IMG/VR virus record: IMGVR_UViG_3300032050_000028
Span: 58,304-122,303 of that record
Strand: one strand, 5' to 3'
Origin: a virus
DNA: 64,000 nt
Shown: one piece after another, positions 1 through 64,000 of the stretch
Numbering within the stretch: the first letter of the stretch is position 1
Layout: each line of letters opens with the position of its first letter
Notes under the pieces: generated by a model
The model's database searches: none
What the model was told of the DNA's origin: nothing
The model's input: the letters and a program-made list of their open reading frames with translations, nothing else
Translations under genes and position numbers: made by a program

Positions 1-597
1 TTCAAAAGTGGCAACCCAGTCTTGAATATCTGTTGAAAGATTTTTACCAGTCGTGTCATAGTAATTAAAAACTTTACTAATGTCTCCAATTTTTAAAAGT
101 ATTTCAGAGAAAAGAATTGCACTTTTATTAAGTCCTTTTACATTGTGTTTAGAAATTAAGTGATAAAGATAAGTAATTTCTGTCGCATTTAACTTATGAC
201 ATGCCATATCGGTTGAATTTTTAAGCTTGGTGGATTTCATTTCATCAAACATTGACTTTAACTCGATTGCAAAAAATACGGTATTGACATCATATTCAAG
301 TTTTGTTAAAACTAAGTCTGTTAAAAAGTTTAACTGGTCTTGATTAAGATAGAAGTTATATTTTGCATCTTTAAGATTTTTTGCAAATTCTTTCCACAAT
401 TTTTGTGACTCTAAATAAAGAGAATCTTGTTCTTGATTAGATTTTCCTTTACCGTGATTATTATTTATATAATCATTTACACTTTTTATTGAATTATCCA
501 GTTCAGTTTCAAAATTTGAGTCTATAAGTAGATATTCAGTTTCATTTACTGTAAAAGAAGTTTTTGGTTTAACAACATTTGTTTGAAAATTTTCCAT
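1..597 (-). CDS. Hypothetical protein, 3' end cut by window edge
   Basis: An open minus-strand frame runs from an ATG (complement of 595-597) to the window edge, 199 codons without a stop, starting MENFQTNVVKPKTSFTVNE. The visible part is hydrophilic, mostly helical in composition, with an asparagine/lysine-rich linker near residues 45-60 and no membrane segment or catalytic motif that I recognise. It lies downstream of a minus-strand run of small genes and a tape-measure-like gene, so a role in virion assembly is possible, but that is inference from position only. Confidence 0.75.
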   Translation of the reverse strand, partial: MENFQTNVVKPKTSFTVNETEYLLIDSNFETELDNSIKSVNDYINNNHGKGKSNQEQDSLYLESQKLWKEFAKNLKDAKYNFYLNQDQLNFLTDLVLTKLEYDVNTVFFAIELKSMFDEMKSTKLKNSTDMACHKLNATEITYLYHLISKHNVKGLNKSAILFSEILLKIGDISKVFNYYDTTGKNLSTDIQDWVATFE

Positions 598-620
598 AAT
601 TTATATTTATATTTTATTTT

Positions 621-866
621 TTATCCTTTGATAACACTACTTAGTGTTATATCAAATAATTCATCTAAAGATGATAATTTGTCTTTAGCATCTGTGTATT
701 TTTCAATCCAAAGATTGAATTCAGTCATTAGATCAGAGTGTTCTCCAATTCCTGTAAGATTGGATGAGTAAAGAGATAAATTTGCTTTAGCTTCTTCCAT
801 CTCTGCTAAGTATTTAATTCGTAGAGCCGAGATATAATTTTTTCCTATTTCATTTGGTTTAATCAT
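621..866 (-). CDS. Small hypothetical protein (81 aa)
   Basis: Starts MIKPNEIGKNYISALRIKYL and is predicted to be mostly alpha-helical. The start lies 2 bases after the stop of the upstream gene at 869, so the two are probably cotranscribed and translationally coupled. The family is not recognised. Its place beside the tape-measure-like gene and two other small genes on the same strand suggests a tail-assembly accessory (inference). Confidence 0.7.
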   Translation of the reverse strand: MIKPNEIGKNYISALRIKYLAEMEEAKANLSLYSSNLTGIGEHSDLMTEFNLWIEKYTDAKDKLSSLDELFDITLSSVIKG

Positions 867-868
867 GA

Positions 869-1297
869 TTATATAATAAATTCTTCGTCTTTAGCATCAC
901 TTTGTTGCTCTTGATATAACTCTTCTACTTTATTTGCTCTAGCAACTTTTTCTACTCCGTATTTATTTACTAAAGATGAAAAAGTATTTAGGTCTGTTTT
1001 TACTAATTTTATTTTACCCGAATCTAAGTTAATATTTATTTTATCAATTTCTTGTTCAAATAAAATAGTTACTGACTCATCATCATAAACATTCATTAGG
1101 TCTTCATTGATGCAAACTTTGAGTTCTTTCTGAAGAATGAAAGCGTAATCATCGGCTACTTTAGCAATCTTAATTAGGTTTTTTTGTTTGCTGTCTCCAA
1201 TAAATTGGAATTTTACAGATACGGGAAATGACTTTTTGTTGAAAACTTCAAAAAAGTCATTAGTGGTATCCTCAGATAATTCATAAAATCTATCCAT
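869..1297 (-). CDS. Hypothetical protein (142 aa)
   Basis: Starts MDRFYELSEDTTNDFFEVFN. The middle looks like mixed beta strands (KFQFIGDSKQKNLIKIAKV; VTILFEQEIDKININL) and the acidic C-terminus ends in DEEFII. There is no signal peptide, membrane segment or known motif. It sits in a tight minus-strand series between a tail-anchored protein and an 81-residue protein. It could be a small tail-completion or chaperone-type protein, but nothing in the sequence decides this. Confidence 0.7.
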   Translation of the reverse strand: MDRFYELSEDTTNDFFEVFNKKSFPVSVKFQFIGDSKQKNLIKIAKVADDYAFILQKELKVCINEDLMNVYDDESVTILFEQEIDKININLDSGKIKLVKTDLNTFSSLVNKYGVEKVARANKVEELYQEQQSDAKDEEFII

Positions 1298-1343
1298 TTT
1301 GTTAATATAATTTTTTTATTATATTGTTATTTTGGGATAAAGT

Positions 1344-1763
1344 TTATAATAAGATTAAAAGTAATGCGATAATTGAAATTGATATACCTGGTATTACTCC
1401 ATAATATAGAGTGTTATAATATTTTTGACTTTTGAAAAGTGAAAATCCAAAAACTAAAAGATATGAGTATTTGTCTACTTTTTGAATTTCATAAACATCA
1501 TAAAGTTCTTTTAGATTTTTATTATCTAAATAGTTTGATAGTTCTGATGAGAATTGTCTTAAGTAAGTTTCTGATATTCTATCAATATCAGATTTTTTTA
1601 TAGAATATGCTTCTCCTATTAATTCTTCGGGAATATTTATTACAGTATAAAGTCTTTGAGCTTTATCAACTCTTATATTGAACATAGTTTCTAGCTCAGT
1701 TTTATTCTGGCTAATAAATTTTCTGTATGTGAGAAATAATTTTAACTTTTTAAACATATCCAT
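1344..1763 (-). CDS. Hypothetical tail-anchored membrane protein (139 aa)
   Basis: The N-terminal 115 residues are soluble and helical (MDMFKKLKLFLTYRKFISQN). The C-terminus is one hydrophobic segment, residues about 118-139 (GVIPGISISIIALLLILL), running to the stop, which is the architecture of a C-tail-anchored protein. It follows the 1381-residue membrane/tape-measure-like gene by 23 bases on the same strand, so it may be made with it. Family not recognised. Confidence 0.7.
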   Translation of the reverse strand: MDMFKKLKLFLTYRKFISQNKTELETMFNIRVDKAQRLYTVINIPEELIGEAYSIKKSDIDRISETYLRQFSSELSNYLDNKNLKELYDVYEIQKVDKYSYLLVFGFSLFKSQKYYNTLYYGVIPGISISIIALLLILL

Positions 1764-1786
1764 TATATTTTTTATTTTAAAATTGT

Positions 1787-4700
1787 TTACATTTTATCTA
1801 ACGGAGGAGCTTGTTTGATTTTACCATCGGTTTGTAATGTAATAAATTCATCAATTGTAGCAGTAGATCTTGCAATCATTTTTAATATTTTATTTGTTTT
1901 TTCAACCTGTTCTGATAAATACCAAATGTTATTTTTTTGTTGAAGATTTCCCTTTAAAGCTGGACCACTATCTTCTCCCTCTTTTTTCCCACTTGCTGTT
2001 ACACGAGCCATCTCACCATCAGTTTTTCCAACTTTTTTGTTGGATGATTCTCTAACATCAATTTGTTTCCCACTCTGAATCGCATTTGTAAGCATCGCTA
2101 ATTGTGAAAAACTTTTTAAATTTAACAATTTCATTGCGAATCCTAATTTAATTAATGAGTTTGCTAATGCATCATATCCTTTTGATAAAGTTATCATTTG
2201 TTTTGCCATCTGAGTTATAGGATCGTTACCCGTTAAATTTTTAGCAGCGTCTGCTAATGATCCAAGAATACCTCCTCCTTTTGATTTTTGAAGTTCTCTA
2301 ACTAATGAATTAAAATCTAATAAACTCTTTCTTATTCTTTTTACCCAGTTTTGGTCAAATTTTGTATCAAAGAATTTTTTATTTTTAGCAAATATTTTCG
2401 CAATGTTTGACATTTTATTTGCTACAACAATAGGATTATTTAAAATACTTAAATCTAATTCTGCTATAGATTGTGATACTCTTACAAAACTTCCAACTGC
2501 TAATTTTAAAGCCCAAGACCATTTTTTTGTTGGATAAGATTTCCAGTCAATGTTTTTATTTGAAAATTTGAGACCTACTGCAACTATAGCTCCTGCGATA
2601 CTCTTAATTCCATTTACCATTCCTTTGATGACATCATCTCCGGATGAGAACCATCCAGTATCTTCACTTAGAGCTTTGAATACCGGAGCAAAAGCTCTGA
2701 TAGCTGCTCCTACACCCTGTCCCCATTTTGCAGAAGGATAATTTCCTTTATCAAAAGTTGCTTTGTTTTTTCCAAATATTCCAGCTGCTTCCACAATACC
2801 TTTAGATATTGTTATAATTGCTTTCTTGAATTTATCGATTGAAACTCCTGAACCAAAAAGTCCTTTCTCGGCTGCTAAAATTTTATACACAGGTGCGAAT
2901 GCTCCAATGGCTAATCCGACACCTTCGGCCCATTTTTTAGAAGGTCCGCCTTTATAAACCGCTTTCATGCCCGGTGCTCCAAAGAAGTTAGCAGCATCAA
3001 CAATACCCTGAGAAATAGTCCTTATTGCAGCTGCGAATTTCGTAGGACTTGGTCCTGATCCAGCAAATATAGACATAATTCCACCGCTCATCAACATTTT
3101 ATAAATAGGTGAAAATGCGCCTAATGCTATTGAAACACCTTCAGCCCACTTCTTAGTTGGACCTTGTTTCCAAACAGCTCCACTTTTTGCAAAAATACCA
3201 GCAACATCTACAATTGATTGAGCAATTAGTTTTACTGCGGCTGAACCTGCTTTTATGGCAACGTATCCAAGTCCTAAACTAGATACTATTAGTAATCCTA
3301 CTCCAAGAATAGCTCCTCCGAATACTAACATTAAAGATCCAACTGATGAGGCCCATTGCCAATTTGGACCTTTATTATATTTTCCTTTTGAAAGTATCTC
3401 ATCTACCGCAACAATCGTCTTTGCTATCTTTGGAACCATTTTTGTTCCTACTACAATAGCTAACGCTCCCAATCCAAATCCTGTTATAGCTAATATACCG
3501 AGAGTTACGACCGCTGCTCCAAAAATTGCTAACAGAGCTCCTATACTCAAAATCCATCTGGCTCCTGGGAATTTATCATATTTACCTTTACCTATTATTT
3601 TATCAGTTGCTAAAATTGTCGCTGCGATTAGTATAACTGCTCCAGCTCCAGCAATCATCGCTACTGCTCCTAAGCCAAATCCTGTTATAGCTAATATACC
3701 TAAGGTTACAACCGCTGCTCCAAATCCAGTCATTACTGCTCCAACACTTAATATCCATTTTAAACCTGGATATTTATCATATTTACCCTTACCTATTATT
3801 TTATCAGTTTCTACAATTGTCGCTGCTATCAGTAAAACCGCTAATGAGCCAGCCACCAACGCTACTGCTCCTAATCCAAATCCTGTGATTGCTAATACAC
3901 CTAGTGTTACAACTGCTGCTCCAAAAGCAGTCATTACGGTTCCAACACTTAATATCCATTTTAAACCTGGATATTTATCATATTTACCTTTTCTGATTAT
4001 ACCATCTACTTTAACAATTGTCTTTGCAATCATTGGGACAACTAATACTCCTGCTAAAACAGCTACTAACCCTATACCTGTCAGTGCTAAAGCTCCTAGT
4101 CCTACTATAGCAATTGCAAATCCAGTCATTACAGATCCTACACTTAGTATCCATTTTAAACTTGGATATTTATCATATTTACCTTTTCTTATTACTTTAT
4201 CAACTAAAACTATAGATAGGGCAACTAATGGAACTAGTAACATTCCTGCAGCAACCGCTGCGATTCCGATACCTGTCAATGCTATTGCTCCTAAAGCAAC
4301 TACTGCTGCTCCGAATATAGTCATTGATAGTCCTACACTAAGAGACCATTTCCAACTTGGATATTTCGAATACGTTCCGGCATTCAAAATGTGAGAAGAT
4401 GCCATAATAGCAGCTGCTATTAGTGGTATCATTAAAACACCTAATCCTATTGCTCCTGCTCCAACCCCTGAAGCAGCTACCGCCCCAACTAATAATACGG
4501 AAGGTAACATTGCTAATACAATAATAGCCAGTGCTACTCCAAATACTGCTATCTGTAGAATTTTTCCGAGTGCAATGTCAGCGCTCATATTTAATATGTG
4601 AGAAGAGAGCATTATAGCAGCTGAAATTGCTACAAATACAAGTGGGAATAAGAATACTCCTTTTTTACCAAGTATTTTATCAATTATATATAAACCAGCT

Positions 4701-5932
4701 GCTAGTTCTGGCATTACATAGGACATAAGTGCGAACAATAGAGCTATTCCAAGTGCTGTCAAAAATTGTGATAGTGTTGTAGGTATAATTAAAGCCATCA
4801 CCCATGATGAAAGAGTTATTGCTGTAGCGATTCCAACAAGAGTGAGTAATAAAACACTTTTCTTAATTTTTAATTTATCAAATGCTGCTATACCCAGTGC
4901 AATTTTTTCAAAATTTAATGATATAATTAAAAATATTGCGGATATTAAAATGGCTGTTATAGCTTTTCCGAAACTCATAGGTATAATTAAGGCCATAATC
5001 CAAGATGATAAAGTAATTGCGGTAGCAATTCCAACGAGTGTCAATATTAAAGCTGATTTTTTAACATTTAGTTTATCAAAGGCAGCTACTCCCAGTGCTA
5101 TCTTTTCAAAGTTGAATGCTATTACTGCAAAAACACCTGCTATTAATATTGCTGTGAGTGCTTGTAGAAATCCAATTGGAGTTACAAGTAGTAAAATCCA
5201 GGATGATGCGGTAATTGCTGCTGCTATTGAAACTAATGCTAAAACTAAGGCAGTTTTTTTAACTCTTAGTCTATGAAAGACCGCTACTGCAATAAATACC
5301 TTTTCTAATTTGGATGCCATCACCGCAAACATTGCAGCAATTAAAATAGCTGTAACCATTTGTGCGAATCCAATTGGTGTTATTAGTTTTAAAATCCATG
5401 AAGACATAGTTATTGCAACCGCCATTAGAACTAATGCTAAAGAAGCAACTAATACTTCTTTTACTTCGAGTTTTAATTTCGCTACTTTTTCAAAAGCAAA
5501 AGAAATTGCCAATATGGCTAATCCAAGTCCAATAACAGAAAGAAAATCTATTTTACCGACTAATTTGAAAGCCATTCCTATTGCTAATACAGCAATCGCT
5601 ATTAATATGATAGTCGCTACTCCTTTTTTAAGACTACTTTCCTTTTTCTTGTCACCACCTGCTTCCTCAAAAAGTCCAGATTTTTTATCACTAGACTTTT
5701 TCTTTTGCATAGAAAGAATTGTTTGTTGTTGGCGAAGTATCTCCTGAGTGTCTTTTTTGATTGATTTTATCTCAACACTAATTTCTTTTAGTTGATCACC
5801 AAAATCTCCTTTAGTAAGAGCAGCTCCAGTAGCAGAGCCTCCACCTTTTTTTTCTCTATTCTTTAATGCTTCCGTCATGTCTTCCAAAGCGAAGGCAACA
5901 TTCTCTAAAGCTTTTAATAACTGTTTATCCAT
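1787..5932 (-). CDS. Tape-measure-like protein with repeated membrane segments (1381 aa)
   Basis: The N-terminus (residues about 1-100) is a charged coiled-coil region with GGG and KKK stretches. From about residue 105 to 1000 the protein is a long series of hydrophobic helices arranged as two kinds of repeat: units of the type FEKIALGIAAFDKLKIKKS followed by a hydrophobic pair, and about six units beginning GKYDKYPGLKWILSVG. The C-terminal 350 residues are soluble with repeated P-[ST]-K-K-W-[AS] boxes. Length, internal repetition and hydrophobicity fit a phage tape-measure protein, which sets tail length and may insert into the host membrane. Neighbouring small genes fit a tail locus. Alternative: a giant virion membrane protein of other function. 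Long plus-strand frames across it are antisense artefacts of the repeats. Confidence 0.6.
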   Translation of the reverse strand: MDKQLLKALENVAFALEDMTEALKNREKKGGGSATGAALTKGDFGDQLKEISVEIKSIKKDTQEILRQQQTILSMQKKKSSDKKSGLFEEAGGDKKKESSLKKGVATIILIAIAVLAIGMAFKLVGKIDFLSVIGLGLAILAISFAFEKVAKLKLEVKEVLVASLALVLMAVAITMSSWILKLITPIGFAQMVTAILIAAMFAVMASKLEKVFIAVAVFHRLRVKKTALVLALVSIAAAITASSWILLLVTPIGFLQALTAILIAGVFAVIAFNFEKIALGVAAFDKLNVKKSALILTLVGIATAITLSSWIMALIIPMSFGKAITAILISAIFLIISLNFEKIALGIAAFDKLKIKKSVLLLTLVGIATAITLSSWVMALIIPTTLSQFLTALGIALLFALMSYVMPELAAGLYIIDKILGKKGVFLFPLVFVAISAAIMLSSHILNMSADIALGKILQIAVFGVALAIIVLAMLPSVLLVGAVAASGVGAGAIGLGVLMIPLIAAAIMASSHILNAGTYSKYPSWKWSLSVGLSMTIFGAAVVALGAIALTGIGIAAVAAGMLLVPLVALSIVLVDKVIRKGKYDKYPSLKWILSVGSVMTGFAIAIVGLGALALTGIGLVAVLAGVLVVPMIAKTIVKVDGIIRKGKYDKYPGLKWILSVGTVMTAFGAAVVTLGVLAITGFGLGAVALVAGSLAVLLIAATIVETDKIIGKGKYDKYPGLKWILSVGAVMTGFGAAVVTLGILAITGFGLGAVAMIAGAGAVILIAATILATDKIIGKGKYDKFPGARWILSIGALLAIFGAAVVTLGILAITGFGLGALAIVVGTKMVPKIAKTIVAVDEILSKGKYNKGPNWQWASSVGSLMLVFGGAILGVGLLIVSSLGLGYVAIKAGSAAVKLIAQSIVDVAGIFAKSGAVWKQGPTKKWAEGVSIALGAFSPIYKMLMSGGIMSIFAGSGPSPTKFAAAIRTISQGIVDAANFFGAPGMKAVYKGGPSKKWAEGVGLAIGAFAPVYKILAAEKGLFGSGVSIDKFKKAIITISKGIVEAAGIFGKNKATFDKGNYPSAKWGQGVGAAIRAFAPVFKALSEDTGWFSSGDDVIKGMVNGIKSIAGAIVAVGLKFSNKNIDWKSYPTKKWSWALKLAVGSFVRVSQSIAELDLSILNNPIVVANKMSNIAKIFAKNKKFFDTKFDQNWVKRIRKSLLDFNSLVRELQKSKGGGILGSLADAAKNLTGNDPITQMAKQMITLSKGYDALANSLIKLGFAMKLLNLKSFSQLAMLTNAIQSGKQIDVRESSNKKVGKTDGEMARVTASGKKEGEDSGPALKGNLQQKNNIWYLSEQVEKTNKILKMIARSTATIDEFITLQTDGKIKQAPPLDKM
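3350..4375 (-). repeat. Coding repeat array, GKYDKYP-type units
   Basis: About six tandem units of roughly 70 codons, each opening with a [GS]KY[DNS]K-[YFG]P-x-x-[KR]W-type box and continuing with glycine-rich hydrophobic helices (AAVVTLGILAITGFGLGA). The DNA repeats visibly: the minus-strand words encoding KGKYDKYPGLKWILSVG recur near 3580, 3770, 3980 and 4170. The two central units are nearly identical at DNA level, suggesting recent duplication or gene conversion. Confidence 0.8.
4790..5440 (-). repeat. Coding repeat array, FEKIALGIAAFDKL-type units
   Basis: Three to four tandem units of about 68 codons in the N-terminal half of the tape-measure-like gene. Each contains an F-E-K-[IV] box, a short [AF]-x-[KR]-L-x-[VI]-K-K-[ST] basic box, and two membrane-length helices with an S-S-W-[IV] motif and a [IV]-[IT]-P turn. 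The period matches the GKYDKYP array in length but not in sequence. Confidence 0.75.
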
Positions 5933-5981
5933 AAAAAACTTTCAATTTCAAAGTATATATAAAAAACATAGATACTTCTTA

Positions 5982-5990
5982 TAATATATA
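5982..5990 (+). promoter_or_regulatory. Putative phage promoter motif TAATATATA
   Basis: Exact 9-base motif ending 4 bases before the ATG at 5995. It is one member of a set of identical words found just upstream of starts on both strands. The position and AT-rich sequence recall the T4 late promoter TATAAATA, but the function is inferred. Confidence 0.4.
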
Positions 5991-5994
5991 ACTT

Positions 5995-6444
5995 ATGAAT
6001 ATTAGAAAAATGATACAACATTACATACTTGGAGAATCACTTAAAGAGATTGAGATTAAAAGAATTTTGAATAAAATTTGTCAAAAGTCTAAATTAACAT
6101 CAAAAGAACATAATTTTTTAGATCTTTATAATGAAACTCAATTATCTAATAACAGAGATTATATGTTACTTTCAAAAAGCGTAGTTTCTACTAAAATAAA
6201 AGAAATGATAGTACTAGGTAAAAAAGTAATTTGTAATTTAACAGATAGAGATGGTAAGTTAGGTTTAGAAATAATAGATGTTGAAAATGACTATGAGAAA
6301 GATTCATCAGTAATTATCATGAAAGGTAGTATAAAACATAATTTACATGAAAAATTTCTTTATAATTTAATATATAACTTAAAGAAAGACCATTATTCAT
6401 TAGAAGAACATGATGAGTACTTTGAAAAAATTGAAGCCAGTTAA
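5995..6444 (+). CDS. Hypothetical protein (149 aa)
   Basis: Starts MNIRKMIQHYILGESLKEIE. The first half is helical and the second half has alternating beta-like segments (KVICNLTDRDGKLGLEIIDVEN; SSVIIMKGSIKHNL). No domain recognised. The stop codon overlaps the start of the next gene at base 6444 (TAATG), a clear sign of translational coupling. It opens the plus-strand run after the divergent tail region. Confidence 0.75.
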   Translation: MNIRKMIQHYILGESLKEIEIKRILNKICQKSKLTSKEHNFLDLYNETQLSNNRDYMLLSKSVVSTKIKEMIVLGKKVICNLTDRDGKLGLEIIDVENDYEKDSSVIIMKGSIKHNLHEKFLYNLIYNLKKDHYSLEEHDEYFEKIEAS

Positions 6445-6716
6445 TGAAGATTAAAAAATGGAAACAATTTAATGAAGAAATATCTGGTACTGAATTAGTT
6501 GGTCCTGTTGGTCCTGCTTATGGAGAAACCAGACTTCAAAATAAAACTATATCTTCACACCACACTAATGTAATTGAGGGAATTGATGGTAATTTTTATA
6601 CTGAAGATGAGTATAATGAATTGCACAATAACTATCTGAAATCCGGAGGTACTCCTTTAGACGGATTTTCAAAAGAAAACATTGATATTATGTTGAGTTT
6701 TTTACAGGAAGCTTAG
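6444..6716 (+). CDS. Small protein with shared N-terminal tag (90 aa)
   Basis: The start MKIKKWKQFNEEISGTELVG carries the MKxxKxxxxFNE-type tag seen on about seventeen proteins in this window. The rest is hydrophilic, with a GPVGPAYGETR turn region and a C-terminal helix. It is coupled to the preceding gene by a one-base overlap. If the tag is a capsid-targeting sequence, this would be a small internal virion protein (inference). Confidence 0.7.
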   Translation: MKIKKWKQFNEEISGTELVGPVGPAYGETRLQNKTISSHHTNVIEGIDGNFYTEDEYNELHNNYLKSGGTPLDGFSKENIDIMLSFLQEA

Positions 6717-6721
6717 ATTTA

Positions 6722-6730
6722 TAATATATA
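6722..6730 (+). promoter_or_regulatory. Putative phage promoter motif TAATATATA
   Basis: Exact motif 26 bases before the ATG at 6757, in the short gap after the tagged 90-residue gene. Confidence 0.4.
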
Positions 6731-6756
6731 CCTACGATAAAAACAGAAATCAACGT

Positions 6757-8097
6757 ATGAGTAAATTAATAACCTTAAATGGAATTGACGATGAGCAACT
6801 TATATCAGAATTGTTCAATGATGAAATCCTTGTATTGGAAGATATTCAAGGATCAAAAATATGGGTCAATTGGAATGGAAATGAATTTGAAATTAGACCA
6901 AAGTCTATTTCAAATGAGCCAATAAATTTGATAGATTTGGCTATGCAAAATTACTATAATCCGGTAATTAAGTTCTTTAGTGAATTAGACGTAAATGTGA
7001 AGAATTTACTCAATAGAAAATGGTGGTTTTGTTTTGAATATTTTCCTGATAATCAACCTGCTAATATTGAGTATAATAGAGTTCCTCAAAATCAATTAGT
7101 TATCACTGCTATTAATAAAAATAAAAAGTATGACTTTTCAATAGATGAGTTAGATGAGTATGCTAGATTATTTCAAGTTGATTTGATACCCGTTATTTAC
7201 CAGGGTCAATTGACCGAGACTATGAAAGAGGCGATAAAATACTTTATTAACACTTCGGAAGAAGATTTAGAATATGTTTTTGGTGAAAAATCATTTGCTT
7301 ATTTTTTCTATAAAATACTAAATCCTAGTTTAGATAATTCCTTTTTAATGAATGAAGACTTTCAAAAGAATTTAGAAAAATTAGTTATTAGAAGTCAAAG
7401 TAGAGATATTTCTTTTGAATTATTGAATCCTCTTTATAAAAGATTCAGTGATACTAATCAGACAGATTTTGTTGAAATTTATACTTTAATACTTGTGAAT
7501 TTCTTAAATTTTTGTCAGTCGGTAAATTTGACCGATATAAATTTAAAAGGTGAGAAAAAGGATGAAATCTACATCTATCTTATTTGTAAGTTATTCAATA
7601 TCTATATGAGTGAAGTAAAAGAAGATTTATTAAATTTTGACTTCACTGTTCCTGAATTTTTCGACAAAGAGAAGTTCAAAATTAATACCGAGTTAATTAA
7701 AAATAAATTAACTAAAGACTATATAACAGAAGATAAAAAGTTAGAATATATTTTTAAAGTGATATTAGGATCATTCAATAAAAAGAGAAAGAAAGCTATT
7801 GGTGTATTTACGGAAAATACAGTCAGTTTATTTAACAAATTTGTAGATGATATTGATGTATATATTTCTAAATATCTAAATAAGATGCATGAAATAGAAT
7901 TAGGACGAGCTGGTCTTTTAGACTTTGGTGACTTCTTTGAGATTCAATATGACACAGATGCTGAGGGTCAAGTATATCCTGACGTATATGATGAGTTTGA
8001 GAAAGGAATTCCTTCTGATAAAAAGAAAAAAGGAAAAGGTGGAAAAATGCCAATAACACCAGAATCAACAGACGAGCCTAAAACACCTCTTAAATGA
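6757..8097 (+). CDS. Nucleotidyltransferase/RNA-ligase-fold-like protein, possibly inactive (446 aa)
   Basis: Residues about 25-130 read like the front of a covalent nucleotidyltransferase (RNA/DNA ligase superfamily). EDIQGSKIWVNWNGNEFEIR sits where motif I (E-K-x-D-G) is expected, and WWFCFEYFPDNQPANIEYNR sits where motif III is expected, followed by NQLVITAI. The motif-I lysine that becomes adenylated is not at its usual place (E-D-I-Q-G-S), so catalysis may be lost or the likeness may be fortuitous. The remainder is helical and ends in a lysine/proline-rich tail. The stop overlaps the next gene (ATGATGA at 8094). Alternative: a virion protein with an unrelated fold. Confidence 0.35.
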   Translation: MSKLITLNGIDDEQLISELFNDEILVLEDIQGSKIWVNWNGNEFEIRPKSISNEPINLIDLAMQNYYNPVIKFFSELDVNVKNLLNRKWWFCFEYFPDNQPANIEYNRVPQNQLVITAINKNKKYDFSIDELDEYARLFQVDLIPVIYQGQLTETMKEAIKYFINTSEEDLEYVFGEKSFAYFFYKILNPSLDNSFLMNEDFQKNLEKLVIRSQSRDISFELLNPLYKRFSDTNQTDFVEIYTLILVNFLNFCQSVNLTDINLKGEKKDEIYIYLICKLFNIYMSEVKEDLLNFDFTVPEFFDKEKFKINTELIKNKLTKDYITEDKKLEYIFKVILGSFNKKRKKAIGVFTENTVSLFNKFVDDIDVYISKYLNKMHEIELGRAGLLDFGDFFEIQYDTDAEGQVYPDVYDEFEKGIPSDKKKKGKGGKMPITPESTDEPKTPLK

Positions 8098-8285
8098 TGA
8101 AGGAAATTAATCTTAATATGACTTCTGTTGAGGTTAGATCTGAAACAAGATCTCTAAGAGCTACTTGGTCACATGAAATGGTGCAGGATTTAAACTCATA
8201 TCATGGTGTTTCCTTAGAGAAAGAAATAGAAAGAATTTTTAGAATTGAAAAACGAAAAAATTCAATCAAAAATATATTTCCTTAA
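8094..8285 (+). CDS. Micro-protein resembling a segment of T4-type major capsid protein (63 aa)
   Basis: Residues 9-45 (SVEVRSETRSLRATWSHEMV, then QDLNSYHGVSLEKEIERIF) resemble, from memory of the family, the segment of T4 gp23 where an S-R-x-L-x-A-x-(W/Y) stretch leads into E-x-x-Q-D-L-x-x-x-H-G-x-x-x-E-x-E. A full capsid protein is about 500 residues, so this is only a fragment-sized piece. The C-terminus (KRKNSIKNIFP) is shared with the small protein at 53982 (RRKNSINRIYKNV). It overlaps the previous gene by 4 bases. It might be a capsid-interacting peptide, a regulator, or debris of a duplicated capsid gene. Confidence 0.5.
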   Translation: MMKEINLNMTSVEVRSETRSLRATWSHEMVQDLNSYHGVSLEKEIERIFRIEKRKNSIKNIFP

Positions 8286-8320
8286 CAAAAACCATAATGT
8301 GAATATCATATATAATCTAT

Positions 8321-9550
8321 ATGAAAATATCCAATAATTTACCTTCTCTTTATAAATCAAATATTACTAAAAAACTTAATAAAAAAAATCAATCTTTACA
8401 ATTCTTACCTAAATGTCTTGAATTAGTTTCCAAGACAAGTCATATCTTTTACAAAGATGAAAAAATTAAGACTTCTTACTTAATTGATATCGTTCATAAC
8501 CTTCTTCTTAAATATTATTTTAAGAAAGAAAATAAATTTACGATAAATGCTCAAGTTTTAAAAGATAAATATGGATACTTATACAAACATTATATTGATT
8601 ATCTTGTTGATAAAAGTATAATAAAGATGATTTGTAATTATAAAAAAGGTGTTACGTCTAGAATCTATTCTTTAAATCCTACAATATTTAAAGAACAGAT
8701 TAAAAGAACAAATAATCAAGATAAAGTTTTGGTAAAAAAATATAAAAAGAAAATATTTGACACTATTGAATTTGTAGATATTGATAAGTCTTCTATTAAT
8801 ATAGATATACGAGAAAAATTAATATCAGACCTTTTTTCAGTTGATATTGATTTTGAAAGAAGTCTATTTTATTTGAACTGTCTTAAAAAAGAAGACATTG
8901 ACATTTATAATAGAAATATTTATTCAGTTGAATCAATAAATGATAAACATATATTTTACCATTTTGATGATTATGGAAGACTTCATACAAATTTTACAAT
9001 ACTAAAATCATTTATACGTAAAAATTGTTTATTAATAGACGGACTAGAGACTTTTGAATTAGATATTAAAAATAGTCAGCCTCTTTTCTTATGTAAATTG
9101 ATTTCTGACTCACAAACCGCATGGGTCAATCGAGATGAATTTGAATTTTTTAAGCAACTAACAATGACTGGGAAATTTTATCAATTTTTAATGCAATCAA
9201 CTGGTGAAAAAGATAGAAATTTAGTAAAGGAAATGACATATAAGGTTCTTTTTGGAAGAAACAGAAGCAACTCAAAAGCGGACATTGAATTTAATAAATT
9301 ATTTCCTACAATTTATAATTTCATAAAGTTATATAAAAAAGAATGGGGTAATCATAAAGTATTGGCTCATGATTTACAAAGAGCTGAATCAAAATTAATC
9401 TACAATAAAATCATAAAAAAAATTATGATTTTATATCCTGATATAAAATTAATAACGGTTCATGATAGTATAGTTTTTCCTAAAATATATAAAGAAGAAA
9501 TCAAAAATATTTTTGATTATGAGTTATCAAAAGAATTTGATTTAAAGTGA
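8321..9550 (+). CDS. Reduced family-A-polymerase-like palm protein (409 aa)
   Basis: Three motifs of the polymerase A/single-subunit RNA polymerase palm appear in order. Residues 219-254 are GRLHTNFTILKS followed by ELDIKNSQP (motif A, D248 then S-Q). Residues 303-313 are KEMTYKVLFGR (motif B-like K...LFG). LAHDLQRAESKLI is at 348-360 and ITVHDSI at 378-384 (motif C, H-D). The N-terminal 200 residues are lysine-rich and look like a DNA-binding helical region with winged-helix-like stretches. There is no exonuclease domain, and 409 residues is short for Pol I. I recall similar IDIKNSQP proteins in plasmids and phages as uncharacterised replication-linked proteins. Likely role: a primer-making or repair polymerase; the function is inferred. 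Confidence 0.55.
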   Translation: MKISNNLPSLYKSNITKKLNKKNQSLQFLPKCLELVSKTSHIFYKDEKIKTSYLIDIVHNLLLKYYFKKENKFTINAQVLKDKYGYLYKHYIDYLVDKSIIKMICNYKKGVTSRIYSLNPTIFKEQIKRTNNQDKVLVKKYKKKIFDTIEFVDIDKSSINIDIREKLISDLFSVDIDFERSLFYLNCLKKEDIDIYNRNIYSVESINDKHIFYHFDDYGRLHTNFTILKSFIRKNCLLIDGLETFELDIKNSQPLFLCKLISDSQTAWVNRDEFEFFKQLTMTGKFYQFLMQSTGEKDRNLVKEMTYKVLFGRNRSNSKADIEFNKLFPTIYNFIKLYKKEWGNHKVLAHDLQRAESKLIYNKIIKKIMILYPDIKLITVHDSIVFPKIYKEEIKNIFDYELSKEFDLK

Positions 9551-9561
9551 AAAACTAATAT

Positions 9562-9570
9562 TAATATATA
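9562..9570 (+). promoter_or_regulatory. Putative phage promoter motif TAATATATA
   Basis: Exact motif 4 bases before the GTG start at 9575, in the 24-base gap after the polymerase-like gene. Confidence 0.4.
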
Positions 9571-9574
9571 TTCT

Positions 9575-10114
9575 GTGATAGATTTAACTAATCCTAAATT
9601 AGCTTTTATACTCCTTTCGTCTGAAAGATTAGATGATATGGTTTCGATATTGTATGCAAAAAATTATCAAATACTTCCAATAAAAGGTTATTATCAGGGT
9701 CAGTATGAAGATTCAGTTATGGCTTTTTCTAACATCGATAATGATGAGTTAAGAAAAGACTTGATTTTTTTATTAAATCATTTTCATCAAGATTGTGGAA
9801 TAATTAAATATACCGGAGAAAATTTAGCAAAAAAATTGTTTAAAGACGGATCTGAGAAGCCTTTAGGTATTACACTTTATAACACGGACGCTGATAACAT
9901 GTCCTATCTATATAATGGAGTAAGTTTTTCTTTTGTTGAACAAGTAAGATATTGGAAACCAAATAAATTAGAAGATTTTAAAGTCGGAATGATAGTTGAG
10001 TATTTAAATAATAATAAATGGTATCAGAAAAAAGTTGAAAATCCTGAGATTGAGTGGAAAGATATGTTTATGTTGTTATCTAAATATGACAAATTAAGAG
10101 TAGCTTCTAAATAA
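9575..10114 (+). CDS. Hypothetical protein with GTG start (179 aa)
   Basis: The frame begins at GTG (MIDLTNPKLAFILLSSERLD). No ATG occurs early enough to keep the conserved-looking start, and the phage motif sits directly upstream. The first 100 residues suggest an alpha/beta fold (KLAFILLSSERLDDMVSILY). The C-terminus has a possible SH3-like strand pair (KVGMIVEYLNNNKWYQKKVE). Family not recognised. Its 3' end overlaps the convergent gene at 10107 by 8 bases, and no terminator lies between them. Confidence 0.7.
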   Translation: MIDLTNPKLAFILLSSERLDDMVSILYAKNYQILPIKGYYQGQYEDSVMAFSNIDNDELRKDLIFLLNHFHQDCGIIKYTGENLAKKLFKDGSEKPLGITLYNTDADNMSYLYNGVSFSFVEQVRYWKPNKLEDFKVGMIVEYLNNNKWYQKKVENPEIEWKDMFMLLSKYDKLRVASK

Positions 10115-10853
10115 TTCTAAACCAACAATATTGTTTATGCCAGTTTGGAGTTTGATTAAAGAAGTAGTTTCCAGTTAGTGAATTATCGATAAATAGTAAT
10201 CCTGGTTGGTCTATATTATTTCCTCTACAAACAATTACTTTATCATCATCAACCAATTTACTATAATAAGTAGTTAAGTTATTTCCGTTATTATCCTTAT
10301 CAAACTGAGACATATATGGTAAGAGGTTTTTTCCATATATTACTGATGTTCCTGATCCAATTCTACCATCCATCGCAATTATATTAGAACACATTAGTAT
10401 CTTTGAGATTATCTTTCTATAATCTACATCAAAATCATCTTGTAAAGTGATATCTAATGATGAGTATGGTCCATTTGCTTTAGATTTTGGACTTTGTGTA
10501 TTTTTATTTAAGAAATCAATCACTTCATTCCAACTCTTTTCATAACTCTCAAATCTTTGAGCAGTCATATTAATTTGCATTATTTTCGGACCGATAACGC
10601 CCATTGTGGATGTCGAGTTATATTGGTTAGAGACATCAACTACTTGATTTTCTCTAAATATGTTTAACTCTTCGACTTTATCATCTAATATAGCCTCAAC
10701 AACCAATTCTCTATTTTGTTGTTTAACTTTTCTCTGATACTCTTCGTCATCTGAAGAAATCATATCAACATACATTAATTGAGCATTAGGCAATTTCATT
10801 TGCTTATCTGAATAGTTACAGATAGTTTTTAATTGTTCTTTAAAATGTGTCAT
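10107..10853 (-). CDS. Hypothetical protein, weak capsid-like C-terminus (248 aa)
   Basis: Starts MTHFKEQLKTICNYSDKQMK. The C-terminal half contains GSGTSVIYGKNLLPYMSQFD, then VIVCRGNNIDQPGLLFIDNS. This order faintly recalls the end of T4-type capsid proteins (a V-x-x-L stretch, then a glycine-rich strand and P-G-L-x-[FY]), but it is too weak to assign. It overlaps the start of the upstream glycosyltransferase by 14 bases, so both are probably on one transcript. It may be a structural protein decorated by the adjacent glycan enzymes (inference). Confidence 0.6.
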   Translation of the reverse strand: MTHFKEQLKTICNYSDKQMKLPNAQLMYVDMISSDDEEYQRKVKQQNRELVVEAILDDKVEELNIFRENQVVDVSNQYNSTSTMGVIGPKIMQINMTAQRFESYEKSWNEVIDFLNKNTQSPKSKANGPYSSLDITLQDDFDVDYRKIISKILMCSNIIAMDGRIGSGTSVIYGKNLLPYMSQFDKDNNGNNLTTYYSKLVDDDKVIVCRGNNIDQPGLLFIDNSLTGNYFFNQTPNWHKQYCWFRII

Positions 10854-11601
10854 ATTTGTTTTTTAAACCATTACGAGCAATATCTTTATAAAGTTGTTTT
10901 GAGAATTCTTCTTTAGTCATATTCAGATACGTGTTGTGAAGTTGTAAATTTTTTTGATATAGATTCATATCTGGTTGAGGTCTTGAATGAAAGAGATGAT
11001 AACATTTTGCTTCCATTTGTTTCCAATTTAAAAAATGTTGAACTTTGATAGATACAAAGTCATCTTCTCCTCCCCATCCGATAAAATTTTCATTCCATCC
11101 GCCGATTTTATTTATTGCGTCTTTTCTGAACATACAAATTCCTCCACAAATTGGAACTTTTTGGTGGTCGGTTTCTCCTCTACCTGGTCTATTAATCTTT
11201 ATTACATCTTCAAACTGCATTGCTGACTCTTGGGGTTCTAGATCAATTACTGAATTATAAGGATTCACCATTTCAAATTGTTCTAAATGTTTAAGAGATT
11301 CAATAAAATGATTAGGATCCATCAGTAGGTCTGAATCAGCAAAAACAATTATATTTGATTTTGCTATCTTGGTGGCGTAATTAAATGCCCACGATTTGTT
11401 ATACGGTTTATTTGATTTTAAGAAAACGTGCTTACATCTAAGACCCATATGTGATATCTTAGAATGTGTATCTTGTTCAATTAATAAAACTTCTACACCC
11501 ATAAATCCGTTTATCCAATCTAAAACTCTTCTGAGGTTGTTTAATCTATCTATTTGGTGTCTATATCCAATAACGTATGTGAAAGAATGAGTTTGGTTCA
11601 T
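10840..11601 (-). CDS. GT-A glycosyltransferase (galactosyltransferase-like, 253 aa)
   Basis: A single GT-A fold domain. The N-terminal strand is FTYVIGYRHQIDRLNNLRRV. The metal-binding D-x-D is in NIIVFADSDLLMDPNHF (D93-D95). The acceptor-side motif GWNENFIGWGGEDDFVSIKV contains G-W-G-G-E-D-D, characteristic of the C-terminal domain of galactosyltransferase/chondroitin-synthase-type enzymes. It would transfer a sugar from a nucleotide-sugar in the cytoplasm. It is the distal gene of a minus-strand glycan cluster extending to 17739. Acceptor unknown: host surface glycan, virion protein or modified DNA are all possible. Confidence 0.85.
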   Translation of the reverse strand: MNQTHSFTYVIGYRHQIDRLNNLRRVLDWINGFMGVEVLLIEQDTHSKISHMGLRCKHVFLKSNKPYNKSWAFNYATKIAKSNIIVFADSDLLMDPNHFIESLKHLEQFEMVNPYNSVIDLEPQESAMQFEDVIKINRPGRGETDHQKVPICGGICMFRKDAINKIGGWNENFIGWGGEDDFVSIKVQHFLNWKQMEAKCYHLFHSRPQPDMNLYQKNLQLHNTYLNMTKEEFSKQLYKDIARNGLKNKYDTF

Positions 11602-11646
11602 TTAAAATAATTATTTTTTATTTATATCATAATGATATATTTTTGT

Positions 11647-12270
11647 TTAAAACTTATATCTTATTACTTCAAATGCTTCGGCTAAATTTACTCCATTTTG
11701 AATTCCTCTTACTAATGCAAGAGATTTTATAAATTCTGAGCTCATGTATTTTCTTTTTGATTGTGATTTATAGAAACTTAAGCTATTTATTTTATCATTT
11801 ATGTTTTTTTCGGATAACGAGAAATACATTTGATTTTTGAATCCGGTGTTGTTCCATATTAGTTCATAACTAAGTATTGAGCAATTATTTTTAAAACATC
11901 TTATAGACTCCTCTGATATGGTTTTGTGATCTTGATGATGGTCATCAATTGATGGTGTAAAAACTAATTCTGGTGATATATTTTTTTTGATTACTACTAA
12001 ATCTTCTAAAATACTTTGTCTTTCGTAGTTGAAGTACCTGACTTTATAGTCAAAAAATAAAATATTATTTTCCAAAACTCCCAAACTTATTAGTGAGTTT
12101 TTACATTCTTCCTTTAGTGTTCCTTTTATAAAATTTTTTGGTAGTGAGTCATCACAATGTGAAAATATCGCAACAAAAATATTATTACCTTGTTCTAACA
12201 ACTTTGATATTGTTCCTCCACATCCTAATTCCGCATCATCTGTGTGTGGGGATAGTATTAAAACATTCAT
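11647..12270 (-). CDS. PIG-L/LmbE-family deacetylase (207 aa)
   Basis: The N-terminus NVLILSPHTDDAELGCGGT holds the zinc-binding P-H-x-D-D-x-E motif (H9, D11, D12), and SIDDHHQDHKTIS supplies the second H-x-x-H cluster. Length is usual for the family. These enzymes remove the N-acetyl group from GlcNAc-type amino sugars on lipids or small thiols. The ATG overlaps the stop of the upstream acyltransferase gene by 4 bases (12267-12270). That coupling suggests that deacetylation and a new N-acylation act on the same sugar. Confidence 0.9.
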   Translation of the reverse strand: MNVLILSPHTDDAELGCGGTISKLLEQGNNIFVAIFSHCDDSLPKNFIKGTLKEECKNSLISLGVLENNILFFDYKVRYFNYERQSILEDLVVIKKNISPELVFTPSIDDHHQDHKTISEESIRCFKNNCSILSYELIWNNTGFKNQMYFSLSEKNINDKINSLSFYKSQSKRKYMSSEFIKSLALVRGIQNGVNLAEAFEVIRYKF

Positions 12271-13169
12271 ATATCTTTTAATTTTTTTGAAGGAATACCA
12301 ATGTGTAATTCATTATTAGGTATATTTTTTATAACAACTGTGCCTATACCGGTCATGCTATTACTACCAACTGATGATTTATTTATTATCGAAGTTGATG
12401 GAGCGATCCAGGTATTTTCGCCAATTGTAACACTTCCCGCTATCATTGAGTTTGCTATTATTAGAGAGTTCTCGCCTATATCAACACCGTGTGCTATATG
12501 AACTAGATTATCAATTTTACAGTTTTTTCTTAACATAGTAGATCCTAAAACTGCTCTGTCGATGCAATTGTTATTTCCTATTTCTACATTGTCTTCAATG
12601 ACAACATTTCCTATATGTGGAATTAATTCATACTCACCAAGTTCGTTTTTTTCATAACCAAACCCAACACCACCTATTGTATTATTATTACCTATTATTA
12701 CATTATTACCAATTATTGTGCTTTTTAATATGACATTATTGTTACCTATATAAGTATTGTTACCAATTATTACACCGTCTTCTAACACTGTGTTTCTACC
12801 AATATTAACATTCTTTCCTATTTTATTATCAGTGTTATTAATTGAATGAATTTTATGATTCTGTTTTTCCACAAAAAAATTCTTTAATATTTCCGAAAAT
12901 ACTAATCTTGGATTTTCAACTAAAATAATTGATAGATTTGGATTTGTTGGAATTTCAGAATCTAAAGAACATATTACCGTTCCGGTTGATATTTCAAAAA
13001 TTCTATTTTTATTTTTTTCATTAAGCCACATCAGACTCTCTTCGTCAGAGTTTTCTAATTTATTTATTACTTTACTTATTGATAATATTCTTTCTGTATT
13101 TATCTTTTTAACATTATTGAATTTACTTTCTATGAATTCAACAATTTTTAATAATTGTATTTTATCCAT
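12267..13169 (-). CDS. LpxD-like left-handed beta-helix N-acyltransferase (300 aa)
   Basis: Residues about 1-100 form a mixed domain with NPNLSIILVENPRLVFSEIL, like the uridine-binding domain of LpxD. Residues 110-290 are hexapeptide repeats ([ILV]-G-x-N-x-x; GNNTYIGNNNVILKSTIIG) of a left-handed beta helix. NLVHIAHGVDIGENSLI carries the catalytic-type histidine block (LVxIAHxVxIG). LpxD transfers an acyl chain to the 2-amine of UDP-3-O-acylglucosamine. Here a related sugar-amine acylation is inferred, fed by the coupled PIG-L deacetylase. The start overlaps the methyltransferase gene by 8 bases. Confidence 0.85.
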   Translation of the reverse strand: MDKIQLLKIVEFIESKFNNVKKINTERILSISKVINKLENSDEESLMWLNEKNKNRIFEISTGTVICSLDSEIPTNPNLSIILVENPRLVFSEILKNFFVEKQNHKIHSINNTDNKIGKNVNIGRNTVLEDGVIIGNNTYIGNNNVILKSTIIGNNVIIGNNNTIGGVGFGYEKNELGEYELIPHIGNVVIEDNVEIGNNNCIDRAVLGSTMLRKNCKIDNLVHIAHGVDIGENSLIIANSMIAGSVTIGENTWIAPSTSIINKSSVGSNSMTGIGTVVIKNIPNNELHIGIPSKKLKDI

Positions 13170-13698
13170 AGACTATTATAATTTGATTTTTTATTATTTT
13201 GCTATATTCAATCGAATATCCCAATTTGTTTAATTCTGAAATATAATCATGAGCAAAACAATGTTCAGCAAGATTTTTGTTCTCATCATGATAGGATATG
13301 AGTAAAACTTTTTTACAAACTCTGTGCATCTCGGTTAATATTCTAATCATTTCTTTTTGAGGAGCATGTAACAAAACTTTAACTGTTATACCAATGTCAA
13401 AGTGATTATCCTCAAAAGGTAAATCATTTTTATGTATATCATATATTAGATGTTCAAAATCTATTTCATGTTTTGATGCTTCTTCAATTGCTCTTTGTCG
13501 ATAAAGCTCGCTAAAATCAACACCAGTTACTTTCTTATCTGCATAAAATTTGAATGTTCTTCCTATACCACATCCTATATCTAATATAGAATTGCAGTCC
13601 TCTATAAGTTTTGGTATTTCTGAATCTTCTATATAGTTTGTGTAATTACTTTTGTTAGGATCTTGTCTTTTGTTCCAGTATTCTTTTGAATTATACAT
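13162..13698 (-). CDS. Class I SAM-dependent methyltransferase (178 aa)
   Basis: The SAM-binding motif I is at residues about 38-46 (ILDIGCGIGRTFKFY), followed by the acidic strand KVTGVDFSELYRQRA and the post-motif FDIGITVKVLLHAP. It has a minimal Rossmann methyltransferase core of the Methyltransf_11/25 type, which usually acts on small molecules or sugars. It overlaps the LpxD-like gene and follows the giant glycosyltransferase gene by 15 bases, so O- or N-methylation of the same glycan is the best guess. Substrate not determinable from sequence. Confidence 0.85.
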   Translation of the reverse strand: MYNSKEYWNKRQDPNKSNYTNYIEDSEIPKLIEDCNSILDIGCGIGRTFKFYADKKVTGVDFSELYRQRAIEEASKHEIDFEHLIYDIHKNDLPFEDNHFDIGITVKVLLHAPQKEMIRILTEMHRVCKKVLLISYHDENKNLAEHCFAHDYISELNKLGYSIEYSKIIKNQIIIVYG

Positions 13699-13713
13699 AT
13701 TATTATTTCTTTT

Positions 13714-16700
13714 TTATATTTCTTTTTGTAATTTTAGTAATTCGTAAAAATTACAAATTTTATCATTCACAATTTTACTATCCACTAAATGACCAATATT
13801 ATTCATTTTTGTTATGTTAGTTGTGCTCCTTATGGTAAATACTATTCCATTCTTATCCGAGCACTCAATTACCTTTGAATTTAATGTTATATTTTGTATC
13901 TGTTTTGAAAATGCATGGTCTAAAGATTTATTAATTTCTACTTTACCCCAGGGTTGCCAATTTATTTTTTCTAAAAAATCCTTTCTATAGAATCTTCCAC
14001 CGCCAATTGGTTCTCCAACTCTTTCATTTTCATATCCTTTCCAGTATCTTAATTCGGACTTTTCGTTAAGAAGATAAAAATCTTTAAAACCGATGTATTC
14101 GTAATCGTTTAATAGATTTTTATAAGTCAATAAAGTTTCTTTAGATAAAAAATCATCAGATCCAATCAATATAACACCATCGGGATTAAATTCTTTTGAT
14201 TTGATAAAAATTTCATTATGTTTTTTTGAAAGTGGAAAATTTGAAAATTCAACATAATAAAATCCATTATTTTCAGCTATTTTTTTTGAGACTTCTCCTT
14301 CAGAACCACATGCTATAAGGGTTAGGTTGATTTCATTTTTTAGTTCTGATTTTAATTTATTATAATATGAAAATACAAAGTCAGTAAGTCTGTGTCTTTG
14401 CCACATAGTAGTCACAATGCAAATTTTTGGTAAGTTTCTTCTATTAAAAACTTCATCTATTTTTTTATTATTTTTATTTACTACAAAAAGGCTGTTATCT
14501 ATATTTATATCATCATGTTTAATCCATCCCTCTTTGTGATTAAGTACTTTGCATTTTTTATTTTGATTTTTAATTATAATTCCTAAAAAAACATCCGCCA
14601 TGTTTGCATATTCAAAATCTTTGAATTTTAGTTTTAAATATTCGGTCCAAAAACTCATCACTCCTGTTCCCGGAAATTCTATATCTTTGTTTTCATCTAC
14701 ATTCTTTAAACATCTGTAATTTTCAGATATTTGTTTGTAATATGAAGTTGCTTTTTTACTATAATTTTTACCGTGGTAGCTGACAACTGATTCATTGTTT
14801 AATTTTTTTAATTCTTCTATAGTATTTTCGACATAATTTGAAGGATATATCAAATCATCATCAATTGAGAAATAATATGAGTCTTTGATATTTTCTATGT
14901 TATAGAATTTTCCAGCGTCACCCATGTCTATTCCGGTGTGTATAGAGCTAAAAATTTTTATTTTAGTGTCAATTAGAAAATCAAAAACTTTATAGTATCC
15001 ATTCTGATAGACAAATAACTCGTCTACTTGATCAATTATTGAATTGATTGTTTTTTTTAATGAGTCTTTTCTATCATATATTGTTGCAATTCCACACACT
15101 ATTTTTTTAGGTCTGTAATTATTTCTTATCTTCTCGACTATTTTAGATTTGGCTAACTTTTCGTCATTTGTGAGTGATAATGTTCCCTTTTGTCCGGAAT
15201 GTCTTCTGTAATTATATACAAATTTATCTAAATAACCAATTTTTTTACCTCTGCTAAGTAGTTTAAAATAAAAATCATATTCTTCTGCATAAATTAAATT
15301 ATCGTTTAATCCGTTGGTGTCTAAAAAGTCTTCTTTGTTGAAGATTATTGTACCTCCATGAATATGGTTTTTAACTAATAAATCATCAATTTTTATTGAT
15401 TTAACTTCTGGTATGTAAGTTTTTACTTGATTCTCATGAACCTCGTAACAATTAGCATGAATTAGGCTAAATTTATCTGATTTTATTTCATCATATAAAT
15501 TTTGAATTGTATCTTCTAATAGAAAGTCATCATAAGCTAAAATTTTAATATACTTGCCCTTTGATTCTTTTACTCCGTGATTAAAATTAAATGAGCAAGA
15601 TGAGTTTTTGACTGGTTTTTGTGCCAATGTGAATCTTATATTATATTCCGACTCTACATAAGACAATTCAGAACAAGAGTCTGAGGTCAATAATATTTCT
15701 AAATTGCCATTAAATTTTTGATTCTTTGCAGACAATATGCATTTTTTCAAATATTCACTAGGTTTATGTGCTAAAATTAGTATAGTAACATCTATTTCTG
15801 ATTCAAACTCTTTTAGTTTTTTATACCTATTGTCGTAATTTCTATTCTGAAGATTTCCATGATATAAATGGTCCAAACAAACATCTAAAAAAGATACTTT
15901 TGTTTTTTTATGAGAATTTATCCACCTCTGTGCTTCTTTTCCAATATTATTGTTATATTCTTTTACTTTTTGTAAAGTAAATCCATTATCTATATGGAAG
16001 AGCCCATATACAAAAATAGTATCTCCACCACCAACGTACATTTTCTCAAAAAGTTTATTTTCTTTGAGTATAGATGTTTTACCAAGCCAAGAACCACCTG
16101 GTTTATATCCCTTTCCTAAAAGTTGGTCTATGTTAGTTGAGCCAGTTGAAATAATTGATTTATGAGACTCCAAAATATTACCAGTTTCATCTAAATAATT
16201 GATTGTTTCAAATAATTGAACAAAGTCGTTATCTTTTGCAACTTCGTCTATGTTATTTAACCAATCTAAATTTTCATAAATTAAGTCGCCGTCTATCCAA
16301 ATAAAATAATCAGTATCAACTGTTTCGATTATTTTATTAATTAGTATTTCTTTAGACCAAATTTTATTTTCTTCATCACCTTTGATTGTCATTGTCTTAC
16401 AAGGAATTTCAAAGTCTATATCTCCATAATCCACAATTCCAACAATCATATTTTCATAGTAATCTTTCCATTGTTCTAAAAACTTTATAAAATTATTCTT
16501 TTGTCTAAGGTCTCCCCTATAATTAAAATAATAAGAACAAATAGTGAATGTTGATTTTTTATTAAATATTACTGAGAAATCATCATCGGTTAAAAATCTA
16601 GCAGTTTTTCTACCTGACCAATTTGTATAAGCTTCTCCTAAATGTATTATTTTATTTTCTATACTTCTTCTACTTGTGAATTTATCTCTAAAAACTAAAT

Positions 16701-17739
16701 CTGACATTGATGCGTCTTTGAAATTTTCTGGATAAAAATTACCATTCAATATTTGGTTATTTGAGTTAAAAAGTTGAAAGAATCCAAAGCCTCTGTCATT
16801 TTCCCATTTGTTTAAATCATTAGTGTCTTTTGATTTTTCCCAATTCTGAAATCTGTGATATGTTTCACATATCCATCTACCAGATGTGTAAAGAGATTCA
16901 TCATCTAATTGATTCAATTCTATTTTTTCGGTTACTATAATGTCAGCATCTAATATTAATATTAGATCTTTATTTTCAATTTGACTTAATCCATAGTTTA
17001 TAGCTTTTCCTTTATTGAATTTAGAGTCGCTATCATACATAACATCTGTTATTAAACAATTAACTCTAAACTTTTCACATATTTTTTGACACATTAAATC
17101 ATCTGTAGATGTGACTACTGTTATGTTATCAAATATCTTTTTGTTATATGGTAAAGATGTGAGTAAAAAATCATTATAGTTTACAGAAACTATTAAAACA
17201 TCAAGTTTCTTTTCCCTACTTGAATTTAATAAAATTGATTTATTAGAAGGAACTGACTTTCTTCTAATTACTTGGATTTGTTCTTTATTTGTATGCGATT
17301 CAGTATTTGGCCATGATTTAATCCTTTCTATATCAACTGAAAAGCTTTTTAAATTTACAAATATCGAATCTAAGTCATTTGATTGGTGTAGTGGTAAATT
17401 TCTATGAAAAACATAAAAACAATCGGGTTTATGATAACATTCAATTTTAGAAATATTATTAAGTGAAGACAAATCTTTCCACTTTACAAATGGATTTGAG
17501 AAAATAAAAATATCATTAGAAATTGCATTACTTTTTGCAATATTTATACAATTAAATGTTGGTTGAATAGTACGTGACTTGAATACTCTAATTTTAGGAT
17601 GACCTGAAAAATCTCTTAAATGAAAATCAGAAAAAATAAAAATTCTTTCAAATATAGATAAGTTATATTTTAAACATTCATTGAATTCGTTAGTATAAAT
17701 TGAAAAATCCGAATTGGATATTTTTAAAATCAATATCAT
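13714..17739 (-). CDS. Giant multi-module glycosyltransferase (1341 aa)
   Basis: Start chosen at the ATG complementing 17737-17739 (MILILKISNSDFSIYTNEFN). The open frame extends to 17808, but that would run across the divergent neighbour at 17769. At least five GT-A-like modules follow one another: one opening LDVLIVSVNYNDF with LILILDADIIVTE; one with FTICSYYFNYRGDL and YFIWIDGDLIYE; a classic GT2 module (DVTILILAHKPSEYLKK, IKILAYDDFLLED, GLNDNLIYAEEYDFYFKLL); one with CGIATIYDRKDSLKKTINS and YFSIDDDLIYPS; and a last with CIVTTMWQRHRLTDF and VILIGSDDFLSKE. The extreme N-terminus may be a sixth, degenerate module. Each keeps an acidic D-x-D-like site. It probably builds a multi-sugar chain. 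Confidence 0.85.
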   Translation of the reverse strand: MILILKISNSDFSIYTNEFNECLKYNLSIFERIFIFSDFHLRDFSGHPKIRVFKSRTIQPTFNCINIAKSNAISNDIFIFSNPFVKWKDLSSLNNISKIECYHKPDCFYVFHRNLPLHQSNDLDSIFVNLKSFSVDIERIKSWPNTESHTNKEQIQVIRRKSVPSNKSILLNSSREKKLDVLIVSVNYNDFLLTSLPYNKKIFDNITVVTSTDDLMCQKICEKFRVNCLITDVMYDSDSKFNKGKAINYGLSQIENKDLILILDADIIVTEKIELNQLDDESLYTSGRWICETYHRFQNWEKSKDTNDLNKWENDRGFGFFQLFNSNNQILNGNFYPENFKDASMSDLVFRDKFTSRRSIENKIIHLGEAYTNWSGRKTARFLTDDDFSVIFNKKSTFTICSYYFNYRGDLRQKNNFIKFLEQWKDYYENMIVGIVDYGDIDFEIPCKTMTIKGDEENKIWSKEILINKIIETVDTDYFIWIDGDLIYENLDWLNNIDEVAKDNDFVQLFETINYLDETGNILESHKSIISTGSTNIDQLLGKGYKPGGSWLGKTSILKENKLFEKMYVGGGDTIFVYGLFHIDNGFTLQKVKEYNNNIGKEAQRWINSHKKTKVSFLDVCLDHLYHGNLQNRNYDNRYKKLKEFESEIDVTILILAHKPSEYLKKCILSAKNQKFNGNLEILLTSDSCSELSYVESEYNIRFTLAQKPVKNSSCSFNFNHGVKESKGKYIKILAYDDFLLEDTIQNLYDEIKSDKFSLIHANCYEVHENQVKTYIPEVKSIKIDDLLVKNHIHGGTIIFNKEDFLDTNGLNDNLIYAEEYDFYFKLLSRGKKIGYLDKFVYNYRRHSGQKGTLSLTNDEKLAKSKIVEKIRNNYRPKKIVCGIATIYDRKDSLKKTINSIIDQVDELFVYQNGYYKVFDFLIDTKIKIFSSIHTGIDMGDAGKFYNIENIKDSYYFSIDDDLIYPSNYVENTIEELKKLNNESVVSYHGKNYSKKATSYYKQISENYRCLKNVDENKDIEFPGTGVMSFWTEYLKLKFKDFEYANMADVFLGIIIKNQNKKCKVLNHKEGWIKHDDINIDNSLFVVNKNNKKIDEVFNRRNLPKICIVTTMWQRHRLTDFVFSYYNKLKSELKNEINLTLIACGSEGEVSKKIAENNGFYYVEFSNFPLSKKHNEIFIKSKEFNPDGVILIGSDDFLSKETLLTYKNLLNDYEYIGFKDFYLLNEKSELRYWKGYENERVGEPIGGGRFYRKDFLEKINWQPWGKVEINKSLDHAFSKQIQNITLNSKVIECSDKNGIVFTIRSTTNITKMNNIGHLVDSKIVNDKICNFYELLKLQKEI

Positions 17740-17768
17740 ATAGTATATATAAACAAAATCAGGGCTAA

Positions 17769-18167
17769 ATGAAAAAAATTGGTAGATTAGAGAAAGTTTT
17801 TTTTCCAAAATTATTAGAAGGTTTTTTAACAGCTAAGATAGATACTGGTGCTTTTAATGCTTCTTTACATGTAGATTCAATTAAAGAATTAGAAAATCAG
17901 TTAGAAGTAAAAATTGGAAATAATACTTATCATTTTTGTAATTGGTCCGAGATAGAAGTTAAGAGCTCCAATGGTGAAAAACAAAAAAGATACGCAATTA
18001 AAACTAAAATTATAATTGGTCAAAAAAAATATAGTATATTTGTTTCTTTATCTAATAGAAAAGAAATGAAATACCCACTTCTGATAGGAAGAAGATTTCT
18101 TCACGTCAATGATTTTGTGGTCGATGTTAAAAAGAAGAATCATCATGGTCGACCTAAAAAAGTTTAA
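17769..18167 (+). CDS. RimB-like retropepsin-type aspartyl protease (132 aa)
   Basis: LTAKIDTGAFNASLHVDSIK has the D-T-G triad (D25) followed by the A-x-x-A-S-L-H pattern of the family long labelled ATP-dependent zinc protease (PF05618). Its members are retropepsin-like and often accompany RimK glutamate ligases. The tail MKYPLLIGRRFLHVNDFVVD matches the family's Y-P-L-L-I-G-R-x-F-L...D signature. The length is that of a single domain, which would need to dimerise to form an active site. The start is divergent from the glycosyltransferase gene across a 29-base gap. No RimK-like gene is in this window. Substrate unknown; host ribosomal or phage tails are possible. Confidence 0.75.
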   Translation: MKKIGRLEKVFFPKLLEGFLTAKIDTGAFNASLHVDSIKELENQLEVKIGNNTYHFCNWSEIEVKSSNGEKQKRYAIKTKIIIGQKKYSIFVSLSNRKEMKYPLLIGRRFLHVNDFVVDVKKKNHHGRPKKV

Positions 18168-18678
18168 TTATTTCACTGGTGATATAAGTGAAGTTGGTTC
18201 TGGTGTTAGTCAGATAGTTAATTTTTTTGATTTAGCCGGAAGAAATTATTTACTTTTTACACCTAATAAACCTAGTTCATCTTCTAAATATCATGACCTT
18301 TGTCTTTATCACTATTTAAACAATAAAATTGAATTTTCAAAATTTGAAGACTTTTCAGAAAAAATAAATGATAAGTCAAATTTATTTAGAGTTGATTTAT
18401 TGGTGTTTGATTTTTGGTCAATTACAAAAAATAATATGTGGCAATATATTTCTGAAATACAAAAATTCGAAATTGACTCGATAATTGTAGCAAAAGAATT
18501 TCATTACAAAACCAGTGATGATGTTAATGATTTTTGTATTAGAAAAGAGTATAAAGATTTACACAAAGTAGATACTTGGATAACTGATAAAATAGATAAT
18601 GTTACTTCAACACTAGAATCACTGAAATTAGCTTACATAAGAGATAAGAAATTAGAGCATTTGTTTGGAAATGACTGA
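18145..18678 (+). CDS. Hypothetical protein (177 aa)
   Basis: ATG at 18145 (MVDLKKFNYFTGDISEVGSG) is preferred over an in-frame ATG at 18109, because the latter would overlap the protease gene by 59 bases instead of 23. The protein shows Rossmann-like alternation (RVDLLVFDFWSITKNNMWQY; EIDSIIVAKEFHYKTSDDVN), but no nucleotide-binding motif. Family not recognised. Coupled by overlap to the RimB-like protease, it may work with it. Confidence 0.65.
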   Translation: MVDLKKFNYFTGDISEVGSGVSQIVNFFDLAGRNYLLFTPNKPSSSSKYHDLCLYHYLNNKIEFSKFEDFSEKINDKSNLFRVDLLVFDFWSITKNNMWQYISEIQKFEIDSIIVAKEFHYKTSDDVNDFCIRKEYKDLHKVDTWITDKIDNVTSTLESLKLAYIRDKKLEHLFGND

Positions 18679-18712
18679 AATAATTGTTAAATTTACATAA
18701 ATATATAAAAAA

Positions 18713-19777
18713 ATGAAAATAAAAAAGAAGTTTTTACAACTAACTGGAAAAACTTATCCACACGGGACTGAAAATGAATTAAAATCACATTTACCAAAAG
18801 ATTATAAAGAGGATGGATGTGGTAATTTCTATATTGAAATAGGTAGTAATCCTACTACTATGTTTACTTGTCACCTTGATACTGCTGATAGGTCTCAAAA
18901 GAAAGTAAAACACATTTTTGACGGAAATATTATTAAAACAGACGGTGATTCAATATTAGGAGCTGATGATAAAGCAGGTATGACTATAATACTCTATATG
19001 ATAGAGAATAATGTGCCTGGTTTATACTACTTCTTTATTGGTGAAGAAAGAGGATGTGTTGGTTCATCGAGGTTATCAAAGAAATGGAAAGAAACAGAGT
19101 TTTCAAAATACATCACTAAATGTGTTTCATTTGATAGAAGAGGTACTGACTCAGTTATAACAGAGCAATTTTATGGAGTATGTTGTTCTGATACTTTTGC
19201 AAAAGAACTTTCAAAAAAACTGAATTCAGTTGAACAAACTTTCAAATATATGCCCGATCCAACAGGTATTTATACAGACTCTGCTCAATTTACTGGACTT
19301 ATTCCTGAATGTACTAATATATCAGTTGGTTATTATTCTGAACACACACACAGTGAAAGACAAGATATACAACATTTAGAAAAGTTATGTAAAGCTGTTG
19401 TTAAAATTGACTGGGAAGATTTACCAATTGTAAGAGAGGCTTCTTTATACTCATATGAGGATGATTGGGATTTTGATGAAACCGACGATAATCTTATTTT
19501 TCAAAGTTATAATTTTACTTGGGTCAATTATGAAGGAAAAACATCTAAAATGATGATATCTGATGAGCAAATTGAAGTTGAAAAGGAAACTATTTCTACA
19601 TATTTAAAAACATCAGGGATGCATTCGGATTATATTGATTTGACATGGGATGGTCAAAATTTACACGGGGCTACCTTCTCAGGTTCTTATGAATACATTG
19701 CTAATAGAAATGAATTAATGGATTTAATTGAAGACCTCAAACAAATTCCAGCAAATCATTTAAAAAGTTTCATCTAA
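18713..19777 (+). CDS. M20/M28-like zinc peptidase (354 aa)
   Basis: Di-zinc peptidase motifs occur in order: MFTCHLDTADRS (H-x-D), ILGADDKAGMTIILYM (G-A-D-D-K-A-G, bridging Asp), FFIGEERGCVGSSRLSKKW (G-E-E catalytic pair), CVSFDRRGTDSV (Asp ligand) and GYYSEHTHSERQD (final His ligand). It lacks the long dimerisation insert of typical M20 enzymes, and it has an extra C-terminal domain of about 110 residues (from SLYSYEDDWDFDETDDN) of unknown role. No signal peptide, so it acts in the cytoplasm. It may trim host peptides or an amidated metabolite. It follows two short genes, one a protease, on the same strand. Confidence 0.85.
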   Translation: MKIKKKFLQLTGKTYPHGTENELKSHLPKDYKEDGCGNFYIEIGSNPTTMFTCHLDTADRSQKKVKHIFDGNIIKTDGDSILGADDKAGMTIILYMIENNVPGLYYFFIGEERGCVGSSRLSKKWKETEFSKYITKCVSFDRRGTDSVITEQFYGVCCSDTFAKELSKKLNSVEQTFKYMPDPTGIYTDSAQFTGLIPECTNISVGYYSEHTHSERQDIQHLEKLCKAVVKIDWEDLPIVREASLYSYEDDWDFDETDDNLIFQSYNFTWVNYEGKTSKMMISDEQIEVEKETISTYLKTSGMHSDYIDLTWDGQNLHGATFSGSYEYIANRNELMDLIEDLKQIPANHLKSFI

Positions 19778-19929
19778 CCATTTTTTATGATATTCTGATA
19801 TTCGGGTTGGTTTGTAATAAACAACATTTGTCCAGTCGTTAATTCTTTTGCATTCCAACCTCTTTCTTTACAAAAAATGGTTATAAATTTTTCTAATTTA
19901 CTTGTTTTATTGTTTGTAACTTTTTTCAT
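19774..19929 (-). CDS. Small hypothetical protein (51 aa)
   Basis: A complete minus-strand frame with start MKKVTNNKTSKLEKFITIFC and end TGQMLFITNQPEYQNIIKNG. It fills the otherwise empty gap between the peptidase gene and the membrane-protein gene. Its stop (TAG) overlaps the TAA of the convergent peptidase gene by 4 bases, the same tight geometry as other convergent pairs here. It is lysine-rich and helical, with no known family. Confidence 0.6.
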   Translation of the reverse strand: MKKVTNNKTSKLEKFITIFCKERGWNAKELTTGQMLFITNQPEYQNIIKNG

Positions 19930-19936
19930 ATTGTAA

Positions 19937-20368
19937 TTAATTTAATAAAAATAGATAGATAAATACTTGAGCTAAAAAACCAACCGACATTAATATTGTT
20001 CTTTTTGAGTAAGTAATTAGTCCTGTAAATCTTGGTGGTGTTTTTGACTCATCTTTCCATCCTTTTGTATAAAGGTCTTTTTGTAGTTTATTTCTTGTAT
20101 AATAGTGAGCTCCGTTGTGAAAGAAACTAAACATCAAAACCATACATAATACCGAAAGAAGCGAGTACCAACCTATAGTATGAACCATAAATTTACTTGA
20201 AATTAAGAGTACTAAAATTCTTTGTATATGAAAAATCGGATTTACATCAAAATCACAAACTTTCTTTGATTGATTTTCATAGTGCCAATAAAAACCTTCC
20301 CTTATTCCTTCTGTAATAGAATAAATAACCCAAAGAATATTCATTACAATAAGTGTAGTTAGTATCAT
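19937..20368 (-). CDS. Multi-pass membrane protein (143 aa)
   Basis: Start chosen at the ATG complementing 20366-20368 (MILTTLIVMNILWVIYSITE). The frame extends to 20464, but that would run back over the divergent gene. Hydrophobic segments are at residues about 2-20, 52-75 (RILVLLISSKFMVHTIGWYS and on) and 118-140, with histidine-containing loops (FYWHYENQSKK; FFHNGAHYYTRNKL). Three or four transmembrane helices. It might be a membrane-acting accessory gene (exclusion or lysis related), but no family is recognised. Confidence 0.7.
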   Translation of the reverse strand: MILTTLIVMNILWVIYSITEGIREGFYWHYENQSKKVCDFDVNPIFHIQRILVLLISSKFMVHTIGWYSLLSVLCMVLMFSFFHNGAHYYTRNKLQKDLYTKGWKDESKTPPRFTGLITYSKRTILMSVGFLAQVFIYLFLLN

Positions 20369-20370
20369 TG

Positions 20371-20401
20371 TTGTATATATTAAAAAAATATTGTATCTTT
20401 G
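20371..20401 (+). promoter_or_regulatory. Host-type (Bacteroidetes) promoter
   Basis: TTG at 20371-20373, a 20-base spacer, then TATCTTTG at 20394-20401. This fits the known Bacteroidetes sigma consensus TTG...TAnnTTTG. The ATG of the 2H-phosphoesterase gene begins 5 bases after the -7 element, so the transcript would have almost no leader. Confidence 0.65.
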
Positions 20402-20405
20402 TTTT

Positions 20406-20873
20406 ATGTTTGAGATAAAGGGTAAAATAGTGTTTGATCCAATCAATGTGACTAAAAAGCACAATGCTCAATCTGCGTGGAAAAAAGTTGCTATTGTTAA
20501 ATTTGACTGTGACTTATATGAATACTACTCTTGGTTCTTGAAAAAAAGATTTAATTTATTTTTGAATAAACCTTTAAGAGGAACTCACTTAACATTTATT
20601 AATGATATTGTAGATGATGAAATTTATTTACAAGCAAGAGACCTTTTTGATGGTAAAGAAGTTATAGTTAAATATGATCCTACTATAGTTAGGTCTAATA
20701 AAAAAGGTCACTGGTGGTTAAAGGCTGAGTCCGATGATGCTCAAAACATTAGAAATGTAATAGGTTTAGGAGATCCTTATTTTGGATATCACATAACTAT
20801 TGGTTTAGCAACTCACTTGCAATTAGAACACTCTAAGTATATAACTGACCAGTGTATAAAATTTGGGGTATAA
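20406..20873 (+). CDS. 2H phosphoesterase superfamily protein (155 aa)
   Basis: Two H-hydrophobic-T-hydrophobic motifs define the superfamily: GTHLTFIND (H61-T63) and GYHITIGLA (H129-T131). The spacing of about 68 residues suits a single LigT-like domain. The ATG at 20406 is used because an upstream in-frame TTG lies within the promoter. Members cleave or ligate 2',5' or cyclic phosphodiesters; T4 Acb1 (gene 57B), which degrades CBASS cyclic nucleotides, belongs to this superfamily. Similar size and expression from a host-recognised, probably early promoter are compatible with an anti-defence role, but RNA repair is an equally allowed function. The gene ends in a strong terminator. Confidence 0.75.
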   Translation: MFEIKGKIVFDPINVTKKHNAQSAWKKVAIVKFDCDLYEYYSWFLKKRFNLFLNKPLRGTHLTFINDIVDDEIYLQARDLFDGKEVIVKYDPTIVRSNKKGHWWLKAESDDAQNIRNVIGLGDPYFGYHITIGLATHLQLEHSKYITDQCIKFGV

Positions 20874-20902
20874 AAAAAGAGAGAATTAAATTCTCTCTTT
20901 TT
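20872..20902. terminator. Bidirectional Rho-independent terminator
   Basis: The GAGAGAA/TTCTCTC stem is flanked by A and T tracts on both sides, so it can end both the 2H gene and the convergent gene at 20922. Confidence 0.85.
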
Positions 20903-20921
20903 ATTATTTAAATATTTATTA

Positions 20922-22118
20922 TTAAAACATATAACCTGGCTTCCTTGTCTGTAATGAGAAATCTCTTGATAATACCTCACTTATATCAGCTGTGTTTGTT
21001 AATTTTTCTACAGGTAGTCCGATCATAAAACAAGCTGCTTTCAAAGTACTTGTAAAATAATCTAAGAAATCATTTATTTTATTTTTATCGTCTAAAACCA
21101 TTCCAGCCCAAAAAGATAATGCGCCTACACCGCTTGTGACTGCTCCACCTAATATGAATGTTAAGGCATTGCTACTAAGCTCTGCTGATTGATCTGATGT
21201 CAAAATTTTATCCCAGTTATAAACATATCCGTATTCTTTTTTTCCAAAAGTGTCCATCGAGTCATCTCCGCCTACCCAGACATTAGATATCATACCTTTT
21301 CTTTCCAACTCATCAAGAAGTTTATCATGAGTAGGATCAATACCCATGTCTTCGTAATTTTGAGGATCATAATGGTGTTTTGGTGCAAAATCAGCACCAG
21401 AGTCTGTGTCTAAAAATCCAAACTTTCTATTTAATTCGTCATGAATACGTCCATATATTTCACTCCTCTTACCTACACCATATAGTATCATACCTATTCC
21501 TAATAAAAACATTGATCCTCCTAAAACTTGTGCCGCTGCTGATAACCACTTAAGGGTTTTTTGTTTTGCAACAGATTCAGAAAGTATATTTTCAATATGT
21601 TTTCTTTCACTTTCAGTCACTTCAAATCTAACGATGCCGGATTCAGCATTCCAATTGTAACCTTTTGCGGTCTCATAACGGAGAATTTGACTGTTGACAT
21701 CTATATATTGTAACTTTCCAAATGTAGGATGTTTTGGTGCATTTTTTTCAATTGTCTCTTTTAGAGTTGCATACAGTGATTGCATTTCCTCAGTAACATT
21801 CAAATCTTTAGATAGTGCTTCTACTTTTGATTTTAACTCAGCTTCACTTTGTGGATCTGATGCTGAAATTGCTTTAGTAAAGGATTTTGGATCAATAGCC
21901 TCTCTAATTTCTTTTTGAGATTGTGTCTCGATTTTATCTAAAAGATTTTTAATTGGCGCATTTTGTGAATCTTGTTGAATTGATTGATTAATCAATTCAG
22001 CTGCCTTTTTCGCTTCTTCTGGTTTTGTCTCAATTTTACCAGTTGATTTATCTTCAGAGTTCAATTCATTTTCGTAGATTTTTTTGAATCCATTAAAATT
22101 TTTAACAATTTTTTTCAT
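20922..22118 (-). CDS. Tagged membrane protein, putative virion component (398 aa)
   Basis: N-terminal tag MKKIVKNFNGFKKIYENELN. Then comes a charged, glutamine-rich helical region (residues about 25-165). A hydrophobic hairpin follows at about 190-220 (VLGGSMFLLGIGMILYGVG), and another near 320-345 (ALTFILGGAVTSGVGALSFW). The domain between the hairpins has many aspartates. Family not recognised. It is the last of four neighbouring minus-strand genes (to 26216) that combine the tag with membrane segments, implying a common destination such as the capsid interior or the injected protein set (inference). Confidence 0.7.
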   Translation of the reverse strand: MKKIVKNFNGFKKIYENELNSEDKSTGKIETKPEEAKKAAELINQSIQQDSQNAPIKNLLDKIETQSQKEIREAIDPKSFTKAISASDPQSEAELKSKVEALSKDLNVTEEMQSLYATLKETIEKNAPKHPTFGKLQYIDVNSQILRYETAKGYNWNAESGIVRFEVTESERKHIENILSESVAKQKTLKWLSAAAQVLGGSMFLLGIGMILYGVGKRSEIYGRIHDELNRKFGFLDTDSGADFAPKHHYDPQNYEDMGIDPTHDKLLDELERKGMISNVWVGGDDSMDTFGKKEYGYVYNWDKILTSDQSAELSSNALTFILGGAVTSGVGALSFWAGMVLDDKNKINDFLDYFTSTLKAACFMIGLPVEKLTNTADISEVLSRDFSLQTRKPGYMF

Positions 22119-22171
22119 GTCTTTATTAATTTTTTTTTATTAATCTATATATTTAATTATATTTTCTTTTT

Positions 22172-23119
22172 TTAAGCTGCGAGTGGTATTTCAAAACCGT
22201 TCATTTCTATTTCTTTACAACCTTGATTTGCAAATAAATTATCCAAATGATTCATTACGTAATCACTAACGTTTCGTTTGTCATTAGGTGACCATTTTTC
22301 ACTACCTGCTACTCTATCTTTGTAGTCAGAAAATCCTGATATTTTAGACATTGACACCGGATTGTCAGTATTTGGATCATATCCTTTAACATCTCTTACA
22401 TCTTTAAACCAAAGGCCTTTTTCTTGTAATTTATTTTTTACTTTTCTACTTATAAAAGCCACAAAAACCATAATTAAAATAGTCAAAATAGTTACTAAAA
22501 TAGATAGTAATACGGAACCAATAACTCCTATTCCGGTTGTAAAAATTACACCAGCTATTAAGTTTCCTATAGCAATTGAAAACGCCGTATTAACTCCAAA
22601 TCCAAGAACTCTGTTGAACCAAGTTTTTAACTTGAGGCTTGCATCTTCGACACCCTCTTTTGATTTTAGTTTTTCTTTGTCATCAGCAAAATTAAAAAGT
22701 GTTTTTAACGAATCTCCTGTTTTTTCATATACTCTTTTGATGTTTTCAATATTTACATCACTCCATGTCACATCTTCATATGGTTTGTTAAAAAGAAACT
22801 CATAGACATCATTTCTAAATTCTTTCCCTATTCCTGGAACATTTTTTCCACCTGTTTTTGATTCATGACCAATCCAAAATGTTCTATACACTTCTTTTGG
22901 ATCCTTAATGAGAATTTTACCATTATCATACAATTTTTTAAAAAATTTCATTACCCAATCTATGAATGACGTTCCTTTTTCCCAAACGAATTGGCCGAAT
23001 TCATTTACCCATTCAGTTATTTTATCTGCTATTTTACCCCAAATATTTCCTTCACCCCATAGCCAACCTTCATTAGTTGAGTCATAGTTGAAATTTTCAT
23101 AAGTTTTAATATATTTCAT
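22172..23119 (-). CDS. Tagged membrane protein (315 aa)
   Basis: Tag MKYIKTYENFNYDSTNEGWL, then tryptophan-rich amphipathic helices (residues about 17-60). A soluble region follows, and a long hydrophobic segment lies at about 175-232 (NTAFSIAIGNLIAGVIFTTG, then VLLSILVTILTILIMVFVAF), enough for two or three membrane passes. The basic end (ISRKVKNKLQEKG) follows the membrane part. No enzyme motif. The gene is preceded on its strand by the phage promoter motif 5 bases from the ATG. Confidence 0.7.
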   Translation of the reverse strand: MKYIKTYENFNYDSTNEGWLWGEGNIWGKIADKITEWVNEFGQFVWEKGTSFIDWVMKFFKKLYDNGKILIKDPKEVYRTFWIGHESKTGGKNVPGIGKEFRNDVYEFLFNKPYEDVTWSDVNIENIKRVYEKTGDSLKTLFNFADDKEKLKSKEGVEDASLKLKTWFNRVLGFGVNTAFSIAIGNLIAGVIFTTGIGVIGSVLLSILVTILTILIMVFVAFISRKVKNKLQEKGLWFKDVRDVKGYDPNTDNPVSMSKISGFSDYKDRVAGSEKWSPNDKRNVSDYVMNHLDNLFANQGCKEIEMNGFEIPLAA

Positions 23120-23123
23120 AACT

Positions 23124-23132
23124 TATATATTA
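23124..23132 (-). promoter_or_regulatory. Putative phage promoter motif TAATATATA (minus)
   Basis: Reverse-complement motif 4 bases upstream of the ATG of the tagged gene ending at 23119. It faces away from the host-type promoter at 23153, so two expression classes diverge from one 45-base gap. Confidence 0.45.
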
Positions 23133-23152
23133 ATAAATAAGTTTATTTTTTG

Positions 23153-23160
23153 TATATTTG
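23153..23160 (+). promoter_or_regulatory. Host-type -7 element TATATTTG
   Basis: A perfect TAnnTTTG match with the ATG of the next gene only 4 bases downstream, again implying a very short or absent leader. A clear -33 TTG is not visible at the usual distance. Confidence 0.55.
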
Positions 23161-23164
23161 TATT

Positions 23165-23494
23165 ATGGATAAATATCACACTATTAGAGAAGAAGAATTA
23201 GAAACAACTAAATACTATTCTGAATCTAAATTTAATGCTTACATTAGGTTTCATAGAATATTAAGAAAGTTATACTCTAAGTTTTTTTTCTGGTCAGTTT
23301 CAATAATACCATTTTTTATTATGGTAGTTTTCTTTCTTAAAGAAGCATATCTATTTTTTCTTTTTATACATTTCATATTTTGGAAATTCTTTGGAGAAAA
23401 AATGTATCACAAACAATGTGATAAAGATATCGAAGGATTAGATATAACAATTGAAGTTTTAGAAGATATTAAAAAAGAAAAATTTAATGGATAA
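23165..23494 (+). CDS. Small two-helix membrane protein (109 aa)
   Basis: Start at ATG 23165 (MDKYHTIREEELETTKYYSE). An upstream in-frame TTG at 23150 lies inside the -7 region and is rejected. A soluble charged N-terminus is followed by a hydrophobic hairpin at about residues 42-78 (FFFWSVSIIPFFIMVVFFLK; LFFLFIHFIFWKFFG), then a charged tail. The host-type promoter suggests early expression. Its 3' end overlaps the DUF4326 gene by 8 bases. Function unknown; early small membrane proteins are often host-takeover or exclusion factors. Confidence 0.7.
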   Translation: MDKYHTIREEELETTKYYSESKFNAYIRFHRILRKLYSKFFFWSVSIIPFFIMVVFFLKEAYLFFLFIHFIFWKFFGEKMYHKQCDKDIEGLDITIEVLEDIKKEKFNG

Positions 23495-23840
23495 TTTTTT
23501 TGACAGTTTTAAAAAACCTGAGAAAAAACACGAACATAAAGTCAAAGTAGTTCATTTCAAAAAAGAACCTTTTGATGTTTATATTGGTCGACTTCCTGGT
23601 GGAAAATTCAACAAGTGGGCATATCCAAAAGAATTAAGAGAAACTTTTCCTGAAGGAACTCCACGAAAAGTAATAATTGATGCTTATGAAAATTATTTGA
23701 TAAATAATGAAGAACTTATGAATTCTCTTCACGAATTAAAAGATAAAACTCTTGGTTGTTGGTGTAAGAATTTAGGTGGAGGTGGAAAATCTTGTCACGG
23801 AGATATTTTAGTAAAGTGGGTCAAGAAAATGTGTAATTAA
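23487..23840 (+). CDS. DUF4326-family protein (117 aa)
   Basis: After a lysine-rich start, residues about 29-115 match the DUF4326 pattern: VYIGRLPGGKFNKWAYP, a G-T-P-R-K-V-I-I-x-A-Y stretch, then LKDKTLGCWCKN and KSCHGDILVKWV. The conserved C-W-C...C-H-G-D block may bind a metal. The family is common in phages and has no established function. It is translated with the small membrane protein upstream and behind the same host-type promoter. Confidence 0.85.
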   Translation: MDNFFDSFKKPEKKHEHKVKVVHFKKEPFDVYIGRLPGGKFNKWAYPKELRETFPEGTPRKVIIDAYENYLINNEELMNSLHELKDKTLGCWCKNLGGGGKSCHGDILVKWVKKMCN

Positions 23841-24292
23841 TTAATAATTTTATTATATAAAAATTGCACCGCTAAAGTTGAAATAGCTATTGCAATTGCT
23901 CCAAAGAGAACACCCCAGAAATTTGCAGCAATAGCACTTACTACTATTTTTATTATACCATATACAACACCACCCATCTGAAAAAAATTTAAAATAAATA
24001 CCAATATTTTATCTTTCATATCAGTAATAAAATTTTCACCTAAAATGAGGTAATTGTATGCTATCTTCAGTAGATTATTTTTAACAAAATCAACATTTGC
24101 CAAGTCTTTTACTTTGCAATTCATTTTGTTGCTTATTTTTTCTAATTCTTCAGAGATGAGACCAATCTGTTGATTATTTAGTGATTTTATATTTGAATTA
24201 ACTAAATTTTTTATGTGTTCCTCCTGATGCGGATCCAATCCACTTTCTGAATTTGACTCATTAAACTGTTCGAACTTTTTTATTATTTTCAT
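23837..24292 (-). CDS. Tagged membrane protein (151 aa)
   Basis: Start chosen at the ATG complementing 24290-24292 because it begins exactly with the shared tag (MKIIKKFEQFNESNSESGLD). An ATG 24 bases upstream lies inside the preceding gene. A helical soluble part is followed by membrane segments at about 98-145 (VFILNFFQMGGVVYGIIKIV; FWGVLFGAIAIAISTLAV). The stop shares TTAA with the convergent DUF4326 gene. It has the same tag-plus-membrane design as its minus-strand neighbours. Confidence 0.7.
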   Translation of the reverse strand: MKIIKKFEQFNESNSESGLDPHQEEHIKNLVNSNIKSLNNQQIGLISEELEKISNKMNCKVKDLANVDFVKNNLLKIAYNYLILGENFITDMKDKILVFILNFFQMGGVVYGIIKIVVSAIAANFWGVLFGAIAIAISTLAVQFLYNKIIN

Positions 24293-24305
24293 ATTTAGTC
24301 TTTTT

Positions 24306-26216
24306 TTAGTGTGCATGTATAAAATTAAATAACAACTTTGAAACTGATGTGATAACTGGATTTTTTTTGGTGAAGTTTTTACCCCATTCTGTTTCCGTAA
24401 AACACCAACCTAATGTTGCTATGACTAAAACAACTAATGATATCACTTCAAATGCCATATGTAAACCAGGTATTGCATGTGTAAAAACTGATACTAAGAA
24501 AGCTAATAGAGCGCTTCCTGCGCCAATTGCTAGTCCTTTCCAATTTATTCCTTTTTTTGGAGCCTCTGATTCATTTACTTTGTTAAAATCATTAAATTTA
24601 ATTAGTCTTGATTCTTTATGTGGTTTCATGTCTTTTAGATTGACTCCAGTTGCTCTTTCAATGCCTCTGCCTGTTTCTGCATAAAACTCCTCTGCCTTTT
24701 GCACAGCACCTCCTAGTCCTATTTTTTCTCCAGCCATTTTTATCCAGTCTCCCGGTATGTGTGTTGTTAGTGCAAAAGCTTCTGCTGATGCTCCAACAAC
24801 CAGAGCTGTTATTGTTCCAATTGCGACAAATTTACCAGCATATTTTATTAAGTTTTTTACACCATCGAACATAGTTCCGAGTTTTCCACTCAACCAAGCA
24901 GGTACCGCTGATAATCCTTTAGCTACAACATCACTTAGTACTTCCATAAGTTTTCCAAAAGGTGATAAAATCCAAGATACAATTCCTATAAGCCACTTTT
25001 TAATTCCCCTTGATTCTGCTTTATGGATTTCTTTTTCTACATTTTCCTCATCTTCAGATTCTGAATTTTCAGCTTCATAAATTTTTTCAAACTTAGTTTC
25101 ATGTAATTTAACTAATTCATCAGTGTTGAAATTAGAATTTTTTGACATAAACCCTTTTAAAGAGTCCCAAATAAAACTATCATTTACTATCTCTTGTTCT
25201 TTTGTTTTTTCCTCTGTCGATTCAACTGAACCTAATATTTTATTTCCTGAAGATGTAGCTATATCCTCTACTGAATTACCGGTCAATTTTTTTAATTTGG
25301 CGCCAAAATACATTTTCATGTCTTTTATATCCTCACTGAGGATCTTCATTTCATTACCTAAATGTTCAGAATTTATTTTATCACCAAAATCTTTCACTAT
25401 AGATAACTTTGATTTCAATCCTGGTATAATTTTTAAGGCATGTGTCTTAATGAATTCCCAAACTTTACCTAAAATCTCTTTAATTTTAGTCCAAATATCC
25501 TTTACTATATTGGCTAAATTTTTGGCTAAATCTTTAAGCGTTGCATAGACCTTATCAAATACAGATTTAGATGTCTTCACAAAATCATCGATTGAATTCA
25601 TTACTTTTTTTGCTGTTGCTTCAATTTGAGCAACAATGTCTGCCCCAAATAGCTTTGTTGCTACATTTTTCAGAGCTTCTAAACCCGGTTTAAATATATC
25701 TTCTACAATTGAGTCCCAGGTTGATTGAGCAGAGTCTGACAACCAACCTAATGTATCACTTATTACACTACCAACATAATTTGCTCCTTTTTTGATACCC
25801 TTAACCACTTTTGTGTTTGAAGCCCAGTTTTTGAATTTATCCCACCTTTCACCTTCAAATATTAAAATATATTCCAAATTCTCCTCAATCAGTTTAATAT
25901 CAGACTCTGGAATATTTTTAGCTTCTAAATACTTTCTAGTTTGAATTCCTATTTCTTTTATTCTATCCTGATAAAATTTAACACAAACAATTTTCTTAGT
26001 TTCATCTAACATCTCCTTGTCTTCTAATATTAGTGAATAGTTCTCATTAACTTTATTGTTTTTCAAATAAAGACTAACAATGTCATTTTTTTTACCTTCA
26101 GTCATTATATTTTGAAATTCAGTAATTTGAAATTCTGAAATTTGTCTTCTTCTATTTGATTCTTTTATCGACATTTGTCGTCTGTAAAAGTCGTTATACC
26201 TGTTTAATCTAGACAT
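24306..26216 (-). CDS. Tagged, helical membrane protein (636 aa)
   Basis: Start chosen at the ATG complementing 26214-26216 (MSRLNRYNDFYRRQMSIKES). The frame extends 39 bases further, but only this start aligns with the tag family. Residues about 110-330 are long amphipathic helices with regularly spaced tryptophans (KFKNWASNTKVVKGIKKGAN; WDSIVEDIFKPGLEALKNVA), like pore- or tape-measure-type segments. Membrane helices lie near 425-445, 485-515 and 575-625. No catalytic motif. It may be an internal or injected virion protein that acts on the host membrane (inference). Confidence 0.65.
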   Translation of the reverse strand: MSRLNRYNDFYRRQMSIKESNRRRQISEFQITEFQNIMTEGKKNDIVSLYLKNNKVNENYSLILEDKEMLDETKKIVCVKFYQDRIKEIGIQTRKYLEAKNIPESDIKLIEENLEYILIFEGERWDKFKNWASNTKVVKGIKKGANYVGSVISDTLGWLSDSAQSTWDSIVEDIFKPGLEALKNVATKLFGADIVAQIEATAKKVMNSIDDFVKTSKSVFDKVYATLKDLAKNLANIVKDIWTKIKEILGKVWEFIKTHALKIIPGLKSKLSIVKDFGDKINSEHLGNEMKILSEDIKDMKMYFGAKLKKLTGNSVEDIATSSGNKILGSVESTEEKTKEQEIVNDSFIWDSLKGFMSKNSNFNTDELVKLHETKFEKIYEAENSESEDEENVEKEIHKAESRGIKKWLIGIVSWILSPFGKLMEVLSDVVAKGLSAVPAWLSGKLGTMFDGVKNLIKYAGKFVAIGTITALVVGASAEAFALTTHIPGDWIKMAGEKIGLGGAVQKAEEFYAETGRGIERATGVNLKDMKPHKESRLIKFNDFNKVNESEAPKKGINWKGLAIGAGSALLAFLVSVFTHAIPGLHMAFEVISLVVLVIATLGWCFTETEWGKNFTKKNPVITSVSKLLFNFIHAH

Positions 26217-26239
26217 ATATTGAATTTTTTTTATCTTCT

Positions 26240-26248
26240 TATATATTA
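26240..26248 (-). promoter_or_regulatory. Putative phage promoter motif TAATATATA (minus)
   Basis: Motif 23 bases upstream of the ATG at 26216, in the divergent gap shared with the Fpg/Nei gene. Confidence 0.35.
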
Positions 26249-26300
26249 AAAACAAAACCTTTTTTTTATTATCAATATAATTTTAGTAAAAGTATATTCA

Positions 26301-27101
26301 ATGCCTGAGTTAGCGGAATTAAAGATAATGTCTGATTATATCAATCAGATTACAAAAGGAAAAGTATTTAATAAGTCATTTCATGTATTAAAAGGAAATA
26401 ATCCTGAACAATTTCATTTATTAGACGAATTTAAAATTGATGCCGAATCCTTTGGTAAAGAACTTATTTTAAGATTTTATAGTGGAAAAGAAATTCACAA
26501 AATATCAGTATTTATGGGTATGTCTGGTAACTGGAAATGGGTACCTACTGGAGTTTGGAATGATACTAAATATTGTAGGATGAGGTTGGACTCAACTGAC
26601 GGTTGGTCACTTCTTCTTTATGGTTCTTATATGGGTCCTAAATATAAAATAGGAGGATTCACTGGAGTTAAAAGAGGACCAGATCCAACAAAAGACTTTA
26701 GAGATTTCTATGATAATGTTGTTAAAAACGTAGAAAAGAAAGCCTTTGATAAGCCAATTTGTGAGGTTTTACTTAACCAGGAATATTTTAATGGAATTGG
26801 AAATTACCTAAGAAGTACAATACTTTACTATTTAGATGTAAATCCATTTGAAGTCGCTAGAAAAGTTATAAAAGAAAATGAAAAAATACTATCAATGTGT
26901 AGAGACATTCCAATTAGAGCTTATCACTTAAACGGAGGTCAGTTATCGGACTGGAAAAACCCATTTGATACTGACTATGATGAATTTCAAGAATGGGTTT
27001 TTTATAAAAAAGGAATTTCTTGTAAAGACTCGACTGGTAGAACATTTTGGTTTAGTGAGAAATGGAAAGATTTTTGTCCTTATCAAACTATTAAATCTTA
27101 A
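26301..27101 (+). CDS. Fpg/Nei-family DNA glycosylase (266 aa)
   Basis: The mature N-terminus P-E-L-A-E (P2 and E3 are the catalytic pair) opens the family's beta sandwich, and MGMSGNWKWVP is the L-x-M-x-G strand. EVLLNQEYFNGIGNYLRSTI is the helix-two-turn-helix with the conserved asparagine. The C-terminal finger is degenerate: GISCKDSTGRTFWFS keeps the lesion-binding G-R-T but not the four zinc cysteines, as in zincless Nei-like enzymes. It would excise oxidised bases from phage or host DNA. It is followed after 15 bases by thyA, in a short DNA-precursor and repair group. Confidence 0.85.
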   Translation: MPELAELKIMSDYINQITKGKVFNKSFHVLKGNNPEQFHLLDEFKIDAESFGKELILRFYSGKEIHKISVFMGMSGNWKWVPTGVWNDTKYCRMRLDSTDGWSLLLYGSYMGPKYKIGGFTGVKRGPDPTKDFRDFYDNVVKNVEKKAFDKPICEVLLNQEYFNGIGNYLRSTILYYLDVNPFEVARKVIKENEKILSMCRDIPIRAYHLNGGQLSDWKNPFDTDYDEFQEWVFYKKGISCKDSTGRTFWFSEKWKDFCPYQTIKS

Positions 27102-27116
27102 AAACATATAACTTTT

Positions 27117-28220
27117 ATGAATTCTGTAGACAAACAATATTTAAAATTTTTAAACCATATTTTAGAATATGGTGAAGAGAAAGGTGATAGAACTGGGACC
27201 GGAACACTTTCTACTTTTGATTACTCAATGACTTTTGATATGTCAGAAGGTTTTCCACTTCTTACTTCAAAGAAGGTTTATACAAAAGCTGTTATACACG
27301 AGCTTATATGGTTTCTTCGAGGTGATACTAATATAAGGTATTTGGTTGAAAATGGAGTTCATATTTGGGATGGAGATGCTTATAAAAACTATTTGACTAA
27401 GACTTTAATTGATAGTACTGGTAAGTGGTGTAAGGTTACAAAAGGATCTGATGGTAATAACTATCCAGAGCCATATACACAAGAAGAGTTTATTCAAGAA
27501 ATTTTAAATGATGATGAATTTGCTAATAAATGGGGTGAACTTGGTCCAGTTTATGGAAAACAATGGAGATCGTGGGGTGGGTTTGAAAAAGTTCCTTCTG
27601 GTTGGCACCACAATTCGGTGACTTCATATAAAAATGTTCCAAAGAATGACCAAATTTTAAATTTGATTAATGATTTAAAAAATAATCCAGATTCTAGAAG
27701 ACTCATGGTCAATGCATGGAATGTTGGTGAATTAGACCAAATGGTACTTCCTCCATGTCATTTTGGATTTCAATGTTATACATCAAAGATGACTTTAGAT
27801 GAAAGAAAAAAATTGTGGTGTGACTCATTAGGTAAACATATTTCATATGGTGAAGATGCTACTGAAATTTTTCTTGATGAAAGAAATGTTCCAAAAAGAA
27901 AATTAAGTTTAAAATGGTTTCAAAGATCTGTTGATTCTCCACTAGGACTACCTTTTAATATTGCATCATATGCTATACTTCTTCATCTTTTGGCTAAAGA
28001 AGTAAATATGGTGCCTCATTTGTTGAAATTTAACGGAGGTGATTGTCACATTTATATGAATCAAATTGATGGTGTTAGAGAACAATTACTAAGAGATACT
28101 TATAATTTACCAAAATTAAAATTACATAATAACTCTATCTTTGATTTGAAATATGATGATATAGAAATTATAAATTATGATGAAAGAATTAAAAATATTA
28201 AATTTCCATTAAGTAACTAA
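27117..28220 (+). CDS. thyA: Thymidylate synthase (367 aa)
   Basis: Converts dUMP to dTMP with methylene-tetrahydrofolate. It shows DRTGTGTLSTFDYSMTFD, then FPLLTSKKVYTKAVIHELIW and GPVYGKQWRSW. The active-site cysteine is in MVLPPCHFGFQCY, and PFNIASYAILLHLLA keeps the asparagine that selects dUMP (dCMP hydroxymethylases have aspartate). At 367 residues it is about 90 longer than E. coli ThyA. The extra length lies in a known-type insert near residues 85-140 and a second insert of about 40 residues right after the catalytic loop (TSKMTLDERKKLWCDSLGKH and on). The second insert is unusual and worth structural comparison. Confidence 0.97.
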   Translation: MNSVDKQYLKFLNHILEYGEEKGDRTGTGTLSTFDYSMTFDMSEGFPLLTSKKVYTKAVIHELIWFLRGDTNIRYLVENGVHIWDGDAYKNYLTKTLIDSTGKWCKVTKGSDGNNYPEPYTQEEFIQEILNDDEFANKWGELGPVYGKQWRSWGGFEKVPSGWHHNSVTSYKNVPKNDQILNLINDLKNNPDSRRLMVNAWNVGELDQMVLPPCHFGFQCYTSKMTLDERKKLWCDSLGKHISYGEDATEIFLDERNVPKRKLSLKWFQRSVDSPLGLPFNIASYAILLHLLAKEVNMVPHLLKFNGGDCHIYMNQIDGVREQLLRDTYNLPKLKLHNNSIFDLKYDDIEIINYDERIKNIKFPLSN

Positions 28221-28231
28221 AATAAATAAAA

Positions 28232-28420
28232 ATGAAAACAGGAACAAAAAACGTTGTTGCGATTAAAGAGGCAATAAAAAATATCGAAACTTTGACTGAA
28301 AGATTCAAAAGAAAAAGAATCACACAAGAAGAATATATTCTGAGAATAAATCAAAACTTGGCAAAAATGGCTGATGAAAGAGATTATATAGAATATCTGG
28401 TCAATATCGGTCAATATTAA
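28232..28420 (+). CDS. Small helical protein (62 aa)
   Basis: Starts MKTGTKNVVAIKEAIKNIET and is charged and entirely helical in composition (TERFKRKRITQEEYILRINQ). It lies 11 bases after thyA with an A-rich leader (AAATAAAA) and no Shine-Dalgarno. Possibly a small DNA- or protein-binding helical hairpin. Family not recognised. Confidence 0.65.
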   Translation: MKTGTKNVVAIKEAIKNIETLTERFKRKRITQEEYILRINQNLAKMADERDYIEYLVNIGQY

Positions 28421-28436
28421 AAATTAATAAAATAAA

Positions 28437-28925
28437 ATGAATTTATCAAAGGCGGATTATAGAGATTTAATCTTAGAGCAGATTAAAAACATAGATACAA
28501 AAAATTTATCTGATGTTATTGAAATTGAAACTACATCTAAAATTATAGAAGAACAAAAGGTTTATTTCTGGATTCGTCTTTATTTGAATGAAGAAAATTC
28601 AAATATACAAATAGGTGATGATATACTAATTGAGTGGTTACCAAGTGGTGAGCGACTATCTACTAAATTTATATGTTATGGTAAACAAGGTTTAGAAAAA
28701 GACCATAATGATGAGGTCATTAATTACAATCCCGAAGATGATAAAAGAATATTGTGTCTGATGATAGATACTAAAATGGTAAATTTTAATGACGATATAC
28801 CATTTATTAGAACTTTATTTAAGACCGGATATCACTATGAGTATCAGCTTGTTAAAAGAAATGAATTGTTATTTATTTGTGAGAGAAACAATTTAATTTT
28901 AGACTATTACGATTGTGATTTCTAG
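28437..28925 (+). CDS. Hypothetical protein (162 aa)
   Basis: Starts MNLSKADYRDLILEQIKNID. A helical N-terminus is followed by beta-rich stretches (KVYFWIRLYLNEENSNIQIG; DILIEWLPSGERLSTKFICY; KRILCLMIDTKMVNFNDDIP). No domain recognised. It belongs to the plus-strand run thyA to 29491, with 16-base gaps on both sides. Confidence 0.7.
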   Translation: MNLSKADYRDLILEQIKNIDTKNLSDVIEIETTSKIIEEQKVYFWIRLYLNEENSNIQIGDDILIEWLPSGERLSTKFICYGKQGLEKDHNDEVINYNPEDDKRILCLMIDTKMVNFNDDIPFIRTLFKTGYHYEYQLVKRNELLFICERNNLILDYYDCDF

Positions 28926-28942
28926 AATTAAATATATAGTTT

Positions 28943-29491
28943 ATGAATCATCTTAAAAATTTTAGACTATTTGAAAAAAGTGCTGACCAGTTCACCTCTA
29001 GTGTAATCGATTTAGTAGAATTAGAGCATATCTTAATAGACTTTGAACAAATGGGTTTAGACTATGATATAAAATTTGGTTCATCTATTGTATTAGATTG
29101 GAGAGAGTTTAATGATGTTAAACACGGTGGTTCAAAAGTTCTATACTCATCGGATATTGATAGATTTACAAAATCAAGAACTAATAACTCTTTAACAATA
29201 GAATTTACCACAAATGATATACAGGATTACAATATTCAAGATACATCAGAAGCTTATCAAATGTTAAAGGATTATCTTTTTGATACTTATGATTTAATTC
29301 CGAATTATATTTATATTAATTATCATTGGAATTATATGTATTTTGAAGATTTTGATAAGATAAAAGAATATAAGAATATTTTTTCTAAAGGTGTTTTAGG
29401 TTCAGAGGATAAAAATATCTTTAAATCACACAAATTAACTTTTGGATTTTACAAAGATCCGGATGCTGTTTTCAGAGGACCTGAATTTTAA
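28943..29491 (+). CDS. Tagged hypothetical protein (182 aa)
   Basis: The N-terminus MNHLKNFRLFEKSADQFTSS fits the shared tag. The rest is a soluble alpha/beta-looking protein with aromatic-rich middle (YIYINYHWNYMYFEDFDKIK). No catalytic motif. The stop shares TTAA with the convergent zinc-array gene, leaving no room for a terminator. Tagged status suggests a virion or prohead association (inference). Confidence 0.7.
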   Translation: MNHLKNFRLFEKSADQFTSSVIDLVELEHILIDFEQMGLDYDIKFGSSIVLDWREFNDVKHGGSKVLYSSDIDRFTKSRTNNSLTIEFTTNDIQDYNIQDTSEAYQMLKDYLFDTYDLIPNYIYINYHWNYMYFEDFDKIKEYKNIFSKGVLGSEDKNIFKSHKLTFGFYKDPDAVFRGPEF

Positions 29492-31188
29492 CCACATTCT
29501 GGACAATCTACTCGACCCCTTCCATCACAGTCGTAGCACTCTCTTTCACCAGCACCATCACAGTCTCCACATTCTACTCTACCATCGCCGTCACAATTTC
29601 TACAATCGTAGTTACCATCACCATCGCATTTGTAGCAATCTTTTCTACCATTGCCATCACAATCTGAACATTCTTTTTTTCCAGTTCCTGAGCAATGATC
29701 ACATTTTTCTTCATTTTCAAGTTCACCATCACCACCACAGTAATCACAATCTTCTTCACCTGATCCATCACAAGTAGAACACTCTGAGTCACCAGCACCA
29801 TCACAGATATGACATTCTTCTTTACCTTCTCCATCACAATCATCACATTCAACTGTTCCTCTACCATCACATTCATAACATTCTCTAGTTCCATCTCCAT
29901 CACAAGAACTACACTCTACTCTACCGTTACCTCCACACTCTGAACAAGAACCGTTACCACCTTCTGTGTCGGTTAGTTCATATTCATAGTCAAAGTTAGA
30001 CGAATTGTATAGTTTTCCACTATATGGATTATAATACTTAAATGAATCCATATAAGGATAATTTCCATACTCTCCTTTGATATCTAATTGAACAGAAAAT
30101 TCACCCTGTCTTTTTTCAATTTCACCATCTTCTTTATGAAATTCAAAATCGGTATATTCACTAAAATCTTGTCTTGACTTAAACCAGTATTTGTTTGCAA
30201 TAGCCCATTGTTTGAATAATTGCTCATCTGCCGTTTTGATAGTGTAGATTCTATCCATTACTTTTGTAGATAATTCATAAGGTTCCATTTCCCAAAGAAT
30301 TGCTCTACCTGTAATTTTAGTTTCATCTTCTTCTGAAAGTAATATTAATAGAGATGCTTGACTATTTTGTGTATAAATTCCTAAATAATTCTGACATCTG
30401 TCATAACGCATACAAGAACTTCCCAAGCTTCCAGATTCTTCTTTATAAGCACTTCTATGATAAAACTTTTTGATATCCTGACCTTTGACGACTCTAAATC
30501 TTCTATTAAGAACGTCTTTTTCTTTTTCAACTTCTGCTCTATATTTATAAACAAAGTCTTCAACTTCAGCGTCTGTAAATTTTTGACCAGCTTTTGTTAA
30601 AAGAGCTCTAACAAATCTACCAACACCTACTTCTGAACTACGAACAGCTTCTGGTCCTGTGCTAAGTGCGTTTTTATTTACTAGTATTTGATATTTTTTT
30701 CTATCCTTTACCCATTGAAAAAGAACGATTGGATTTCCTGTAATAAACATATACTCTAAATTTGATTTATAATCTGGTAAAAGATTAGACATCTCCTCTA
30801 ATGTATATGTTTTTATTAGTTGTCCAACTTGACCAACTTCTGGTGTTTCAATATCACTTTCCTCAACTTTTTCAACACCAGATCCTTCAATTTTACCCAT
30901 GATAAAAGTTATCTGTGTCATATAACCACTATCTCTTATTACTTTAGCAACTTTCCCAACTTTATCATCTGGTTTAAAGAAGAGCGTATCGGTTTTTTCT
31001 TTATTAATATCAATATAGTTTTGATTAATATCAACTTCTCTACCTTCAACATCAATTAATTTTTTTGATATTGGAGAATCTACTTTTTTTAAAATAGAAA
31101 TAAAATCTTTAGAGAAATCAATGTTCGCCTCTAACATTAAATAGAGATGAGACTCTGTTATAAACTCGTCATATTTAAATAATTTCAT
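29488..31188 (-). CDS. Tagged protein with DnaJ-type zinc array (566 aa)
   Basis: Tag MKLFKYDEFITESHLYLMLE, then about 390 residues of soluble domain paralogous to the protein at 36003 (shared I-D/K-K-[IV]-D-S-P-I-S, G-R-F-V-R, and A-I-L-W/S-L-L-W blocks). The last 150 residues are a run of 14 CxxC motifs in the DnaJ pattern C-x-x-C-x-G-x-G (ECSSCDGDGTRECYECDGRG type). DnaJ itself has four such motifs and two zinc sites; here six or seven zinc sites could form. DnaJ's J-domain is absent. It could be a chaperone-like or protein-binding virion component. The very acidic linker residues between motifs are unusual. Confidence 0.8.
   Translation of the reverse strand: MKLFKYDEFITESHLYLMLEANIDFSKDFISILKKVDSPISKKLIDVEGREVDINQNYIDINKEKTDTLFFKPDDKVGKVAKVIRDSGYMTQITFIMGKIEGSGVEKVEESDIETPEVGQVGQLIKTYTLEEMSNLLPDYKSNLEYMFITGNPIVLFQWVKDRKKYQILVNKNALSTGPEAVRSSEVGVGRFVRALLTKAGQKFTDAEVEDFVYKYRAEVEKEKDVLNRRFRVVKGQDIKKFYHRSAYKEESGSLGSSCMRYDRCQNYLGIYTQNSQASLLILLSEEDETKITGRAILWEMEPYELSTKVMDRIYTIKTADEQLFKQWAIANKYWFKSRQDFSEYTDFEFHKEDGEIEKRQGEFSVQLDIKGEYGNYPYMDSFKYYNPYSGKLYNSSNFDYEYELTDTEGGNGSCSECGGNGRVECSSCDGDGTRECYECDGRGTVECDDCDGEGKEECHICDGAGDSECSTCDGSGEEDCDYCGGDGELENEEKCDHCSGTGKKECSDCDGNGRKDCYKCDGDGNYDCRNCDGDGRVECGDCDGAGERECYDCDGRGRVDCPECG
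29491..29952 (-). repeat. CxxCxGxG zinc-motif coding repeats
   Basis: About 14 copies of a roughly 33-base minus-strand unit encoding C-x-x-C-D-G-D/A-G-x-x-x. Copies differ mostly at third positions and at the two residues between cysteines, so the array is old but length-variable in principle. Antisense and out-of-frame open frames here are by-products of the repeat. Confidence 0.8.
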
Positions 31189-31192
31189 TACC

Positions 31193-31201
31193 TATATATT
31201 A
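31193..31201 (-). promoter_or_regulatory. Putative phage promoter motif TAATATATA (minus)
   Basis: Motif 4 bases upstream of the ATG at 31188, the same spacing as before the tagged genes at 23119 and 62883. Confidence 0.45.
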
Positions 31202-31254
31202 AAATTGTATAACTTTTTTTAAAAAAAATTCTATAATAAAAAAATAAACTTAAA

Positions 31255-32781
31255 ATGCTTGTAGAAACCCAATATTTAACTAATACTAAACGATTGGTTG
31301 TAAGTTATGTAGATAAAACTGGTTATATAAAACTTAAATATTTTAATTGGGATAATCCTATGAAGTATGTATCTTGTGAAGACACAGATATTCAACGACA
31401 TCCTACTTTTAGGTCTTGGGATGGTAAATCAGTTAAACAGATTGAAGTAAATCATCCAGATAGATATGCTATTTATGAGTTTTTAGATTCTTTGCCTGAT
31501 AAAGAAAAAGAGGAAATATTTGAATTTAATTTACCAAAAATATTTTTCATAGATATTGAAACTGAAATTGTAGACGGTTTCCCTGAAGCCGCGGATGTTT
31601 ATGATCAAGAAGGTAATTTAGTAAAAGAGGGGGCTTCTACACAAGTTCTTTCTATATCTATAGTTTATGATGATAAAATTATACTATTGGGTTTAAAAGA
31701 TATGCCTAATGATATGCAGGATAGAATTCTAAATAATACAAATAAATATTTTGAGAAGTTTGGAACAGAATATAAATTTAAATATATCAAATATGATGAT
31801 GAATTTGATATGTTGTTTTCATTTTTTGACAAAATGATTCCTAAAATGCCATTACTTACTGGTTGGAATTTCCTTAATTATGACTGGTTATATTTGGTAA
31901 ATCGTTCTAGAAAATTAAAAAAATTTGTTAATGGTAAAGAATATAAAATTGATCCCAATACTTCATCTGTTACAAAAAGAATGAATAAGATTTGGTCTAC
32001 AAATTTTGAAGTTCCTGCTCATAGAATGATTTTTGACTACATGCAACTTTATGAGATATGTGATACATCTATCAAAGTAAAAGAATCCTCATCACTTGAT
32101 TTTGTATCACAAAAATTAGTTGGTGTTGATAAAATTAAATATACTGGTTCACTTCAAAAACTATATGAAGATGATTTTGAAACTTTTATGTATTATAACG
32201 CAGTCGATAGTGTTCTTGTTCAAAAAATTCACGAAGCAAGAAATTATATATCAATTATATTTGCGATATCTTCACTCGCTCAAATCAGAATAGTTGATGT
32301 TGTTTCTCAAATGAATAATGCACTTGGTTCACTTGCTATTACTGAAGGTGTGTTGAGAAATCGTTTTAGAAAGCAAGATAATATTGTTTTGTTTAAAGAT
32401 GATAGAGGTGATGCTGAATCTACAATTGCTGGTGGTTGGGTAAAGGATCCGGTAGTCGGATTAAATCAGTGGGTTGTTTGTTATGACTTTGCGTCACTCT
32501 ATCCCACTACACAAAGACAATTTTATATAGCCCCTGAAACTTTTGTTGGAATTCAAGATGATAAAGATAAATCTAAATGCTCAAACGGAAGAATAATAGA
32601 TTTAGAAAAACATGTAGTTTGTGTAAATGGCGTTGTTTTTGAAAAAAGACCTTCACCTACTCTTAGGATGCTTGAGGATGTTTACGCCGATCGTAAGAAA
32701 AATAAAAAGATTATGATGCAGAAAAAAGAAGAACTTAAAGAGGTTATGGATGAAATAAAAAAATTAGAAGCTGAGATTTAA
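31255..32781 (+). CDS. Family B DNA polymerase, N-terminal part only (508 aa)
   Basis: Replicative polymerase of T4 gp43 type. Exonuclease motifs are Exo I FFIDIETEI (D100, E102), Exo II GWNFLNYDW (about 203-211) and Exo III YYNAVDSVL (about 313-321). Polymerase motif A is CYDFASLYPTTQRQF (D411). The frame stops at residue 508 after VYADRKKNKK and a charged helical tail, just before where motif B (K-x6-N-S-x-Y-G) and motif C (D-T-D) should come. No frame in the window carries those motifs. The next gene is convergent. So the polymerase is split, as known for phage Aeh1 gp43A/43B, with the second part elsewhere. Confidence 0.9.
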   Translation: MLVETQYLTNTKRLVVSYVDKTGYIKLKYFNWDNPMKYVSCEDTDIQRHPTFRSWDGKSVKQIEVNHPDRYAIYEFLDSLPDKEKEEIFEFNLPKIFFIDIETEIVDGFPEAADVYDQEGNLVKEGASTQVLSISIVYDDKIILLGLKDMPNDMQDRILNNTNKYFEKFGTEYKFKYIKYDDEFDMLFSFFDKMIPKMPLLTGWNFLNYDWLYLVNRSRKLKKFVNGKEYKIDPNTSSVTKRMNKIWSTNFEVPAHRMIFDYMQLYEICDTSIKVKESSSLDFVSQKLVGVDKIKYTGSLQKLYEDDFETFMYYNAVDSVLVQKIHEARNYISIIFAISSLAQIRIVDVVSQMNNALGSLAITEGVLRNRFRKQDNIVLFKDDRGDAESTIAGGWVKDPVVGLNQWVVCYDFASLYPTTQRQFYIAPETFVGIQDDKDKSKCSNGRIIDLEKHVVCVNGVVFEKRPSPTLRMLEDVYADRKKNKKIMMQKKEELKEVMDEIKKLEAEI

Positions 32782-33428
32782 ACTTTTTTTGTTATGAATT
32801 CTAAATCAGGTAGTTTTTCCGAAACTATTTGTTTTGATTTTCTTAGATATTTTGAATTATCATCATAAAATATAACTTTTTTGAATCCGTATTTTTTTAC
32901 CAATTCAACTATTTTTTCACCTTTCCACATACCTGCGTTTTTTAAAAAATCAGGTTTCATGTGTATTCCGTATTTTGGACTTTGAATTCCAAAATTTTCT
33001 AAAACTTCTAAAATTTTATTTCTGATACTTTCTGGTCTTGCTGTAATTATACATTTATTTTCTACTAAATTATATATTTCTGAAATATCTTTAAGCTTGT
33101 TTGGTAGACTTTCGTCTGTATAGCAAAACTCATCTGGTTGAATTAAATATAGTCTGTTACCTTTTCTTGTCCAATCCTTATCTGATTCGTATCTCATTTC
33201 TGGATCTTCTATATAAATTCTACCGTCTTGAGATTTTAATTTAGATTTATCTTGTCCAATTTTATTTAAGGCTCTATTGACTAATTCTTTTGCTGTGATA
33301 TTTTCTGATAAATATTTTAAGGCAATATCTTCATATCTCGGTGATACTACTAATGTATCATCGAAGTCAAATACATATAGAGTTTTTTGCTCTATATTGA
33401 AATTGTCAAATCTATCAATCTTCACCAT
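32778..33428 (-). CDS. HAD-superfamily phosphatase with N-terminal tag (216 aa)
   Basis: VFDFDDTLVV carries the catalytic D21-x-D23-x-T motif. CIITARPESIRNKILEVLEN is motif II (T-x-R), lysine follows in the GIHMKPDF region, and VIFYDDNSKYL is the acidic motif IV. These fit HAD phosphatases such as the 3'-phosphatase side of T4 polynucleotide kinase or small phage HAD enzymes. No kinase P-loop is present. The N-terminus MVKIDRFDNFNIEQ resembles the shared tag placed directly before the enzyme domain, so it may be packaged. It overlaps the upstream gene by 14 bases and shares TTAA with the polymerase gene. Confidence 0.85.
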   Translation of the reverse strand: MVKIDRFDNFNIEQKTLYVFDFDDTLVVSPRYEDIALKYLSENITAKELVNRALNKIGQDKSKLKSQDGRIYIEDPEMRYESDKDWTRKGNRLYLIQPDEFCYTDESLPNKLKDISEIYNLVENKCIITARPESIRNKILEVLENFGIQSPKYGIHMKPDFLKNAGMWKGEKIVELVKKYGFKKVIFYDDNSKYLRKSKQIVSEKLPDLEFITKKV

Positions 33429-33600
33429 AAAGGACTTTCTCTATCAGATCAAAGTTACTTTTTCCAAACTCTTTTAGGCAGTTTGAGATAACTTCTTCCT
33501 CTGATGAAACTCCTGTTTCGAATAGTGAAGTAACAAAACATCTGACATCTTCAGTTGTTGTGTAGATTCCAAATTCATCGTATTGAGGTAGAACTGTCAT
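33415..33600 (-). CDS. Small hypothetical protein (61 aa)
   Basis: Starts MTVLPQYDEFGIYTTTEDVR. Acidic, with a helical second half ending KVLYGED. Its 3' end overlaps the HAD gene by 14 bases, so both come from one transcript. No family recognised; it could be a cofactor or antitoxin-like partner of the HAD enzyme, but no evidence supports that beyond coupling. Confidence 0.65.
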   Translation of the reverse strand: MTVLPQYDEFGIYTTTEDVRCFVTSLFETGVSSEEEVISNCLKEFGKSNFDLIEKVLYGED

Positions 33601-33621
33601 AAAGAAAATTGATTTTTTTCT

Positions 33622-33630
33622 TATATATTA
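33622..33630 (-). promoter_or_regulatory. Putative phage promoter motif TAATATATA (minus)
   Basis: Motif 21 bases upstream of the ATG at 33600; it would drive the 61-residue gene and the HAD phosphatase. Confidence 0.4.
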
Positions 33631-33710
33631 ATCATTTTCGATAAAAAACCGCTTTTTTTAAACTAAAATTGAAAAAAAAGATATAAATTTTATAAAAAAA
33701 TAATTTTTTC

Positions 33711-35378
33711 ATGTCTTTTAAAAAGGATTTATCTAAATACAAACCGAGAAAAGAACAAAGAGAAGCAATTGAGTTTATTGATAATGAGTATAAATCCAAT
33801 CCTTTGAATAAATTTTTCTTACTTAATTTACCAGTTGGTGTTGGTAAATCACATTTGGCTTTAATGATAGCTGATTGGTATAGAAAAAATGTCGATAGGA
33901 CAGCAAAGATTGATGTTATCACAAATTCTAAAATTCTACAGGATCAATATTCTAATACATATGAATCAATAACTGATTTAAAAGGAAAAGAAAATTATGA
34001 ATGTGAATCATATTCTTGTTCTTGTGCTCAGGGTGGTGAGTTTAATAGACTTAATAAAACAACATGTGAATCTTGTCCGTACTCATCAGCTAGAGAAGGA
34101 TATATGGGTGGTGGTATATCATTGACTAATTTTTATCTTTATATACTATATTCTATATACAATCCAAAAATAAGAGAATCAAGAGGTCCTAAAGTTTTAA
34201 TTGTCGATGAAGCTCATGATTTTGATGATGTAATGTCTGACTTTATTTCAATAAAAATAACTGAATCTATAATAAAGAAGTTTAGATTTAGTAACGAGAA
34301 TGATATCTTAAAAAGATTAAAATCAATATCATCGATTAGTCAATATGTTAGTTTTTTGTCTTTTCTAGAATCTGAAATACTATCAACTATCGAGTCGATG
34401 GAGAATGGTATGTCTAGTCAACCCAGAAATATAAGACAGGATAAGAGAGATTTGAAAATATCAAAAATTCTAAAATCTAAAAATAGTGATGTTAAACTCA
34501 TGCAACTAGTCACTGATTTAAGACAATACCAATTGAAAATTGAAGTCTTTCTCAAAGAGTATAAAGAAAATCCAAACAATTGGGTATTAGAAACATCATT
34601 TAGTGATAGGTTGAAACAAAGAGAATTGTCACTTGAACCTATTTGGGCATACGATTATCTTGATAAGTATGTATTCTCGCATTATGACATGGTTTTTTTA
34701 ATGTCAGGTACAATTTTAAATAAGAGTTTATTTTGTCAACTTAATGGATTGGATGTTTCTAAAGCTGTTTATTATTCTATTGGTTCTCCATTTAATGTTA
34801 AAAATAGACCTATTTTTTATATGCCACTTGGCAAGATGTCATTTAAACAAAAAGAAGAAACATTTGAGCGATATATTCCATATATAAAAAAGTTACTAGA
34901 TAAGTATAAAGGTAAAAAGGGTATTATACATACTAACTCATTTGAGCTTGCAAAGTGGATAGAAGATAAGATTAAAGATCCTAGACTTGTATTTCATGAT
35001 TCTACTAACAAAGACGAAATACTCAAAATGCATAAAGAATCAAATGAACCAACCGTGATAGTCAGTCCATCTATGGATACTGGTGTGAGTTTTGATAATG
35101 ATGATGCAAGATTCCAGATTATTGCAAAAGTCCCTTATCCATCACTTGCTTCTCAAAAAAATAAGTTAAGACAAAAAAATAATCCCGATTGGTATTCTTG
35201 GAAAACGGTTTCTGGTTTAATTCAAATGTCAGGTAGACCGGTTAGGTCAAGTTTAGATTATGCTGATACTATAATAATTGATGGATGTTTTGGTGATGTT
35301 ATAAAACATTCATCACACTTTATTCCTGATTGGATACAATTGGCTATAAAACGTATTAATGTAAAAATAGAAGCATAA
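33711..35378 (+). CDS. DinG/XPD-like superfamily 2 helicase (555 aa)
   Basis: Walker A is LPVGVGKSHLA (41-51) and the DEAH box is KVLIVDEAHDF (161-171). Cysteines 98, 103, 105, 119 and 122 (CESYSCSC ... CESCPY) lie where XPD-family helicases bind a 4Fe-4S cluster. Late motifs are SPSMDTGVSFDND and IQMSGRPVRSSLDYAD, the Q-x-x-G-R-x-x-R motif VI. It would unwind DNA 5' to 3' during repair or replication. At 555 residues it is shorter than E. coli DinG (about 716), with a reduced Arch region. It ends in a strong terminator. Confidence 0.9.
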   Translation: MSFKKDLSKYKPRKEQREAIEFIDNEYKSNPLNKFFLLNLPVGVGKSHLALMIADWYRKNVDRTAKIDVITNSKILQDQYSNTYESITDLKGKENYECESYSCSCAQGGEFNRLNKTTCESCPYSSAREGYMGGGISLTNFYLYILYSIYNPKIRESRGPKVLIVDEAHDFDDVMSDFISIKITESIIKKFRFSNENDILKRLKSISSISQYVSFLSFLESEILSTIESMENGMSSQPRNIRQDKRDLKISKILKSKNSDVKLMQLVTDLRQYQLKIEVFLKEYKENPNNWVLETSFSDRLKQRELSLEPIWAYDYLDKYVFSHYDMVFLMSGTILNKSLFCQLNGLDVSKAVYYSIGSPFNVKNRPIFYMPLGKMSFKQKEETFERYIPYIKKLLDKYKGKKGIIHTNSFELAKWIEDKIKDPRLVFHDSTNKDEILKMHKESNEPTVIVSPSMDTGVSFDNDDARFQIIAKVPYPSLASQKNKLRQKNNPDWYSWKTVSGLIQMSGRPVRSSLDYADTIIIDGCFGDVIKHSSHFIPDWIQLAIKRINVKIEA

Positions 35379-35406
35379 AAAAACCCATCAATTTGATGGG
35401 TTTTTT
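35377..35406. terminator. Bidirectional Rho-independent terminator
   Basis: The CCCATCAA/TTGATGGG stem is bracketed by A and T tracts. It overlaps the helicase stop and faces the convergent gene at 35421. Confidence 0.9.
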
Positions 35407-35420
35407 AATATTATCTAATA

Positions 35421-35933
35421 TTATTTCTTTTTTCTTGCTTCAATTGCTTTTCTAAGACCTTCTGGAAGTTTCTTCTGAGCTGCAGTTAAACCTTTACCAC
35501 CCTTTTCTTCTTTTTTGTCTTCTTTTTTGTCTTCTTTCTTATCATCCTTTTGATTTTTAGAATCTTTAGAGTCTTTGGCGTCTTTAGATGCTTTTTTCAT
35601 AGACTCTTTTTTATTACCATCTTTATCTAAATCTAAGAAATCTGGTTTTGATTTTTTAGCTTCTTTTAAGAAGTTTGAAAAAGAAGAAACTCTTTCTACT
35701 GTAGACTCATCTCCCCAAACTTTTCTTCTCATTTCGTGCTCTTCATCAGACTCGCCTTCCATATCGTAGTCTTCACCTTCGCCTTCCATGTCTTCTTCAC
35801 CTTCGCCTTCCATTTCACAAGGTTCGCATTCTTCAACATCTTCGATTTCTTCACCGGAATGTGGATTCATTTCTTCTTCATCTTCGCTAAAACGACCTAG
35901 ATCGAAGGATTCAAATTTTTTTATGTGTCTCAT
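35421..35933 (-). CDS. Tagged acidic/lysine-rich protein with EF-hand-like loop (170 aa)
   Basis: Tag MRHIKKFESFDLGRFSEDEE, then a very acidic block rich in E-G-E repeats (residues about 25-70). A calcium-loop-like FLDLDKDGNKKESMKKASKD follows (D-x-D-x-D-G), then a lysine/aspartate repeat (KKEDKKEDKKEE) and a basic end LTAAQKKLPEGLRKAIEARK. I recall similar DFLDLDKDGNKKE-plus-LPEGLRKAIEARK proteins in T4-like marine phages, where they are uncharacterised. The extreme charge segregation and tag suggest a prohead-core or internal protein (inference). Confidence 0.8.
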   Translation of the reverse strand: MRHIKKFESFDLGRFSEDEEEMNPHSGEEIEDVEECEPCEMEGEGEEDMEGEGEDYDMEGESDEEHEMRRKVWGDESTVERVSSFSNFLKEAKKSKPDFLDLDKDGNKKESMKKASKDAKDSKDSKNQKDDKKEDKKEDKKEEKGGKGLTAAQKKLPEGLRKAIEARKKK

Positions 35934-36002
35934 AAGGATAATTTTATTTTTAATTATATATTATATTTTTATTTTCATTTTTTCATTTTTTATATATACT
36001 TT

Positions 36003-37226
36003 ATGAAATTGTTGAAATATCTCGATTTTATCTTAGAGGCCAGGGGTGATGTTAAATGCCCATCTGTAATTTCAGAGTCATTTATTAAAAGGTGTAAAAA
36101 GATTGATTCTCCGATAAGTCAGGCAATTATTGATATGGATAGAAAACCATCTTCTTATACTTTTATTAATGATAATTTAGATGGAGAGACAATTCAATAT
36201 ACTGAATCTGAAAGAGCCATAGATATTTTAAATAAAATGTTTGGTGCTTATAAAAAATTTGACCCTCAAAAATACTTATCACAAGTTAATAATCCAGAAC
36301 CTGATAGCCCTTTTTGGATGTCTAATAGGGTTGATATTAGAATAGGTCGTTTTGTTAGAAGATTTTTAGTTGATAATTTCACAGACTCTCAGATAGAAGA
36401 CTTTGTAAATAAATGGAAATCATCTTTTAAGTCAGATGGAGAAAATTTTGAGATTAGAACAGGAAATGGTATAGTTGAAGCTTATGATACAACAAATTAT
36501 CACGGTGAAGAAGGATATAATCCACTTTGGAATTCTTGTATGAATAATAGAACTGACTTAGTTGATTTTTATCTTTATGTGAAAGATTTGGAAATAGTCC
36601 TTCTTTTAGATTCTGAGAGCAAAATAATGGGAAGATCTCTTCTTTGGACCGATAACGAGGGTAGAAAGTTTTTAGATAGAGTTTATTATATAAATGATAA
36701 AGATTATTATAAATTTATAAATTTAGCAAAGGAAAATGGTTGGTATTATAAAAAAAGAAATATAAGTGGAGGATCTACTTGGATTCTAAATGGACAAGAA
36801 CAAAAAATACAGGCTAAGATTAAATTTCCTATTGAGTCTATTTCACAATTACAAGATGATTGGGGTAATCCTAAATTTCCATATGTGGATAGTTTTTACT
36901 ACTTAAGTGAAGAGGGTTTTTTAATGAATTTTGAGCCTTCTAGTTCCTACTATGTTTTGAATGATACTGATGGTCAATACGAATATTACTCTGGTGTTTA
37001 TGATGTATATGGAAATAGAGTAGAAGATGAGGATGATTATATTTTTTCAAAGACTCAAAATGGTTTAGTTTCTTTATATAATTCTGAGCATGTTGAATAT
37101 GAAGGATTTGATGACTACATTGATATCAGATATTTAGAAAATCCACAAAACGGATTTGTATTTGACCAAGAAGAACAGCAATGGTATAAAAGGGAAGATT
37201 ATGATAAAATCAAATCATCAAATTAA
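36003..37226 (+). CDS. Tagged protein, paralogue of the zinc-array protein (407 aa)
   Basis: Start at ATG 36003 (MKLLKYLDFILEARGDVKCP); an in-frame ATG at 35925 would add a poor, phenylalanine-rich leader. It aligns by eye with the protein at 29488: KKIDSPISQAIIDMDRKP against KKVDSPISKKLIDVEGRE, IGRFVRRFLVDNFTDSQIED against VGRFVRALLTKAGQKFTDAE, and KIMGRSLLWTD against KITGRAILWEM. It lacks the cysteine array. Instead it ends in an aspartate/tyrosine-rich region. Function unknown; the pair suggests duplicated virion proteins, one with an added zinc tail. Confidence 0.75.
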   Translation: MKLLKYLDFILEARGDVKCPSVISESFIKRCKKIDSPISQAIIDMDRKPSSYTFINDNLDGETIQYTESERAIDILNKMFGAYKKFDPQKYLSQVNNPEPDSPFWMSNRVDIRIGRFVRRFLVDNFTDSQIEDFVNKWKSSFKSDGENFEIRTGNGIVEAYDTTNYHGEEGYNPLWNSCMNNRTDLVDFYLYVKDLEIVLLLDSESKIMGRSLLWTDNEGRKFLDRVYYINDKDYYKFINLAKENGWYYKKRNISGGSTWILNGQEQKIQAKIKFPIESISQLQDDWGNPKFPYVDSFYYLSEEGFLMNFEPSSSYYVLNDTDGQYEYYSGVYDVYGNRVEDEDDYIFSKTQNGLVSLYNSEHVEYEGFDDYIDIRYLENPQNGFVFDQEEQQWYKREDYDKIKSSN

Positions 37227-37232
37227 TATATA
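37224..37232 (+). promoter_or_regulatory. Putative phage promoter motif TAATATATA
   Basis: Exact motif 7 bases before the ATG at 37240. It overlaps the TAA stop of the preceding gene. Confidence 0.4.
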
Positions 37233-37239
37233 GGATATA

Positions 37240-38223
37240 ATGGCGAGAATTACAAAATTTAACGAGTATTCATTTACAGAGTCAATGGTTGATGACTTTA
37301 TTAGTTCATTTGGTATAAGTGAAAAAGTTTACTCTGACTATGAACCAGAGGTTGAGGAAATACTAAATAGATTCAAAGATAGATTTGGTGACAAAAGACC
37401 AACTAATCAGGAATTTGCTGACTTTTATCATGAATTAAGATCTGAAGGTATTGATGGTATTTTGATATTTAACACTTTAGATGATTTAATTGTTGATGCT
37501 GATAAAGATGAGGAGAATCTTGATAAATCAAGTGCTTATAAAAGAATAGAGAAAAAGGTACTTTCGGATTTAAAATTAGATACAAAATTAGTTTTTACTT
37601 TTGGTGCAGGAATTGGCGCTCTTTATCCAGTAGTGCAAAAAATGATGCAAAACTTAAGTTTATCTGGAGTTGACATGTCTCAAGAAACAACCGTTTTATT
37701 AACAATTGCTTGTATTACAATTGTTTTTTTAGAAGAAAAAAAATATAAAACACCGGAACAAGAAGAAAAATTGACAAAAGATTCTAAGTCAATGCTTGAA
37801 GAACTTAGAATGAGAGGCATTGGTGATGGTATTGTAAAAAAAGTAATGAAGTCAATTGAGTCTATAAAAAATGTTTTTTCTGTTGTTGCGAAACATTTAG
37901 GTGCTATGATTGGTGGTGTTATAGATATGTTCGGGTATACTGCTATTCTTATTCCGATAATGAATGCTATACTTTGGATTATAGGAAAATATGAGATGTC
38001 TGTAGATGCTGTCATTCAAAACTTTTTTTCACTTGGAGTCGGAATAGCCTCAAGAATAGCAAAACATGGATTAGTTGAATTAATCAATAAATTAAAAGGA
38101 ATAATATCAAATAAAACAAAAGAAGAAATTATTGATGAGTTAGAAACGCCTGTAATTCAACGTTTTAGTGATATTAGAGATAAAGAATCTGGGCAAGAAG
38201 GAGATTTAATAAAGGAGCAATAA
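37240..38223 (+). CDS. Tagged membrane protein (327 aa)
   Basis: The N-terminus MARITKFNEYSFTESMVDDF is tag-like. A soluble helical region is followed by membrane segments at about 109-165 (VFTFGAGIGALYPVVQKMMQ; TVLLTIACITIVFLEE) and 220-250 (MIGGVIDMFGYTAILIPIMN; AILWIIGKYE). The tail is charged (DIRDKESGQEGDLIKEQ). It has the same design as the tagged membrane proteins at 20922-26216, though it is far from them and on the other strand. Confidence 0.7.
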   Translation: MARITKFNEYSFTESMVDDFISSFGISEKVYSDYEPEVEEILNRFKDRFGDKRPTNQEFADFYHELRSEGIDGILIFNTLDDLIVDADKDEENLDKSSAYKRIEKKVLSDLKLDTKLVFTFGAGIGALYPVVQKMMQNLSLSGVDMSQETTVLLTIACITIVFLEEKKYKTPEQEEKLTKDSKSMLEELRMRGIGDGIVKKVMKSIESIKNVFSVVAKHLGAMIGGVIDMFGYTAILIPIMNAILWIIGKYEMSVDAVIQNFFSLGVGIASRIAKHGLVELINKLKGIISNKTKEEIIDELETPVIQRFSDIRDKESGQEGDLIKEQ

Positions 38224-38269
38224 AACCATGTTGCTTTAATTTCATATAAGTTAAAAATAAATATATTAA

Positions 38270-39601
38270 ATGACTCCTCAGTTAGAGAAAGTTTTCTTTA
38301 ATTACATTTTGGCTTATAAAAAATACTTTGAGATTGTAAAACCATTCTTTTTTAGAAATTCGGAAATACAATTTGTTTATGGTGTTATAAGAAATTACAT
38401 GTTGGTATCAACTGATAGTAAAATTCCTTCTAATAGACAAATTCTTGATATGGTTAATATTGAAGATAAAGAGGGTGTAATAACTAAGGAAATTCTAAAA
38501 TCTATACTACAAGTAGACTTAAAAGAATACGATGAAAAGAACTTTATCGAACCTAAATTTAATGCTTGGGTTTTGGCTAATCGACTTAAAACTGGTACTG
38601 TAGATATTATTGATGAGACAAGAAACTTAGATTCTATATCTGAGTTTGAAAAGGCAATTGAGGCGGCTGATAGAATTAAAGCGATAGTTGATGAGATGTC
38701 ATCTACTAACTTTGTCCAAGATGATGATTTAGGTTCAGATTTTGATGATCCGGAAAATCATGTCCAAGACTCATCTAAGTTTAAAATTAAATCAGGTTTT
38801 GAAACATTGGATCATATGTTAGGTGGTGGTTGGGATATACAAACACTTAATTGTATTATGGCTGAAACAAATAATGGTAAATCTCTTTGGATGCAAAACT
38901 TCGCAGTCAAATCAGCTGATGCTGGATATAATGTGCTTTATATAACACTTGAAATGTCGGAAAGAAAAGTTATGAAGAGATTGGGTGCCATGAGACTAAA
39001 GATTCCGATAAACGATTATGATACAATTTCCAAAGATACTGAAATGATAAAGAAAAGAATTAAGGCTTTGGGAACCTTAAAAGAAGGTGGTGATATATTT
39101 GACAAAAAAGTCGGAAAAATTTATAGTAAATTTTGGGCGGCTGGTACTGCAACAATCTCAGACTTTGATTACTACTTGCAAAAACTAAAAGATAAGAGAG
39201 ATATAAAGGTAGATTTAATAATTGTTGATTATATTACACTAGTCGCTGCTCCGAAAGGAGTAGGTGCTGATAATCTTTATACAAAAGGTAAAAGTTTAGC
39301 AGAGGGTCTAAGGGCATTAGGCGCAAAATATAAATGTCCAGTGATTACTGGTGTTCAGGTAGCAAAAGATGCTTGGAATTCATCTGATATAACACTTGAA
39401 AGTGTACCAGAGAGCAAAGCCATTGCTGAAACTGCTGACACATTTTTTGCTATAATTAGAACAGAAGAAATGAAAAGACAAAATCTTTACAGATTTAAAT
39501 TACTTAAACAAAGAGATGGTGATTTTTTAAAATCACAGATAAGATTGAACTTAAATCCAACTTATTTAACACTGGAAAATGACCAGTTTTTAGACCAATA
39601 A
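38270..39601 (+). CDS. Replicative DNA helicase, T4 gp41/DnaB type (443 aa)
   Basis: The RecA-like core starts at about residue 175 (SGFETLDHMLGGGWDIQTLN). Walker A is AETNNGKSLWMQNFA, with A in place of the usual first G, as in many gp41 proteins. Walker B is LIIVDYITLVAAPKG, and GVQVAKDAWNSSDITLESVP and RFKLLKQRDGD form the later DnaB motifs. The N-terminal 160 residues are the helical collar. It forms the hexameric 5'-3' helicase of the phage fork. No primase lies beside it in this window; the next gene is an unknown acidic protein. Confidence 0.93.
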   Translation: MTPQLEKVFFNYILAYKKYFEIVKPFFFRNSEIQFVYGVIRNYMLVSTDSKIPSNRQILDMVNIEDKEGVITKEILKSILQVDLKEYDEKNFIEPKFNAWVLANRLKTGTVDIIDETRNLDSISEFEKAIEAADRIKAIVDEMSSTNFVQDDDLGSDFDDPENHVQDSSKFKIKSGFETLDHMLGGGWDIQTLNCIMAETNNGKSLWMQNFAVKSADAGYNVLYITLEMSERKVMKRLGAMRLKIPINDYDTISKDTEMIKKRIKALGTLKEGGDIFDKKVGKIYSKFWAAGTATISDFDYYLQKLKDKRDIKVDLIIVDYITLVAAPKGVGADNLYTKGKSLAEGLRALGAKYKCPVITGVQVAKDAWNSSDITLESVPESKAIAETADTFFAIIRTEEMKRQNLYRFKLLKQRDGDFLKSQIRLNLNPTYLTLENDQFLDQ

Positions 39602-39630
39602 TGAAAATTATATAAAAAAAAATAAAATCT

Positions 39631-40566
39631 ATGGCAAAGAAAGTTATAGAAGATGACGATGATTTAGAAAACGATTTTGATACTGAAAATGTCGATGAAT
39701 TCTCAGAAGATATAAATGATGAGGAAGAAAGTGATGATGAACTAATTAGTATTGATGATGAGGATATTGACATTGACATTGTTATAGAAATAGATGATGA
39801 TGATCTAAATTTAGAAACTGAAAATGAACAAACATCTACTGAAGAAGAGATAATTTTATCTAAACATAAAATTGAAGGAAAGCACTCTCTCAAGTATGAT
39901 TCTATCTTTAAGGGTAAAAAAGAAGAACCACTAAATGAGGATGATATTGATAGTTTTTCATCATATTTTAAAGAAACTATAGAAGTTGATAAATCATCTA
40001 TGTATCATCATGAATCTATTGATAATGAGATGTATATCAGAGCTAAGCAGGTAAAAGAAAGAGTTTACGATGTTTTGAAGTTAAATACTAGTCTAAATTT
40101 CTTAAATAATAGAAGAAAACCATCAAAGGTTGATTTTAACAACTATTATGAATTATTAAAAAATAGTTTAAAGGATGAAAGTTTTACAAATATAGAATTG
40201 TTTAACGAATTAGCTGTTTATTTTTCCGATAATCTTTTTAATATGTTTAAACTTTTAGATAACAAATGGAGAAATCTTATTATAAATGAACTACAAGAAC
40301 ACATAGGAAAAAATAAAAATTCTAAAGATATCACAAATAGAAACATTTATTTAGGTACAGAAATTGAATTTATGTGGACTGATGATTTCGGAGATGAAAA
40401 GTTGATTACCGGTGTTGTGATTGCGACGGATTATGAAACATCAAATTTTCGTGTAGACTCTTATGAAAATATTTATGATATATCAATTTCAGATATAACT
40501 AAAATATTGAATAATAGCAAATTCAAGTATAATCTCAATAAATTAAATAACATAGATTTCCTCTAA
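39631..40566 (+). CDS. Hypothetical protein with highly acidic N-terminus (311 aa)
   Basis: Residues 1-75 are dominated by D and E (for example ISIDDEDIDIDIVIEIDDDD). The remainder is helical with a C-terminal strand-rich part (LGTEIEFMWTDDFGDEKLIT) that could be a small SH3- or Tudor-like barrel. It sits 29 bases after the helicase gene on the same strand. The acidic arm may mimic DNA or bind a fork protein, which is inference. Family not recognised; T4 places a primase or loader near gp41, but no such motif is visible here. Confidence 0.7.
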   Translation: MAKKVIEDDDDLENDFDTENVDEFSEDINDEEESDDELISIDDEDIDIDIVIEIDDDDLNLETENEQTSTEEEIILSKHKIEGKHSLKYDSIFKGKKEEPLNEDDIDSFSSYFKETIEVDKSSMYHHESIDNEMYIRAKQVKERVYDVLKLNTSLNFLNNRRKPSKVDFNNYYELLKNSLKDESFTNIELFNELAVYFSDNLFNMFKLLDNKWRNLIINELQEHIGKNKNSKDITNRNIYLGTEIEFMWTDDFGDEKLITGVVIATDYETSNFRVDSYENIYDISISDITKILNNSKFKYNLNKLNNIDFL

Positions 40567-40673
40567 AAAATTTATTTTAATTGATTATAAAAAACCTCAA
40601 AAAAATGAAAAAATGAAATTTTTAAATAAAAATTGGCAACAATATATAACTAACAAAAAATTAAAAGGCAAAT

Positions 40674-43226
40674 ATGAATATAAAAGTAACTAAAAGAAAT
40701 GGGAAAAAAGAACCGGTAATGTTAGATAAAATTCTAGATAGAATTAATCAACAAACATATGGATTAGATTCAAAATGGATATCACCTTTTGATGTTGCTC
40801 AGAAAGTAATTGCTGGTGTGACTCCTGATATAAAAACATCAACGCTAGACCAATTAGCTATGGAAACAGCAGCTTCTCTTACAACAAAACATCCGGATTA
40901 TTCTGTTTTGGCTGCAAGATTAGCAATAACAGCTCTTCACAAAGAAACAAAGAAATCATTTTCTGAGACTGTTAATGATTTATATGAATATGTTAATCCT
41001 AAAACAGGAAAACACTCTCCAATAGTATCAAAGGATTTTAATGATATAGTAAAAAAATATGCTGATGAATTAGATTCAGCTATTGTTCACTCAAGAGATC
41101 ATAACTTTGATTATTTTGGTTTTAAAACTTTAGAAAAGTCATATTTGCTAAAAATTAATGGTGAAGTAGCAGAAAGACCTCAATATATGTATATGAGAAC
41201 TGCTATACAAGTATGGGGTGAGAATTTGGAAAAAGTTATTGAAACATATAATACACTCTCTGAAGGATACTACACTCATGCAACACCAACACTTTTTAAT
41301 TCAGGTACAACAAGACCTCAGTTATCTTCTTGTTTTCTTTTAGATACTGAAACAGATTCTATAGAGGGTATATTCAATACTCTTAAAGAATCAGCTCAGA
41401 TTTCAAAAAATGCAGGTGGAATTGGAATTTCTTTTAATAAAGTAAGAGCAAAAGGAACATATATCGCTGGTACTAACGGTACATCAAATGGTATTATTCC
41501 TTTCTTGAAAATCTTTAATGAGACGGCAAGAGCGGTCGATCAAGGTGGTGGTAAACGTAAAGGTTCAATTGCAATTTATATGGAGCCTTGGCACGCTGAT
41601 ATTATGGAATTCCTAGACTTAAGAAAAAATCAAGGTAAAGATGAGATTAGAGCAAGAGACCTTTTCTTAGCTATTTGGAACAATGATTTATTTATGGAGA
41701 GAGTTGACTTAGATGAGGATTGGTCACTTATGTGTCCACATGAGTGTGAGGGTCTTAATGAGACTTATGGAGAAGAATTCAGAAAACTTTATTTAAATTA
41801 TGAAAGTAAAGGTAAAGTTAAAAGAACTGTAAAAGCAAGAGAAGTTTGGAATAAAATTTTAGAGTCTCAAATTGAAACAGGAACACCTTATATTCTTTAT
41901 AAAGATTCTATCAATGAGAAATCTAATCAATCAAATATTGGAATTGTAAGAAGTTCAAATCTTTGTGCTGAGATAGTCGAGGCGACTGGGGTTACTAAAG
42001 TTCAAAAAGAAATTTTACAAAATAAAGAACTACTAGAGTCTTTAGGTTTAGGTGAATTTTATGGCGAAGAGTCTGTTAATGAAACTGCAGTTTGTAACTT
42101 AGCTTCAATAGCACTGCCTAAATTCATTAACAAAAATAAAACTTACAATTTCAATAAGTTGTATGAAGTTGCATACAGTGCGATTGTTAATTTAAATAAT
42201 GTTATTGATGTTAATTACTATCCTTCAAAAGCGGCTAAATTTTCTAACCTATTGCATAGACCTGTTGGTTTGGGAGTGCAGGGACTTGCTGATGTCTTCT
42301 TTACACTTAATCTACCTTATGATTCTGATGACGCTAAACAATTGAATAAAGAAATTTTTGAAACTATTTATTACGCTTCGATTAAAGCATCTTGTGATTT
42401 GGCTAAGGAACAAGGAACTTATGCAACTTATAAAGGTTCTCCTATTTCAGAAGGTAAATTTCAATTCGATCTTTGGGGAGCTAAACCTACAAAAAGATGG
42501 GATTGGGAAAAATTAAGAGAAGAAGTTAAAAAACATGGTGTTAGAAATTCTTTAACAACTTGTATTATGCCAACTGCTTCTACTGCTTCTATTTTAGGAA
42601 ATGAAGCATCTTGTGAGGCTCAAACCTCAAATATGTATACTAGAGGAGTTCTTTCAGGGACATTTATCTTAGTAAATAAGTATTTAGTCAAAGAATTGGT
42701 TAAATTAGGTATTTGGGATGATAATTTAAGAAAAAGAATTATTGCTGAGAATGGCTCTGTTCAAAATATTCCACAGATTCCAACTGGTGTTAAGGAAATA
42801 TTTAAAACAGTTTATGAAATTAAACAAAGAGATGTTATTGATATGGCTGCTGATAGAGGAGCATTTATCGACCAAACTCAATCAATGAATATTTTTATGG
42901 ACTCTCCGAACTTTGCTAAATTGACTTCAATGCATTTTTATGGTTGGGGTAGAAGAAGCCTTATGAAGGATACCAATGGTCAAGTTATTTTACCACAAGG
43001 TGAAAACATTGAAATCATTTATGATAAAGATGGTAGTCCAAGATTCTATAGAGAGAAAAAGAATAATCTTAAAACTGGAATCTATTATTTGAGAAATAAA
43101 TCAGCAACAGATGCGGTTAAATTTACTATTCAAGAAGAAAAAGAAGTTAAGACAGTTGAAGAACAAATGGCTGAAATCAGCTGTTCATTGGATGATCCAG
43201 ATTCATGTTTAGCTTGTGGAGCCTAA
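40674..43226 (+). CDS. nrdA: Class I ribonucleotide reductase, large subunit (850 aa)
   Basis: An ATP-cone is at residues 1-90 (VTKRNGKKEPVMLDKILDRI), followed by the catalytic barrel. The redox cysteine is in LSSCFLLDTETDSIEG, the finger loop near SNLCAEIVEATG and NETAVCNLASIALPK, and radical-transfer tyrosines in the C-terminal part. CMPTASTASILGNEASCEAQ binds phosphate. The C-terminal redox tail is SCLACGA. An extra stretch of about 35 residues (SLMKDTNGQVILPQGENIEI and on) sits just before LKTGIYYLRNKSA, where most NrdA proteins have only a few residues. The small subunit NrdB is not in this window. It makes dNDPs for phage replication. A terminator follows. Confidence 0.97.
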   Translation: MNIKVTKRNGKKEPVMLDKILDRINQQTYGLDSKWISPFDVAQKVIAGVTPDIKTSTLDQLAMETAASLTTKHPDYSVLAARLAITALHKETKKSFSETVNDLYEYVNPKTGKHSPIVSKDFNDIVKKYADELDSAIVHSRDHNFDYFGFKTLEKSYLLKINGEVAERPQYMYMRTAIQVWGENLEKVIETYNTLSEGYYTHATPTLFNSGTTRPQLSSCFLLDTETDSIEGIFNTLKESAQISKNAGGIGISFNKVRAKGTYIAGTNGTSNGIIPFLKIFNETARAVDQGGGKRKGSIAIYMEPWHADIMEFLDLRKNQGKDEIRARDLFLAIWNNDLFMERVDLDEDWSLMCPHECEGLNETYGEEFRKLYLNYESKGKVKRTVKAREVWNKILESQIETGTPYILYKDSINEKSNQSNIGIVRSSNLCAEIVEATGVTKVQKEILQNKELLESLGLGEFYGEESVNETAVCNLASIALPKFINKNKTYNFNKLYEVAYSAIVNLNNVIDVNYYPSKAAKFSNLLHRPVGLGVQGLADVFFTLNLPYDSDDAKQLNKEIFETIYYASIKASCDLAKEQGTYATYKGSPISEGKFQFDLWGAKPTKRWDWEKLREEVKKHGVRNSLTTCIMPTASTASILGNEASCEAQTSNMYTRGVLSGTFILVNKYLVKELVKLGIWDDNLRKRIIAENGSVQNIPQIPTGVKEIFKTVYEIKQRDVIDMAADRGAFIDQTQSMNIFMDSPNFAKLTSMHFYGWGRRSLMKDTNGQVILPQGENIEIIYDKDGSPRFYREKKNNLKTGIYYLRNKSATDAVKFTIQEEKEVKTVEEQMAEISCSLDDPDSCLACGA

Positions 43227-43240
43227 CTTTTACAAAAAAT

Positions 43241-43277
43241 AAAAAAAAGGAGAAAATTTAAACTTTCTCCTTTTTTT
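43241..43277 (+). terminator. Rho-independent terminator after nrdA
   Basis: The AAAGGAGAAA/TTTCTCCTTT hairpin is followed by a T run. It separates nrdA transcription from the RNA candidate downstream. Confidence 0.85.
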
Positions 43278-43389
43278 ATGCTATAAAAAATCCACCTTCG
43301 AAAAAAACGAAATTTTGAAGGTTGATATATAACATACTTTTAAGAAAAAAAATTAAAACTTTTTAAACTTTTTGATTTTTTGAAATAAA

Positions 43390-43769
43390 AGTTTAACTAA
43401 CAATTACCCAGTAGTGAGATAGAGAGTTACTTCGAAATTTGGATTCTAAAAAACACTCTCCGTCAATTTACTCTGGTCAATTATATAGTTTAAAACGCAA
43501 ACATAGCGATAGTTTGAGATACTTCGATACAATTTATAAATTCAGAACGATCGAAAAGTGTCTAAAGCGACTAGCTAAGACTACCAACAGCCTTTTTAAG
43601 GTGAGGTGAAAAGTCCGGAAGATACCACGTAAAGGGTCAAGTGAGATGATACTTTAATTATCGGCAAAGTTTTTGGGAGAATTCTTTGTAACGCTCAGGC
43701 TAAATTATCTTGTTTGCTAAATTATATAAAAAGACCAGATTTATCTTCGGATAGTCTGGTCTTTTTTTT
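43390..43769 (+). ncRNA. Candidate large structured RNA upstream of Ro60
   Basis: About 520 bases between two terminators hold no credible gene on either strand, which is exceptional in this dense genome. The stretch is less AT-rich than other gaps and shows paired elements: GAGAGT/ACTCTC (43422-43427 with 43455-43460), CAAAC/GTTTG (43498-43502 with 43512-43516), CCTT/AAGG (43591-43601) and long-range AGCCT/AGGCT (43589-43593 with 43697-43701). It ends in a UUCG-capped terminator. It lies directly before the Ro60 gene, where bacterial Y RNAs usually occur, but it is longer than known YrlA RNAs (about 100-200 nt). The 5' end is a guess. Alternatives: a large ornate phage RNA class, or a long regulatory leader. 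Confidence 0.55.
43729..43769 (+). terminator. UUCG-capped Rho-independent terminator
   Basis: AAAGACCAGA pairs with TCTGGTCTTT (43730-43739 with 43755-43764), continued by TATC-TTCG-GATA, then eight T. It ends the RNA candidate 30 bases before the Ro60 start, so Ro60 needs its own promoter or read-through. Confidence 0.93.
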
Positions 43770-43798
43770 GTATTAAAATTAAAAATAAAAATAAAGTT

Positions 43799-45253
43799 AT
43801 GTCAAAATTTAACGCAACATTACCAAAACAAAAAACACTAACTGAAAACTTAGCTGGTGGACAAGCTTATTCTCAATCTACTGAGATGGCACTAGTATCT
43901 CTTTTATTAACATCATTTGTTAATGACCAGTTTTATAGAGGTGCTCAAACCACGCTACAGGAATTGAAGAAGTTATCCGAGAAAGTTAAAGACAAAGAAT
44001 TTGTCGCTAAATCTGCTATTTATGCTCGTGATAAGTTTGGAATGCGTAGTGTTACTCATGCACTTGCTGCTGAATTAACCTCTCAGTTGAATGGTGCTGA
44101 GTGGGGTAAAGACTTTTATAATAAAGTTATTGTTCGTGTTGATGACATGACTGAAATTCTTTCTTATTACTTAGCCTACAAAACCGAAAAAGACAATCCT
44201 AAGTTTCCTAATTCTTTGAAAAAGGGATTTGCTAAGGCTTTTGATAAATTTGATGGTTATCAGTTGGCTAAGTATAAAGGAGAAAACAAAGATGTTAAAC
44301 TAGTTGATATAGTAAACTTGGTCCATCCAGTTCCAACTCAAAGAAACAAAGAAGCTTTAGAACTTCTTGTAAAAGGTGAGTTAAAGAATACTGAGACTTG
44401 GGAAGCTAAGTTATCTGCAGTTGGACAACAAGCGGATTCGGAAGAAGAGTTGGCTAATTTGAAGTCAAATGCTTGGTCTGAACTTATTGAAACGAGAAAA
44501 ATTGGATATTTTGCGCTTCTTAGAAATTTAAGGAACATTATTACACAATCTCCAGGTTCTGTAAAATCGGCTTGTGAAATGTTAGTTGATGAAAAGTTGA
44601 TAAAAAACTCAAGAGTTCTTCCTTTCCGTTTTGCTACTGCTTACGATGAAATTAATAAAGTTGGATCATCTAAGGAGGTTAGAGACGTTCTTGTTGCTAT
44701 CAATCAGGCTCTTGAAGTTTCTATTCATAACGTTCCTAAATTTGAAGGTGAGACGCTTGTAGTAATGGATGTATCTGGTTCCATGATGGGTAGAGCATCT
44801 GAAATTGCTTCTCTTTTCGGAGCAGTTTTGGCAAAAGCAAACAACTGTGATGTTATGAAATTTGCCACTAATGCTGATTATAAATCATACAATCCATTGG
44901 ATTCTGTTATGTCTATAAGAAATAGTTTTAAGTATTCTGGTGGTGGAACTAACTTCAAAGCTATTTTTCAAAAGGCTAATAAAAAATATGACCGTGTTAT
45001 TATCTTAAGTGATATGCAAGGCTGGGTAGGTTATACAAGTCCATCTTCAGAGTTCAAGTCTTACAAAAAGAAATTTGATGCGAATCCTTTTGTTTATTCT
45101 TGGGATTTAGCTGGTTACGGAACTTTACAGTTTCCTGAAAATAATGTGTTTTGTTTGGCAGGATTCTCTGATAAAGTTTTTGATATTATGGGTCTTATGG
45201 AGACTGATAAGAAGGCACTTTATAATGAGATTAACTCTATCAAAATAGTTTAA
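43799..45253 (+). CDS. rsr: Ro60/TROVE-domain RNA-binding protein (484 aa)
   Basis: The TROVE HEAT-repeat ring spans residues about 15-300 (AIYARDKFGMRSVTHALAAE; KIGYFALLRNLRNIITQSPG; VLPFRFATAYDEI). The C-terminal von Willebrand A domain has the MIDAS motif LVVMDVSGSMMGR (D324-x-S-x-S) and later GGGTNFKAIF and VIILSDMQGW. Ro60 and bacterial Rsr proteins bind Y RNAs and misfolded or structured RNAs and, with PNPase, take part in RNA degradation. Length is close to the family norm. The adjacent upstream structured RNA candidate makes a phage Ro60-RNA particle plausible. The gene name follows the bacterial orthologue. A strong terminator follows. Confidence 0.93.
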   Translation: MSKFNATLPKQKTLTENLAGGQAYSQSTEMALVSLLLTSFVNDQFYRGAQTTLQELKKLSEKVKDKEFVAKSAIYARDKFGMRSVTHALAAELTSQLNGAEWGKDFYNKVIVRVDDMTEILSYYLAYKTEKDNPKFPNSLKKGFAKAFDKFDGYQLAKYKGENKDVKLVDIVNLVHPVPTQRNKEALELLVKGELKNTETWEAKLSAVGQQADSEEELANLKSNAWSELIETRKIGYFALLRNLRNIITQSPGSVKSACEMLVDEKLIKNSRVLPFRFATAYDEINKVGSSKEVRDVLVAINQALEVSIHNVPKFEGETLVVMDVSGSMMGRASEIASLFGAVLAKANNCDVMKFATNADYKSYNPLDSVMSIRNSFKYSGGGTNFKAIFQKANKKYDRVIILSDMQGWVGYTSPSSEFKSYKKKFDANPFVYSWDLAGYGTLQFPENNVFCLAGFSDKVFDIMGLMETDKKALYNEINSIKIV

Positions 45254-45254
45254 T

Positions 45255-45284
45255 AAAAAAGCCACTCAGTGAGTGGCTTTTTTT
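45255..45284. terminator. Bidirectional Rho-independent terminator
   Basis: GCCACTC-AGT-GAGTGGC with A and T tracts on either side, between the Ro60 gene and the convergent gene at 45283. Confidence 0.93.
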
Positions 45285-46077
45285 ATTTCCAAATGTTTTC
45301 TAAATCAATTTTTGAGTTTATATCTATTATTCTTCCGTTTTTTTTCAAAGAGTATTTTTGTATAGGTAAAAACATATTGAGTACTTCTTTAATTTTTATT
45401 TTTTCTTCAATATCTATATCAAAATTAAATATTTGAATCAAGTTTTCTATCTCGTTAAAGCTCAAATATCTTTTATGTGATAAAAAGAAAGTAAAGTCAA
45501 AACTATAATTATTAAGTTTTTTTGATTCTTTATCAGAAGATTTATAGATTAGATAATTTGTTAAACTATTTTCAACACCTATTGAAGGTAATGCGTATTT
45601 GTAACCATTTACATCAAAACACTTTTCTTCATTATTATAATATTTTGAAATTTCTTCTTTAAGATTGTAATAGTTGAAACTATCGTTACTAAACTCTATT
45701 TTATTTTTTTTGCCATTTTCTTCATCAAAATACACTATATCAATTCCTTTGTTCTTTGTAAATTTCACTATTTCTAAAAAAATGAATATGACATCTATAC
45801 TTTTTATATCATCGAAGACATAATTACTTGATAGAAAGATATTATTTTCTACTACTTTTTTAACTTTTTGAATTATCATGCCAATATCATCTTTAACAAA
45901 ATTGAATTCATATTCGATAATATCTTCTACTTTTGCTCTTTCTATTGAAATTTGAAAATCTTCATTGTAAAACAAACCTTGAGATGGAAGTTTATTATTA
46001 TCTAATTTTTTTCTTAAGTTAAGGACGCTTTTTACAACACCTATAATATTACAATTTAGAATTGACTTAATATCCAT
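45283..46077 (-). CDS. Baseplate-hub-like protein, possible T4 gp26 relative (264 aa)
   Basis: KLPSQGLFYNEDFQISIERA followed by KVEDIIEYEFN recalls the L-P-S-x-G-x-x-Y opening of T4 gp26-like baseplate hub proteins. It is followed by a helical region (IGMIIQKVKKVVENNIFLSS; DVIFIFLEIVKFT). The rest is lysine/asparagine rich with NYSFDFTFFLSHKRYLSFNE. If correct, it helps build the central hub of the contractile-tail baseplate, which fits the tail genes starting at 47332. Assigned from recollection of the family pattern, so only moderate. Confidence 0.45.
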   Translation of the reverse strand: MDIKSILNCNIIGVVKSVLNLRKKLDNNKLPSQGLFYNEDFQISIERAKVEDIIEYEFNFVKDDIGMIIQKVKKVVENNIFLSSNYVFDDIKSIDVIFIFLEIVKFTKNKGIDIVYFDEENGKKNKIEFSNDSFNYYNLKEEISKYYNNEEKCFDVNGYKYALPSIGVENSLTNYLIYKSSDKESKKLNNYSFDFTFFLSHKRYLSFNEIENLIQIFNFDIDIEEKIKIKEVLNMFLPIQKYSLKKNGRIIDINSKIDLENIWK

Positions 46078-46081
46078 GATT

Positions 46082-46090
46082 TATATATTA
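46082..46090 (-). promoter_or_regulatory. Putative phage promoter motif TAATATATA (minus)
   Basis: Motif 4 bases upstream of the ATG at 46077. Confidence 0.45.
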
Positions 46091-46128
46091 ATTTTCAAAG
46101 AGCCTCATGTTGACCAAATATATAAATA

Positions 46129-46854
46129 ATGGTAATCAATGATGATTGTGTTAATTATTTAGATAATATTGCTAACGATTCGATAGATTTAATTTTAATA
46201 GATCCGCCATATTTAGTCTCTAGAGATTCAAATTTTAAAAAAATATCTGAAAATACTTCCAGTCAAATGGCTACTAAATATAATATATCAATTGATTTTG
46301 GTGATTGGGACAAACAAGAATTAAATTGGAATAACTTATTTAGACAATTTTCAAGAATACTCAAAAAAGGTGGTACTTTAATTATATTTTATGATGTATG
46401 GAAATCTACAGAGATTAAGGACTTCGCTGAGATGTATAAGTTTAAACAACCAAGAGTTGGTGTTTGGTCAAAAACAAACCCAGTGCCAATTAATTCATCA
46501 GTAAACTACTTGTCAAATGCTAATGAATATTTTTTTACCTTTGTAAAAGGTTCATCACCCACGTTTAATTCTAAATATGACAATGCAATTTACAAATTTC
46601 CAATTTGTCATGGTAAAGAAAGATACTCACATCCCACTCAGAAACCTTTGCACTTAATTTCTGAACTCATTTCTAAACATTCAAATGTTGGTGATTTAGT
46701 ACTAGATTGTTTTGCTGGAACTGGTACTACAGGTCACGCTTGTAAGTTATTGAATAGAGATTTTATTTTAATAGAGAAGGATTTTAAATATTATGAAATA
46801 ATAAATGAGAGGTTAAACAAATTGACAATGGATGAATATATAGTAAAAAAATAA
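46129..46854 (+). CDS. DNA N6-adenine/N4-cytosine methyltransferase (241 aa)
   Basis: The catalytic motif IV LILIDPPYLVSRDS (D25-P-P-Y28) comes before the SAM motif I LVLDCFAGTGTTGHACKLL, the beta-class order. SHPTQKPLHLISELI is the conserved linker helix. The size is minimal, with no separate target-recognition domain beyond the middle 60 residues. It methylates DNA in a sequence-dependent way, probably to hide phage DNA from host restriction. No cognate endonuclease is adjacent, so it is an orphan enzyme. Confidence 0.93.
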   Translation: MVINDDCVNYLDNIANDSIDLILIDPPYLVSRDSNFKKISENTSSQMATKYNISIDFGDWDKQELNWNNLFRQFSRILKKGGTLIIFYDVWKSTEIKDFAEMYKFKQPRVGVWSKTNPVPINSSVNYLSNANEYFFTFVKGSSPTFNSKYDNAIYKFPICHGKERYSHPTQKPLHLISELISKHSNVGDLVLDCFAGTGTTGHACKLLNRDFILIEKDFKYYEIINERLNKLTMDEYIVKK

Positions 46855-46863
46855 AACATAGTT

Positions 46864-47265
46864 ATGTCTATAATTGTAAAAAATTCACAACTAAATAGTG
46901 ATGCTGTTTCAGCACTAAATAATCTGATAGAACTCGATATAAATGCAAATGTTGCCTTTAAACTTTCAAGAATTATCAGAGAAATATCATCAATTGTTGA
47001 TGATAAAACTAAAATGGAAAAGAGAATATTTGAAAAATGGTGTGAAAAGGATGAAAATGATAAACCAAAACCAGCACTTGATGAATCTGGAAACGTGATA
47101 GAAGGTGCTGTAAATATTACAAATGTTGAGGAGTTTTCAAGAGAGATGTCTATGTTGATGGATGTTGTTAATGAAATTCCTTATAGTAAAATTAATTTTG
47201 AGGATTTAAATCTTAAAACTGCTAAGGTAAAAGATTTGCTAAAATTAGAATTTCTTTTTGAATAA
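46864..47265 (+). CDS. Hypothetical helical protein (133 aa)
   Basis: Starts MSIIVKNSQLNSDAVSALNN. Helices (VAFKLSRIIREISSIVDDKT) flank a short hairpin (KPALDESGNVIEGAVNITNV), and the end is KVKDLLKLEFLFE. The layout, a helix then a K-Y/W-C-E-K-D-E turn then a helix, resembles small phage proteins of the DUF1617 kind, but the assignment is weak. It lies 9 bases after the methyltransferase gene and before a terminator. Confidence 0.7.
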   Translation: MSIIVKNSQLNSDAVSALNNLIELDINANVAFKLSRIIREISSIVDDKTKMEKRIFEKWCEKDENDKPKPALDESGNVIEGAVNITNVEEFSREMSMLMDVVNEIPYSKINFEDLNLKTAKVKDLLKLEFLFE

Positions 47266-47270
47266 AATTT

Positions 47271-47296
47271 AACCTGATTTCATCATCAGGTTTTTT
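47271..47296 (+). terminator. Rho-independent terminator
   Basis: AACCTGAT-TTCATC-ATCAGGTT followed by a T run. It closes the methyltransferase transcript before the tail-fibre operon. Confidence 0.88.
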
Positions 47297-47301
47297 CTTT
47301 T

Positions 47302-47310
47302 TAATATATA
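47302..47310 (+). promoter_or_regulatory. Putative phage promoter motif TAATATATA
   Basis: Motif right after the terminator and 21 bases before the ATG at 47332, a position expected for a promoter of the tail-fibre operon. Confidence 0.5.
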
Positions 47311-47331
47311 CTAAAAAGTTATATTATATAA

Positions 47332-48930
47332 ATGCCAACAACCTATAGTATTAATATTGGTCAATTGATTGAGGCTACGAGAAAACCAGACATTTTTTCA
47401 GTTTTAAAGGACTTACCGGATAACACTAAAAAATTAATATCCCCTCGTGATGTAAGAGATGCTTTTTTATCAGTCTGGGCTAACTCAACTATAAAACTTA
47501 CTACACCTGGAAATTACTCAACTTCTGAGTATATTGGTGTTGATTCTGGTAATCCAGATAATCGTGATATAAAAAGTAAAATATTATTAGGAAAAAGAAG
47601 TGTTGGTAATTTAGATGTCATGAATCCTACATTGTTAAATAGCGATACAGATATCTTCTTTTATAACACAAAATCTGATACCACAACTCAATCTTCAACA
47701 AAGATAGGATTTCTTTCAGGTACTAATAAAAATTTATTTCCTTATGCTCCTTATATAGAATCTCAATCAGTCACTGGTAGTAGAGTCGATTTTAATATAA
47801 ATAATCCATCAATTGGTGGTGGTGCTATAAGTATTTATTCAAATACTGGAAGAGTTTCCATAAATGGAATTGTATTTCCGACTTTATCTGAGAGTGCTGG
47901 TTCTGCATCAAATGGTAGAATATTGAGATATTATGGTACTTATCCTAATGGTTATTTAAAATGGGATGAGTCAATAACAACACTTACAAATATTGGAACT
48001 CCAGGAATCACAACTAGTATTTATGGTGAAAATGTTTTAGTTAACAATTATCCAATAGAATTCTGGAATGATGATTTAGTTCCTGTTACTATTGGTGGTG
48101 TGACTCAAGGTAGTTCGTTTCCGAAAGACTCTTTCACTGCGGGTGGATTTACTACACCGGGAACTGGTCAAAACTGGCCTATGACTGAGGTTATAAGAAA
48201 GGTATTATACCCTTATATTGAACCAACTTTACAATTGAGTGTATCAAATTTAGCAACCGGAACAACTTATGCTGAAAATGGTTATAATGCCACATTTTCT
48301 TTAGTTTATTCAATAACAAGCTATGCTAGAGTTGCTGACGAATATGTGAGTCATTTTGCATTAAGAAACTCATCAAATACAATATTTGAAGGTTCATCAT
48401 TTTCTGTCATACCGGGAACTACTTTGAATTCTACATTTACATATGCGACTAATTCTAATACAAGTTTCAAATTAGTTGCTTCTACTATTCCAGGTGTTAC
48501 AAACTCTGTGAGTCATCCATTTGGATTTACATTTTCTAGTGCCACTGCTAGTATTTCATTTATTAATCCAATTTTTTGTGGATTTCATCCAAGCGTAATA
48601 ACAAATACACTTGGTTTGCTTAATCTATTTTCGAATTCTAAAAAGAAAATTTTACCATACCCAGGAGCTAGTAATTCTGTTGTTTTCTCGGCTACCGGTA
48701 GCGGTTATTTTTACTTTGCTTATCCAAGTAGTTTTACGACAAATGTTGTCAGAGTTAAAGATCCTAATGGGTTTATTATACATGATACTACGTTAGGTAC
48801 TTCTTCTGCTTTCGGAAATACTTTTTCTACTATAAGTAGTCCAATTCCGTACAGCGGTCTTTATAGATTATGGAGAATTACTTTACCTACTGCTTATTCT
48901 GGCTCAGGTGAATTTGAATTTATATTTTAA
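47332..48930 (+). CDS. Tail/baseplate fibre-like structural protein A (532 aa)
   Basis: The N-terminal domain (LISPRDVRDAFLSVWANSTI; EYIGVDSGNPDNRDIKSKIL) is shared with the next gene. The middle has fibre-like glycine/serine/asparagine-rich beta strands (VYSNTGRVSINGIVFPTLSE style) and the C-terminal part an immunoglobulin-like sequence (ATISFINPIFCGFHPSVI region). No enzymatic motif. It is the first gene of a three-gene plus-strand operon with 2- and 18-base gaps. Likely a virion appendage or baseplate-attached adhesin that binds the host surface (inference). Confidence 0.75.
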   Translation: MPTTYSINIGQLIEATRKPDIFSVLKDLPDNTKKLISPRDVRDAFLSVWANSTIKLTTPGNYSTSEYIGVDSGNPDNRDIKSKILLGKRSVGNLDVMNPTLLNSDTDIFFYNTKSDTTTQSSTKIGFLSGTNKNLFPYAPYIESQSVTGSRVDFNINNPSIGGGAISIYSNTGRVSINGIVFPTLSESAGSASNGRILRYYGTYPNGYLKWDESITTLTNIGTPGITTSIYGENVLVNNYPIEFWNDDLVPVTIGGVTQGSSFPKDSFTAGGFTTPGTGQNWPMTEVIRKVLYPYIEPTLQLSVSNLATGTTYAENGYNATFSLVYSITSYARVADEYVSHFALRNSSNTIFEGSSFSVIPGTTLNSTFTYATNSNTSFKLVASTIPGVTNSVSHPFGFTFSSATASISFINPIFCGFHPSVITNTLGLLNLFSNSKKKILPYPGASNSVVFSATGSGYFYFAYPSSFTTNVVRVKDPNGFIIHDTTLGTSSAFGNTFSTISSPIPYSGLYRLWRITLPTAYSGSGEFEFIF

Positions 48931-48932
48931 TT

Positions 48933-50453
48933 ATGACAACTTATAGTGTAAATGAATTAACACCAATTACTGAAGCAATTAGTTACAAAATAAGTGGCTC
49001 ACCTTCTTTTTTTGACCAAATTATCAACACCTTAATTGATAATGATGATAAGATGATATCACCACATGAAATAAGAGATGTTATGATATCTCTTTGGGAT
49101 GATGTTATATTCAAACAAACTGTTGCTACTGGTGCTACTGGTTTTACAGATGAATATATTGGAATAGATAATGGAAATCCAAATGAAAAAGATTTAAAAA
49201 GAAAATTTTTATTAGGTAAAAGAGCTTTTTCCGGTACGTATTCATATGTTGATTCACATGATATAATGGGATTTTCTAATAGTGTTTTATTAACATCCGA
49301 TTATGATAGTTTTATTTGGAACACTAAAAACGATAATTTTGAGCAGTTTGAGACTAAAGTGAAAATATTATCAGGTACAAATTTTGATGGTTTTAGTTCA
49401 ATGCCTACAATAGAGACTCAATATGTTTCTGACACAAACTCTTTATCTTTGAATTTTATTAATCCTAACGGTGATATAGACATAAGAAGTTCAAGTGGAA
49501 CTGTTTCAGTGGCTCAGATAACTTTTCCTAGTATTTCAGAAAGTACTGCTTCAGCCTCTACTGGAAATGTTTTAAAAATTAATTCATCTAATAATCAATT
49601 GTATTGGGATGATATAGTTTTTCCTCAATTAAGTACTATAGGTAATACGGGTTCTGAGTTGACAATATTTGGTGATCCAACTTTGATAAATGGATATCCT
49701 TTAGAATTTTCTGATAGTAGATGGAGTCCGTTACAATTTGGAGATATACAATTCGGAGATACATTTTCAAATGTCTCTTTATCTGAGATTCTTAAAAGAA
49801 TGATATATCAATATTTACCGCCTTCTTGTTCTATACAATTGACTGAGCCTTATATGTCTGGTTATGTTGAAGTTGGAACATCACCGATGCCTACTTTAGA
49901 ATATGAGATTAATAAGAAGACTTTAGACTTAAATGTTACTACTCTTACAAATATGATACCTGGTATATATAGTCCAATATCATCAAATGAATATATTAAT
50001 GTATTTTCTTCATCTGAAGGTATTGTTATTTCTCCTATTACTGCATCAACTACTAAATTTACAATAACTGTTAATGATGGTACAAGTGTAGTTTCAGCAT
50101 CAACTTCAATTACAGGTGTTTATCCATACTTTTATGGATTCTCATCTTTAGGTCAGATGACCGTAGCTGGTTTGAATTCATTAACCAAAGTCATTGAACC
50201 AAAAAATAACAAATTGATTGATTTTTCAGGAACAGGCAGTTTGTATTTTATTTATCCTAAAATTTATGGTACATTATCAAATATTTATGATGATATCGGA
50301 AATGATTATTTGTTGTCTGGTACATTTTCTGGGCCATCAACAAAAGTTTTCAACTCACCTTCTGGTTTTTGGTCATCTACTGAATATTATATTTATCAAT
50401 GGGATAATGCTATTGTTGGACCACCTTCGGTTAATTATCAATTCGTGTATTAA
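48933..50453 (+). CDS. Tail/baseplate fibre-like structural protein B (506 aa)
   Basis: A paralogue of the preceding protein: MISPHEIRDVMISLWDDVIF, EYIGIDNGNPNEKDLKRKFL and ITFPSISESTASASTGNVL match protein A's LISPRDVRDAF, EYIGVDSGNP and IVFPTLSESAGSASNGRIL in the same order. The C-terminal halves diverge more, as expected for host-contacting tips. The start is 2 bases after the previous stop. Probably assembles with A into one appendage. Confidence 0.75.
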   Translation: MTTYSVNELTPITEAISYKISGSPSFFDQIINTLIDNDDKMISPHEIRDVMISLWDDVIFKQTVATGATGFTDEYIGIDNGNPNEKDLKRKFLLGKRAFSGTYSYVDSHDIMGFSNSVLLTSDYDSFIWNTKNDNFEQFETKVKILSGTNFDGFSSMPTIETQYVSDTNSLSLNFINPNGDIDIRSSSGTVSVAQITFPSISESTASASTGNVLKINSSNNQLYWDDIVFPQLSTIGNTGSELTIFGDPTLINGYPLEFSDSRWSPLQFGDIQFGDTFSNVSLSEILKRMIYQYLPPSCSIQLTEPYMSGYVEVGTSPMPTLEYEINKKTLDLNVTTLTNMIPGIYSPISSNEYINVFSSSEGIVISPITASTTKFTITVNDGTSVVSASTSITGVYPYFYGFSSLGQMTVAGLNSLTKVIEPKNNKLIDFSGTGSLYFIYPKIYGTLSNIYDDIGNDYLLSGTFSGPSTKVFNSPSGFWSSTEYYIYQWDNAIVGPPSVNYQFVY

Positions 50454-50471
50454 AAATTTTATATATATGGT

Positions 50472-51863
50472 ATGTCAATTCAAATAGTAGATAATTTTCA
50501 AATAAATGTAGCAAAGCCAGTAGACTCAAGAATAGTAGCTTCTGGTTCAGTAGCTCGTGATAATATACCATATAAGTATGAGGGTTTAAGAGTTTTTGAT
50601 ACTTCGAATGGTGTTTCGTATGTTTGGTATGGTGGTACTTGGTCAGGAGAGAATGCTAGTTCTATTACTGGTAATGGTTCTACTAATTATTTACCAAGAT
50701 ATAACACATCAAACACTTTAGCAAGTTCTGTTATTTTTCAGTCATCAAATAATATAGGTATAGGAACAACTACATTTGGTACACATACTGCAAAACTTCA
50801 AGTAGCTGGTATAGTTAGAACGACAACCGGTGGATTTTATGGAGATGGCAATAATATTACTAACCTTAACGCTTCTCAGATATTAACTGGTAGCATGAAT
50901 GTTAGTAGGTTACAAGTTACTGGTAGTAGTGGATACATGCTTATTAGAAACGCTTCAAGTGCTTATTGGGAGGATCCAGCTTTAATAAAAGTTGGTGCTT
51001 TAAAAACACCAAGAACACTATGGGGTAGATCTTTTGATGGTTCTGCGAATGTCACTGGAAATTTGAGTGATGTTGGGACTATTGCTATGGGTACTAACGG
51101 TGCTTTTAGAGCAACTATTCAATATACAATTGGTAAAAATGTCATATTAAATATTCCTGATGTGGGTACAACGACAAAGACTTTTGCTTTTTTAGAACAA
51201 GCTCAAACATTTACAGGTGCTCAGACAATAAGTAGTTCTTTGACTGTTGGTAGCACTGCTTCTTTTTTAAGTACATTTCAAATTAGTACTTCACTTACGA
51301 CTAGATTTAAAGTAAGTGGTTCTACTATTACATTTGGTCCAGATGCTCTTGGTTCTCCTTATATAAGAACTGGTAACAATACTACATCGACTGTGCCGTC
51401 TTTTACTTGGTGGGGTAATGATCAATTGGGTATTTACAGACCAGCTAATGATGTGATGGGTTTTGTTAGCGCAGGGGTAGAAAAGATGAGAATAAACACA
51501 ACTGGAGTTTCTATAGGTACTTCTGGTAATTCACTTGCAAGGGTTACTGCTGGTACGGTTCAAATAAAACAAGATGGTACAGCTCCTACTATTGTGAGAG
51601 GAAGTGGTTTCACGGCTGTTGCTAATACATCCGGTAACACTCCGGTGATTACGGTGACATTGACTGGTACTGTAGGTTCTGATATGCTTGTAGTTGCATC
51701 TATGGATGGTTCAGTCAATTATTACAAATTTAGGTGTGCTGCTGAAAAAGTTAATAGTAGTTCTTTTAAACTTGTAGTTGCTTATGAAGATGGTACTGGT
51801 GGTGCTTGGCCTGATACCTGGACTGGTTCGGTTAATGTGAGTTTTATTTGTGTTTGTATTTAA
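50472..51863 (+). CDS. Tail fibre protein (463 aa)
   Basis: Low-complexity, threonine/serine/glycine-rich beta structure. Typical fibre motifs are SSNNIGIGTTTFGTHTAKLQ, FYGDGNNITNLNASQI and TPRTLWGRSFDGSANVTGNL, the last being the T-x-R-T-I/L-W-G-x-S-F-D-G-S/T-A-N-V repeat found in many T4-type and marine phage fibres. The C-terminal domain ends CVCI, and no S74 self-cleaving chaperone is evident. A receptor-binding or shaft protein at the end of the tail operon. Its stop shares TTAA with the convergent gene. Confidence 0.88.
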   Translation: MSIQIVDNFQINVAKPVDSRIVASGSVARDNIPYKYEGLRVFDTSNGVSYVWYGGTWSGENASSITGNGSTNYLPRYNTSNTLASSVIFQSSNNIGIGTTTFGTHTAKLQVAGIVRTTTGGFYGDGNNITNLNASQILTGSMNVSRLQVTGSSGYMLIRNASSAYWEDPALIKVGALKTPRTLWGRSFDGSANVTGNLSDVGTIAMGTNGAFRATIQYTIGKNVILNIPDVGTTTKTFAFLEQAQTFTGAQTISSSLTVGSTASFLSTFQISTSLTTRFKVSGSTITFGPDALGSPYIRTGNNTTSTVPSFTWWGNDQLGIYRPANDVMGFVSAGVEKMRINTTGVSIGTSGNSLARVTAGTVQIKQDGTAPTIVRGSGFTAVANTSGNTPVITVTLTGTVGSDMLVVASMDGSVNYYKFRCAAEKVNSSSFKLVVAYEDGTGGAWPDTWTGSVNVSFICVCI

Positions 51864-52540
51864 TCAAGCTTCACAAACCAATAATTAAAGAAGATGTAAT
51901 TATCACCTATTAGATTGTAATAATCATTTTCGTGTTTTATGATAATCTTACCTTCATGGCTTCTAACCAACTCAATTTCAATTCCTTTTTCCATTCTTAA
52001 TTGTTTTCCAGTGTCAACTGAGTAACAAATAATTTCATCGTTTATGAGTTTATAATTACCAGGTTCTGGTTTTAACCATTGTTTTATTGTTTTTATAATT
52101 AGTCCTGTTGTTTTTATAACCCACTCTTTAGGTTGTAATAAGTCAAAGTCTTTGAAAACTTCAGATTTTAACTTTGGTTCTGTTGTATTTATATTTGATA
52201 TTTTACCCCAATATTCTTCATTATCTATAATAAATGTTATATAAACATCATAATTTATATTATTTACTTTTACAATCCTAAGTATTTTCATACTTTGTAT
52301 ATCTTGGTCTTCTAAAGCTAATTTACTTCTTAAATTTGAATAGGCTGATGTTCCTTTAAGATTATATAGAATATCATCAATTCTAGACATTGCTTGTCTG
52401 ATTTTATCTTGATGTTTATCAAAGGCGTTTATAGATAGTTGTGGATCATCAACTTGTGTTGCTGGTCTGGCTGAATCTGAATTTAATCTTTGAACATTAA
52501 ATTCAGTAAACTCTAGAATTAATCTATTTCTATTTTTCAT
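51860..52540 (-). CDS. Tag-like hypothetical protein (226 aa)
   Basis: MKNRNRLILEFTEFNVQRLN is a looser version of the shared tag (F-T-E-F-N). The next 60 residues are helical (AFDKHQDKIRQAMSRIDDIL), then comes a beta-rich domain (NINYDVYITFIIDNEEYWGK; WVIKTTGLIIKTIKQWLKP). No motif known. Convergent to the tail fibre gene with a 4-base overlap. I recall similar N-termini in T4-like marine phage structural proteins, but a function cannot be given. Confidence 0.7.
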   Translation of the reverse strand: MKNRNRLILEFTEFNVQRLNSDSARPATQVDDPQLSINAFDKHQDKIRQAMSRIDDILYNLKGTSAYSNLRSKLALEDQDIQSMKILRIVKVNNINYDVYITFIIDNEEYWGKISNINTTEPKLKSEVFKDFDLLQPKEWVIKTTGLIIKTIKQWLKPEPGNYKLINDEIICYSVDTGKQLRMEKGIEIELVRSHEGKIIIKHENDYYNLIGDNYIFFNYWFVKLD

Positions 52541-52547
52541 ATTAATA

Positions 52548-52556
52548 TATATATTA
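52548..52556 (-). promoter_or_regulatory. Putative phage promoter motif TAATATATA (minus)
   Basis: Motif 7 bases upstream of the ATG at 52540, inside a longer alternating AT run (52543-52556). Confidence 0.4.
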
Positions 52557-52579
52557 AATAATTAAAATTACATATTGAT

Positions 52580-52900
52580 ATGAAAATTAGAAGATTTAAT
52601 GAATCAACAGAAGAACTAGACATTACACCTGAAAGAGTCGGTGAATTAATAGAAGAACTTAAAGACAGTCTTTCTTTAATAGAGGATAAGAGTGAAAGTG
52701 TTGATAAATTATTAAGTGAATTAGAAAAATATAAAAATAACTCTAAAAAGGGAAATGACCAAATAGATGATTCATTGGCTGCTCTGCAAATTATTAAAAA
52801 AAATTTAGATGAATCAACTGATAAACTTGATACGGTAATTGGTAATTTAATGGATTACAATGATGAAGGTCGAAAGTATCTTTATACAGAAAACAAATAA
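52580..52900 (+). CDS. Tagged coiled-coil protein (106 aa)
   Basis: MKIRRFNESTEELDITPERV has the basic-F-N-E tag. Residues about 18-100 form a continuous charged coiled coil (ELIEELKDSLSLIEDKSESV; DKLLSELEKYKNNSKKGNDQ). No other domain. A small internal or scaffold-like role fits the tag and coiled coil but is inferred. Confidence 0.7.
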   Translation: MKIRRFNESTEELDITPERVGELIEELKDSLSLIEDKSESVDKLLSELEKYKNNSKKGNDQIDDSLAALQIIKKNLDESTDKLDTVIGNLMDYNDEGRKYLYTENK

Positions 52901-52937
52901 GATTAATTAGATATAATTTCTAAAATTATATTTATTT

Positions 52938-53156
52938 ATGAATGATGTCAACTTGCGTTCATCTGTTGAATTAGTTGGTGAATATACAACACAGATTATT
53001 CACTTTGTAGGTGGTGAAAAAAGAACATTTTCTGATATTGAGTCTTCTTCGATAAAACAAGGTCAATTTACAAAACTAAATATTAAAGATGGTAGAGTTA
53101 TTATGGTAAACGATAAAAATGTTCTTTGTATAGAGGTTTTTCCTCAAAAAAACTAA
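52938..53156 (+). CDS. Small hypothetical protein (72 aa)
   Basis: Starts MNDVNLRSSVELVGEYTTQI and is predicted as a small beta barrel (IIHFVGGEKRTFSDIESSSI; FTKLNIKDGRVIMVNDKNVL). It sits 9 bases before the GH16 gene on the same strand. No family recognised. Confidence 0.65.
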   Translation: MNDVNLRSSVELVGEYTTQIIHFVGGEKRTFSDIESSSIKQGQFTKLNIKDGRVIMVNDKNVLCIEVFPQKN

Positions 53157-53165
53157 ATTATAAAA

Positions 53166-53981
53166 ATGATTTATGAATCTTTAAAAGACCGATTAGTTAA
53201 TACAATATTGCAATTTAAATCTTGGATTAGGTATACAAAAAAATCATATCACTTCGGAAATGATGAACCCAATACAAAATTGATGAATTGTAGATTTTCT
53301 GATAATTTCAAATTTTTTGATAAAAATAAATGGAGAATTTCACAACCATGGGGTAGATTTCATACTGGAAATCCTACTCAATATTATGGTGATGAGTCGG
53401 TTTATTTAGAGGATGGTAGTTTAACTTTAGACACAAAATATTTACCAAAAAAAGGTTTAACAACTTGGGAAAATGATATTAAGTATGATATAGATTATTC
53501 TGTTGGTTTAATTACAAGTTTAGAATCATTTGGTTATGGATTTTATGAATTCGAAATTACATTACCTAAAGGTGTTGGTCTTTGGCCTGCTGTCTGGTTG
53601 ACTGCTGTTGATACTTGGCCACCTGAAATTGATATTTTAGAGGCATATTCTGACCAATATTCTAATTATGGAAGAAAATTTCAAACTAATTTACACTTTA
53701 ATTTTAATCCTAATAAAAAAAATTCTGGTGCGAGAAATCATAGATTATTAGAACCATATCAAGTATTAAAAGTATCCTGTCATTGGAATGAAAACTTTAT
53801 AAAGATTTTCTATAATGGATATTTAGTTAGACAAGTAACATCTAAAAAAGTATTAAAGTGGTTCAAAAATAAAAAAATGACAATTGTAATTAATAATGCA
53901 CTTAGAAGTGAGTATATAAAGTATATTGATAGAAAAGAAATCACAAAGTTTAAAATATTCAGCGTAAAATATTCGAATTAA
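53166..53981 (+). CDS. GH16-family glycoside hydrolase (271 aa)
   Basis: The GH16 jelly roll is visible from about residue 43: FSDNFKFFDKNKWRI, then SFGYGFYEFEITLPKGVGLW, PAVWLTAVDTWPPEIDILEA and NLHFNFNP. The catalytic E154-I-D156-I-L-E159 is the E-x-D-x-x-E form used by beta-bulge enzymes (agarases, carrageenases, laminarinases). No signal peptide or tail-attachment domain is visible. It hydrolyses internal beta-linkages in galactans or glucans, so a depolymerase that opens host capsule or slime, or released at lysis, is likely. The next gene begins one base after its stop. Confidence 0.88.
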   Translation: MIYESLKDRLVNTILQFKSWIRYTKKSYHFGNDEPNTKLMNCRFSDNFKFFDKNKWRISQPWGRFHTGNPTQYYGDESVYLEDGSLTLDTKYLPKKGLTTWENDIKYDIDYSVGLITSLESFGYGFYEFEITLPKGVGLWPAVWLTAVDTWPPEIDILEAYSDQYSNYGRKFQTNLHFNFNPNKKNSGARNHRLLEPYQVLKVSCHWNENFIKIFYNGYLVRQVTSKKVLKWFKNKKMTIVINNALRSEYIKYIDRKEITKFKIFSVKYSN

Positions 53982-54185
53982 ATGAATTATAAAGTCAAAG
54001 GTATTGTAGTTGATGATAATAATATAAGTTCATATGGAATTGATATAGAATCTGAACTTACTAAAGTTTTATCTGAAGAATTAGCTAAAGGAATTGATAG
54101 AGAAATACTTAAGAGCTTAGGTATTCTTGAAAGACCTATAAGAAGAAAAAATTCTATAAATAGAATATACAAAAATGTTTGTTGA
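53982..54185 (+). CDS. Micro-protein resembling a capsid-protein helix segment (67 aa)
   Basis: Residues 17-45 (SYGIDIESELTKVLSEELAK, then GIDREILKSL) resemble the T4-type major capsid segment around H-G-x-D-x-E-S-E-L...I-N-R-E-I, compared from memory. It continues the segment seen in the 63-residue protein at 8094, overlapping it at the [HY]-G-[VI] point. The C-terminus RRKNSINRIYKNVC repeats the R-K-N-S-I-x-x-I-[FY] box of that protein. The start follows the GH16 stop directly. Confidence 0.55.
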   Translation: MNYKVKGIVVDDNNISSYGIDIESELTKVLSEELAKGIDREILKSLGILERPIRRKNSINRIYKNVC

Positions 54186-54354
54186 TCCAAATCAAATAAA
54201 TCCATATGATAAAATTTTAGGTGGGCCTAAAATGAATGATGATGATTTTAATGGAATAAAATCTACTTGGATTTTACTTCGTTCTGTAATACGTAAACAA
54301 AAAATTGAAAAAATATATGGAACAAAAAGTGAAGATAGGAAAGAAAAGTTCTGA
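54175..54354 (+). CDS. Small hypothetical protein (59 aa)
   Basis: A short frame, MFVDPNQINPYDKILGGPKM to a stop at 54352, overlapping the previous gene by 11 bases and the next by 38. It contains RKQKIEKIY, another variant of the R-K-x-x-I-x-x-I-[FY] box. The DPNQINPYDKILGGPKMNDD stretch has no match I can name. Three small frames in three successive phases could be true overlapping genes or the remains of one frameshifted gene. Confidence 0.5.
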   Translation: MFVDPNQINPYDKILGGPKMNDDDFNGIKSTWILLRSVIRKQKIEKIYGTKSEDRKEKF

Positions 54355-54586
54355 TTTGGAACCTGGTTATGTTTGGGCTCCTTATATTCCAATGACAACA
54401 TCGGCGACTATAGTTGAATACGGTTCTAAGAACATAAGTAGGAAAAGAAAGATTAATAAGATATTTAATTTAGGTTTGAATATTAAAGATAATTGGTTTC
54501 CAAAAAAGTCAATTACTTCAAGATACTCTGCTGTTCAGATAAGCAATCCTTATCAGACTATATTTATAGAAGGTAATATGATATAA
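54317..54586 (+). CDS. Small protein resembling the C-terminal end of T4-type capsid protein (89 aa)
   Basis: LEPGYVWAPYIPMTTSATIV followed after an insert by WFPKKSITSRYSAVQISNPY matches, from memory, the capsid pattern G-x-[FY]-x-x-P-Y-[IV]-P-[LM] ... F-x-P ... [TS]-R-Y ... N-P near the end of gp23-like proteins. The insert (SRKRKINKIFNLGLN) again carries the R-K-x-x-I-x-x-I-F box. ATG at 54317 is given; an in-frame TTG at 54305 is possible. A terminator follows. Confidence 0.55.
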   Translation: MEQKVKIGKKSSDLEPGYVWAPYIPMTTSATIVEYGSKNISRKRKINKIFNLGLNIKDNWFPKKSITSRYSAVQISNPYQTIFIEGNMI

Positions 54587-54587
54587 T

Positions 54588-54613
54588 AAAACCCAACTTT
54601 TCAGTTGGGTTTT
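54588..54613. terminator. Bidirectional Rho-independent terminator
   Basis: AAAACCCAACT-TTTC-AGTTGGGTTTT between the small capsid-like ORF and the convergent gene at 54618. Confidence 0.9.
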
Positions 54614-54617
54614 ATTT

Positions 54618-55184
54618 TTATTTGTTATATTTTAACTTATAAAGTGTTTTGTAAATTAAAGCGACTGCTTCATCCACGATATTTAATAGATGTGAATCTT
54701 CTGGTTTAATACACTTCTTTTCTGTTTTAACAAAATTAGCTAATTCCTCAAAGTATTCAATTTTATCTTTTGATTGTGTAGATGAAGTATCAATTGTTTC
54801 ATAACCTTCAACAATTCCGTATTGACCCTGGTAAACTTCAATCATTTCATCAATAAATCCTAAAATACCTTCATAGTAATCACCAAGTGCTGTGTGTGCT
54901 GCGTGAGAACCCATTTCACCTTTTACCGTTAAATGATAAATGTGAGCCATTTCTCTACTTTCAAAAAGCTTAGAGAAGAATTTTACAACATCTCCACCTT
55001 CTGAAACCTCAACTTCACCTTCTTTTTGTTCTTCTTGTTTAGGTTCTGGTTGTAATTCTTTTTTACCAGACATAAGAGCTAAAAGTTCTTCTTTAGACAT
55101 ATCTTGATAGTTTTGTGGAAGATTAGCTTCTTCGGCTTCATTAACTCTTTTTACTTTTTTCTGAATTTCTGAAAATCTTTTCAT
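54618..55184 (-). CDS. Tagged protein with Dps/ferritin-like helical domain (188 aa)
   Basis: MKRFSEIQKKVKRVNEAEEA is tag-like; an acidic, glutamine/glutamate-rich linker follows to about residue 65. Residues 68-188 form a four-helix-type domain: FFSKLFESREMAHIYHLTVK, then HAAHTALGDYYEGILGFIDE and YQGQYGIVEGYE. The A-H-x-x-H...H...A-L-G-x-Y-Y-E pattern matches phage DUF5856-type proteins, which look Dps-like, as recalled. The histidines and glutamates could be metal ligands. Possibly a packaged DNA-protecting protein (inference). Confidence 0.7.
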   Translation of the reverse strand: MKRFSEIQKKVKRVNEAEEANLPQNYQDMSKEELLALMSGKKELQPEPKQEEQKEGEVEVSEGGDVVKFFSKLFESREMAHIYHLTVKGEMGSHAAHTALGDYYEGILGFIDEMIEVYQGQYGIVEGYETIDTSSTQSKDKIEYFEELANFVKTEKKCIKPEDSHLLNIVDEAVALIYKTLYKLKYNK

Positions 55185-55208
55185 ATTTAGTTTTAGTTTT
55201 TTCTGATT

Positions 55209-55217
55209 TATATATTA
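55209..55217 (-). promoter_or_regulatory. Putative phage promoter motif TAATATATA (minus)
   Basis: Motif 24 bases upstream of the ATG at 55184, in the divergent gap with the proline-repeat gene. Confidence 0.4.
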
Positions 55218-55257
55218 AACTTTTAATTCCATTTTTAAGAAAAGTAAATTTTAATTT

Positions 55258-55266
55258 TAATATATA
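55258..55266 (+). promoter_or_regulatory. Putative phage promoter motif TAATATATA
   Basis: Motif 25 bases before the ATG at 55292, mirroring the minus-strand copy at 55209. The gap thus looks like a two-way promoter region for two tagged genes. Confidence 0.45.
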
Positions 55267-55291
55267 TTCTTATAAAAATAAAACTATAATT

Positions 55292-55678
55292 ATGAGTCAT
55301 ATCAAAAAATACTCAAGATTTGTTGAAGAGTTTGTAATGACAGGAACTGAAACAAAACCGGCTCCTACTACAACTCCGGCGCCAACTACGGTTCCAAGGC
55401 CTCGTCCGAGACCCGGAATAGCCCCTACTGAAACACCTTCTGAAGAAGATGCTCCTTTAGCAACTGGAACTGAAACAAAGCCGGCTCCTACTACAACTCC
55501 GGCTCCTACTACGGTTCCAAGACCTCGTACAAGACCTGGTATTGCACCAACAGAGGTTCCTTCTGAAGAAGATGCTCCTTTAGCACTCGCTAAAAAAGTT
55601 ATGGATAGATTAGAGAATGTTTATACAAAGTCATCTAAAACCGAAAGAGATGAGATTGATTCTCATTTTGAAAAATAA
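55292..55678 (+). CDS. Tagged proline/threonine repeat protein (128 aa)
   Basis: MSHIKKYSRFVEEFVMTGTE is the tag. Two nearly identical 41-residue repeats follow (TGTETKPAPTTTPAPTTVPR, then PRPRPGIAPTETPSEEDAPL), an extended proline-rich linker, then a helical end of about 30 residues (AKKVMDRLENVYTKSSKTER). It resembles a flexible spacer joining two short anchors. Nine bases separate it from the large tagged gene downstream, so both are one operon. Confidence 0.75.
   Translation: MSHIKKYSRFVEEFVMTGTETKPAPTTTPAPTTVPRPRPRPGIAPTETPSEEDAPLATGTETKPAPTTTPAPTTVPRPRTRPGIAPTEVPSEEDAPLALAKKVMDRLENVYTKSSKTERDEIDSHFEK
55340..55585 (+). repeat. Two 123-bp direct repeats
   Basis: Copies at 55340-55462 and 55463-55585 encode the same 41 residues with three amino-acid changes and scattered synonymous changes. 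The copy number could change by slippage or recombination. Confidence 0.92.
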
Positions 55679-55686
55679 AATATTTT

Positions 55687-57507
55687 ATGAAATCATTTGA
55701 ACAATTTATAAAAGAAGAAGTTGATTTAAGCGGAAGTAAAGGTGTTCCTTCGGATTTTATGTCAAAGTCTGAAGAACAAGCTAGACGATCTTTAGGTATT
55801 AGAGTAGATGATGAAAGAGGTGAGATGCCTAGAATTTATCCAGACTTTCAGAGAAATCAAATGGAGTCTGAAAGATTACTAAGAAATGGCCAAGATGGAA
55901 GACCTTTAAGTCGTGAAGATTTTGAAAAAAGAGTTGAGAAATTAGAAAAACTTGCAGAAAAAGTAGTAAGAGAAGAGTTTGATGATGTATTAAAATCTGG
56001 TGTTAAACCAGTTGAATTACAAATTAAATTGGTTCCAATTGGTGGTGTTACTGGAGAAATCCCAGATATTAGAGATGTCCCTCAACAAGCCGAACAGCCT
56101 GAAGAAGAACAGCCTGAAGAACAACAGGATGAAGAACAGCCTGAAGAACAACAGGATGAAGAACAGGATCAAGAAGGACAACAAGACGAACAAGACCAGC
56201 AAGAACAACAAGAACCTGGAGAAGAAGTAAAAACTAGTTTATCATCTTCAATTGATAAGAAAAAGTTATTGAATATGATAACTCAAGCCGCTGGTAAATC
56301 AACTAAAGATATTATTAGAGTTTCTGAAACTGTTGAAGAAGAATTAAGTGAGATTTTTGGTGAAAGACAAGGAAAACAAATACTTGATTGTTGGGTCAGA
56401 ATGTCCGATTTAGCTGATAAAATGGATTGGGTTATTCCGATTTCAAAAAAATCACAAATGATGAAAGGAATGCCACAAGGTATGGCCGGTGCTTGTCAAG
56501 TAAAATGGGAAAGTTTTTCTGGTAATTATTATAATTTAGATATTCTTTTAGAAAAAGAAGCAACTAAAATTGTTATTAAAGCAACTGGTGTTGATTTTCC
56601 AATGTTGATACATGAAGCAATTAAAGGTGTATATCTTTTCCTTCAGTCAAGTGCTATTAAAAAGGATAAAGAAACAGCTAAGATTATAAAAAAAGCTACT
56701 TCCTCTTTTGCTGATGAGGCACAGGATTTTAGATATGGACCACCTGCACTTGAAATGTTAATTAAATTTGTTAATAAGTTTCCAGAATCAACTGAGTATA
56801 AGCGTTTAGATACAAAAGTATATGCTATGTTAGCTAAAGATAAAGAAGGTGCTAAACAAGAATTAGAAAAAGCAAAACTTACTGCTAAAGAAGCTAAAGA
56901 AAAATCGACTAAAACAGGAGACATCAATGATGAATATGCAGCTGAAGATGCTGAATTCATAGTTGAATATTTAGAAAAAAGATTTAAGTTTGTTAAAACT
57001 GACGATCAGTTTTTAGAGATTATGAATAGTTTGTTTTCTACTTTTGATTTGGTCGGATTAAATTTTGAGTTAAATGAAGAAAAGTTTAATAATTCAAAAG
57101 CAAAAAATGAGATTTCAAAAATAATAAAATATATTGTTGATGATATTGAAGAAGCTAAAAGAGAAGCTGAGGAGTATAATAAAGCAATGGAGGATTGGAA
57201 AAGAGAACAAAAAGAACGTGAAGAAGAAGAAAAGTGGAGTTCGAAAGAAAAAGAAACTGAAGAAGAGTCTGACATAGATAAATTAGTAAGACAATCCCTC
57301 TATGGACAAAAAGAAGAACCTAAAGAAAAGAAACCATATGATCAAATGACTATGGCTGAGATTCAAATGGAAATAGATGATGCGGTGGCTGATGAAAATT
57401 ATGAATTAGCCAGTGAGTTAACTAAAAAATATCTCAAAGGAGAGGCTAAAAAAGTTTGGGAAACTGAACTTGCTAGAATTAATGAAAGAAACCACACAAG
57501 AAGATAA
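55687..57507 (+). CDS. Large tagged acidic/coiled-coil protein (606 aa)
   Basis: MKSFEQFIKEEVDLSGSKGV is the closest match to the T4 capsid-targeting sequence (MKTYQEFIxE) in the window, including a possible I-K-E cleavage point. Residues about 125-175 are an E/Q/D repeat (EEEQPEEQQDEEQPEEQQDE). A conserved-looking globular part spans about 185-350 (WVRMSDLADKMDWVIPISKK; IHEAIKGVYLFLQ), then charged coiled coils. The end has a UVR-like helical hairpin, MTMAEIQMEIDDAVADENYE. It may be a prohead core or internal protein (inference). Confidence 0.75.
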   Translation: MKSFEQFIKEEVDLSGSKGVPSDFMSKSEEQARRSLGIRVDDERGEMPRIYPDFQRNQMESERLLRNGQDGRPLSREDFEKRVEKLEKLAEKVVREEFDDVLKSGVKPVELQIKLVPIGGVTGEIPDIRDVPQQAEQPEEEQPEEQQDEEQPEEQQDEEQDQEGQQDEQDQQEQQEPGEEVKTSLSSSIDKKKLLNMITQAAGKSTKDIIRVSETVEEELSEIFGERQGKQILDCWVRMSDLADKMDWVIPISKKSQMMKGMPQGMAGACQVKWESFSGNYYNLDILLEKEATKIVIKATGVDFPMLIHEAIKGVYLFLQSSAIKKDKETAKIIKKATSSFADEAQDFRYGPPALEMLIKFVNKFPESTEYKRLDTKVYAMLAKDKEGAKQELEKAKLTAKEAKEKSTKTGDINDEYAAEDAEFIVEYLEKRFKFVKTDDQFLEIMNSLFSTFDLVGLNFELNEEKFNNSKAKNEISKIIKYIVDDIEEAKREAEEYNKAMEDWKREQKEREEEEKWSSKEKETEEESDIDKLVRQSLYGQKEEPKEKKPYDQMTMAEIQMEIDDAVADENYELASELTKKYLKGEAKKVWETELARINERNHTRR

Positions 57508-57535
57508 AAAAAACCCAACATATGTTGGGTTTTTT
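57506..57535. terminator. Bidirectional Rho-independent terminator
   Basis: AAACCCAACATATGTTGGGTTT with flanking A and T tracts, overlapping the stops of the two convergent genes. Confidence 0.9.
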
Positions 57536-58241
57536 ATTGTTTTAATATTTGATATATCAAATATGCATCATCTACATCTTCATATGGTTTAGGTGTTGTG
57601 CTTACTGACAAAACATCATCTTTTACTAATTTACAATGATTTGACCAATAGTCATTTAATTTTTTATTTTCAATTATTGCTCTAAACATATCTGGTTTTT
57701 GAAATTTGCCGCCAGAAATTCCTAATAGATTTCTGTATTCTTCAACTATTTTAATTTTTTTTATACCTGTTTCTTTTTTTATTGGTTCATAGCTAAATTT
57801 ACAAGATTCTAATTTTAGTGTTGATGGTGACATAACCCATATGTCTTCTGAAACTTGGTCAAATAATTTTTTCCTTAGTAGTGTAGAAAAAGTTACTAAG
57901 TCAATAAGGTCACCTACTTGTGCTCCAAAATTATATCCTTCAATTCCTATTTTAGTTTCTTTTGATTTGTCTATATTAAACAAAATATCTTCAATAATTT
58001 GATCTGTAATTTTATCATAGTCTTTTAACTTAGTTAATTCTCCTTCGGAATAATCTTCAAATTCCCTATACTCTATGAATTTATATGTAACAAATTCTTC
58101 AGCGGATTTAAACCATTTAGTTATTCCTTTTTTTCCGAAAACTTTTGACTCTCTACAATAGTTATAGATTTTAAAAGTATCGCCTGAGCTAACAACTAAT
58201 GCTGTTGATATAAGTGATGGATCTATTGCGACAATATTCAT
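57534..58241 (-). CDS. RuvC/RNase-H-fold nuclease-like protein (235 aa)
   Basis: VAIDPSLISTALVVSSGD has the first strand aspartate (D7), TKIGIEGYNFGAQVGDLIDL the conserved glutamate, and PYEDVDDAYLIYQIL the C-terminal D-x-x-D/A helix. These are the three acidic positions of RuvC-like Holliday-junction nucleases. A middle insertion of about 60 residues is charged and helical. It would cut branched DNA made during recombination-dependent replication or packaging. T4's own resolvase, gp49, has a different fold. Confidence 0.75.
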   Translation of the reverse strand: MNIVAIDPSLISTALVVSSGDTFKIYNYCRESKVFGKKGITKWFKSAEEFVTYKFIEYREFEDYSEGELTKLKDYDKITDQIIEDILFNIDKSKETKIGIEGYNFGAQVGDLIDLVTFSTLLRKKLFDQVSEDIWVMSPSTLKLESCKFSYEPIKKETGIKKIKIVEEYRNLLGISGGKFQKPDMFRAIIENKKLNDYWSNHCKLVKDDVLSVSTTPKPYEDVDDAYLIYQILKQ

Positions 58242-58305
58242 AGATTTATATAGAAAAATAAAACTTTTTCCTTTTTCAAAATATATTTTTTATAAAATTA
58301 TAAAT

Positions 58306-58845
58306 ATGGCAAATTATTGTGATACGAAAGTGAGAATCTTAGGTGAACCTGAAGACTTACAAAGATTATTTAATAAAATTGGTGAAACTACCAATTTTAG
58401 TTCAGAAACTTATCAAGATTTATTTGAATCAGTTGATGATGTTGAAGATTGGGGCTCTAAATGGCAAGTGATGTATCCTGATTATTCCGGAGATACTATG
58501 TTGTTTATAACTGGAGAATCTGCTTGGTCACCTGCTGATGGACTTTGGAAAAAAATATCAAAAGATTATAATGCTCATATTGTTTTAGAATATTCTGAAC
58601 CTGGTATGGGATTTGCTGGTGTTACAACCTGGGAAAATGGTCAAGAAATAGATAGACAAGAAATGTCTTATTGGCAATTCATCTATGAAACCGACACTGA
58701 GTATTTTTGGGATGAAATAGGATATAAGTGTGAATGTTTTACCTTAGAGGAGGTCATTGAAGATTTAGGTGAAATCTACGAAGATATGGATGAATCTGAA
58801 AAAGAAAGAATTGTTGAAATTCACAAAAATAATTATGTAGATTAA
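58306..58845 (+). CDS. DUF1281-like ferredoxin-fold protein (179 aa)
   Basis: The opening MANYCDTKVRILGEPEDLQR fits the A-N-[WY]-C-x-[NT]-x-[VL]-x-[IV]-x-G start of the DUF1281/YubB-like family found on plasmids and phages. WGSKWQVMYPDYSGDTMLFI and ESAWSPADGLWKKISKDYNA are the further family features. The C-terminus is acidic and helical. Function of the family is unknown. Single-gene unit, ended by a terminator. Confidence 0.8.
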   Translation: MANYCDTKVRILGEPEDLQRLFNKIGETTNFSSETYQDLFESVDDVEDWGSKWQVMYPDYSGDTMLFITGESAWSPADGLWKKISKDYNAHIVLEYSEPGMGFAGVTTWENGQEIDRQEMSYWQFIYETDTEYFWDEIGYKCECFTLEEVIEDLGEIYEDMDESEKERIVEIHKNNYVD

Positions 58846-58850
58846 AAATA

Positions 58851-58876
58851 AAACCGAGTAAATCTCGGTTTTTTTA
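58851..58876 (+). terminator. Rho-independent terminator
   Basis: AAACCGAG-TAAAT-CTCGGTTT followed by a T run, directly upstream of the host-type promoter. Confidence 0.9.
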
Positions 58877-58877
58877 T

Positions 58878-58908
58878 TTTGATAATTTAAAATTTTATAC
58901 TATATTTG
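58878..58908 (+). promoter_or_regulatory. Host-type (Bacteroidetes) promoter
   Basis: TTTG at 58878-58881, a 19-base spacer and TATATTTG at 58901-58908: the best full match to the Bacteroidetes consensus in the window. ATG follows 14 bases later. Confidence 0.75.
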
Positions 58909-58922
58909 TATAAATAATCACT

Positions 58923-59378
58923 ATGAAAGGACATAAAATAACTAAAACTAAAGAAGCTCTTAAATTCATATTTGCGGGTAAGTCAGTAGTAACATTTGTT
59001 AATACACAGACTGGTAATAGATTTACATATAAAGTAAAACAAGCTAAAGATTCAAATTTATTTTTTGTTAGTGTTTTGACTAATCCAGATCAATATACTT
59101 ATATTGGTACTTGTACCGATGGTAATTATAAACATGGAAAAAAATCAAATATAAATTCACAATCTCAATCTGTTAGAGTTTTTGAGTATATGATTAAAAG
59201 ATTACTTACCGATACTTTACCAGATTTCTTGGAGGTTTGGCACGAAGGTTTTTGTGGAAAATGTGGCAGAAGATTGACAGTACCATCTTCAATTCTTACA
59301 GGGATTGGTCCAGATTGTATTAAAAAACTTTCAAAATCAGATAAAAGAGATAAATTCCTAGAATTAATTTTAGCTTAA
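58923..59378 (+). CDS. DUF6011-type small zinc protein (151 aa)
   Basis: The N-terminal 105 residues form a small beta-rich domain (VVTFVNTQTGNRFTYKVKQA; FFVSVLTNPDQYTYIGTCTD). The C-terminal part FCGKCGRRLTVPSSILTGIG followed by PDCIKKL is the C-x-x-C-G-R-x-L-T...S-x-x-x-G-I-G-P-x-C pattern of DUF6011 zinc fingers. It probably binds nucleic acid or protein. Expressed from the host-type promoter, so likely early. The stop overlaps the next ATG (TAATG). Confidence 0.85.
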   Translation: MKGHKITKTKEALKFIFAGKSVVTFVNTQTGNRFTYKVKQAKDSNLFFVSVLTNPDQYTYIGTCTDGNYKHGKKSNINSQSQSVRVFEYMIKRLLTDTLPDFLEVWHEGFCGKCGRRLTVPSSILTGIGPDCIKKLSKSDKRDKFLELILA

Positions 59379-59848
59379 TGTTTTTAATTATCTTTAGTTT
59401 ATTTCCTTTATTGTTGATTCCGATAACTATGATTCTCACGGCAAAAAGAAAGTCATTATCTTGGGAAATAAAAAAAGGCAAAATTTGTTATAATTGTAAA
59501 GATAATTTAAATCTTTCGGATAAAGACTTAATGAGTAGAATCATGGTTGATACAGACCGTAGTAAACTTTGTACTTCTTGTTCAAGAGATATGAAGATAA
59601 ATTCAATTAGAAATCCTTTAATCTCACTTAAATATAAATTTCAAAAATACTTAGCATCAAAAAAATCAGATAATTTAATTTGGTATTTCAGCATAGCGGC
59701 CTTCTTTTTTATTGTTTTGGATATTTTACTTGTATTTTTTGGTATAAAATTACACCTATCTTGGACATATAGCTCAATAAATATAATTTTTTGGTCTTTA
59801 AGTATTTATAAGATTCTATACACAACAACAAAAAAGACCTCAGAATAA
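59378..59848 (+). CDS. Membrane protein with zinc-ribbon loop (156 aa)
   Basis: Hydrophobic helix at residues 1-22 (MFLIIFSLFPLLLIPITMIL). Two C-x-x-C pairs follow in the soluble part (CYNCKDNL near 36-39 and CTSCSRDM near 66-69), able to bind one zinc. Two more helices lie at about 103-145 (WYFSIAAFFFIVLDILLVFF; SSINIIFWSLSIYKIL). It is translationally coupled to the DUF6011 zinc protein. Unknown function; the early promoter suggests a takeover or defence-related role. Confidence 0.72.
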   Translation: MFLIIFSLFPLLLIPITMILTAKRKSLSWEIKKGKICYNCKDNLNLSDKDLMSRIMVDTDRSKLCTSCSRDMKINSIRNPLISLKYKFQKYLASKKSDNLIWYFSIAAFFFIVLDILLVFFGIKLHLSWTYSSINIIFWSLSIYKILYTTTKKTSE

Positions 59849-59862
59849 TCTGAGGTCTTTTC
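59831..59862. terminator. Rho-independent terminator overlapping a gene end
   Basis: GACCTCAGA-ATAA-TCTGAGGTC with A and T tracts on both sides. The 5' arm lies inside the coding sequence and the stop codon is in the loop. Confidence 0.88.
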
Positions 59863-59896
59863 TTAGGGTTCGAATTTCTCCGACTTATCCACCACC

Positions 59897-60115
59897 TTAT
59901 TTTTCTAAATAAGGAAACTTCTTTTTCTCAATATAATCAATTATACCTCGAACAAATAATTCTTTTATAACAGATTCACAAGTATAAGTCTTATCAAAAT
60001 AGAATTCAATGTTTTCTCTAACATTATCTATTCCTACTTTATATAGAGTTTCTATTGGAAAGTTTTCTATTTCAACATTTCTCTCTAATAATAATTCTTT
60101 AATCTTGTGTTTCAT
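59897..60115 (-). CDS. Small hypothetical protein (72 aa)
   Basis: Starts MKHKIKELLLERNVEIENFP, helical and charged, with IEFYFDKTYTCESVIKELFV and the end KKKFPYLEK. Its 3' end lies in a perfect CCTTATTT/AAATAAGG inverted repeat (59895-59914). It follows the H1-like gene on the same strand by 8 bases. Family not recognised. Confidence 0.65.
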   Translation of the reverse strand: MKHKIKELLLERNVEIENFPIETLYKVGIDNVRENIEFYFDKTYTCESVIKELFVRGIIDYIEKKKFPYLEK

Positions 60116-60123
60116 TAATCAAA

Positions 60124-60294
60124 TTATTTTTTTGCTTCTTCAACAGATGCGTTTCTATAAGGTGTAACCAATTTCTTGATCTCACCTAAAGCTTTACGCG
60201 CTCTTGTATCAGAAACTTTAGTTGTTGCTGCGTGGTTTGCTTCAAATTCAGCCCACAACGCTTTCAATTGCTCATAAACTTCTTGTTTTGTCAT
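60124..60294 (-). CDS. Histone-H1 (Hc1)-like small protein (56 aa)
   Basis: A complete frame, MTKQEVYEQLKALWAEFEAN ... KVSDTRARKALGEIKKLVTP, then YRNASVEEAKK. The T-R-A-R-K-A-x-x-E-I-K-K-L...Y/F-R-x-x-S-V-E-x-A-K pattern and length match the Hc1-type histone-H1-like proteins widespread in Bacteroidetes. They bind DNA and compact the nucleoid. Codon use is less AT-biased than neighbours (GCG, CGC, CAC), like the uvsX gene next to it, suggesting high expression or recent gain from a host. It may organise phage DNA or displace the host histone. Confidence 0.8.
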   Translation of the reverse strand: MTKQEVYEQLKALWAEFEANHAATTKVSDTRARKALGEIKKLVTPYRNASVEEAKK

Positions 60295-60334
60295 TTCTGC
60301 TTTTTATTTTTTATAACCCTTATTTGGGTTTAGT

Positions 60335-61564
60335 TTATCCAAAAATATCGTCAGCATCTGCTGCGTCTGTGAATCCATTTGTATCATCTTCTTCATCACC
60401 CATAACATCACTGAATTGTTTTTCAACTTCTTCAATTTCATCTAATGACTTAAATCTAAAATAGTCATTTACAATTGGTGCCATTTTTCCCAATACCTCT
60501 TGTGTAAATACTTCAGATGTAAATAATTGTTTTGTTGTAACTGATTTACCTAAGTGTGAGATAAACCATCTATTACCACCCGGTACAAATTTAATCTCAC
60601 CTGTTGACTTATCAACTTCTTCTTTGCCTTTTGCAATACCAATTTGATCAAAGTATTCAGGTCTACAAAAAGCATCTAAACCTGTGTAAGGATTCATACC
60701 GTGAGCGAATGAAATATCGAATCTAATTTTCTTTGGTTTAGCCATACGATTTTTAGCAGTCTTGAATAGAACAGAGATACCAGATTGACCTAAGTCCATA
60801 TCATCCTCTTCGCCTGTTTTTAATTTAGACTTAGACATAAATCCAATAACTGAAGCCGAGTATAATAGACCATTACCTCCTTTGAGGCGCTCTTGTGGGA
60901 ATAAATCCATTGTTAAGTAAGTGTGGTTACAAACAATCATAGGAATGTCTAAGTAACCTAAATCCGTATTGATTGAACGGAACATAGAACCTAATGCTTT
61001 TGCTTTAGTCATATCTTGTTTGATATCACCTTTTAATAAATCTGCTTTTTCTTTGTTAGAAGCCATTTGACCTAATGAGTCAAGAACAATCATTAATTTA
61101 GGTAATTCAAATCCACCCATTTTTTGTTCTTTTAATTCATCAACTAATTGAGTTAATAAGATGTTAACATCCTCAACTTTGTTAGATCTAATTAATCTAA
61201 ACTTTTCTAATGAATTATCAATTCCGAATTTTGGTAAATCTTCTAAATCAATTGCTTGTTCTGTATCAATGTAGATAACTGAATATCCAGCTTTCTGTGC
61301 GTGTTTTGAAACAGAATAAGCGATAAATGATTTACCTGCTCCAGATTCACCAGCGAATGCTGTAATTCTGTTTGAAGCTATACCTCCACCGATTAGTTTA
61401 CCTGAAAGAGCCGCGTCTAACAAATAAACTCCAGTTGTAATGAATTGTTTTTCTTTAATTTCCTTTTCAATTTGAATCGGAACTGATTTTGCGATGTTAT
61501 CCAAAATTGAACCAATCTTAGAAAACTCGAACTTCTTTCCTTCTTTTGCTGATTGTTTTGCCAT
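60335..61564 (-). CDS. uvsX: UvsX/RecA-type recombinase (409 aa)
   Basis: Walker A is AGESGAGKSFIAYS (about 69-82), Walker B LMIVLDSLGQMASN, with VIYIDTEQAIDLEDLP between. The L1/L2-type region holds CNHTYLTMDLFPQERLKGGN, and SVLFKTAKNRMAKPKK follows. The acidic C-terminal tail (MGDEEDDTNGFTDAADADDI) is typical of UvsX and RecA regulation and protein contact. It forms filaments on single-stranded DNA for strand exchange and recombination-dependent replication. Codon use is milder than the genome average here, consistent with high expression. The H1-like gene lies 40 bases downstream on the same strand. Confidence 0.96.
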   Translation of the reverse strand: MAKQSAKEGKKFEFSKIGSILDNIAKSVPIQIEKEIKEKQFITTGVYLLDAALSGKLIGGGIASNRITAFAGESGAGKSFIAYSVSKHAQKAGYSVIYIDTEQAIDLEDLPKFGIDNSLEKFRLIRSNKVEDVNILLTQLVDELKEQKMGGFELPKLMIVLDSLGQMASNKEKADLLKGDIKQDMTKAKALGSMFRSINTDLGYLDIPMIVCNHTYLTMDLFPQERLKGGNGLLYSASVIGFMSKSKLKTGEEDDMDLGQSGISVLFKTAKNRMAKPKKIRFDISFAHGMNPYTGLDAFCRPEYFDQIGIAKGKEEVDKSTGEIKFVPGGNRWFISHLGKSVTTKQLFTSEVFTQEVLGKMAPIVNDYFRFKSLDEIEEVEKQFSDVMGDEEDDTNGFTDAADADDIFG

Positions 61565-61589
61565 TTTAATTAATTTTTATTTTATAGTT

Positions 61590-61598
61590 TATATATTA
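61590..61598 (-). promoter_or_regulatory. Putative phage promoter motif TAATATATA (minus)
   Basis: Motif 25 bases upstream of the uvsX ATG. It would drive uvsX, the H1-like gene and the 72-residue gene as one unit. Confidence 0.4.
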
Positions 61599-61671
61599 GA
61601 AAACTCACTCCTCCTTTCAAGAAAAATTAAAAAAATGTTGAAATAGGGTAAGGATTTTTTATATATAGTAT

Positions 61672-62352
61672 ATGAGAAGATTGGAATTTTTAGAAAAAGC
61701 TAGAAATATACACGGATATAAATACATTTATTTAAATTTATCAGAAAGAGTTACTTTAAATGATAAAATTGAAATTGAATATAAAGGTGATGTGTATACA
61801 CAGAAAATTTCTAAGCATTTAATGGGTAGATGTCCTGAAAAAAGTATAAAAAGGAAAACTACTGAAGGATTTATTATGGAGTCAAAACAAATTTGGGGAG
61901 ATAAGTATGATTATTCGCTTACTGAATATACTGGTGCTTTAAATAATATTAAAATTATTTATAATGGTATTATTTATGAGCAAAGAGCTAGCTCTCACTT
62001 ATTAGGATTATCTCCTGAATTTAGAAATAATGAAGAAAGTTTGCTAAGAGATAAGGTTTATCAATCAGATATTATGGGTATAAAAGAAATAAAAGAATTC
62101 TTAAGTAAATATAAAATTGACTATGAAGAAAATAAAAATTTAGACAATATTATATTTCAATTTTATATATCAAATAAAAGAACGGTAATCGAATATTTAG
62201 GTAAAGATCATAATCTTGTAAAAATCTTAGATGAATTAAAAGAGGATTATTGTGAAGATAATTACATCAATCTAATAAGAATTCGATATGATCAAATTGA
62301 TGATATTTACAGAATATTATATGAAAATTTAAAGAATTTTATAAAAAAATAA
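61672..62352 (+). CDS. DUF723-like/Vsr-type endonuclease-like protein, active site altered (226 aa)
   Basis: Two N-terminal repeats of about 50 residues resemble DUF723 DNA-binding units: ARNIHGYKYIYLNLSERVTL ... SKHLMGRCPE, and KQIWGDKYDYSLTEYTGALN ... SSHLLGLSPE. The C-terminal domain (EIKEFLSKYKIDYEENKNLD; FQFYISNKRTVIEYLGKDHN) matches the layout of Vsr-like nucleases of mobile endonucleases, where FDFYLP and IEYDGxQH are usual. Here the aspartates of both motifs are replaced (FQFYI, EYLG). It may therefore be an inactive relic of a homing endonuclease, or a DNA-binding protein. It sits next to uvsX. Confidence 0.65.
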   Translation: MRRLEFLEKARNIHGYKYIYLNLSERVTLNDKIEIEYKGDVYTQKISKHLMGRCPEKSIKRKTTEGFIMESKQIWGDKYDYSLTEYTGALNNIKIIYNGIIYEQRASSHLLGLSPEFRNNEESLLRDKVYQSDIMGIKEIKEFLSKYKIDYEENKNLDNIIFQFYISNKRTVIEYLGKDHNLVKILDELKEDYCEDNYINLIRIRYDQIDDIYRILYENLKNFIKK

Positions 62353-62883
62353 TTATTCAACTTTACCTGGTATTTCCAAATACTGGTCTAATATCTCTTT
62401 AGTTTGCATATCGTTCTCATCAAAAAGAACTTCTCCATTTTTAAGAGTAATTTTATTATCTGTGATGAGTTTTTGAAGAGCTGATTCACTTGAAAATAAA
62501 TTCATTTCATCTTCTGAAACAGATACTCTCTTATTATGTGATTCTGAGATAAATGTTGAAAATCTTTCAACTTTCATGCCTTCTTCATCTTTTTCTGGAT
62601 TAGCTTCTAAAATTCTGATTAAGCCTTCTAATTCATTAATATCAAAAAAGTCTTTTAGATTAACTTTAGTTCCTTCTAACTCTTCACCAGCAATTTCTGC
62701 AGCTTTAACTAAAAATTCTTGAACCTGTGGATCATCACATTTATCATGTAAATCCATAATAGCTCCACCGTTTAGTGTAGAAGTAATACTTTTACCACTT
62801 TTAGTGCAACTAAGAATCTTTTTAAGAGCATCTACTACCTCTTTATTATCGTCAAAACTTTCAAATAACATTAAATATTTCAT
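62353..62883 (-). CDS. Tagged hypothetical protein (176 aa)
   Basis: MKYLMLFESFDDNKEVVDAL carries the F-E-S-F tag core. The rest is a soluble helical protein with an acidic second half (EANPEKDEEGMKVERFSTFI) and a repeated F-I-S-E-S-like motif at about 110 (FSTFISESHN), itself tag-like and a possible protease site. It abuts the convergent gene with zero spacing. It has the strong minus-strand phage motif upstream. Confidence 0.7.
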   Translation of the reverse strand: MKYLMLFESFDDNKEVVDALKKILSCTKSGKSITSTLNGGAIMDLHDKCDDPQVQEFLVKAAEIAGEELEGTKVNLKDFFDINELEGLIRILEANPEKDEEGMKVERFSTFISESHNKRVSVSEDEMNLFSSESALQKLITDNKITLKNGEVLFDENDMQTKEILDQYLEIPGKVE

Positions 62884-62887
62884 AACT

Positions 62888-62896
62888 TATATATTA
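62888..62896 (-). promoter_or_regulatory. Putative phage promoter motif TAATATATA (minus)
   Basis: Motif 4 bases upstream of the ATG at 62883. The surrounding word TTAATATATAAGTTATGAAATAT is nearly the same as that at 23119. Confidence 0.5.
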
Positions 62897-62914
62897 AATA
62901 TAAAACTCAATTTT

Positions 62915-63787
62915 TTAGAAACAAGAAAGGTATCTTTCTCCTCTATCACAAAGAATAGTTATGATGTTACCGGTCATTTCTGGGTATTTTTCTAATAGTA
63001 TTTCAGAGGCTAAAATATTTGCACCTGATGATATTCCAACAAAAAGACCTTGTTCTTTTGCAAGTCTTTTTGCCCTTTTAATAGCGTCTTCTGTTGATAT
63101 AACAATGATATCATTAACTTCATCTAAATTAACTAAGAATTTAGAGCCATCACCTATTCCTTGAATTCCGTGTAATCCGGGTTCTCCACCTGACATTACT
63201 GGTGATTCAGCTGGTTCAACAGCTACGACTTTCATATCTGGGTGATACATCTTTAAAAGTCGAGAAGTTCCCATAAGAGTTCCACCTGTTCCAGTTCCAT
63301 CGACAAATGCTGCTATTACATTGTTGTGTTGATGTAAAATTTCAACACCTGTTCCATTATAATGTGCTTCAATATTTAATGGATTGTGAAATTGATTTGG
63401 ATTAAACCAACCGTTTTCTAAAGCTAATTCGTTTCTTAATTTGATAGCGTCGTCAAATTTTCCATCTTCCACTTCTATTAACTCAGCACCATAGTATCTT
63501 AACATTTGTTTTCTTTCTTCAGACATATTACTTGGCATTACTATGACACATTTATACCCTCTTTCTGCAGCTAAAAAAGCAAATGCTATTCCTGAGTTTC
63601 CTGAAGTCGCCTCTATGATAGTATCTCCTTTTTTTATTAGTCCTCTTTTTTCAGCATCGTTGATTATATAGGATGCCATTCTATCTTTGATTGAGCCTGA
63701 TGGATTTTGACCTTCAAATTTTGCAAAGATTCTGTCTGAGATTTTAAGAAGTGGAGTTTTACCAACTTCAGAGGATAGTTTTTCCAT
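62915..63787 (-). CDS. cysK: Cysteine synthase (O-acetylserine sulfhydrylase) family (290 aa)
   Basis: A PLP enzyme making L-cysteine from O-acetylserine and sulfide. The PLP lysine is K34 in GQNPSGSIKDRMASYIINDA. EATSGNSGIAFAFLAAE is the substrate loop (T61-S-G-N-S-G), FVDGTGTGGTLMGTSR the phosphate-binding loop, and GLFVGISSGANILASE the C-terminal PLP-contact region. The full fold is kept, although 290 residues is shorter than CysK (about 320) at the C-terminus, which ends CDRGERYLSCF. The closely related CysM or cystathionine-beta-synthase-like specificity cannot be excluded. A phage copy would be an auxiliary metabolic gene for sulfur or thiol supply. Confidence 0.92.
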   Translation of the reverse strand: MEKLSSEVGKTPLLKISDRIFAKFEGQNPSGSIKDRMASYIINDAEKRGLIKKGDTIIEATSGNSGIAFAFLAAERGYKCVIVMPSNMSEERKQMLRYYGAELIEVEDGKFDDAIKLRNELALENGWFNPNQFHNPLNIEAHYNGTGVEILHQHNNVIAAFVDGTGTGGTLMGTSRLLKMYHPDMKVVAVEPAESPVMSGGEPGLHGIQGIGDGSKFLVNLDEVNDIIVISTEDAIKRAKRLAKEQGLFVGISSGANILASEILLEKYPEMTGNIITILCDRGERYLSCF

Positions 63788-63826
63788 TAAAAAGAGATAA
63801 TTTTTATGTTTTATATATTGATATAA

Positions 63827-63856
63827 TTGAAGTTTATAAAAATTTTATTATATTTG
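63827..63856 (+). promoter_or_regulatory. Host-type (Bacteroidetes) promoter
   Basis: TTG at 63827-63829, a 19-base spacer and TATATTTG at 63849-63856, with the ATG of the phosphoesterase gene 4 bases further on. Confidence 0.7.
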
Positions 63857-63860
63857 CAAT

Positions 63861-64000
63861 ATGAATATTTGGATAACATCAGACACTCATTACGGACACA
63901 CAAACATAGCCGGTCCTAATGTATCTCGTTGGCAAAGAGGCTACCGAGATTTTGGTAGTGTTTGGGAAATGAACCAGGCATTGGTAGAAGGTATCAACCG
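63861..64000 (+). CDS. Calcineurin-like metallophosphoesterase, cut by window end
   Basis: The visible 46 codons read MNIWITSDTHYGHTNIAGPN then VSRWQRGYRDFGSVWEMNQA, open to the edge. SDTHYGH is the first metal-binding block (D-x-H) of calcineurin-like phosphoesterases. The W-F/I-T-S-D-T-H-x-G-H start is common in phage members of unknown substrate. The remaining ligands lie outside the window. It is driven by a host-type promoter with almost no leader. Confidence 0.88.
   Translation, partial: MNIWITSDTHYGHTNIAGPNVSRWQRGYRDFGSVWEMNQALVEGIN

Follow-up and report, generated by a model that had tools for sequence, protein, structure and literature searches.

Pairs of a deacetylase and an N-acyltransferase that take the acetyl group off an amino sugar and put another acyl group on are known for teicoplanin-type molecules and Nod factors, and in the latter NodS also methylates the sugar. 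These enzymes belong to protein families different from those described here, and are not known to be phage-borne. The LpxC-LpxD step of lipid A synthesis is likewise an N-deacetylation followed by N-acylation of a UDP-sugar, and LpxD has its fold in common with the phage acyltransferase of this study. LpxC, however, is no PIG-L enzyme, and the phage acyltransferase fails the LpxD cut-off and lacks features of LpxD. The sugar tailoring so far ascribed to phages is, to our knowledge, O-acetylation and glucosylation of host glycans. The DNA analyzed here, denominated the window, is a stretch of 64 kb out of a 122-kb virus record. The block found at 11.6-17.7 kb is, on balance, regarded as an accessory glycan-tailoring cassette, featuring an enzyme pair of Bacteroidota type and hosted by a Mahaphage-like huge phage; this assessment is made jointly with the acyl-exchange reading of the pair argued below.

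Three minus-strand genes, encoding a methyltransferase, an LpxD-like acyltransferase and a PIG-L deacetylase, have been confirmed by ORF analysis and direct reading, with the gene of a multi-domain glycosyltransferase (GT) located upstream (Table 1). The original prediction had the PIG-L and acyltransferase genes overlap by 4 bases, and the acyltransferase and methyltransferase genes by 8. Both overlaps are read directly in the sequence, as ATGA and ATGGATAA, respectively. The span first assigned to the module, 11647-13169, includes the enzyme pair, but truncates the methyltransferase and omits the multi-domain GT, both of which are in the same block. The GT frame remains open as far upstream as a TTG at 17808; the ATG at 17739 is the likelier start, because from there the gene does not overlap the divergent Zn_protease gene. 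The flanking 248-aa product has no Pfam match. A conserved 179-aa protein, weakly matching (E 0.07) the S-adenosylmethionine lyase family, is encoded at window positions 9575-10114.

Table 1. Features of the glycan-gene block and of its immediate surroundings (window coordinates).
Feature	Coordinates	Strand	Evidence
PIG-L/LmbE-family deacetylase, 207 aa	11647..12270	-	PF02585, 66.7 bits (above the gathering cut-off of 28.2); motifs PHTDDAE and HQDH intact
LpxD-like left-handed beta-helix acyltransferase, 300 aa	12267..13169	-	Hexapep and LpxD profiles, tree, AlphaFold2 model
Putative SAM-dependent methyltransferase, 178 aa	13162..13698	-	Methyltransf_25, 59.1 bits
Multi-domain GT-A-type glycosyltransferase, about 1341 aa from ATG 17739	13714..17739	-	Glycos_transf_2 matches
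Inserted block, extent relative to two syntenic huge phages	11602..17768	.	Synteny with LR745206 and LR756502
Flanking core GT, 253 aa, outside the inserted block	10840..11601	-	Glyco_transf_7C and Glycos_transf_2; in both relatives
Flanking core gene, 248 aa, outside the inserted block	10107..10853	-	Synteny: gene present in both relatives
Putative ATP-dependent zinc protease, core gene bordering the inserted block	17769-18167	divergent from GT	PF05618, 69 bits

The window was compared to the complete phages LR745206 and LR756502 (635 and 642 kb). At the DNA level the match is confined to the 253-aa GT gene, and synteny is found at the protein level on both sides; a DNA similarity search of known phages found nothing beyond this flanking gene, in the same two huge phages. 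In both genomes the gene that comes next to that of the 253-aa GT, after about 100-135 bases, is the Zn_protease gene. Because the two genes adjoin, the four genes at 11647-17739 are absent at this site. No PIG-L of the window's family was detected in either complete genome by a family profile search. On this evidence the 6.2-kb block is cargo of an accessory kind. In LR756502, an unmatched frame of 135 aa next to the GT was rejected as a gene, being the antisense of the Zn_protease gene. As to signs of mobile elements, no repeat of at least 10 bases is common to the two flanks of the block. The GC content of the block (0.26) is near that of the window (0.29). The T4-type late-promoter-like sequence TATAAATA is found at 11619-11626, 25 bases upstream of the 253-aa GT gene, where the sequence seems to be conserved in both relatives. 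Late-promoter-like TATAAATA sites are not in excess in the window (19 versus 16.9 expected), nor are sigma-70-like sites and terminators relative to shuffles. The hosts of the phage are probably Bacteroidota, an assignment carried over by relatedness.

Homologous loci, numbered with the prefix L, were collected by scans. Relatives of PIG-L were found in 38 viral loci, some being copies of others, and relatives of the LpxD-like enzyme in 10 bacterial loci, referable by title to Bacteroidota (8), Saccharibacteria (1) and Alphaproteobacteria (1). An added survey of 296 genomes yielded the pairs L087, L088, L090 and L091, of which L088 and L090 are near copies. The module is rare, as a strong match was found in only 7 of the 296 genomes. 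PIG-L and LpxD-like genes are adjacent, or one gene apart, in five phage lineages. Three arrangements occur: LpxD-like then PIG-L in the window; PIG-L, LpxD-like, AsnB in L005; LpxD-like, AsnB, PIG-L in L008, L011, L013 and, in part, L010. Among the bacterial loci, PIG-L is a direct neighbour in 12 of the 15 that are testable (L044, L045, L047-L052, L087, L088, L090, L091); L046 is not counted, as the end of the contig cuts the locus. Looking for relatives in which the two genes are separate, as the original prediction had suggested, we found them mostly together, the exceptions being L053, L086 and L089, where the LpxD-like acyltransferase has no PIG-L neighbour. In phages, many PIG-L genes lie without an acyltransferase gene beside them. 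Five further phage PIG-L genes directly adjoin the gene of a smaller hexapeptide transferase (170-191 aa). The repeated pairing of PIG-L with two kinds of acyltransferase, in varying order, argues for a coupled function. The pairing of PIG-L and LpxD-like genes is conserved and not due to chance. It had been thought to be undescribed in phages: no paper on it was found among the open-licence papers searched, but the pair is not specific to phages, being a rare module of Bacteroidota.

In trees, phage LpxD-like genes form one group at low support values (57/75), and their single origin is accordingly weakly supported by the sequences. The window PIG-L groups with those of NeuB-containing phage clusters (100/99), the L005 PIG-L with other phage PIG-Ls (96/88). 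That the two genes were strictly co-inherited is not established, since L005 groups differently in the two trees. Acquisition of the pair from Bacteroidota, followed by reshuffling, fits the data; the direction of transfer is the one we infer.

In the deacetylase, PHTDDAE and HQDH correspond to P-H-x-D-D-x-E and H-x-D-H, which we take to be the zinc-site motifs of PIG-L enzymes, and are invariant in 18 relatives. Assignment to the bacillithiol deacetylase BshB1 (TIGR04001) was rejected, the score of 56.6 bits being below the equivalog cut-off of 182.5. More distant PIG-L genes of isolated phages lie near GT and ParB-domain genes, a setting that we suspect of DNA modification, and the block might similarly serve to decorate phage DNA with an amino sugar. 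This is highly improbable, as those PIG-L proteins are about 25% identical, and PIG-L is here accompanied by an acyltransferase and a multi-domain GT, which is also the company it keeps in bacterial loci for surface glycans.

The acyltransferase matches Hexapep (PF00132) in five stretches (83.3 bits), but is below the cut-offs for both the LpxD N-domain PF04613 (21 bits versus 30.8) and the LpxD equivalog TIGR01853 (199.4 bits versus 242.5). All seven searched bacterial genomes hosting a paired enzyme were found to have a separate, canonical LpxD above the TIGR01853 cut-off as well, with scores of 252-377 bits, and the paired acyltransferases form in the tree their own clade, apart from LpxD. 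The histidine of the IAH motif (H227), at what we assume to be the site of the catalytic histidine in LpxD structures, is retained and invariant in 14 relatives; the second active-site histidine of canonical LpxD is lost in the paired enzymes, the window protein having K264. The window protein ends at the 300th residue, and the canonical LpxDs of the same genomes are 25-32 residues longer at the C-terminus, an extension presumably involved in acyl-ACP recognition and missing from the paired enzymes as a group. The C-terminal ends of paired enzymes are mostly GNPAK-like (GIPSKK in the window protein). W48 and N53 are invariant in the paired family, and the corresponding residues of LpxDs are F and Y, which we take to be the aromatic residues stacking on uracil. 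The AlphaFold2 model (pLDDT 88.5) has LpxD as its top Foldseek match; its beta-helix superposes on that of LpxA (Z about 28, 1.1-1.4 A), and comparison to the PDB returned the sugar acyltransferases LpxD, LpxA, QdtC, GlmU and WlbB. The orientation of the domains was left uninterpreted, because the whole-chain rmsd to LpxD is about 18 A.

By these sequence features the acyltransferase belongs outside LpxD, in a separate family. Use of a donor in the manner of LpxD is therefore less well supported: as the family is a separate one, and lacks the C-terminal extension of LpxD, a fatty acyl-ACP donor should not be assumed. As no solved fold and no named family is nearer than LpxD, the pair might stand in for LpxC and LpxD and change the amide-linked acyl chain of lipid A. 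The separate clade, the loss of both second histidine and extension, the normal LpxD kept by genomes with the pair, and the polysaccharide genes that neighbour the pair make any such alteration of, or interference with, lipid A very hard to credit. Doubtful, yet conceivable, is that the change to W48 and N53, located in the nucleotide-binding domain, marks a different activated sugar, for example a CMP- or dTDP-linked one; the pair would then be an undescribed N-acyl exchange acting on sialic-acid-like or related sugars, by which huge phages re-dress the surface of their Bacteroidota hosts.

Bacterial pairs are found near GTs and, over curated cut-offs, also near WecB (L044, L050, L087) or WbuX (L048, L049). 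Two more genes come after the pair in L088, L090 and L091: that of an acyl carrier protein of 73-77 aa, which has a DSL motif and matches E. coli ACP in phmmer (E 1e-4 to 3e-4), and that of an AMP-forming acyl ligase. These Bacteroidota operons (L088 3-3035, L090, L091 831-3853), made of PIG-L, LpxD-like, carrier and ligase genes, are a candidate dedicated N-acyl exchange system. Carrier and ligase genes beside some bacterial pairs offer direct genomic support for N-re-acylation, since an exchange of N-acyl groups calls for just these four components: deacetylase, acyltransferase, carrier and ligase. The acyltransferases of the three loci are only about 35% identical to that of the phage, and support the logic of the family rather than the nature of the phage's donor. 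No carrier protein gene was found in the window, and the known part of the phage encodes neither carrier protein nor acyl ligase. The GNPAK-like end resembles that of acetyl-CoA enzymes, so the new acyl group could be plain acetyl. Along this line, there may be no acyl swap at all: PIG-L would leave a free amine or an amidination site, and the LpxD-like enzyme would use acetyl-CoA to acetylate that sugar elsewhere, on a different amine or on a hydroxyl. The C-terminal end and the lost extension would suit this scheme. So would the structural matches to QdtC and WlbB, which are sugar N-acetyltransferases, the occurrence of WbuX, an N-acetyl sugar amidotransferase, next to the pairs of L048 and L049, and AsnB in phages. 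The scheme is judged possible but rather unlikely; carrier and ligase in L088, L090 and L091 point, at least there, to a donor other than acetyl.

The phage clusters in which the closest PIG-L relatives (63-68% identical) reside also encode NeuB, AsnB and, in most cases, a NeuA-like CTP transferase; the latter is found where that end of the cluster is present, with weak scores of 17-34 bits. The sugar may thus feed a sialic-acid-like pathway in those phages. The combination of NeuB, NeuA-like CTP transferase, AsnB, PIG-L and GTs in L008 (1004-10433), and also in L009, L011 and L013, looks like phage-encoded nonulosonic acid synthesis. L016 has a NeuB cluster without LpxD-like and AsnB genes, and a sulfotransferase is found in both L008 and L016. 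NeuB-containing phage clusters are perhaps a better find than the window cassette. By extension, the window pair could alter the N-acyl group of a nonulosonic acid or its precursor, with the remaining genes in the unsequenced part of the phage or in the host. This finds a basis in the closest PIG-L relatives, but the NeuA-like scores are weak, bacterial pairs lie with WecB and not NeuB, NeuB is absent from LR745206 and LR756502, and no match to NeuB, CTP_transf_3 or Epimerase was found in the known records of this phage, which are fragments; we hold it as a tentative, minority option. Lacking these matches, the phage probably uses host-made sugars, unless its unsequenced part supplies them.

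The multi-domain GT has four to six GT-A-like segments in a row, with Glycos_transf_2 matches of varying strength in four or five of them; residues 903-1104 match heparosan synthase B (80.7 bits), and the C-terminal domain resembles the GT adjoining the pair in L005, L008, L011 and L013. The other loci show no constant equivalent of the methyltransferase, which is not a conserved partner of the pair. In the favoured mechanism, PIG-L would strip the acetyl from an N-acetylated amino sugar, probably a host-made nucleotide-activated one; the LpxD-like enzyme would attach a different acyl to the freed amine; the multi-domain GT would build the altered sugar into an oligosaccharide; and methylation by the methyltransferase may be a further step. 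The likeliest target of the product would be the infected cell's surface, with the virion as the alternative. Deacetylation, re-acylation and chain building of an amino sugar by borrowed genes is the account we consider somewhat probable, substrate, donor, reaction order, methyl step and target being those we infer. The exchange of acyl groups is favoured because the pairing is kept in five phage lineages despite reshuffling and in 12 of 15 bacterial loci, PIG-L motifs are invariant, the acyltransferase histidine is kept, the model matches sugar acyltransferases, and bacterial relatives are accompanied by genes for a carrier protein and an acyl ligase. On these same grounds the successive deacetylation and acylation initially proposed is well supported as a module, its substrate and activity being predicted ones. 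Host LPS as the target is less well supported, and so is methylation as a third step, the methyltransferase being no conserved partner. The pair is a genuine one, and the description that suits it is a PIG-L/LpxD-like N-acyl exchange module of Bacteroidota type, rather than an LPS pathway.

The Tannerella forsythia O-glycan cluster includes asnB, wecB and methyltransferases, and its product carries N-glyceroyl pseudaminic acid, for which the acyl gene was called elusive (PMC6120980); no PIG-L/LpxD-like pair is reported there, and the cluster is a lead only. Stenotrophomonas phages DLP3 and DLP5 have PIG-L next to epimerase, aminotransferase and methyltransferase genes (PMC7326821, PMC5834331); they differ in that the listed gene order, known from annotation only, includes no LpxD-like acyltransferase. 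Phage-encoded O-acetyltransferases of host nonulosonic acids, such as NeuO (PMC3046976) and the A. baumannii K46/K5 enzymes (PMC6586298), likewise alter acyl groups on host surface sugars, but there a single enzyme O-acetylates the finished polymer, rather than exchanging an N-acyl group. Close to the phage genes are also the PIG-L and LpxD-like pairs of Bacteroidota, for which no published description was found among the open-licence papers searched. They comprise the same two families, adjacent and amid glycan genes, with acyltransferases 46-54% identical in most, and differ in being located outside phages and in having partners of their own, WecB, WbuX, or a carrier protein and an acyl ligase. 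Where Bacteroidota glycans have unusual N-acyl sugars, the operons that combine PIG-L, LpxD-like, carrier and ligase genes are a good candidate route to them, and the window cassette, if correctly read, would be a module for the exchange of N-acyl groups on sugars that is carried by a phage.

Follow-up and report, generated by a model that had tools for sequence, protein, structure and literature searches.

Two concatenated Y RNA modules predicted upstream of a giant-phage ro60 gene

Described Ro60 and Y RNA systems and the phage locus

Ro60 proteins and Y RNAs are known from animals and from some bacteria. The bacterial protein Rsr binds its Y RNA at the basal stem, and PNPase is tethered through a tRNA-like domain at the distal end of that RNA (PMC8394870). 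In the YrlA RNAs, which are 90–150 nt long (PMC8394870), the tRNA-like domain is regarded as the effector domain (PMC8394870, PMC7790460). Salmonella encodes two adjacent Y RNA genes, and its operon of rsr and Y RNA genes is activated by tRNA fragments (PMC7790460). Ro60 proteins are also encoded by phages, including Thermus phage phiLo (9l5y), crAss001, mycobacteriophages, and jumbo phages, all of which combine TROVE and VWA domains in a Ro60 fold, as is the case here. In the literature searched, we found no description of Y RNAs belonging to the known phage Ro60 proteins.

The window analyzed here, a stretch of 64,000 nt, belongs to a giant-phage virus record that is available as a 122-kb fragment. 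We estimate a probability of about 0.8 that the gap at 43281–43798 encodes a noncoding RNA of ~370 nt, composed of two concatenated Y modules and serving as the partner of the adjacent phage Ro60. The features of the locus are as follows.

43242–43277 (strand not assigned): terminator 1, the intrinsic terminator of nrdA (16-bp stem and T run; the hairpin could serve either strand), bounding the RNA locus on its 5' side
43289–43331 (+): conserved hairpin block from AATCCACCTTYGAAAAAAANYGAAATTTT to AGGTTGATATATA, kept in 11 of 12 aligned relatives; one copy in the window
43362–43390 (+): AT-rich block 5' of module 1, conserved in alignment A1, candidate promoter region; one copy in the window
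43408–43476 (+): Y module 1, 69 nt, from covariation, covariance model R1, and shuffles
43408–43411/43473–43476 (+): module 1 outer stem
43412–43417 opposite 43465–43472 (+): module 1 internal loop, UAGUGA opposite AAUUUACU
43418–43427/43455–43464 (+): module 1 inner stem, followed by UACUUCG and a 27-nt loop
43477–43496 (+): inter-module linker, 20 nt, AU-rich and without a terminator (linkers in the clade are mostly 3–24 nt)
43497–43717 (+): Y module 2, 221 nt, from pairing in relatives, site rank, and shuffles
43497–43503/43711–43717 (+): module 2 outer stem
43504–43509 opposite 43703–43710 (+): module 2 internal loop, UAGCGA opposite AAUUAUCU
43510–43518/43694–43702 (+): module 2 inner stem
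43520–43693 (+): module 2 distal domain, conserved across the clade and matching no known family
43639–43662 (+): pseudoknot in the distal domain, hairpin 43639–43642/43651–43654 with its loop GAUGAU (43645–43650) pairing with AUUAUC (43657–43662)
43728–43767 (+): terminator 2, intrinsic and UUCG-capped, predicted end of the Y RNA, from folding and conservation
43799–45253 (+): ro60, a 484-aa TROVE and VWA protein with an intact MIDAS, from Pfam, PHROG, alignment, and the AlphaFold fold

Much of this organization parallels YrlA (RF02553; rsr-yrlBA-rtcBA in Salmonella), in which a two-part basal helix with an internal loop binds Rsr/Ro60 and a distal effector domain and ro60 linkage are likewise found, binding by the phage protein being predicted. 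The joint occurrence of yrlB and yrlA is similarly reminiscent of the two modules. However, the length of each module falls outside the YrlA range, module 1 lacks a distal domain, and module 2 carries a 174-nt pseudoknotted domain in place of a tRNA mimic; the permuted tRNA-like domain of YrlA is present in many relatives of the window locus. Unlike the Salmonella genes, the modules are concatenated in one apparent transcription unit, and a search of the 122-kb record fragment found no rtcB; a search for RNA-ligase families there returned no match, nor did its control. The proposed logic, in which a basal stem binds and gates Ro60 and a distal domain tethers an effector, also resembles that of RYPER from D. 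radiodurans (Rsr, Y RNA, and PNPase), except that the phage RNA would present two modules on one molecule and that PNPase is the partner in RYPER. Provisionally, concatenation and a large distal domain would both be new for a Y RNA, as would a tandem phage Y RNA.

The initial annotation had recognized a full-length Ro60 homologue with an intact MIDAS, and the protein analyses fully agree. The protein exceeds the cut-off of Pfam TROVE (PF05731, E = 2.4e-21) and matches PHROG 850 (RNA-binding protein, 6e-47), while the five MIDAS residues of its VWA domain (DxSxS, T, D: D324, S326, S328, T384, and D405) are unchanged across 15 relatives. Its AlphaFold model (pLDDT 82) has structural matches to the Ro60 of Thermus phage phiLo, Xenopus Ro, human Ro60, and D. 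radiodurans Rsr, and the PDB entries matched at E <= 0.001 number 13, every one a Ro60/TROVE protein (best 2.8e-17). Phage Ro60 proteins, including that of phiLo, are the nearest structural matches, and the KYK and LxHP stretches line up with 9l5y. The nearest relatives of the protein are encoded by viral contigs of up to 476 kb and by LR745206, a 634-kb phage genome. Elsewhere, an HNH endonuclease ORF splits ro60 (L017:5472-6164, as well as L016 and L021); a group I intron was considered as the interrupting element and rejected, as there was no Rfam group I match. The ro60 frame of L011 (5001-6450) is split into 129 and 344 aa, which reflects either a frameshift or a sequencing error.

Evidence for two Y modules in the gap

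Upstream of ro60, the initial annotation had described about 520 gene-free bases bounded by two strong terminators and containing several paired elements, a description that our analysis upholds in each respect. There is no credible ORF from the end of nrdA (43226) to the start of ro60. Terminator 2 lies ~30 nt upstream of the ro60 start codon, folds with -19.5 kcal/mol (z -5.8; none of 200 shuffles was equally stable), and is kept, with changes, in every relative of alignment A1. The entire gap is also unusually stable (z -4.8; 0/100 equally stable shuffles), with the terminator contributing to this score, and its sequence is conserved in all close relatives. A search for a sigma-70 consensus promoter at the AT-rich block found none, the scores being no better than those of shuffles.

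Both modules share a common architecture consisting of an outer stem, an internal loop with UAGYGA opposite AAUUWWCU, an inner stem, and UACUUCG. The same order recurs with distant relatives as outer stem, 5' loop UAGYRA, inner stem, UACUUCG, variable insert, inner stem, 3' loop AAUUUUCU, and outer stem. Covariation among related phages, on which the initial annotation had staked its RNA candidate, is readily apparent. When the gap was aligned with the orthologous gaps of 12 relatives on sequence alone, 96.5% of cells were paired, and 9 pairs exhibited double changes versus 3.2 in shuffles, with none of 500 shuffles reaching as high. In the module 1 inner stem, 8 of 10 pairs underwent compensatory change among these orthologues, and the internal-loop sequences on both the 5' and 3' sides are conserved while the stems vary. 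The module 1 partner strand outscored all but one of 100 shuffles. For module 2, the six tested pairs of the outer helix form in all 12 relatives and the inner helix is 97% paired; since these stems vary less, support for this module rests more on its architecture, on shuffles (0/100), and on its rank as the best-scoring of the 78 UACWUC sites in the window. In an insert-removed chimeric core alignment (A4), the 3' part did not align correctly, and this alignment was left out of the statistics.

The strongest single result comes from covariance model R1, which was trained on 30 short-insert modules (A6) from phages and bacteria outside the clade of the window and thus saw no member of that clade. 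Applied to the 122-kb record, R1 recovered module 1 at E = 4.6e-11 as its sole significant match, the only other reported match being at chance level (E = 0.46). Module 2 has no direct match due to its large insert. The A6 stems contain 163 double-change cells versus 48 in shuffles and have a covariation score of 0.90 versus 0.22, values that are somewhat inflated by the pairing-rewarding scanner. Many modules were picked by this scanner and counts on such sets are biased upwards, a bias that is addressed by the orthologue alignment, the shuffles, an opposite-strand control, and the cross-lineage model.

Judged from the sequence, the module architecture, covariation, homology, ro60 linkage, and pseudoknot are thus well founded, and the Y RNA identity of the gap RNA is strongly supported computationally. 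The proposal that the gap may encode a new class of Y RNA acting together with Ro60 gains computational support from module covariation, the R1 match, homologous modules upstream of ro60, and the YrlA matches in relatives, the binding itself being a prediction. The RNA had also been considered longer than known Y RNAs. It is indeed long, but not as one oversized stem-loop: its length is that of two joined modules, one with a large insert, and this tandem, modular organization was absent from the earlier account.

Modules, inserts, and tRNAs in related loci

Modules are found upstream of ro60 on the coding strand in dozens of phages and bacteria, the bacterial carriers identified by R1 and the scanner including Bacteroidota, Verrucomicrobiota, and others. 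The census comprises 170 forward versus 10 reverse modules among viral loci and 99 versus 2 among bacterial loci. There are 1–6 modules per locus in this set, which was not fully dereplicated; at some ro60 loci, the scanner recognized no module, and in Thermus phage phiLo no module of the window type occurs upstream of ro60. Inter-module linkers are AU-rich with a median of 14 nt (quartiles 7–40 nt), and a T6 run is present in only 9 of 139. Because the linkers are short and T6 runs few, every array resembles a single transcription unit. A boxA-like GTTCTTTRA is located upstream of the first module in 9 of 103 loci (e.g. L134, L156, L191, and L199), at ~0.75 per kb versus 0.01 in flanking sequence, and could possibly serve antitermination of an untranslated array; no such site was found near the window copy.

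The modules differ chiefly in their inserts. A T-arm motif is found in none of the inserts <35 nt, whereas at insert lengths of 76–124 nt it occurs in 30/34 from viruses and 39/46 from bacteria, compared with 8% of control 85-mers. By their sequence features, these T-arm-bearing inserts are classed as permuted tRNA mimics of the YrlA type. Several of the tRNA-like modules of relatives match the YrlA model (RF02553) with 28–56 bits (E 6e-10 to 0.05), never reaching the curated cut-off of 69 bits. In L034:2666-2884 (OR575929, csAssE-Sib) and L039:2750-2864 (Xanthomonas phage 10KY502B), Y-module/YrlA matches a short distance upstream of ro60 overlap with genes annotated as tRNA-Tyr, tRNA-Lys, and tRNA-Thr, which are probably misannotated Y RNAs.

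Module 2 of the window belongs to a separate class of large inserts (>= 160 nt). Its distal domain reaches up to 273 nt in relatives, and it has no Rfam match. Within the clade of the window, the domain exists in three sequence types, all of which retain a hairpin with a loop that pairs to a stretch immediately 3' of it. In a hand alignment of this short region from 21 sequences, 97 of 105 pseudoknot cells are paired, with 0/5000 row shuffles as high. The replacements include GAUGG/CUAUC to GGUCA/UGACC and GGCCA/UGGCC, along with UAUGG/CUAUA and AAUGG/CCAUU. We rejected the idea that AAGUCCGG, which lies within the insert, is RNase P-like, as inspection by eye found no partner strand for pairing and Rfam gave no support. 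Four bacterial loci (L087, L091, L094, and L098) contain inserts of 147–194 nt that apparently share motifs with one another and may form a distal-domain family of their own.

The link to tRNAs comes from the relatives, since the window copy has no tRNA-like domain (a T-arm motif search of its insert found none), no YrlA model match in its modules, and no tRNA gene in the window. Far from ro60, three more modules occur in the 634-kb phage and one more in the 476-kb relative, and all four sit among tRNA genes. One of them is short, one is of the YrlA type, and two have a body resembling tRNA-Leu(UAA). The latter two (L217:1003-1122 and L216:1000-1102, from the 476-kb and 634-kb phages) are Y/tRNA-Leu chimeras within tRNA arrays, in which the D, anticodon, and T arms are arranged as in an ordinary tRNA, with the acceptor stem replaced by the Y inner stem. 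Among the bacterial ro60 loci (L053–L131), 31 of 79 have at least five tRNA genes nearby, within the stretch of sequence covered, mostly in Verrucomicrobiota and Bacteroidota. Archaeal tRNA clusters have been reported with TROVE genes as well (20/29; PMC6333295).

Proposed function and alternative explanations

Based upon these features, we infer that the gap is transcribed, possibly from the AT-rich block as promoter region, and that its RNA binds Ro60. The two-part basal helix of each module, together with its conserved internal loop, would form the Ro60 binding site. Module 1 would act as a minimal Y RNA that occupies and gates the Ro60 ring. The distal domain of module 2 would most likely tether Ro60 to another factor, such as a nuclease or a processing or modifying enzyme, because it stands where YrlA RNAs present their tRNA mimic. 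As the ro60 start is only ~30 nt past terminator 2, its mRNA would probably arise by terminator read-through, which should yield RNA in excess of Ro60 protein. The job of such a complex would likely be RNA surveillance in infection; it is probably tRNA-centered, since relatives mostly carry a tRNA mimic as their variable domain and have Y modules or ro60 placed within tRNA arrays. Defense against tRNA cleavage would be an alternative job.

The same arrangement might be read as a cis-acting ro60 leader, with Ro60 on Y-like helices controlling read-through of the terminator in an autoregulatory manner and no trans action needed. The position of terminator 2, which is conserved in the whole close clade and leaves little room for a promoter of ro60 itself, would suit such a leader, as would the location of modules directly upstream of ro60 in most relatives. 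We nevertheless consider it improbable as the sole explanation, as the 634-kb and 476-kb relatives have Y modules in tRNA arrays far from ro60, crAss001 has a candidate module downstream of ro60, and tRNA-mimic inserts are hard to explain as mere leader elements. A leader role and a trans-acting Y RNA role are not mutually exclusive. Far less credible still is some other large structured phage RNA, of the GOLLD, ROOL, OLE, RNase P, tmRNA, or group I type, for which ro60 would simply be a neighbor. The length, the conservation, and the complex pseudoknotted distal domain would be in keeping with such an RNA, but the Y modules account for both RNA ends, and scans of the gap on either strand found no Rfam family at the curated cut-off and, under permissive settings, only weak matches at chance level. 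The candidates GOLLD, ROOL, OLE, RNase P, and tmRNA named at the outset thus gained no support.

Within the preferred reading of a Y RNA acting as partner of Ro60, it is a nearly even question whether the tandem is a precursor whose linker is cut to release separate Y RNAs, concatenation then serving co-expression and not multi-ring assembly. AU-rich linkers with quartiles of 7–40 nt are compatible with cleavage, every module has a complete basal stem by itself, and the modules between tRNA genes in sister phages would have their transcripts separated by tRNA processing. However, no cleavage signal was identified, and the constant two-module order and short linker in the close clade would equally suit a rigid scaffold. 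More tentatively, poly-Y RNAs may form a distinct class in which one transcript bears several Ro60-binding modules with differing effector domains (none, a tRNA mimic, a real tRNA body, or a large pseudoknotted domain) and serves as a scaffold for several Ro60 rings. In that case, the pseudoknotted domain of this clade might be a new kind of RNA effector domain, recruiting or inhibiting some host factor, e.g. a tRNA-cutting defense or RNA-degradation enzyme.

Regardless of which arrangement applies, the locus supplies a defined candidate RNA partner for a phage Ro60 and suggests that Y RNAs are modular, with a constant, predicted Ro60-binding helix that bears exchangeable distal domains and occurs in as many as six copies per locus. 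The search model finds Y RNAs that are missed by the curated Rfam threshold and called tRNAs by tRNA finders, and the large conserved pseudoknotted domain constitutes an unclassified RNA domain. The recurrent tRNA mimics and tRNA arrays make it testable whether phages survey tRNAs with Ro60 RNPs, for example when host defenses cut tRNAs.
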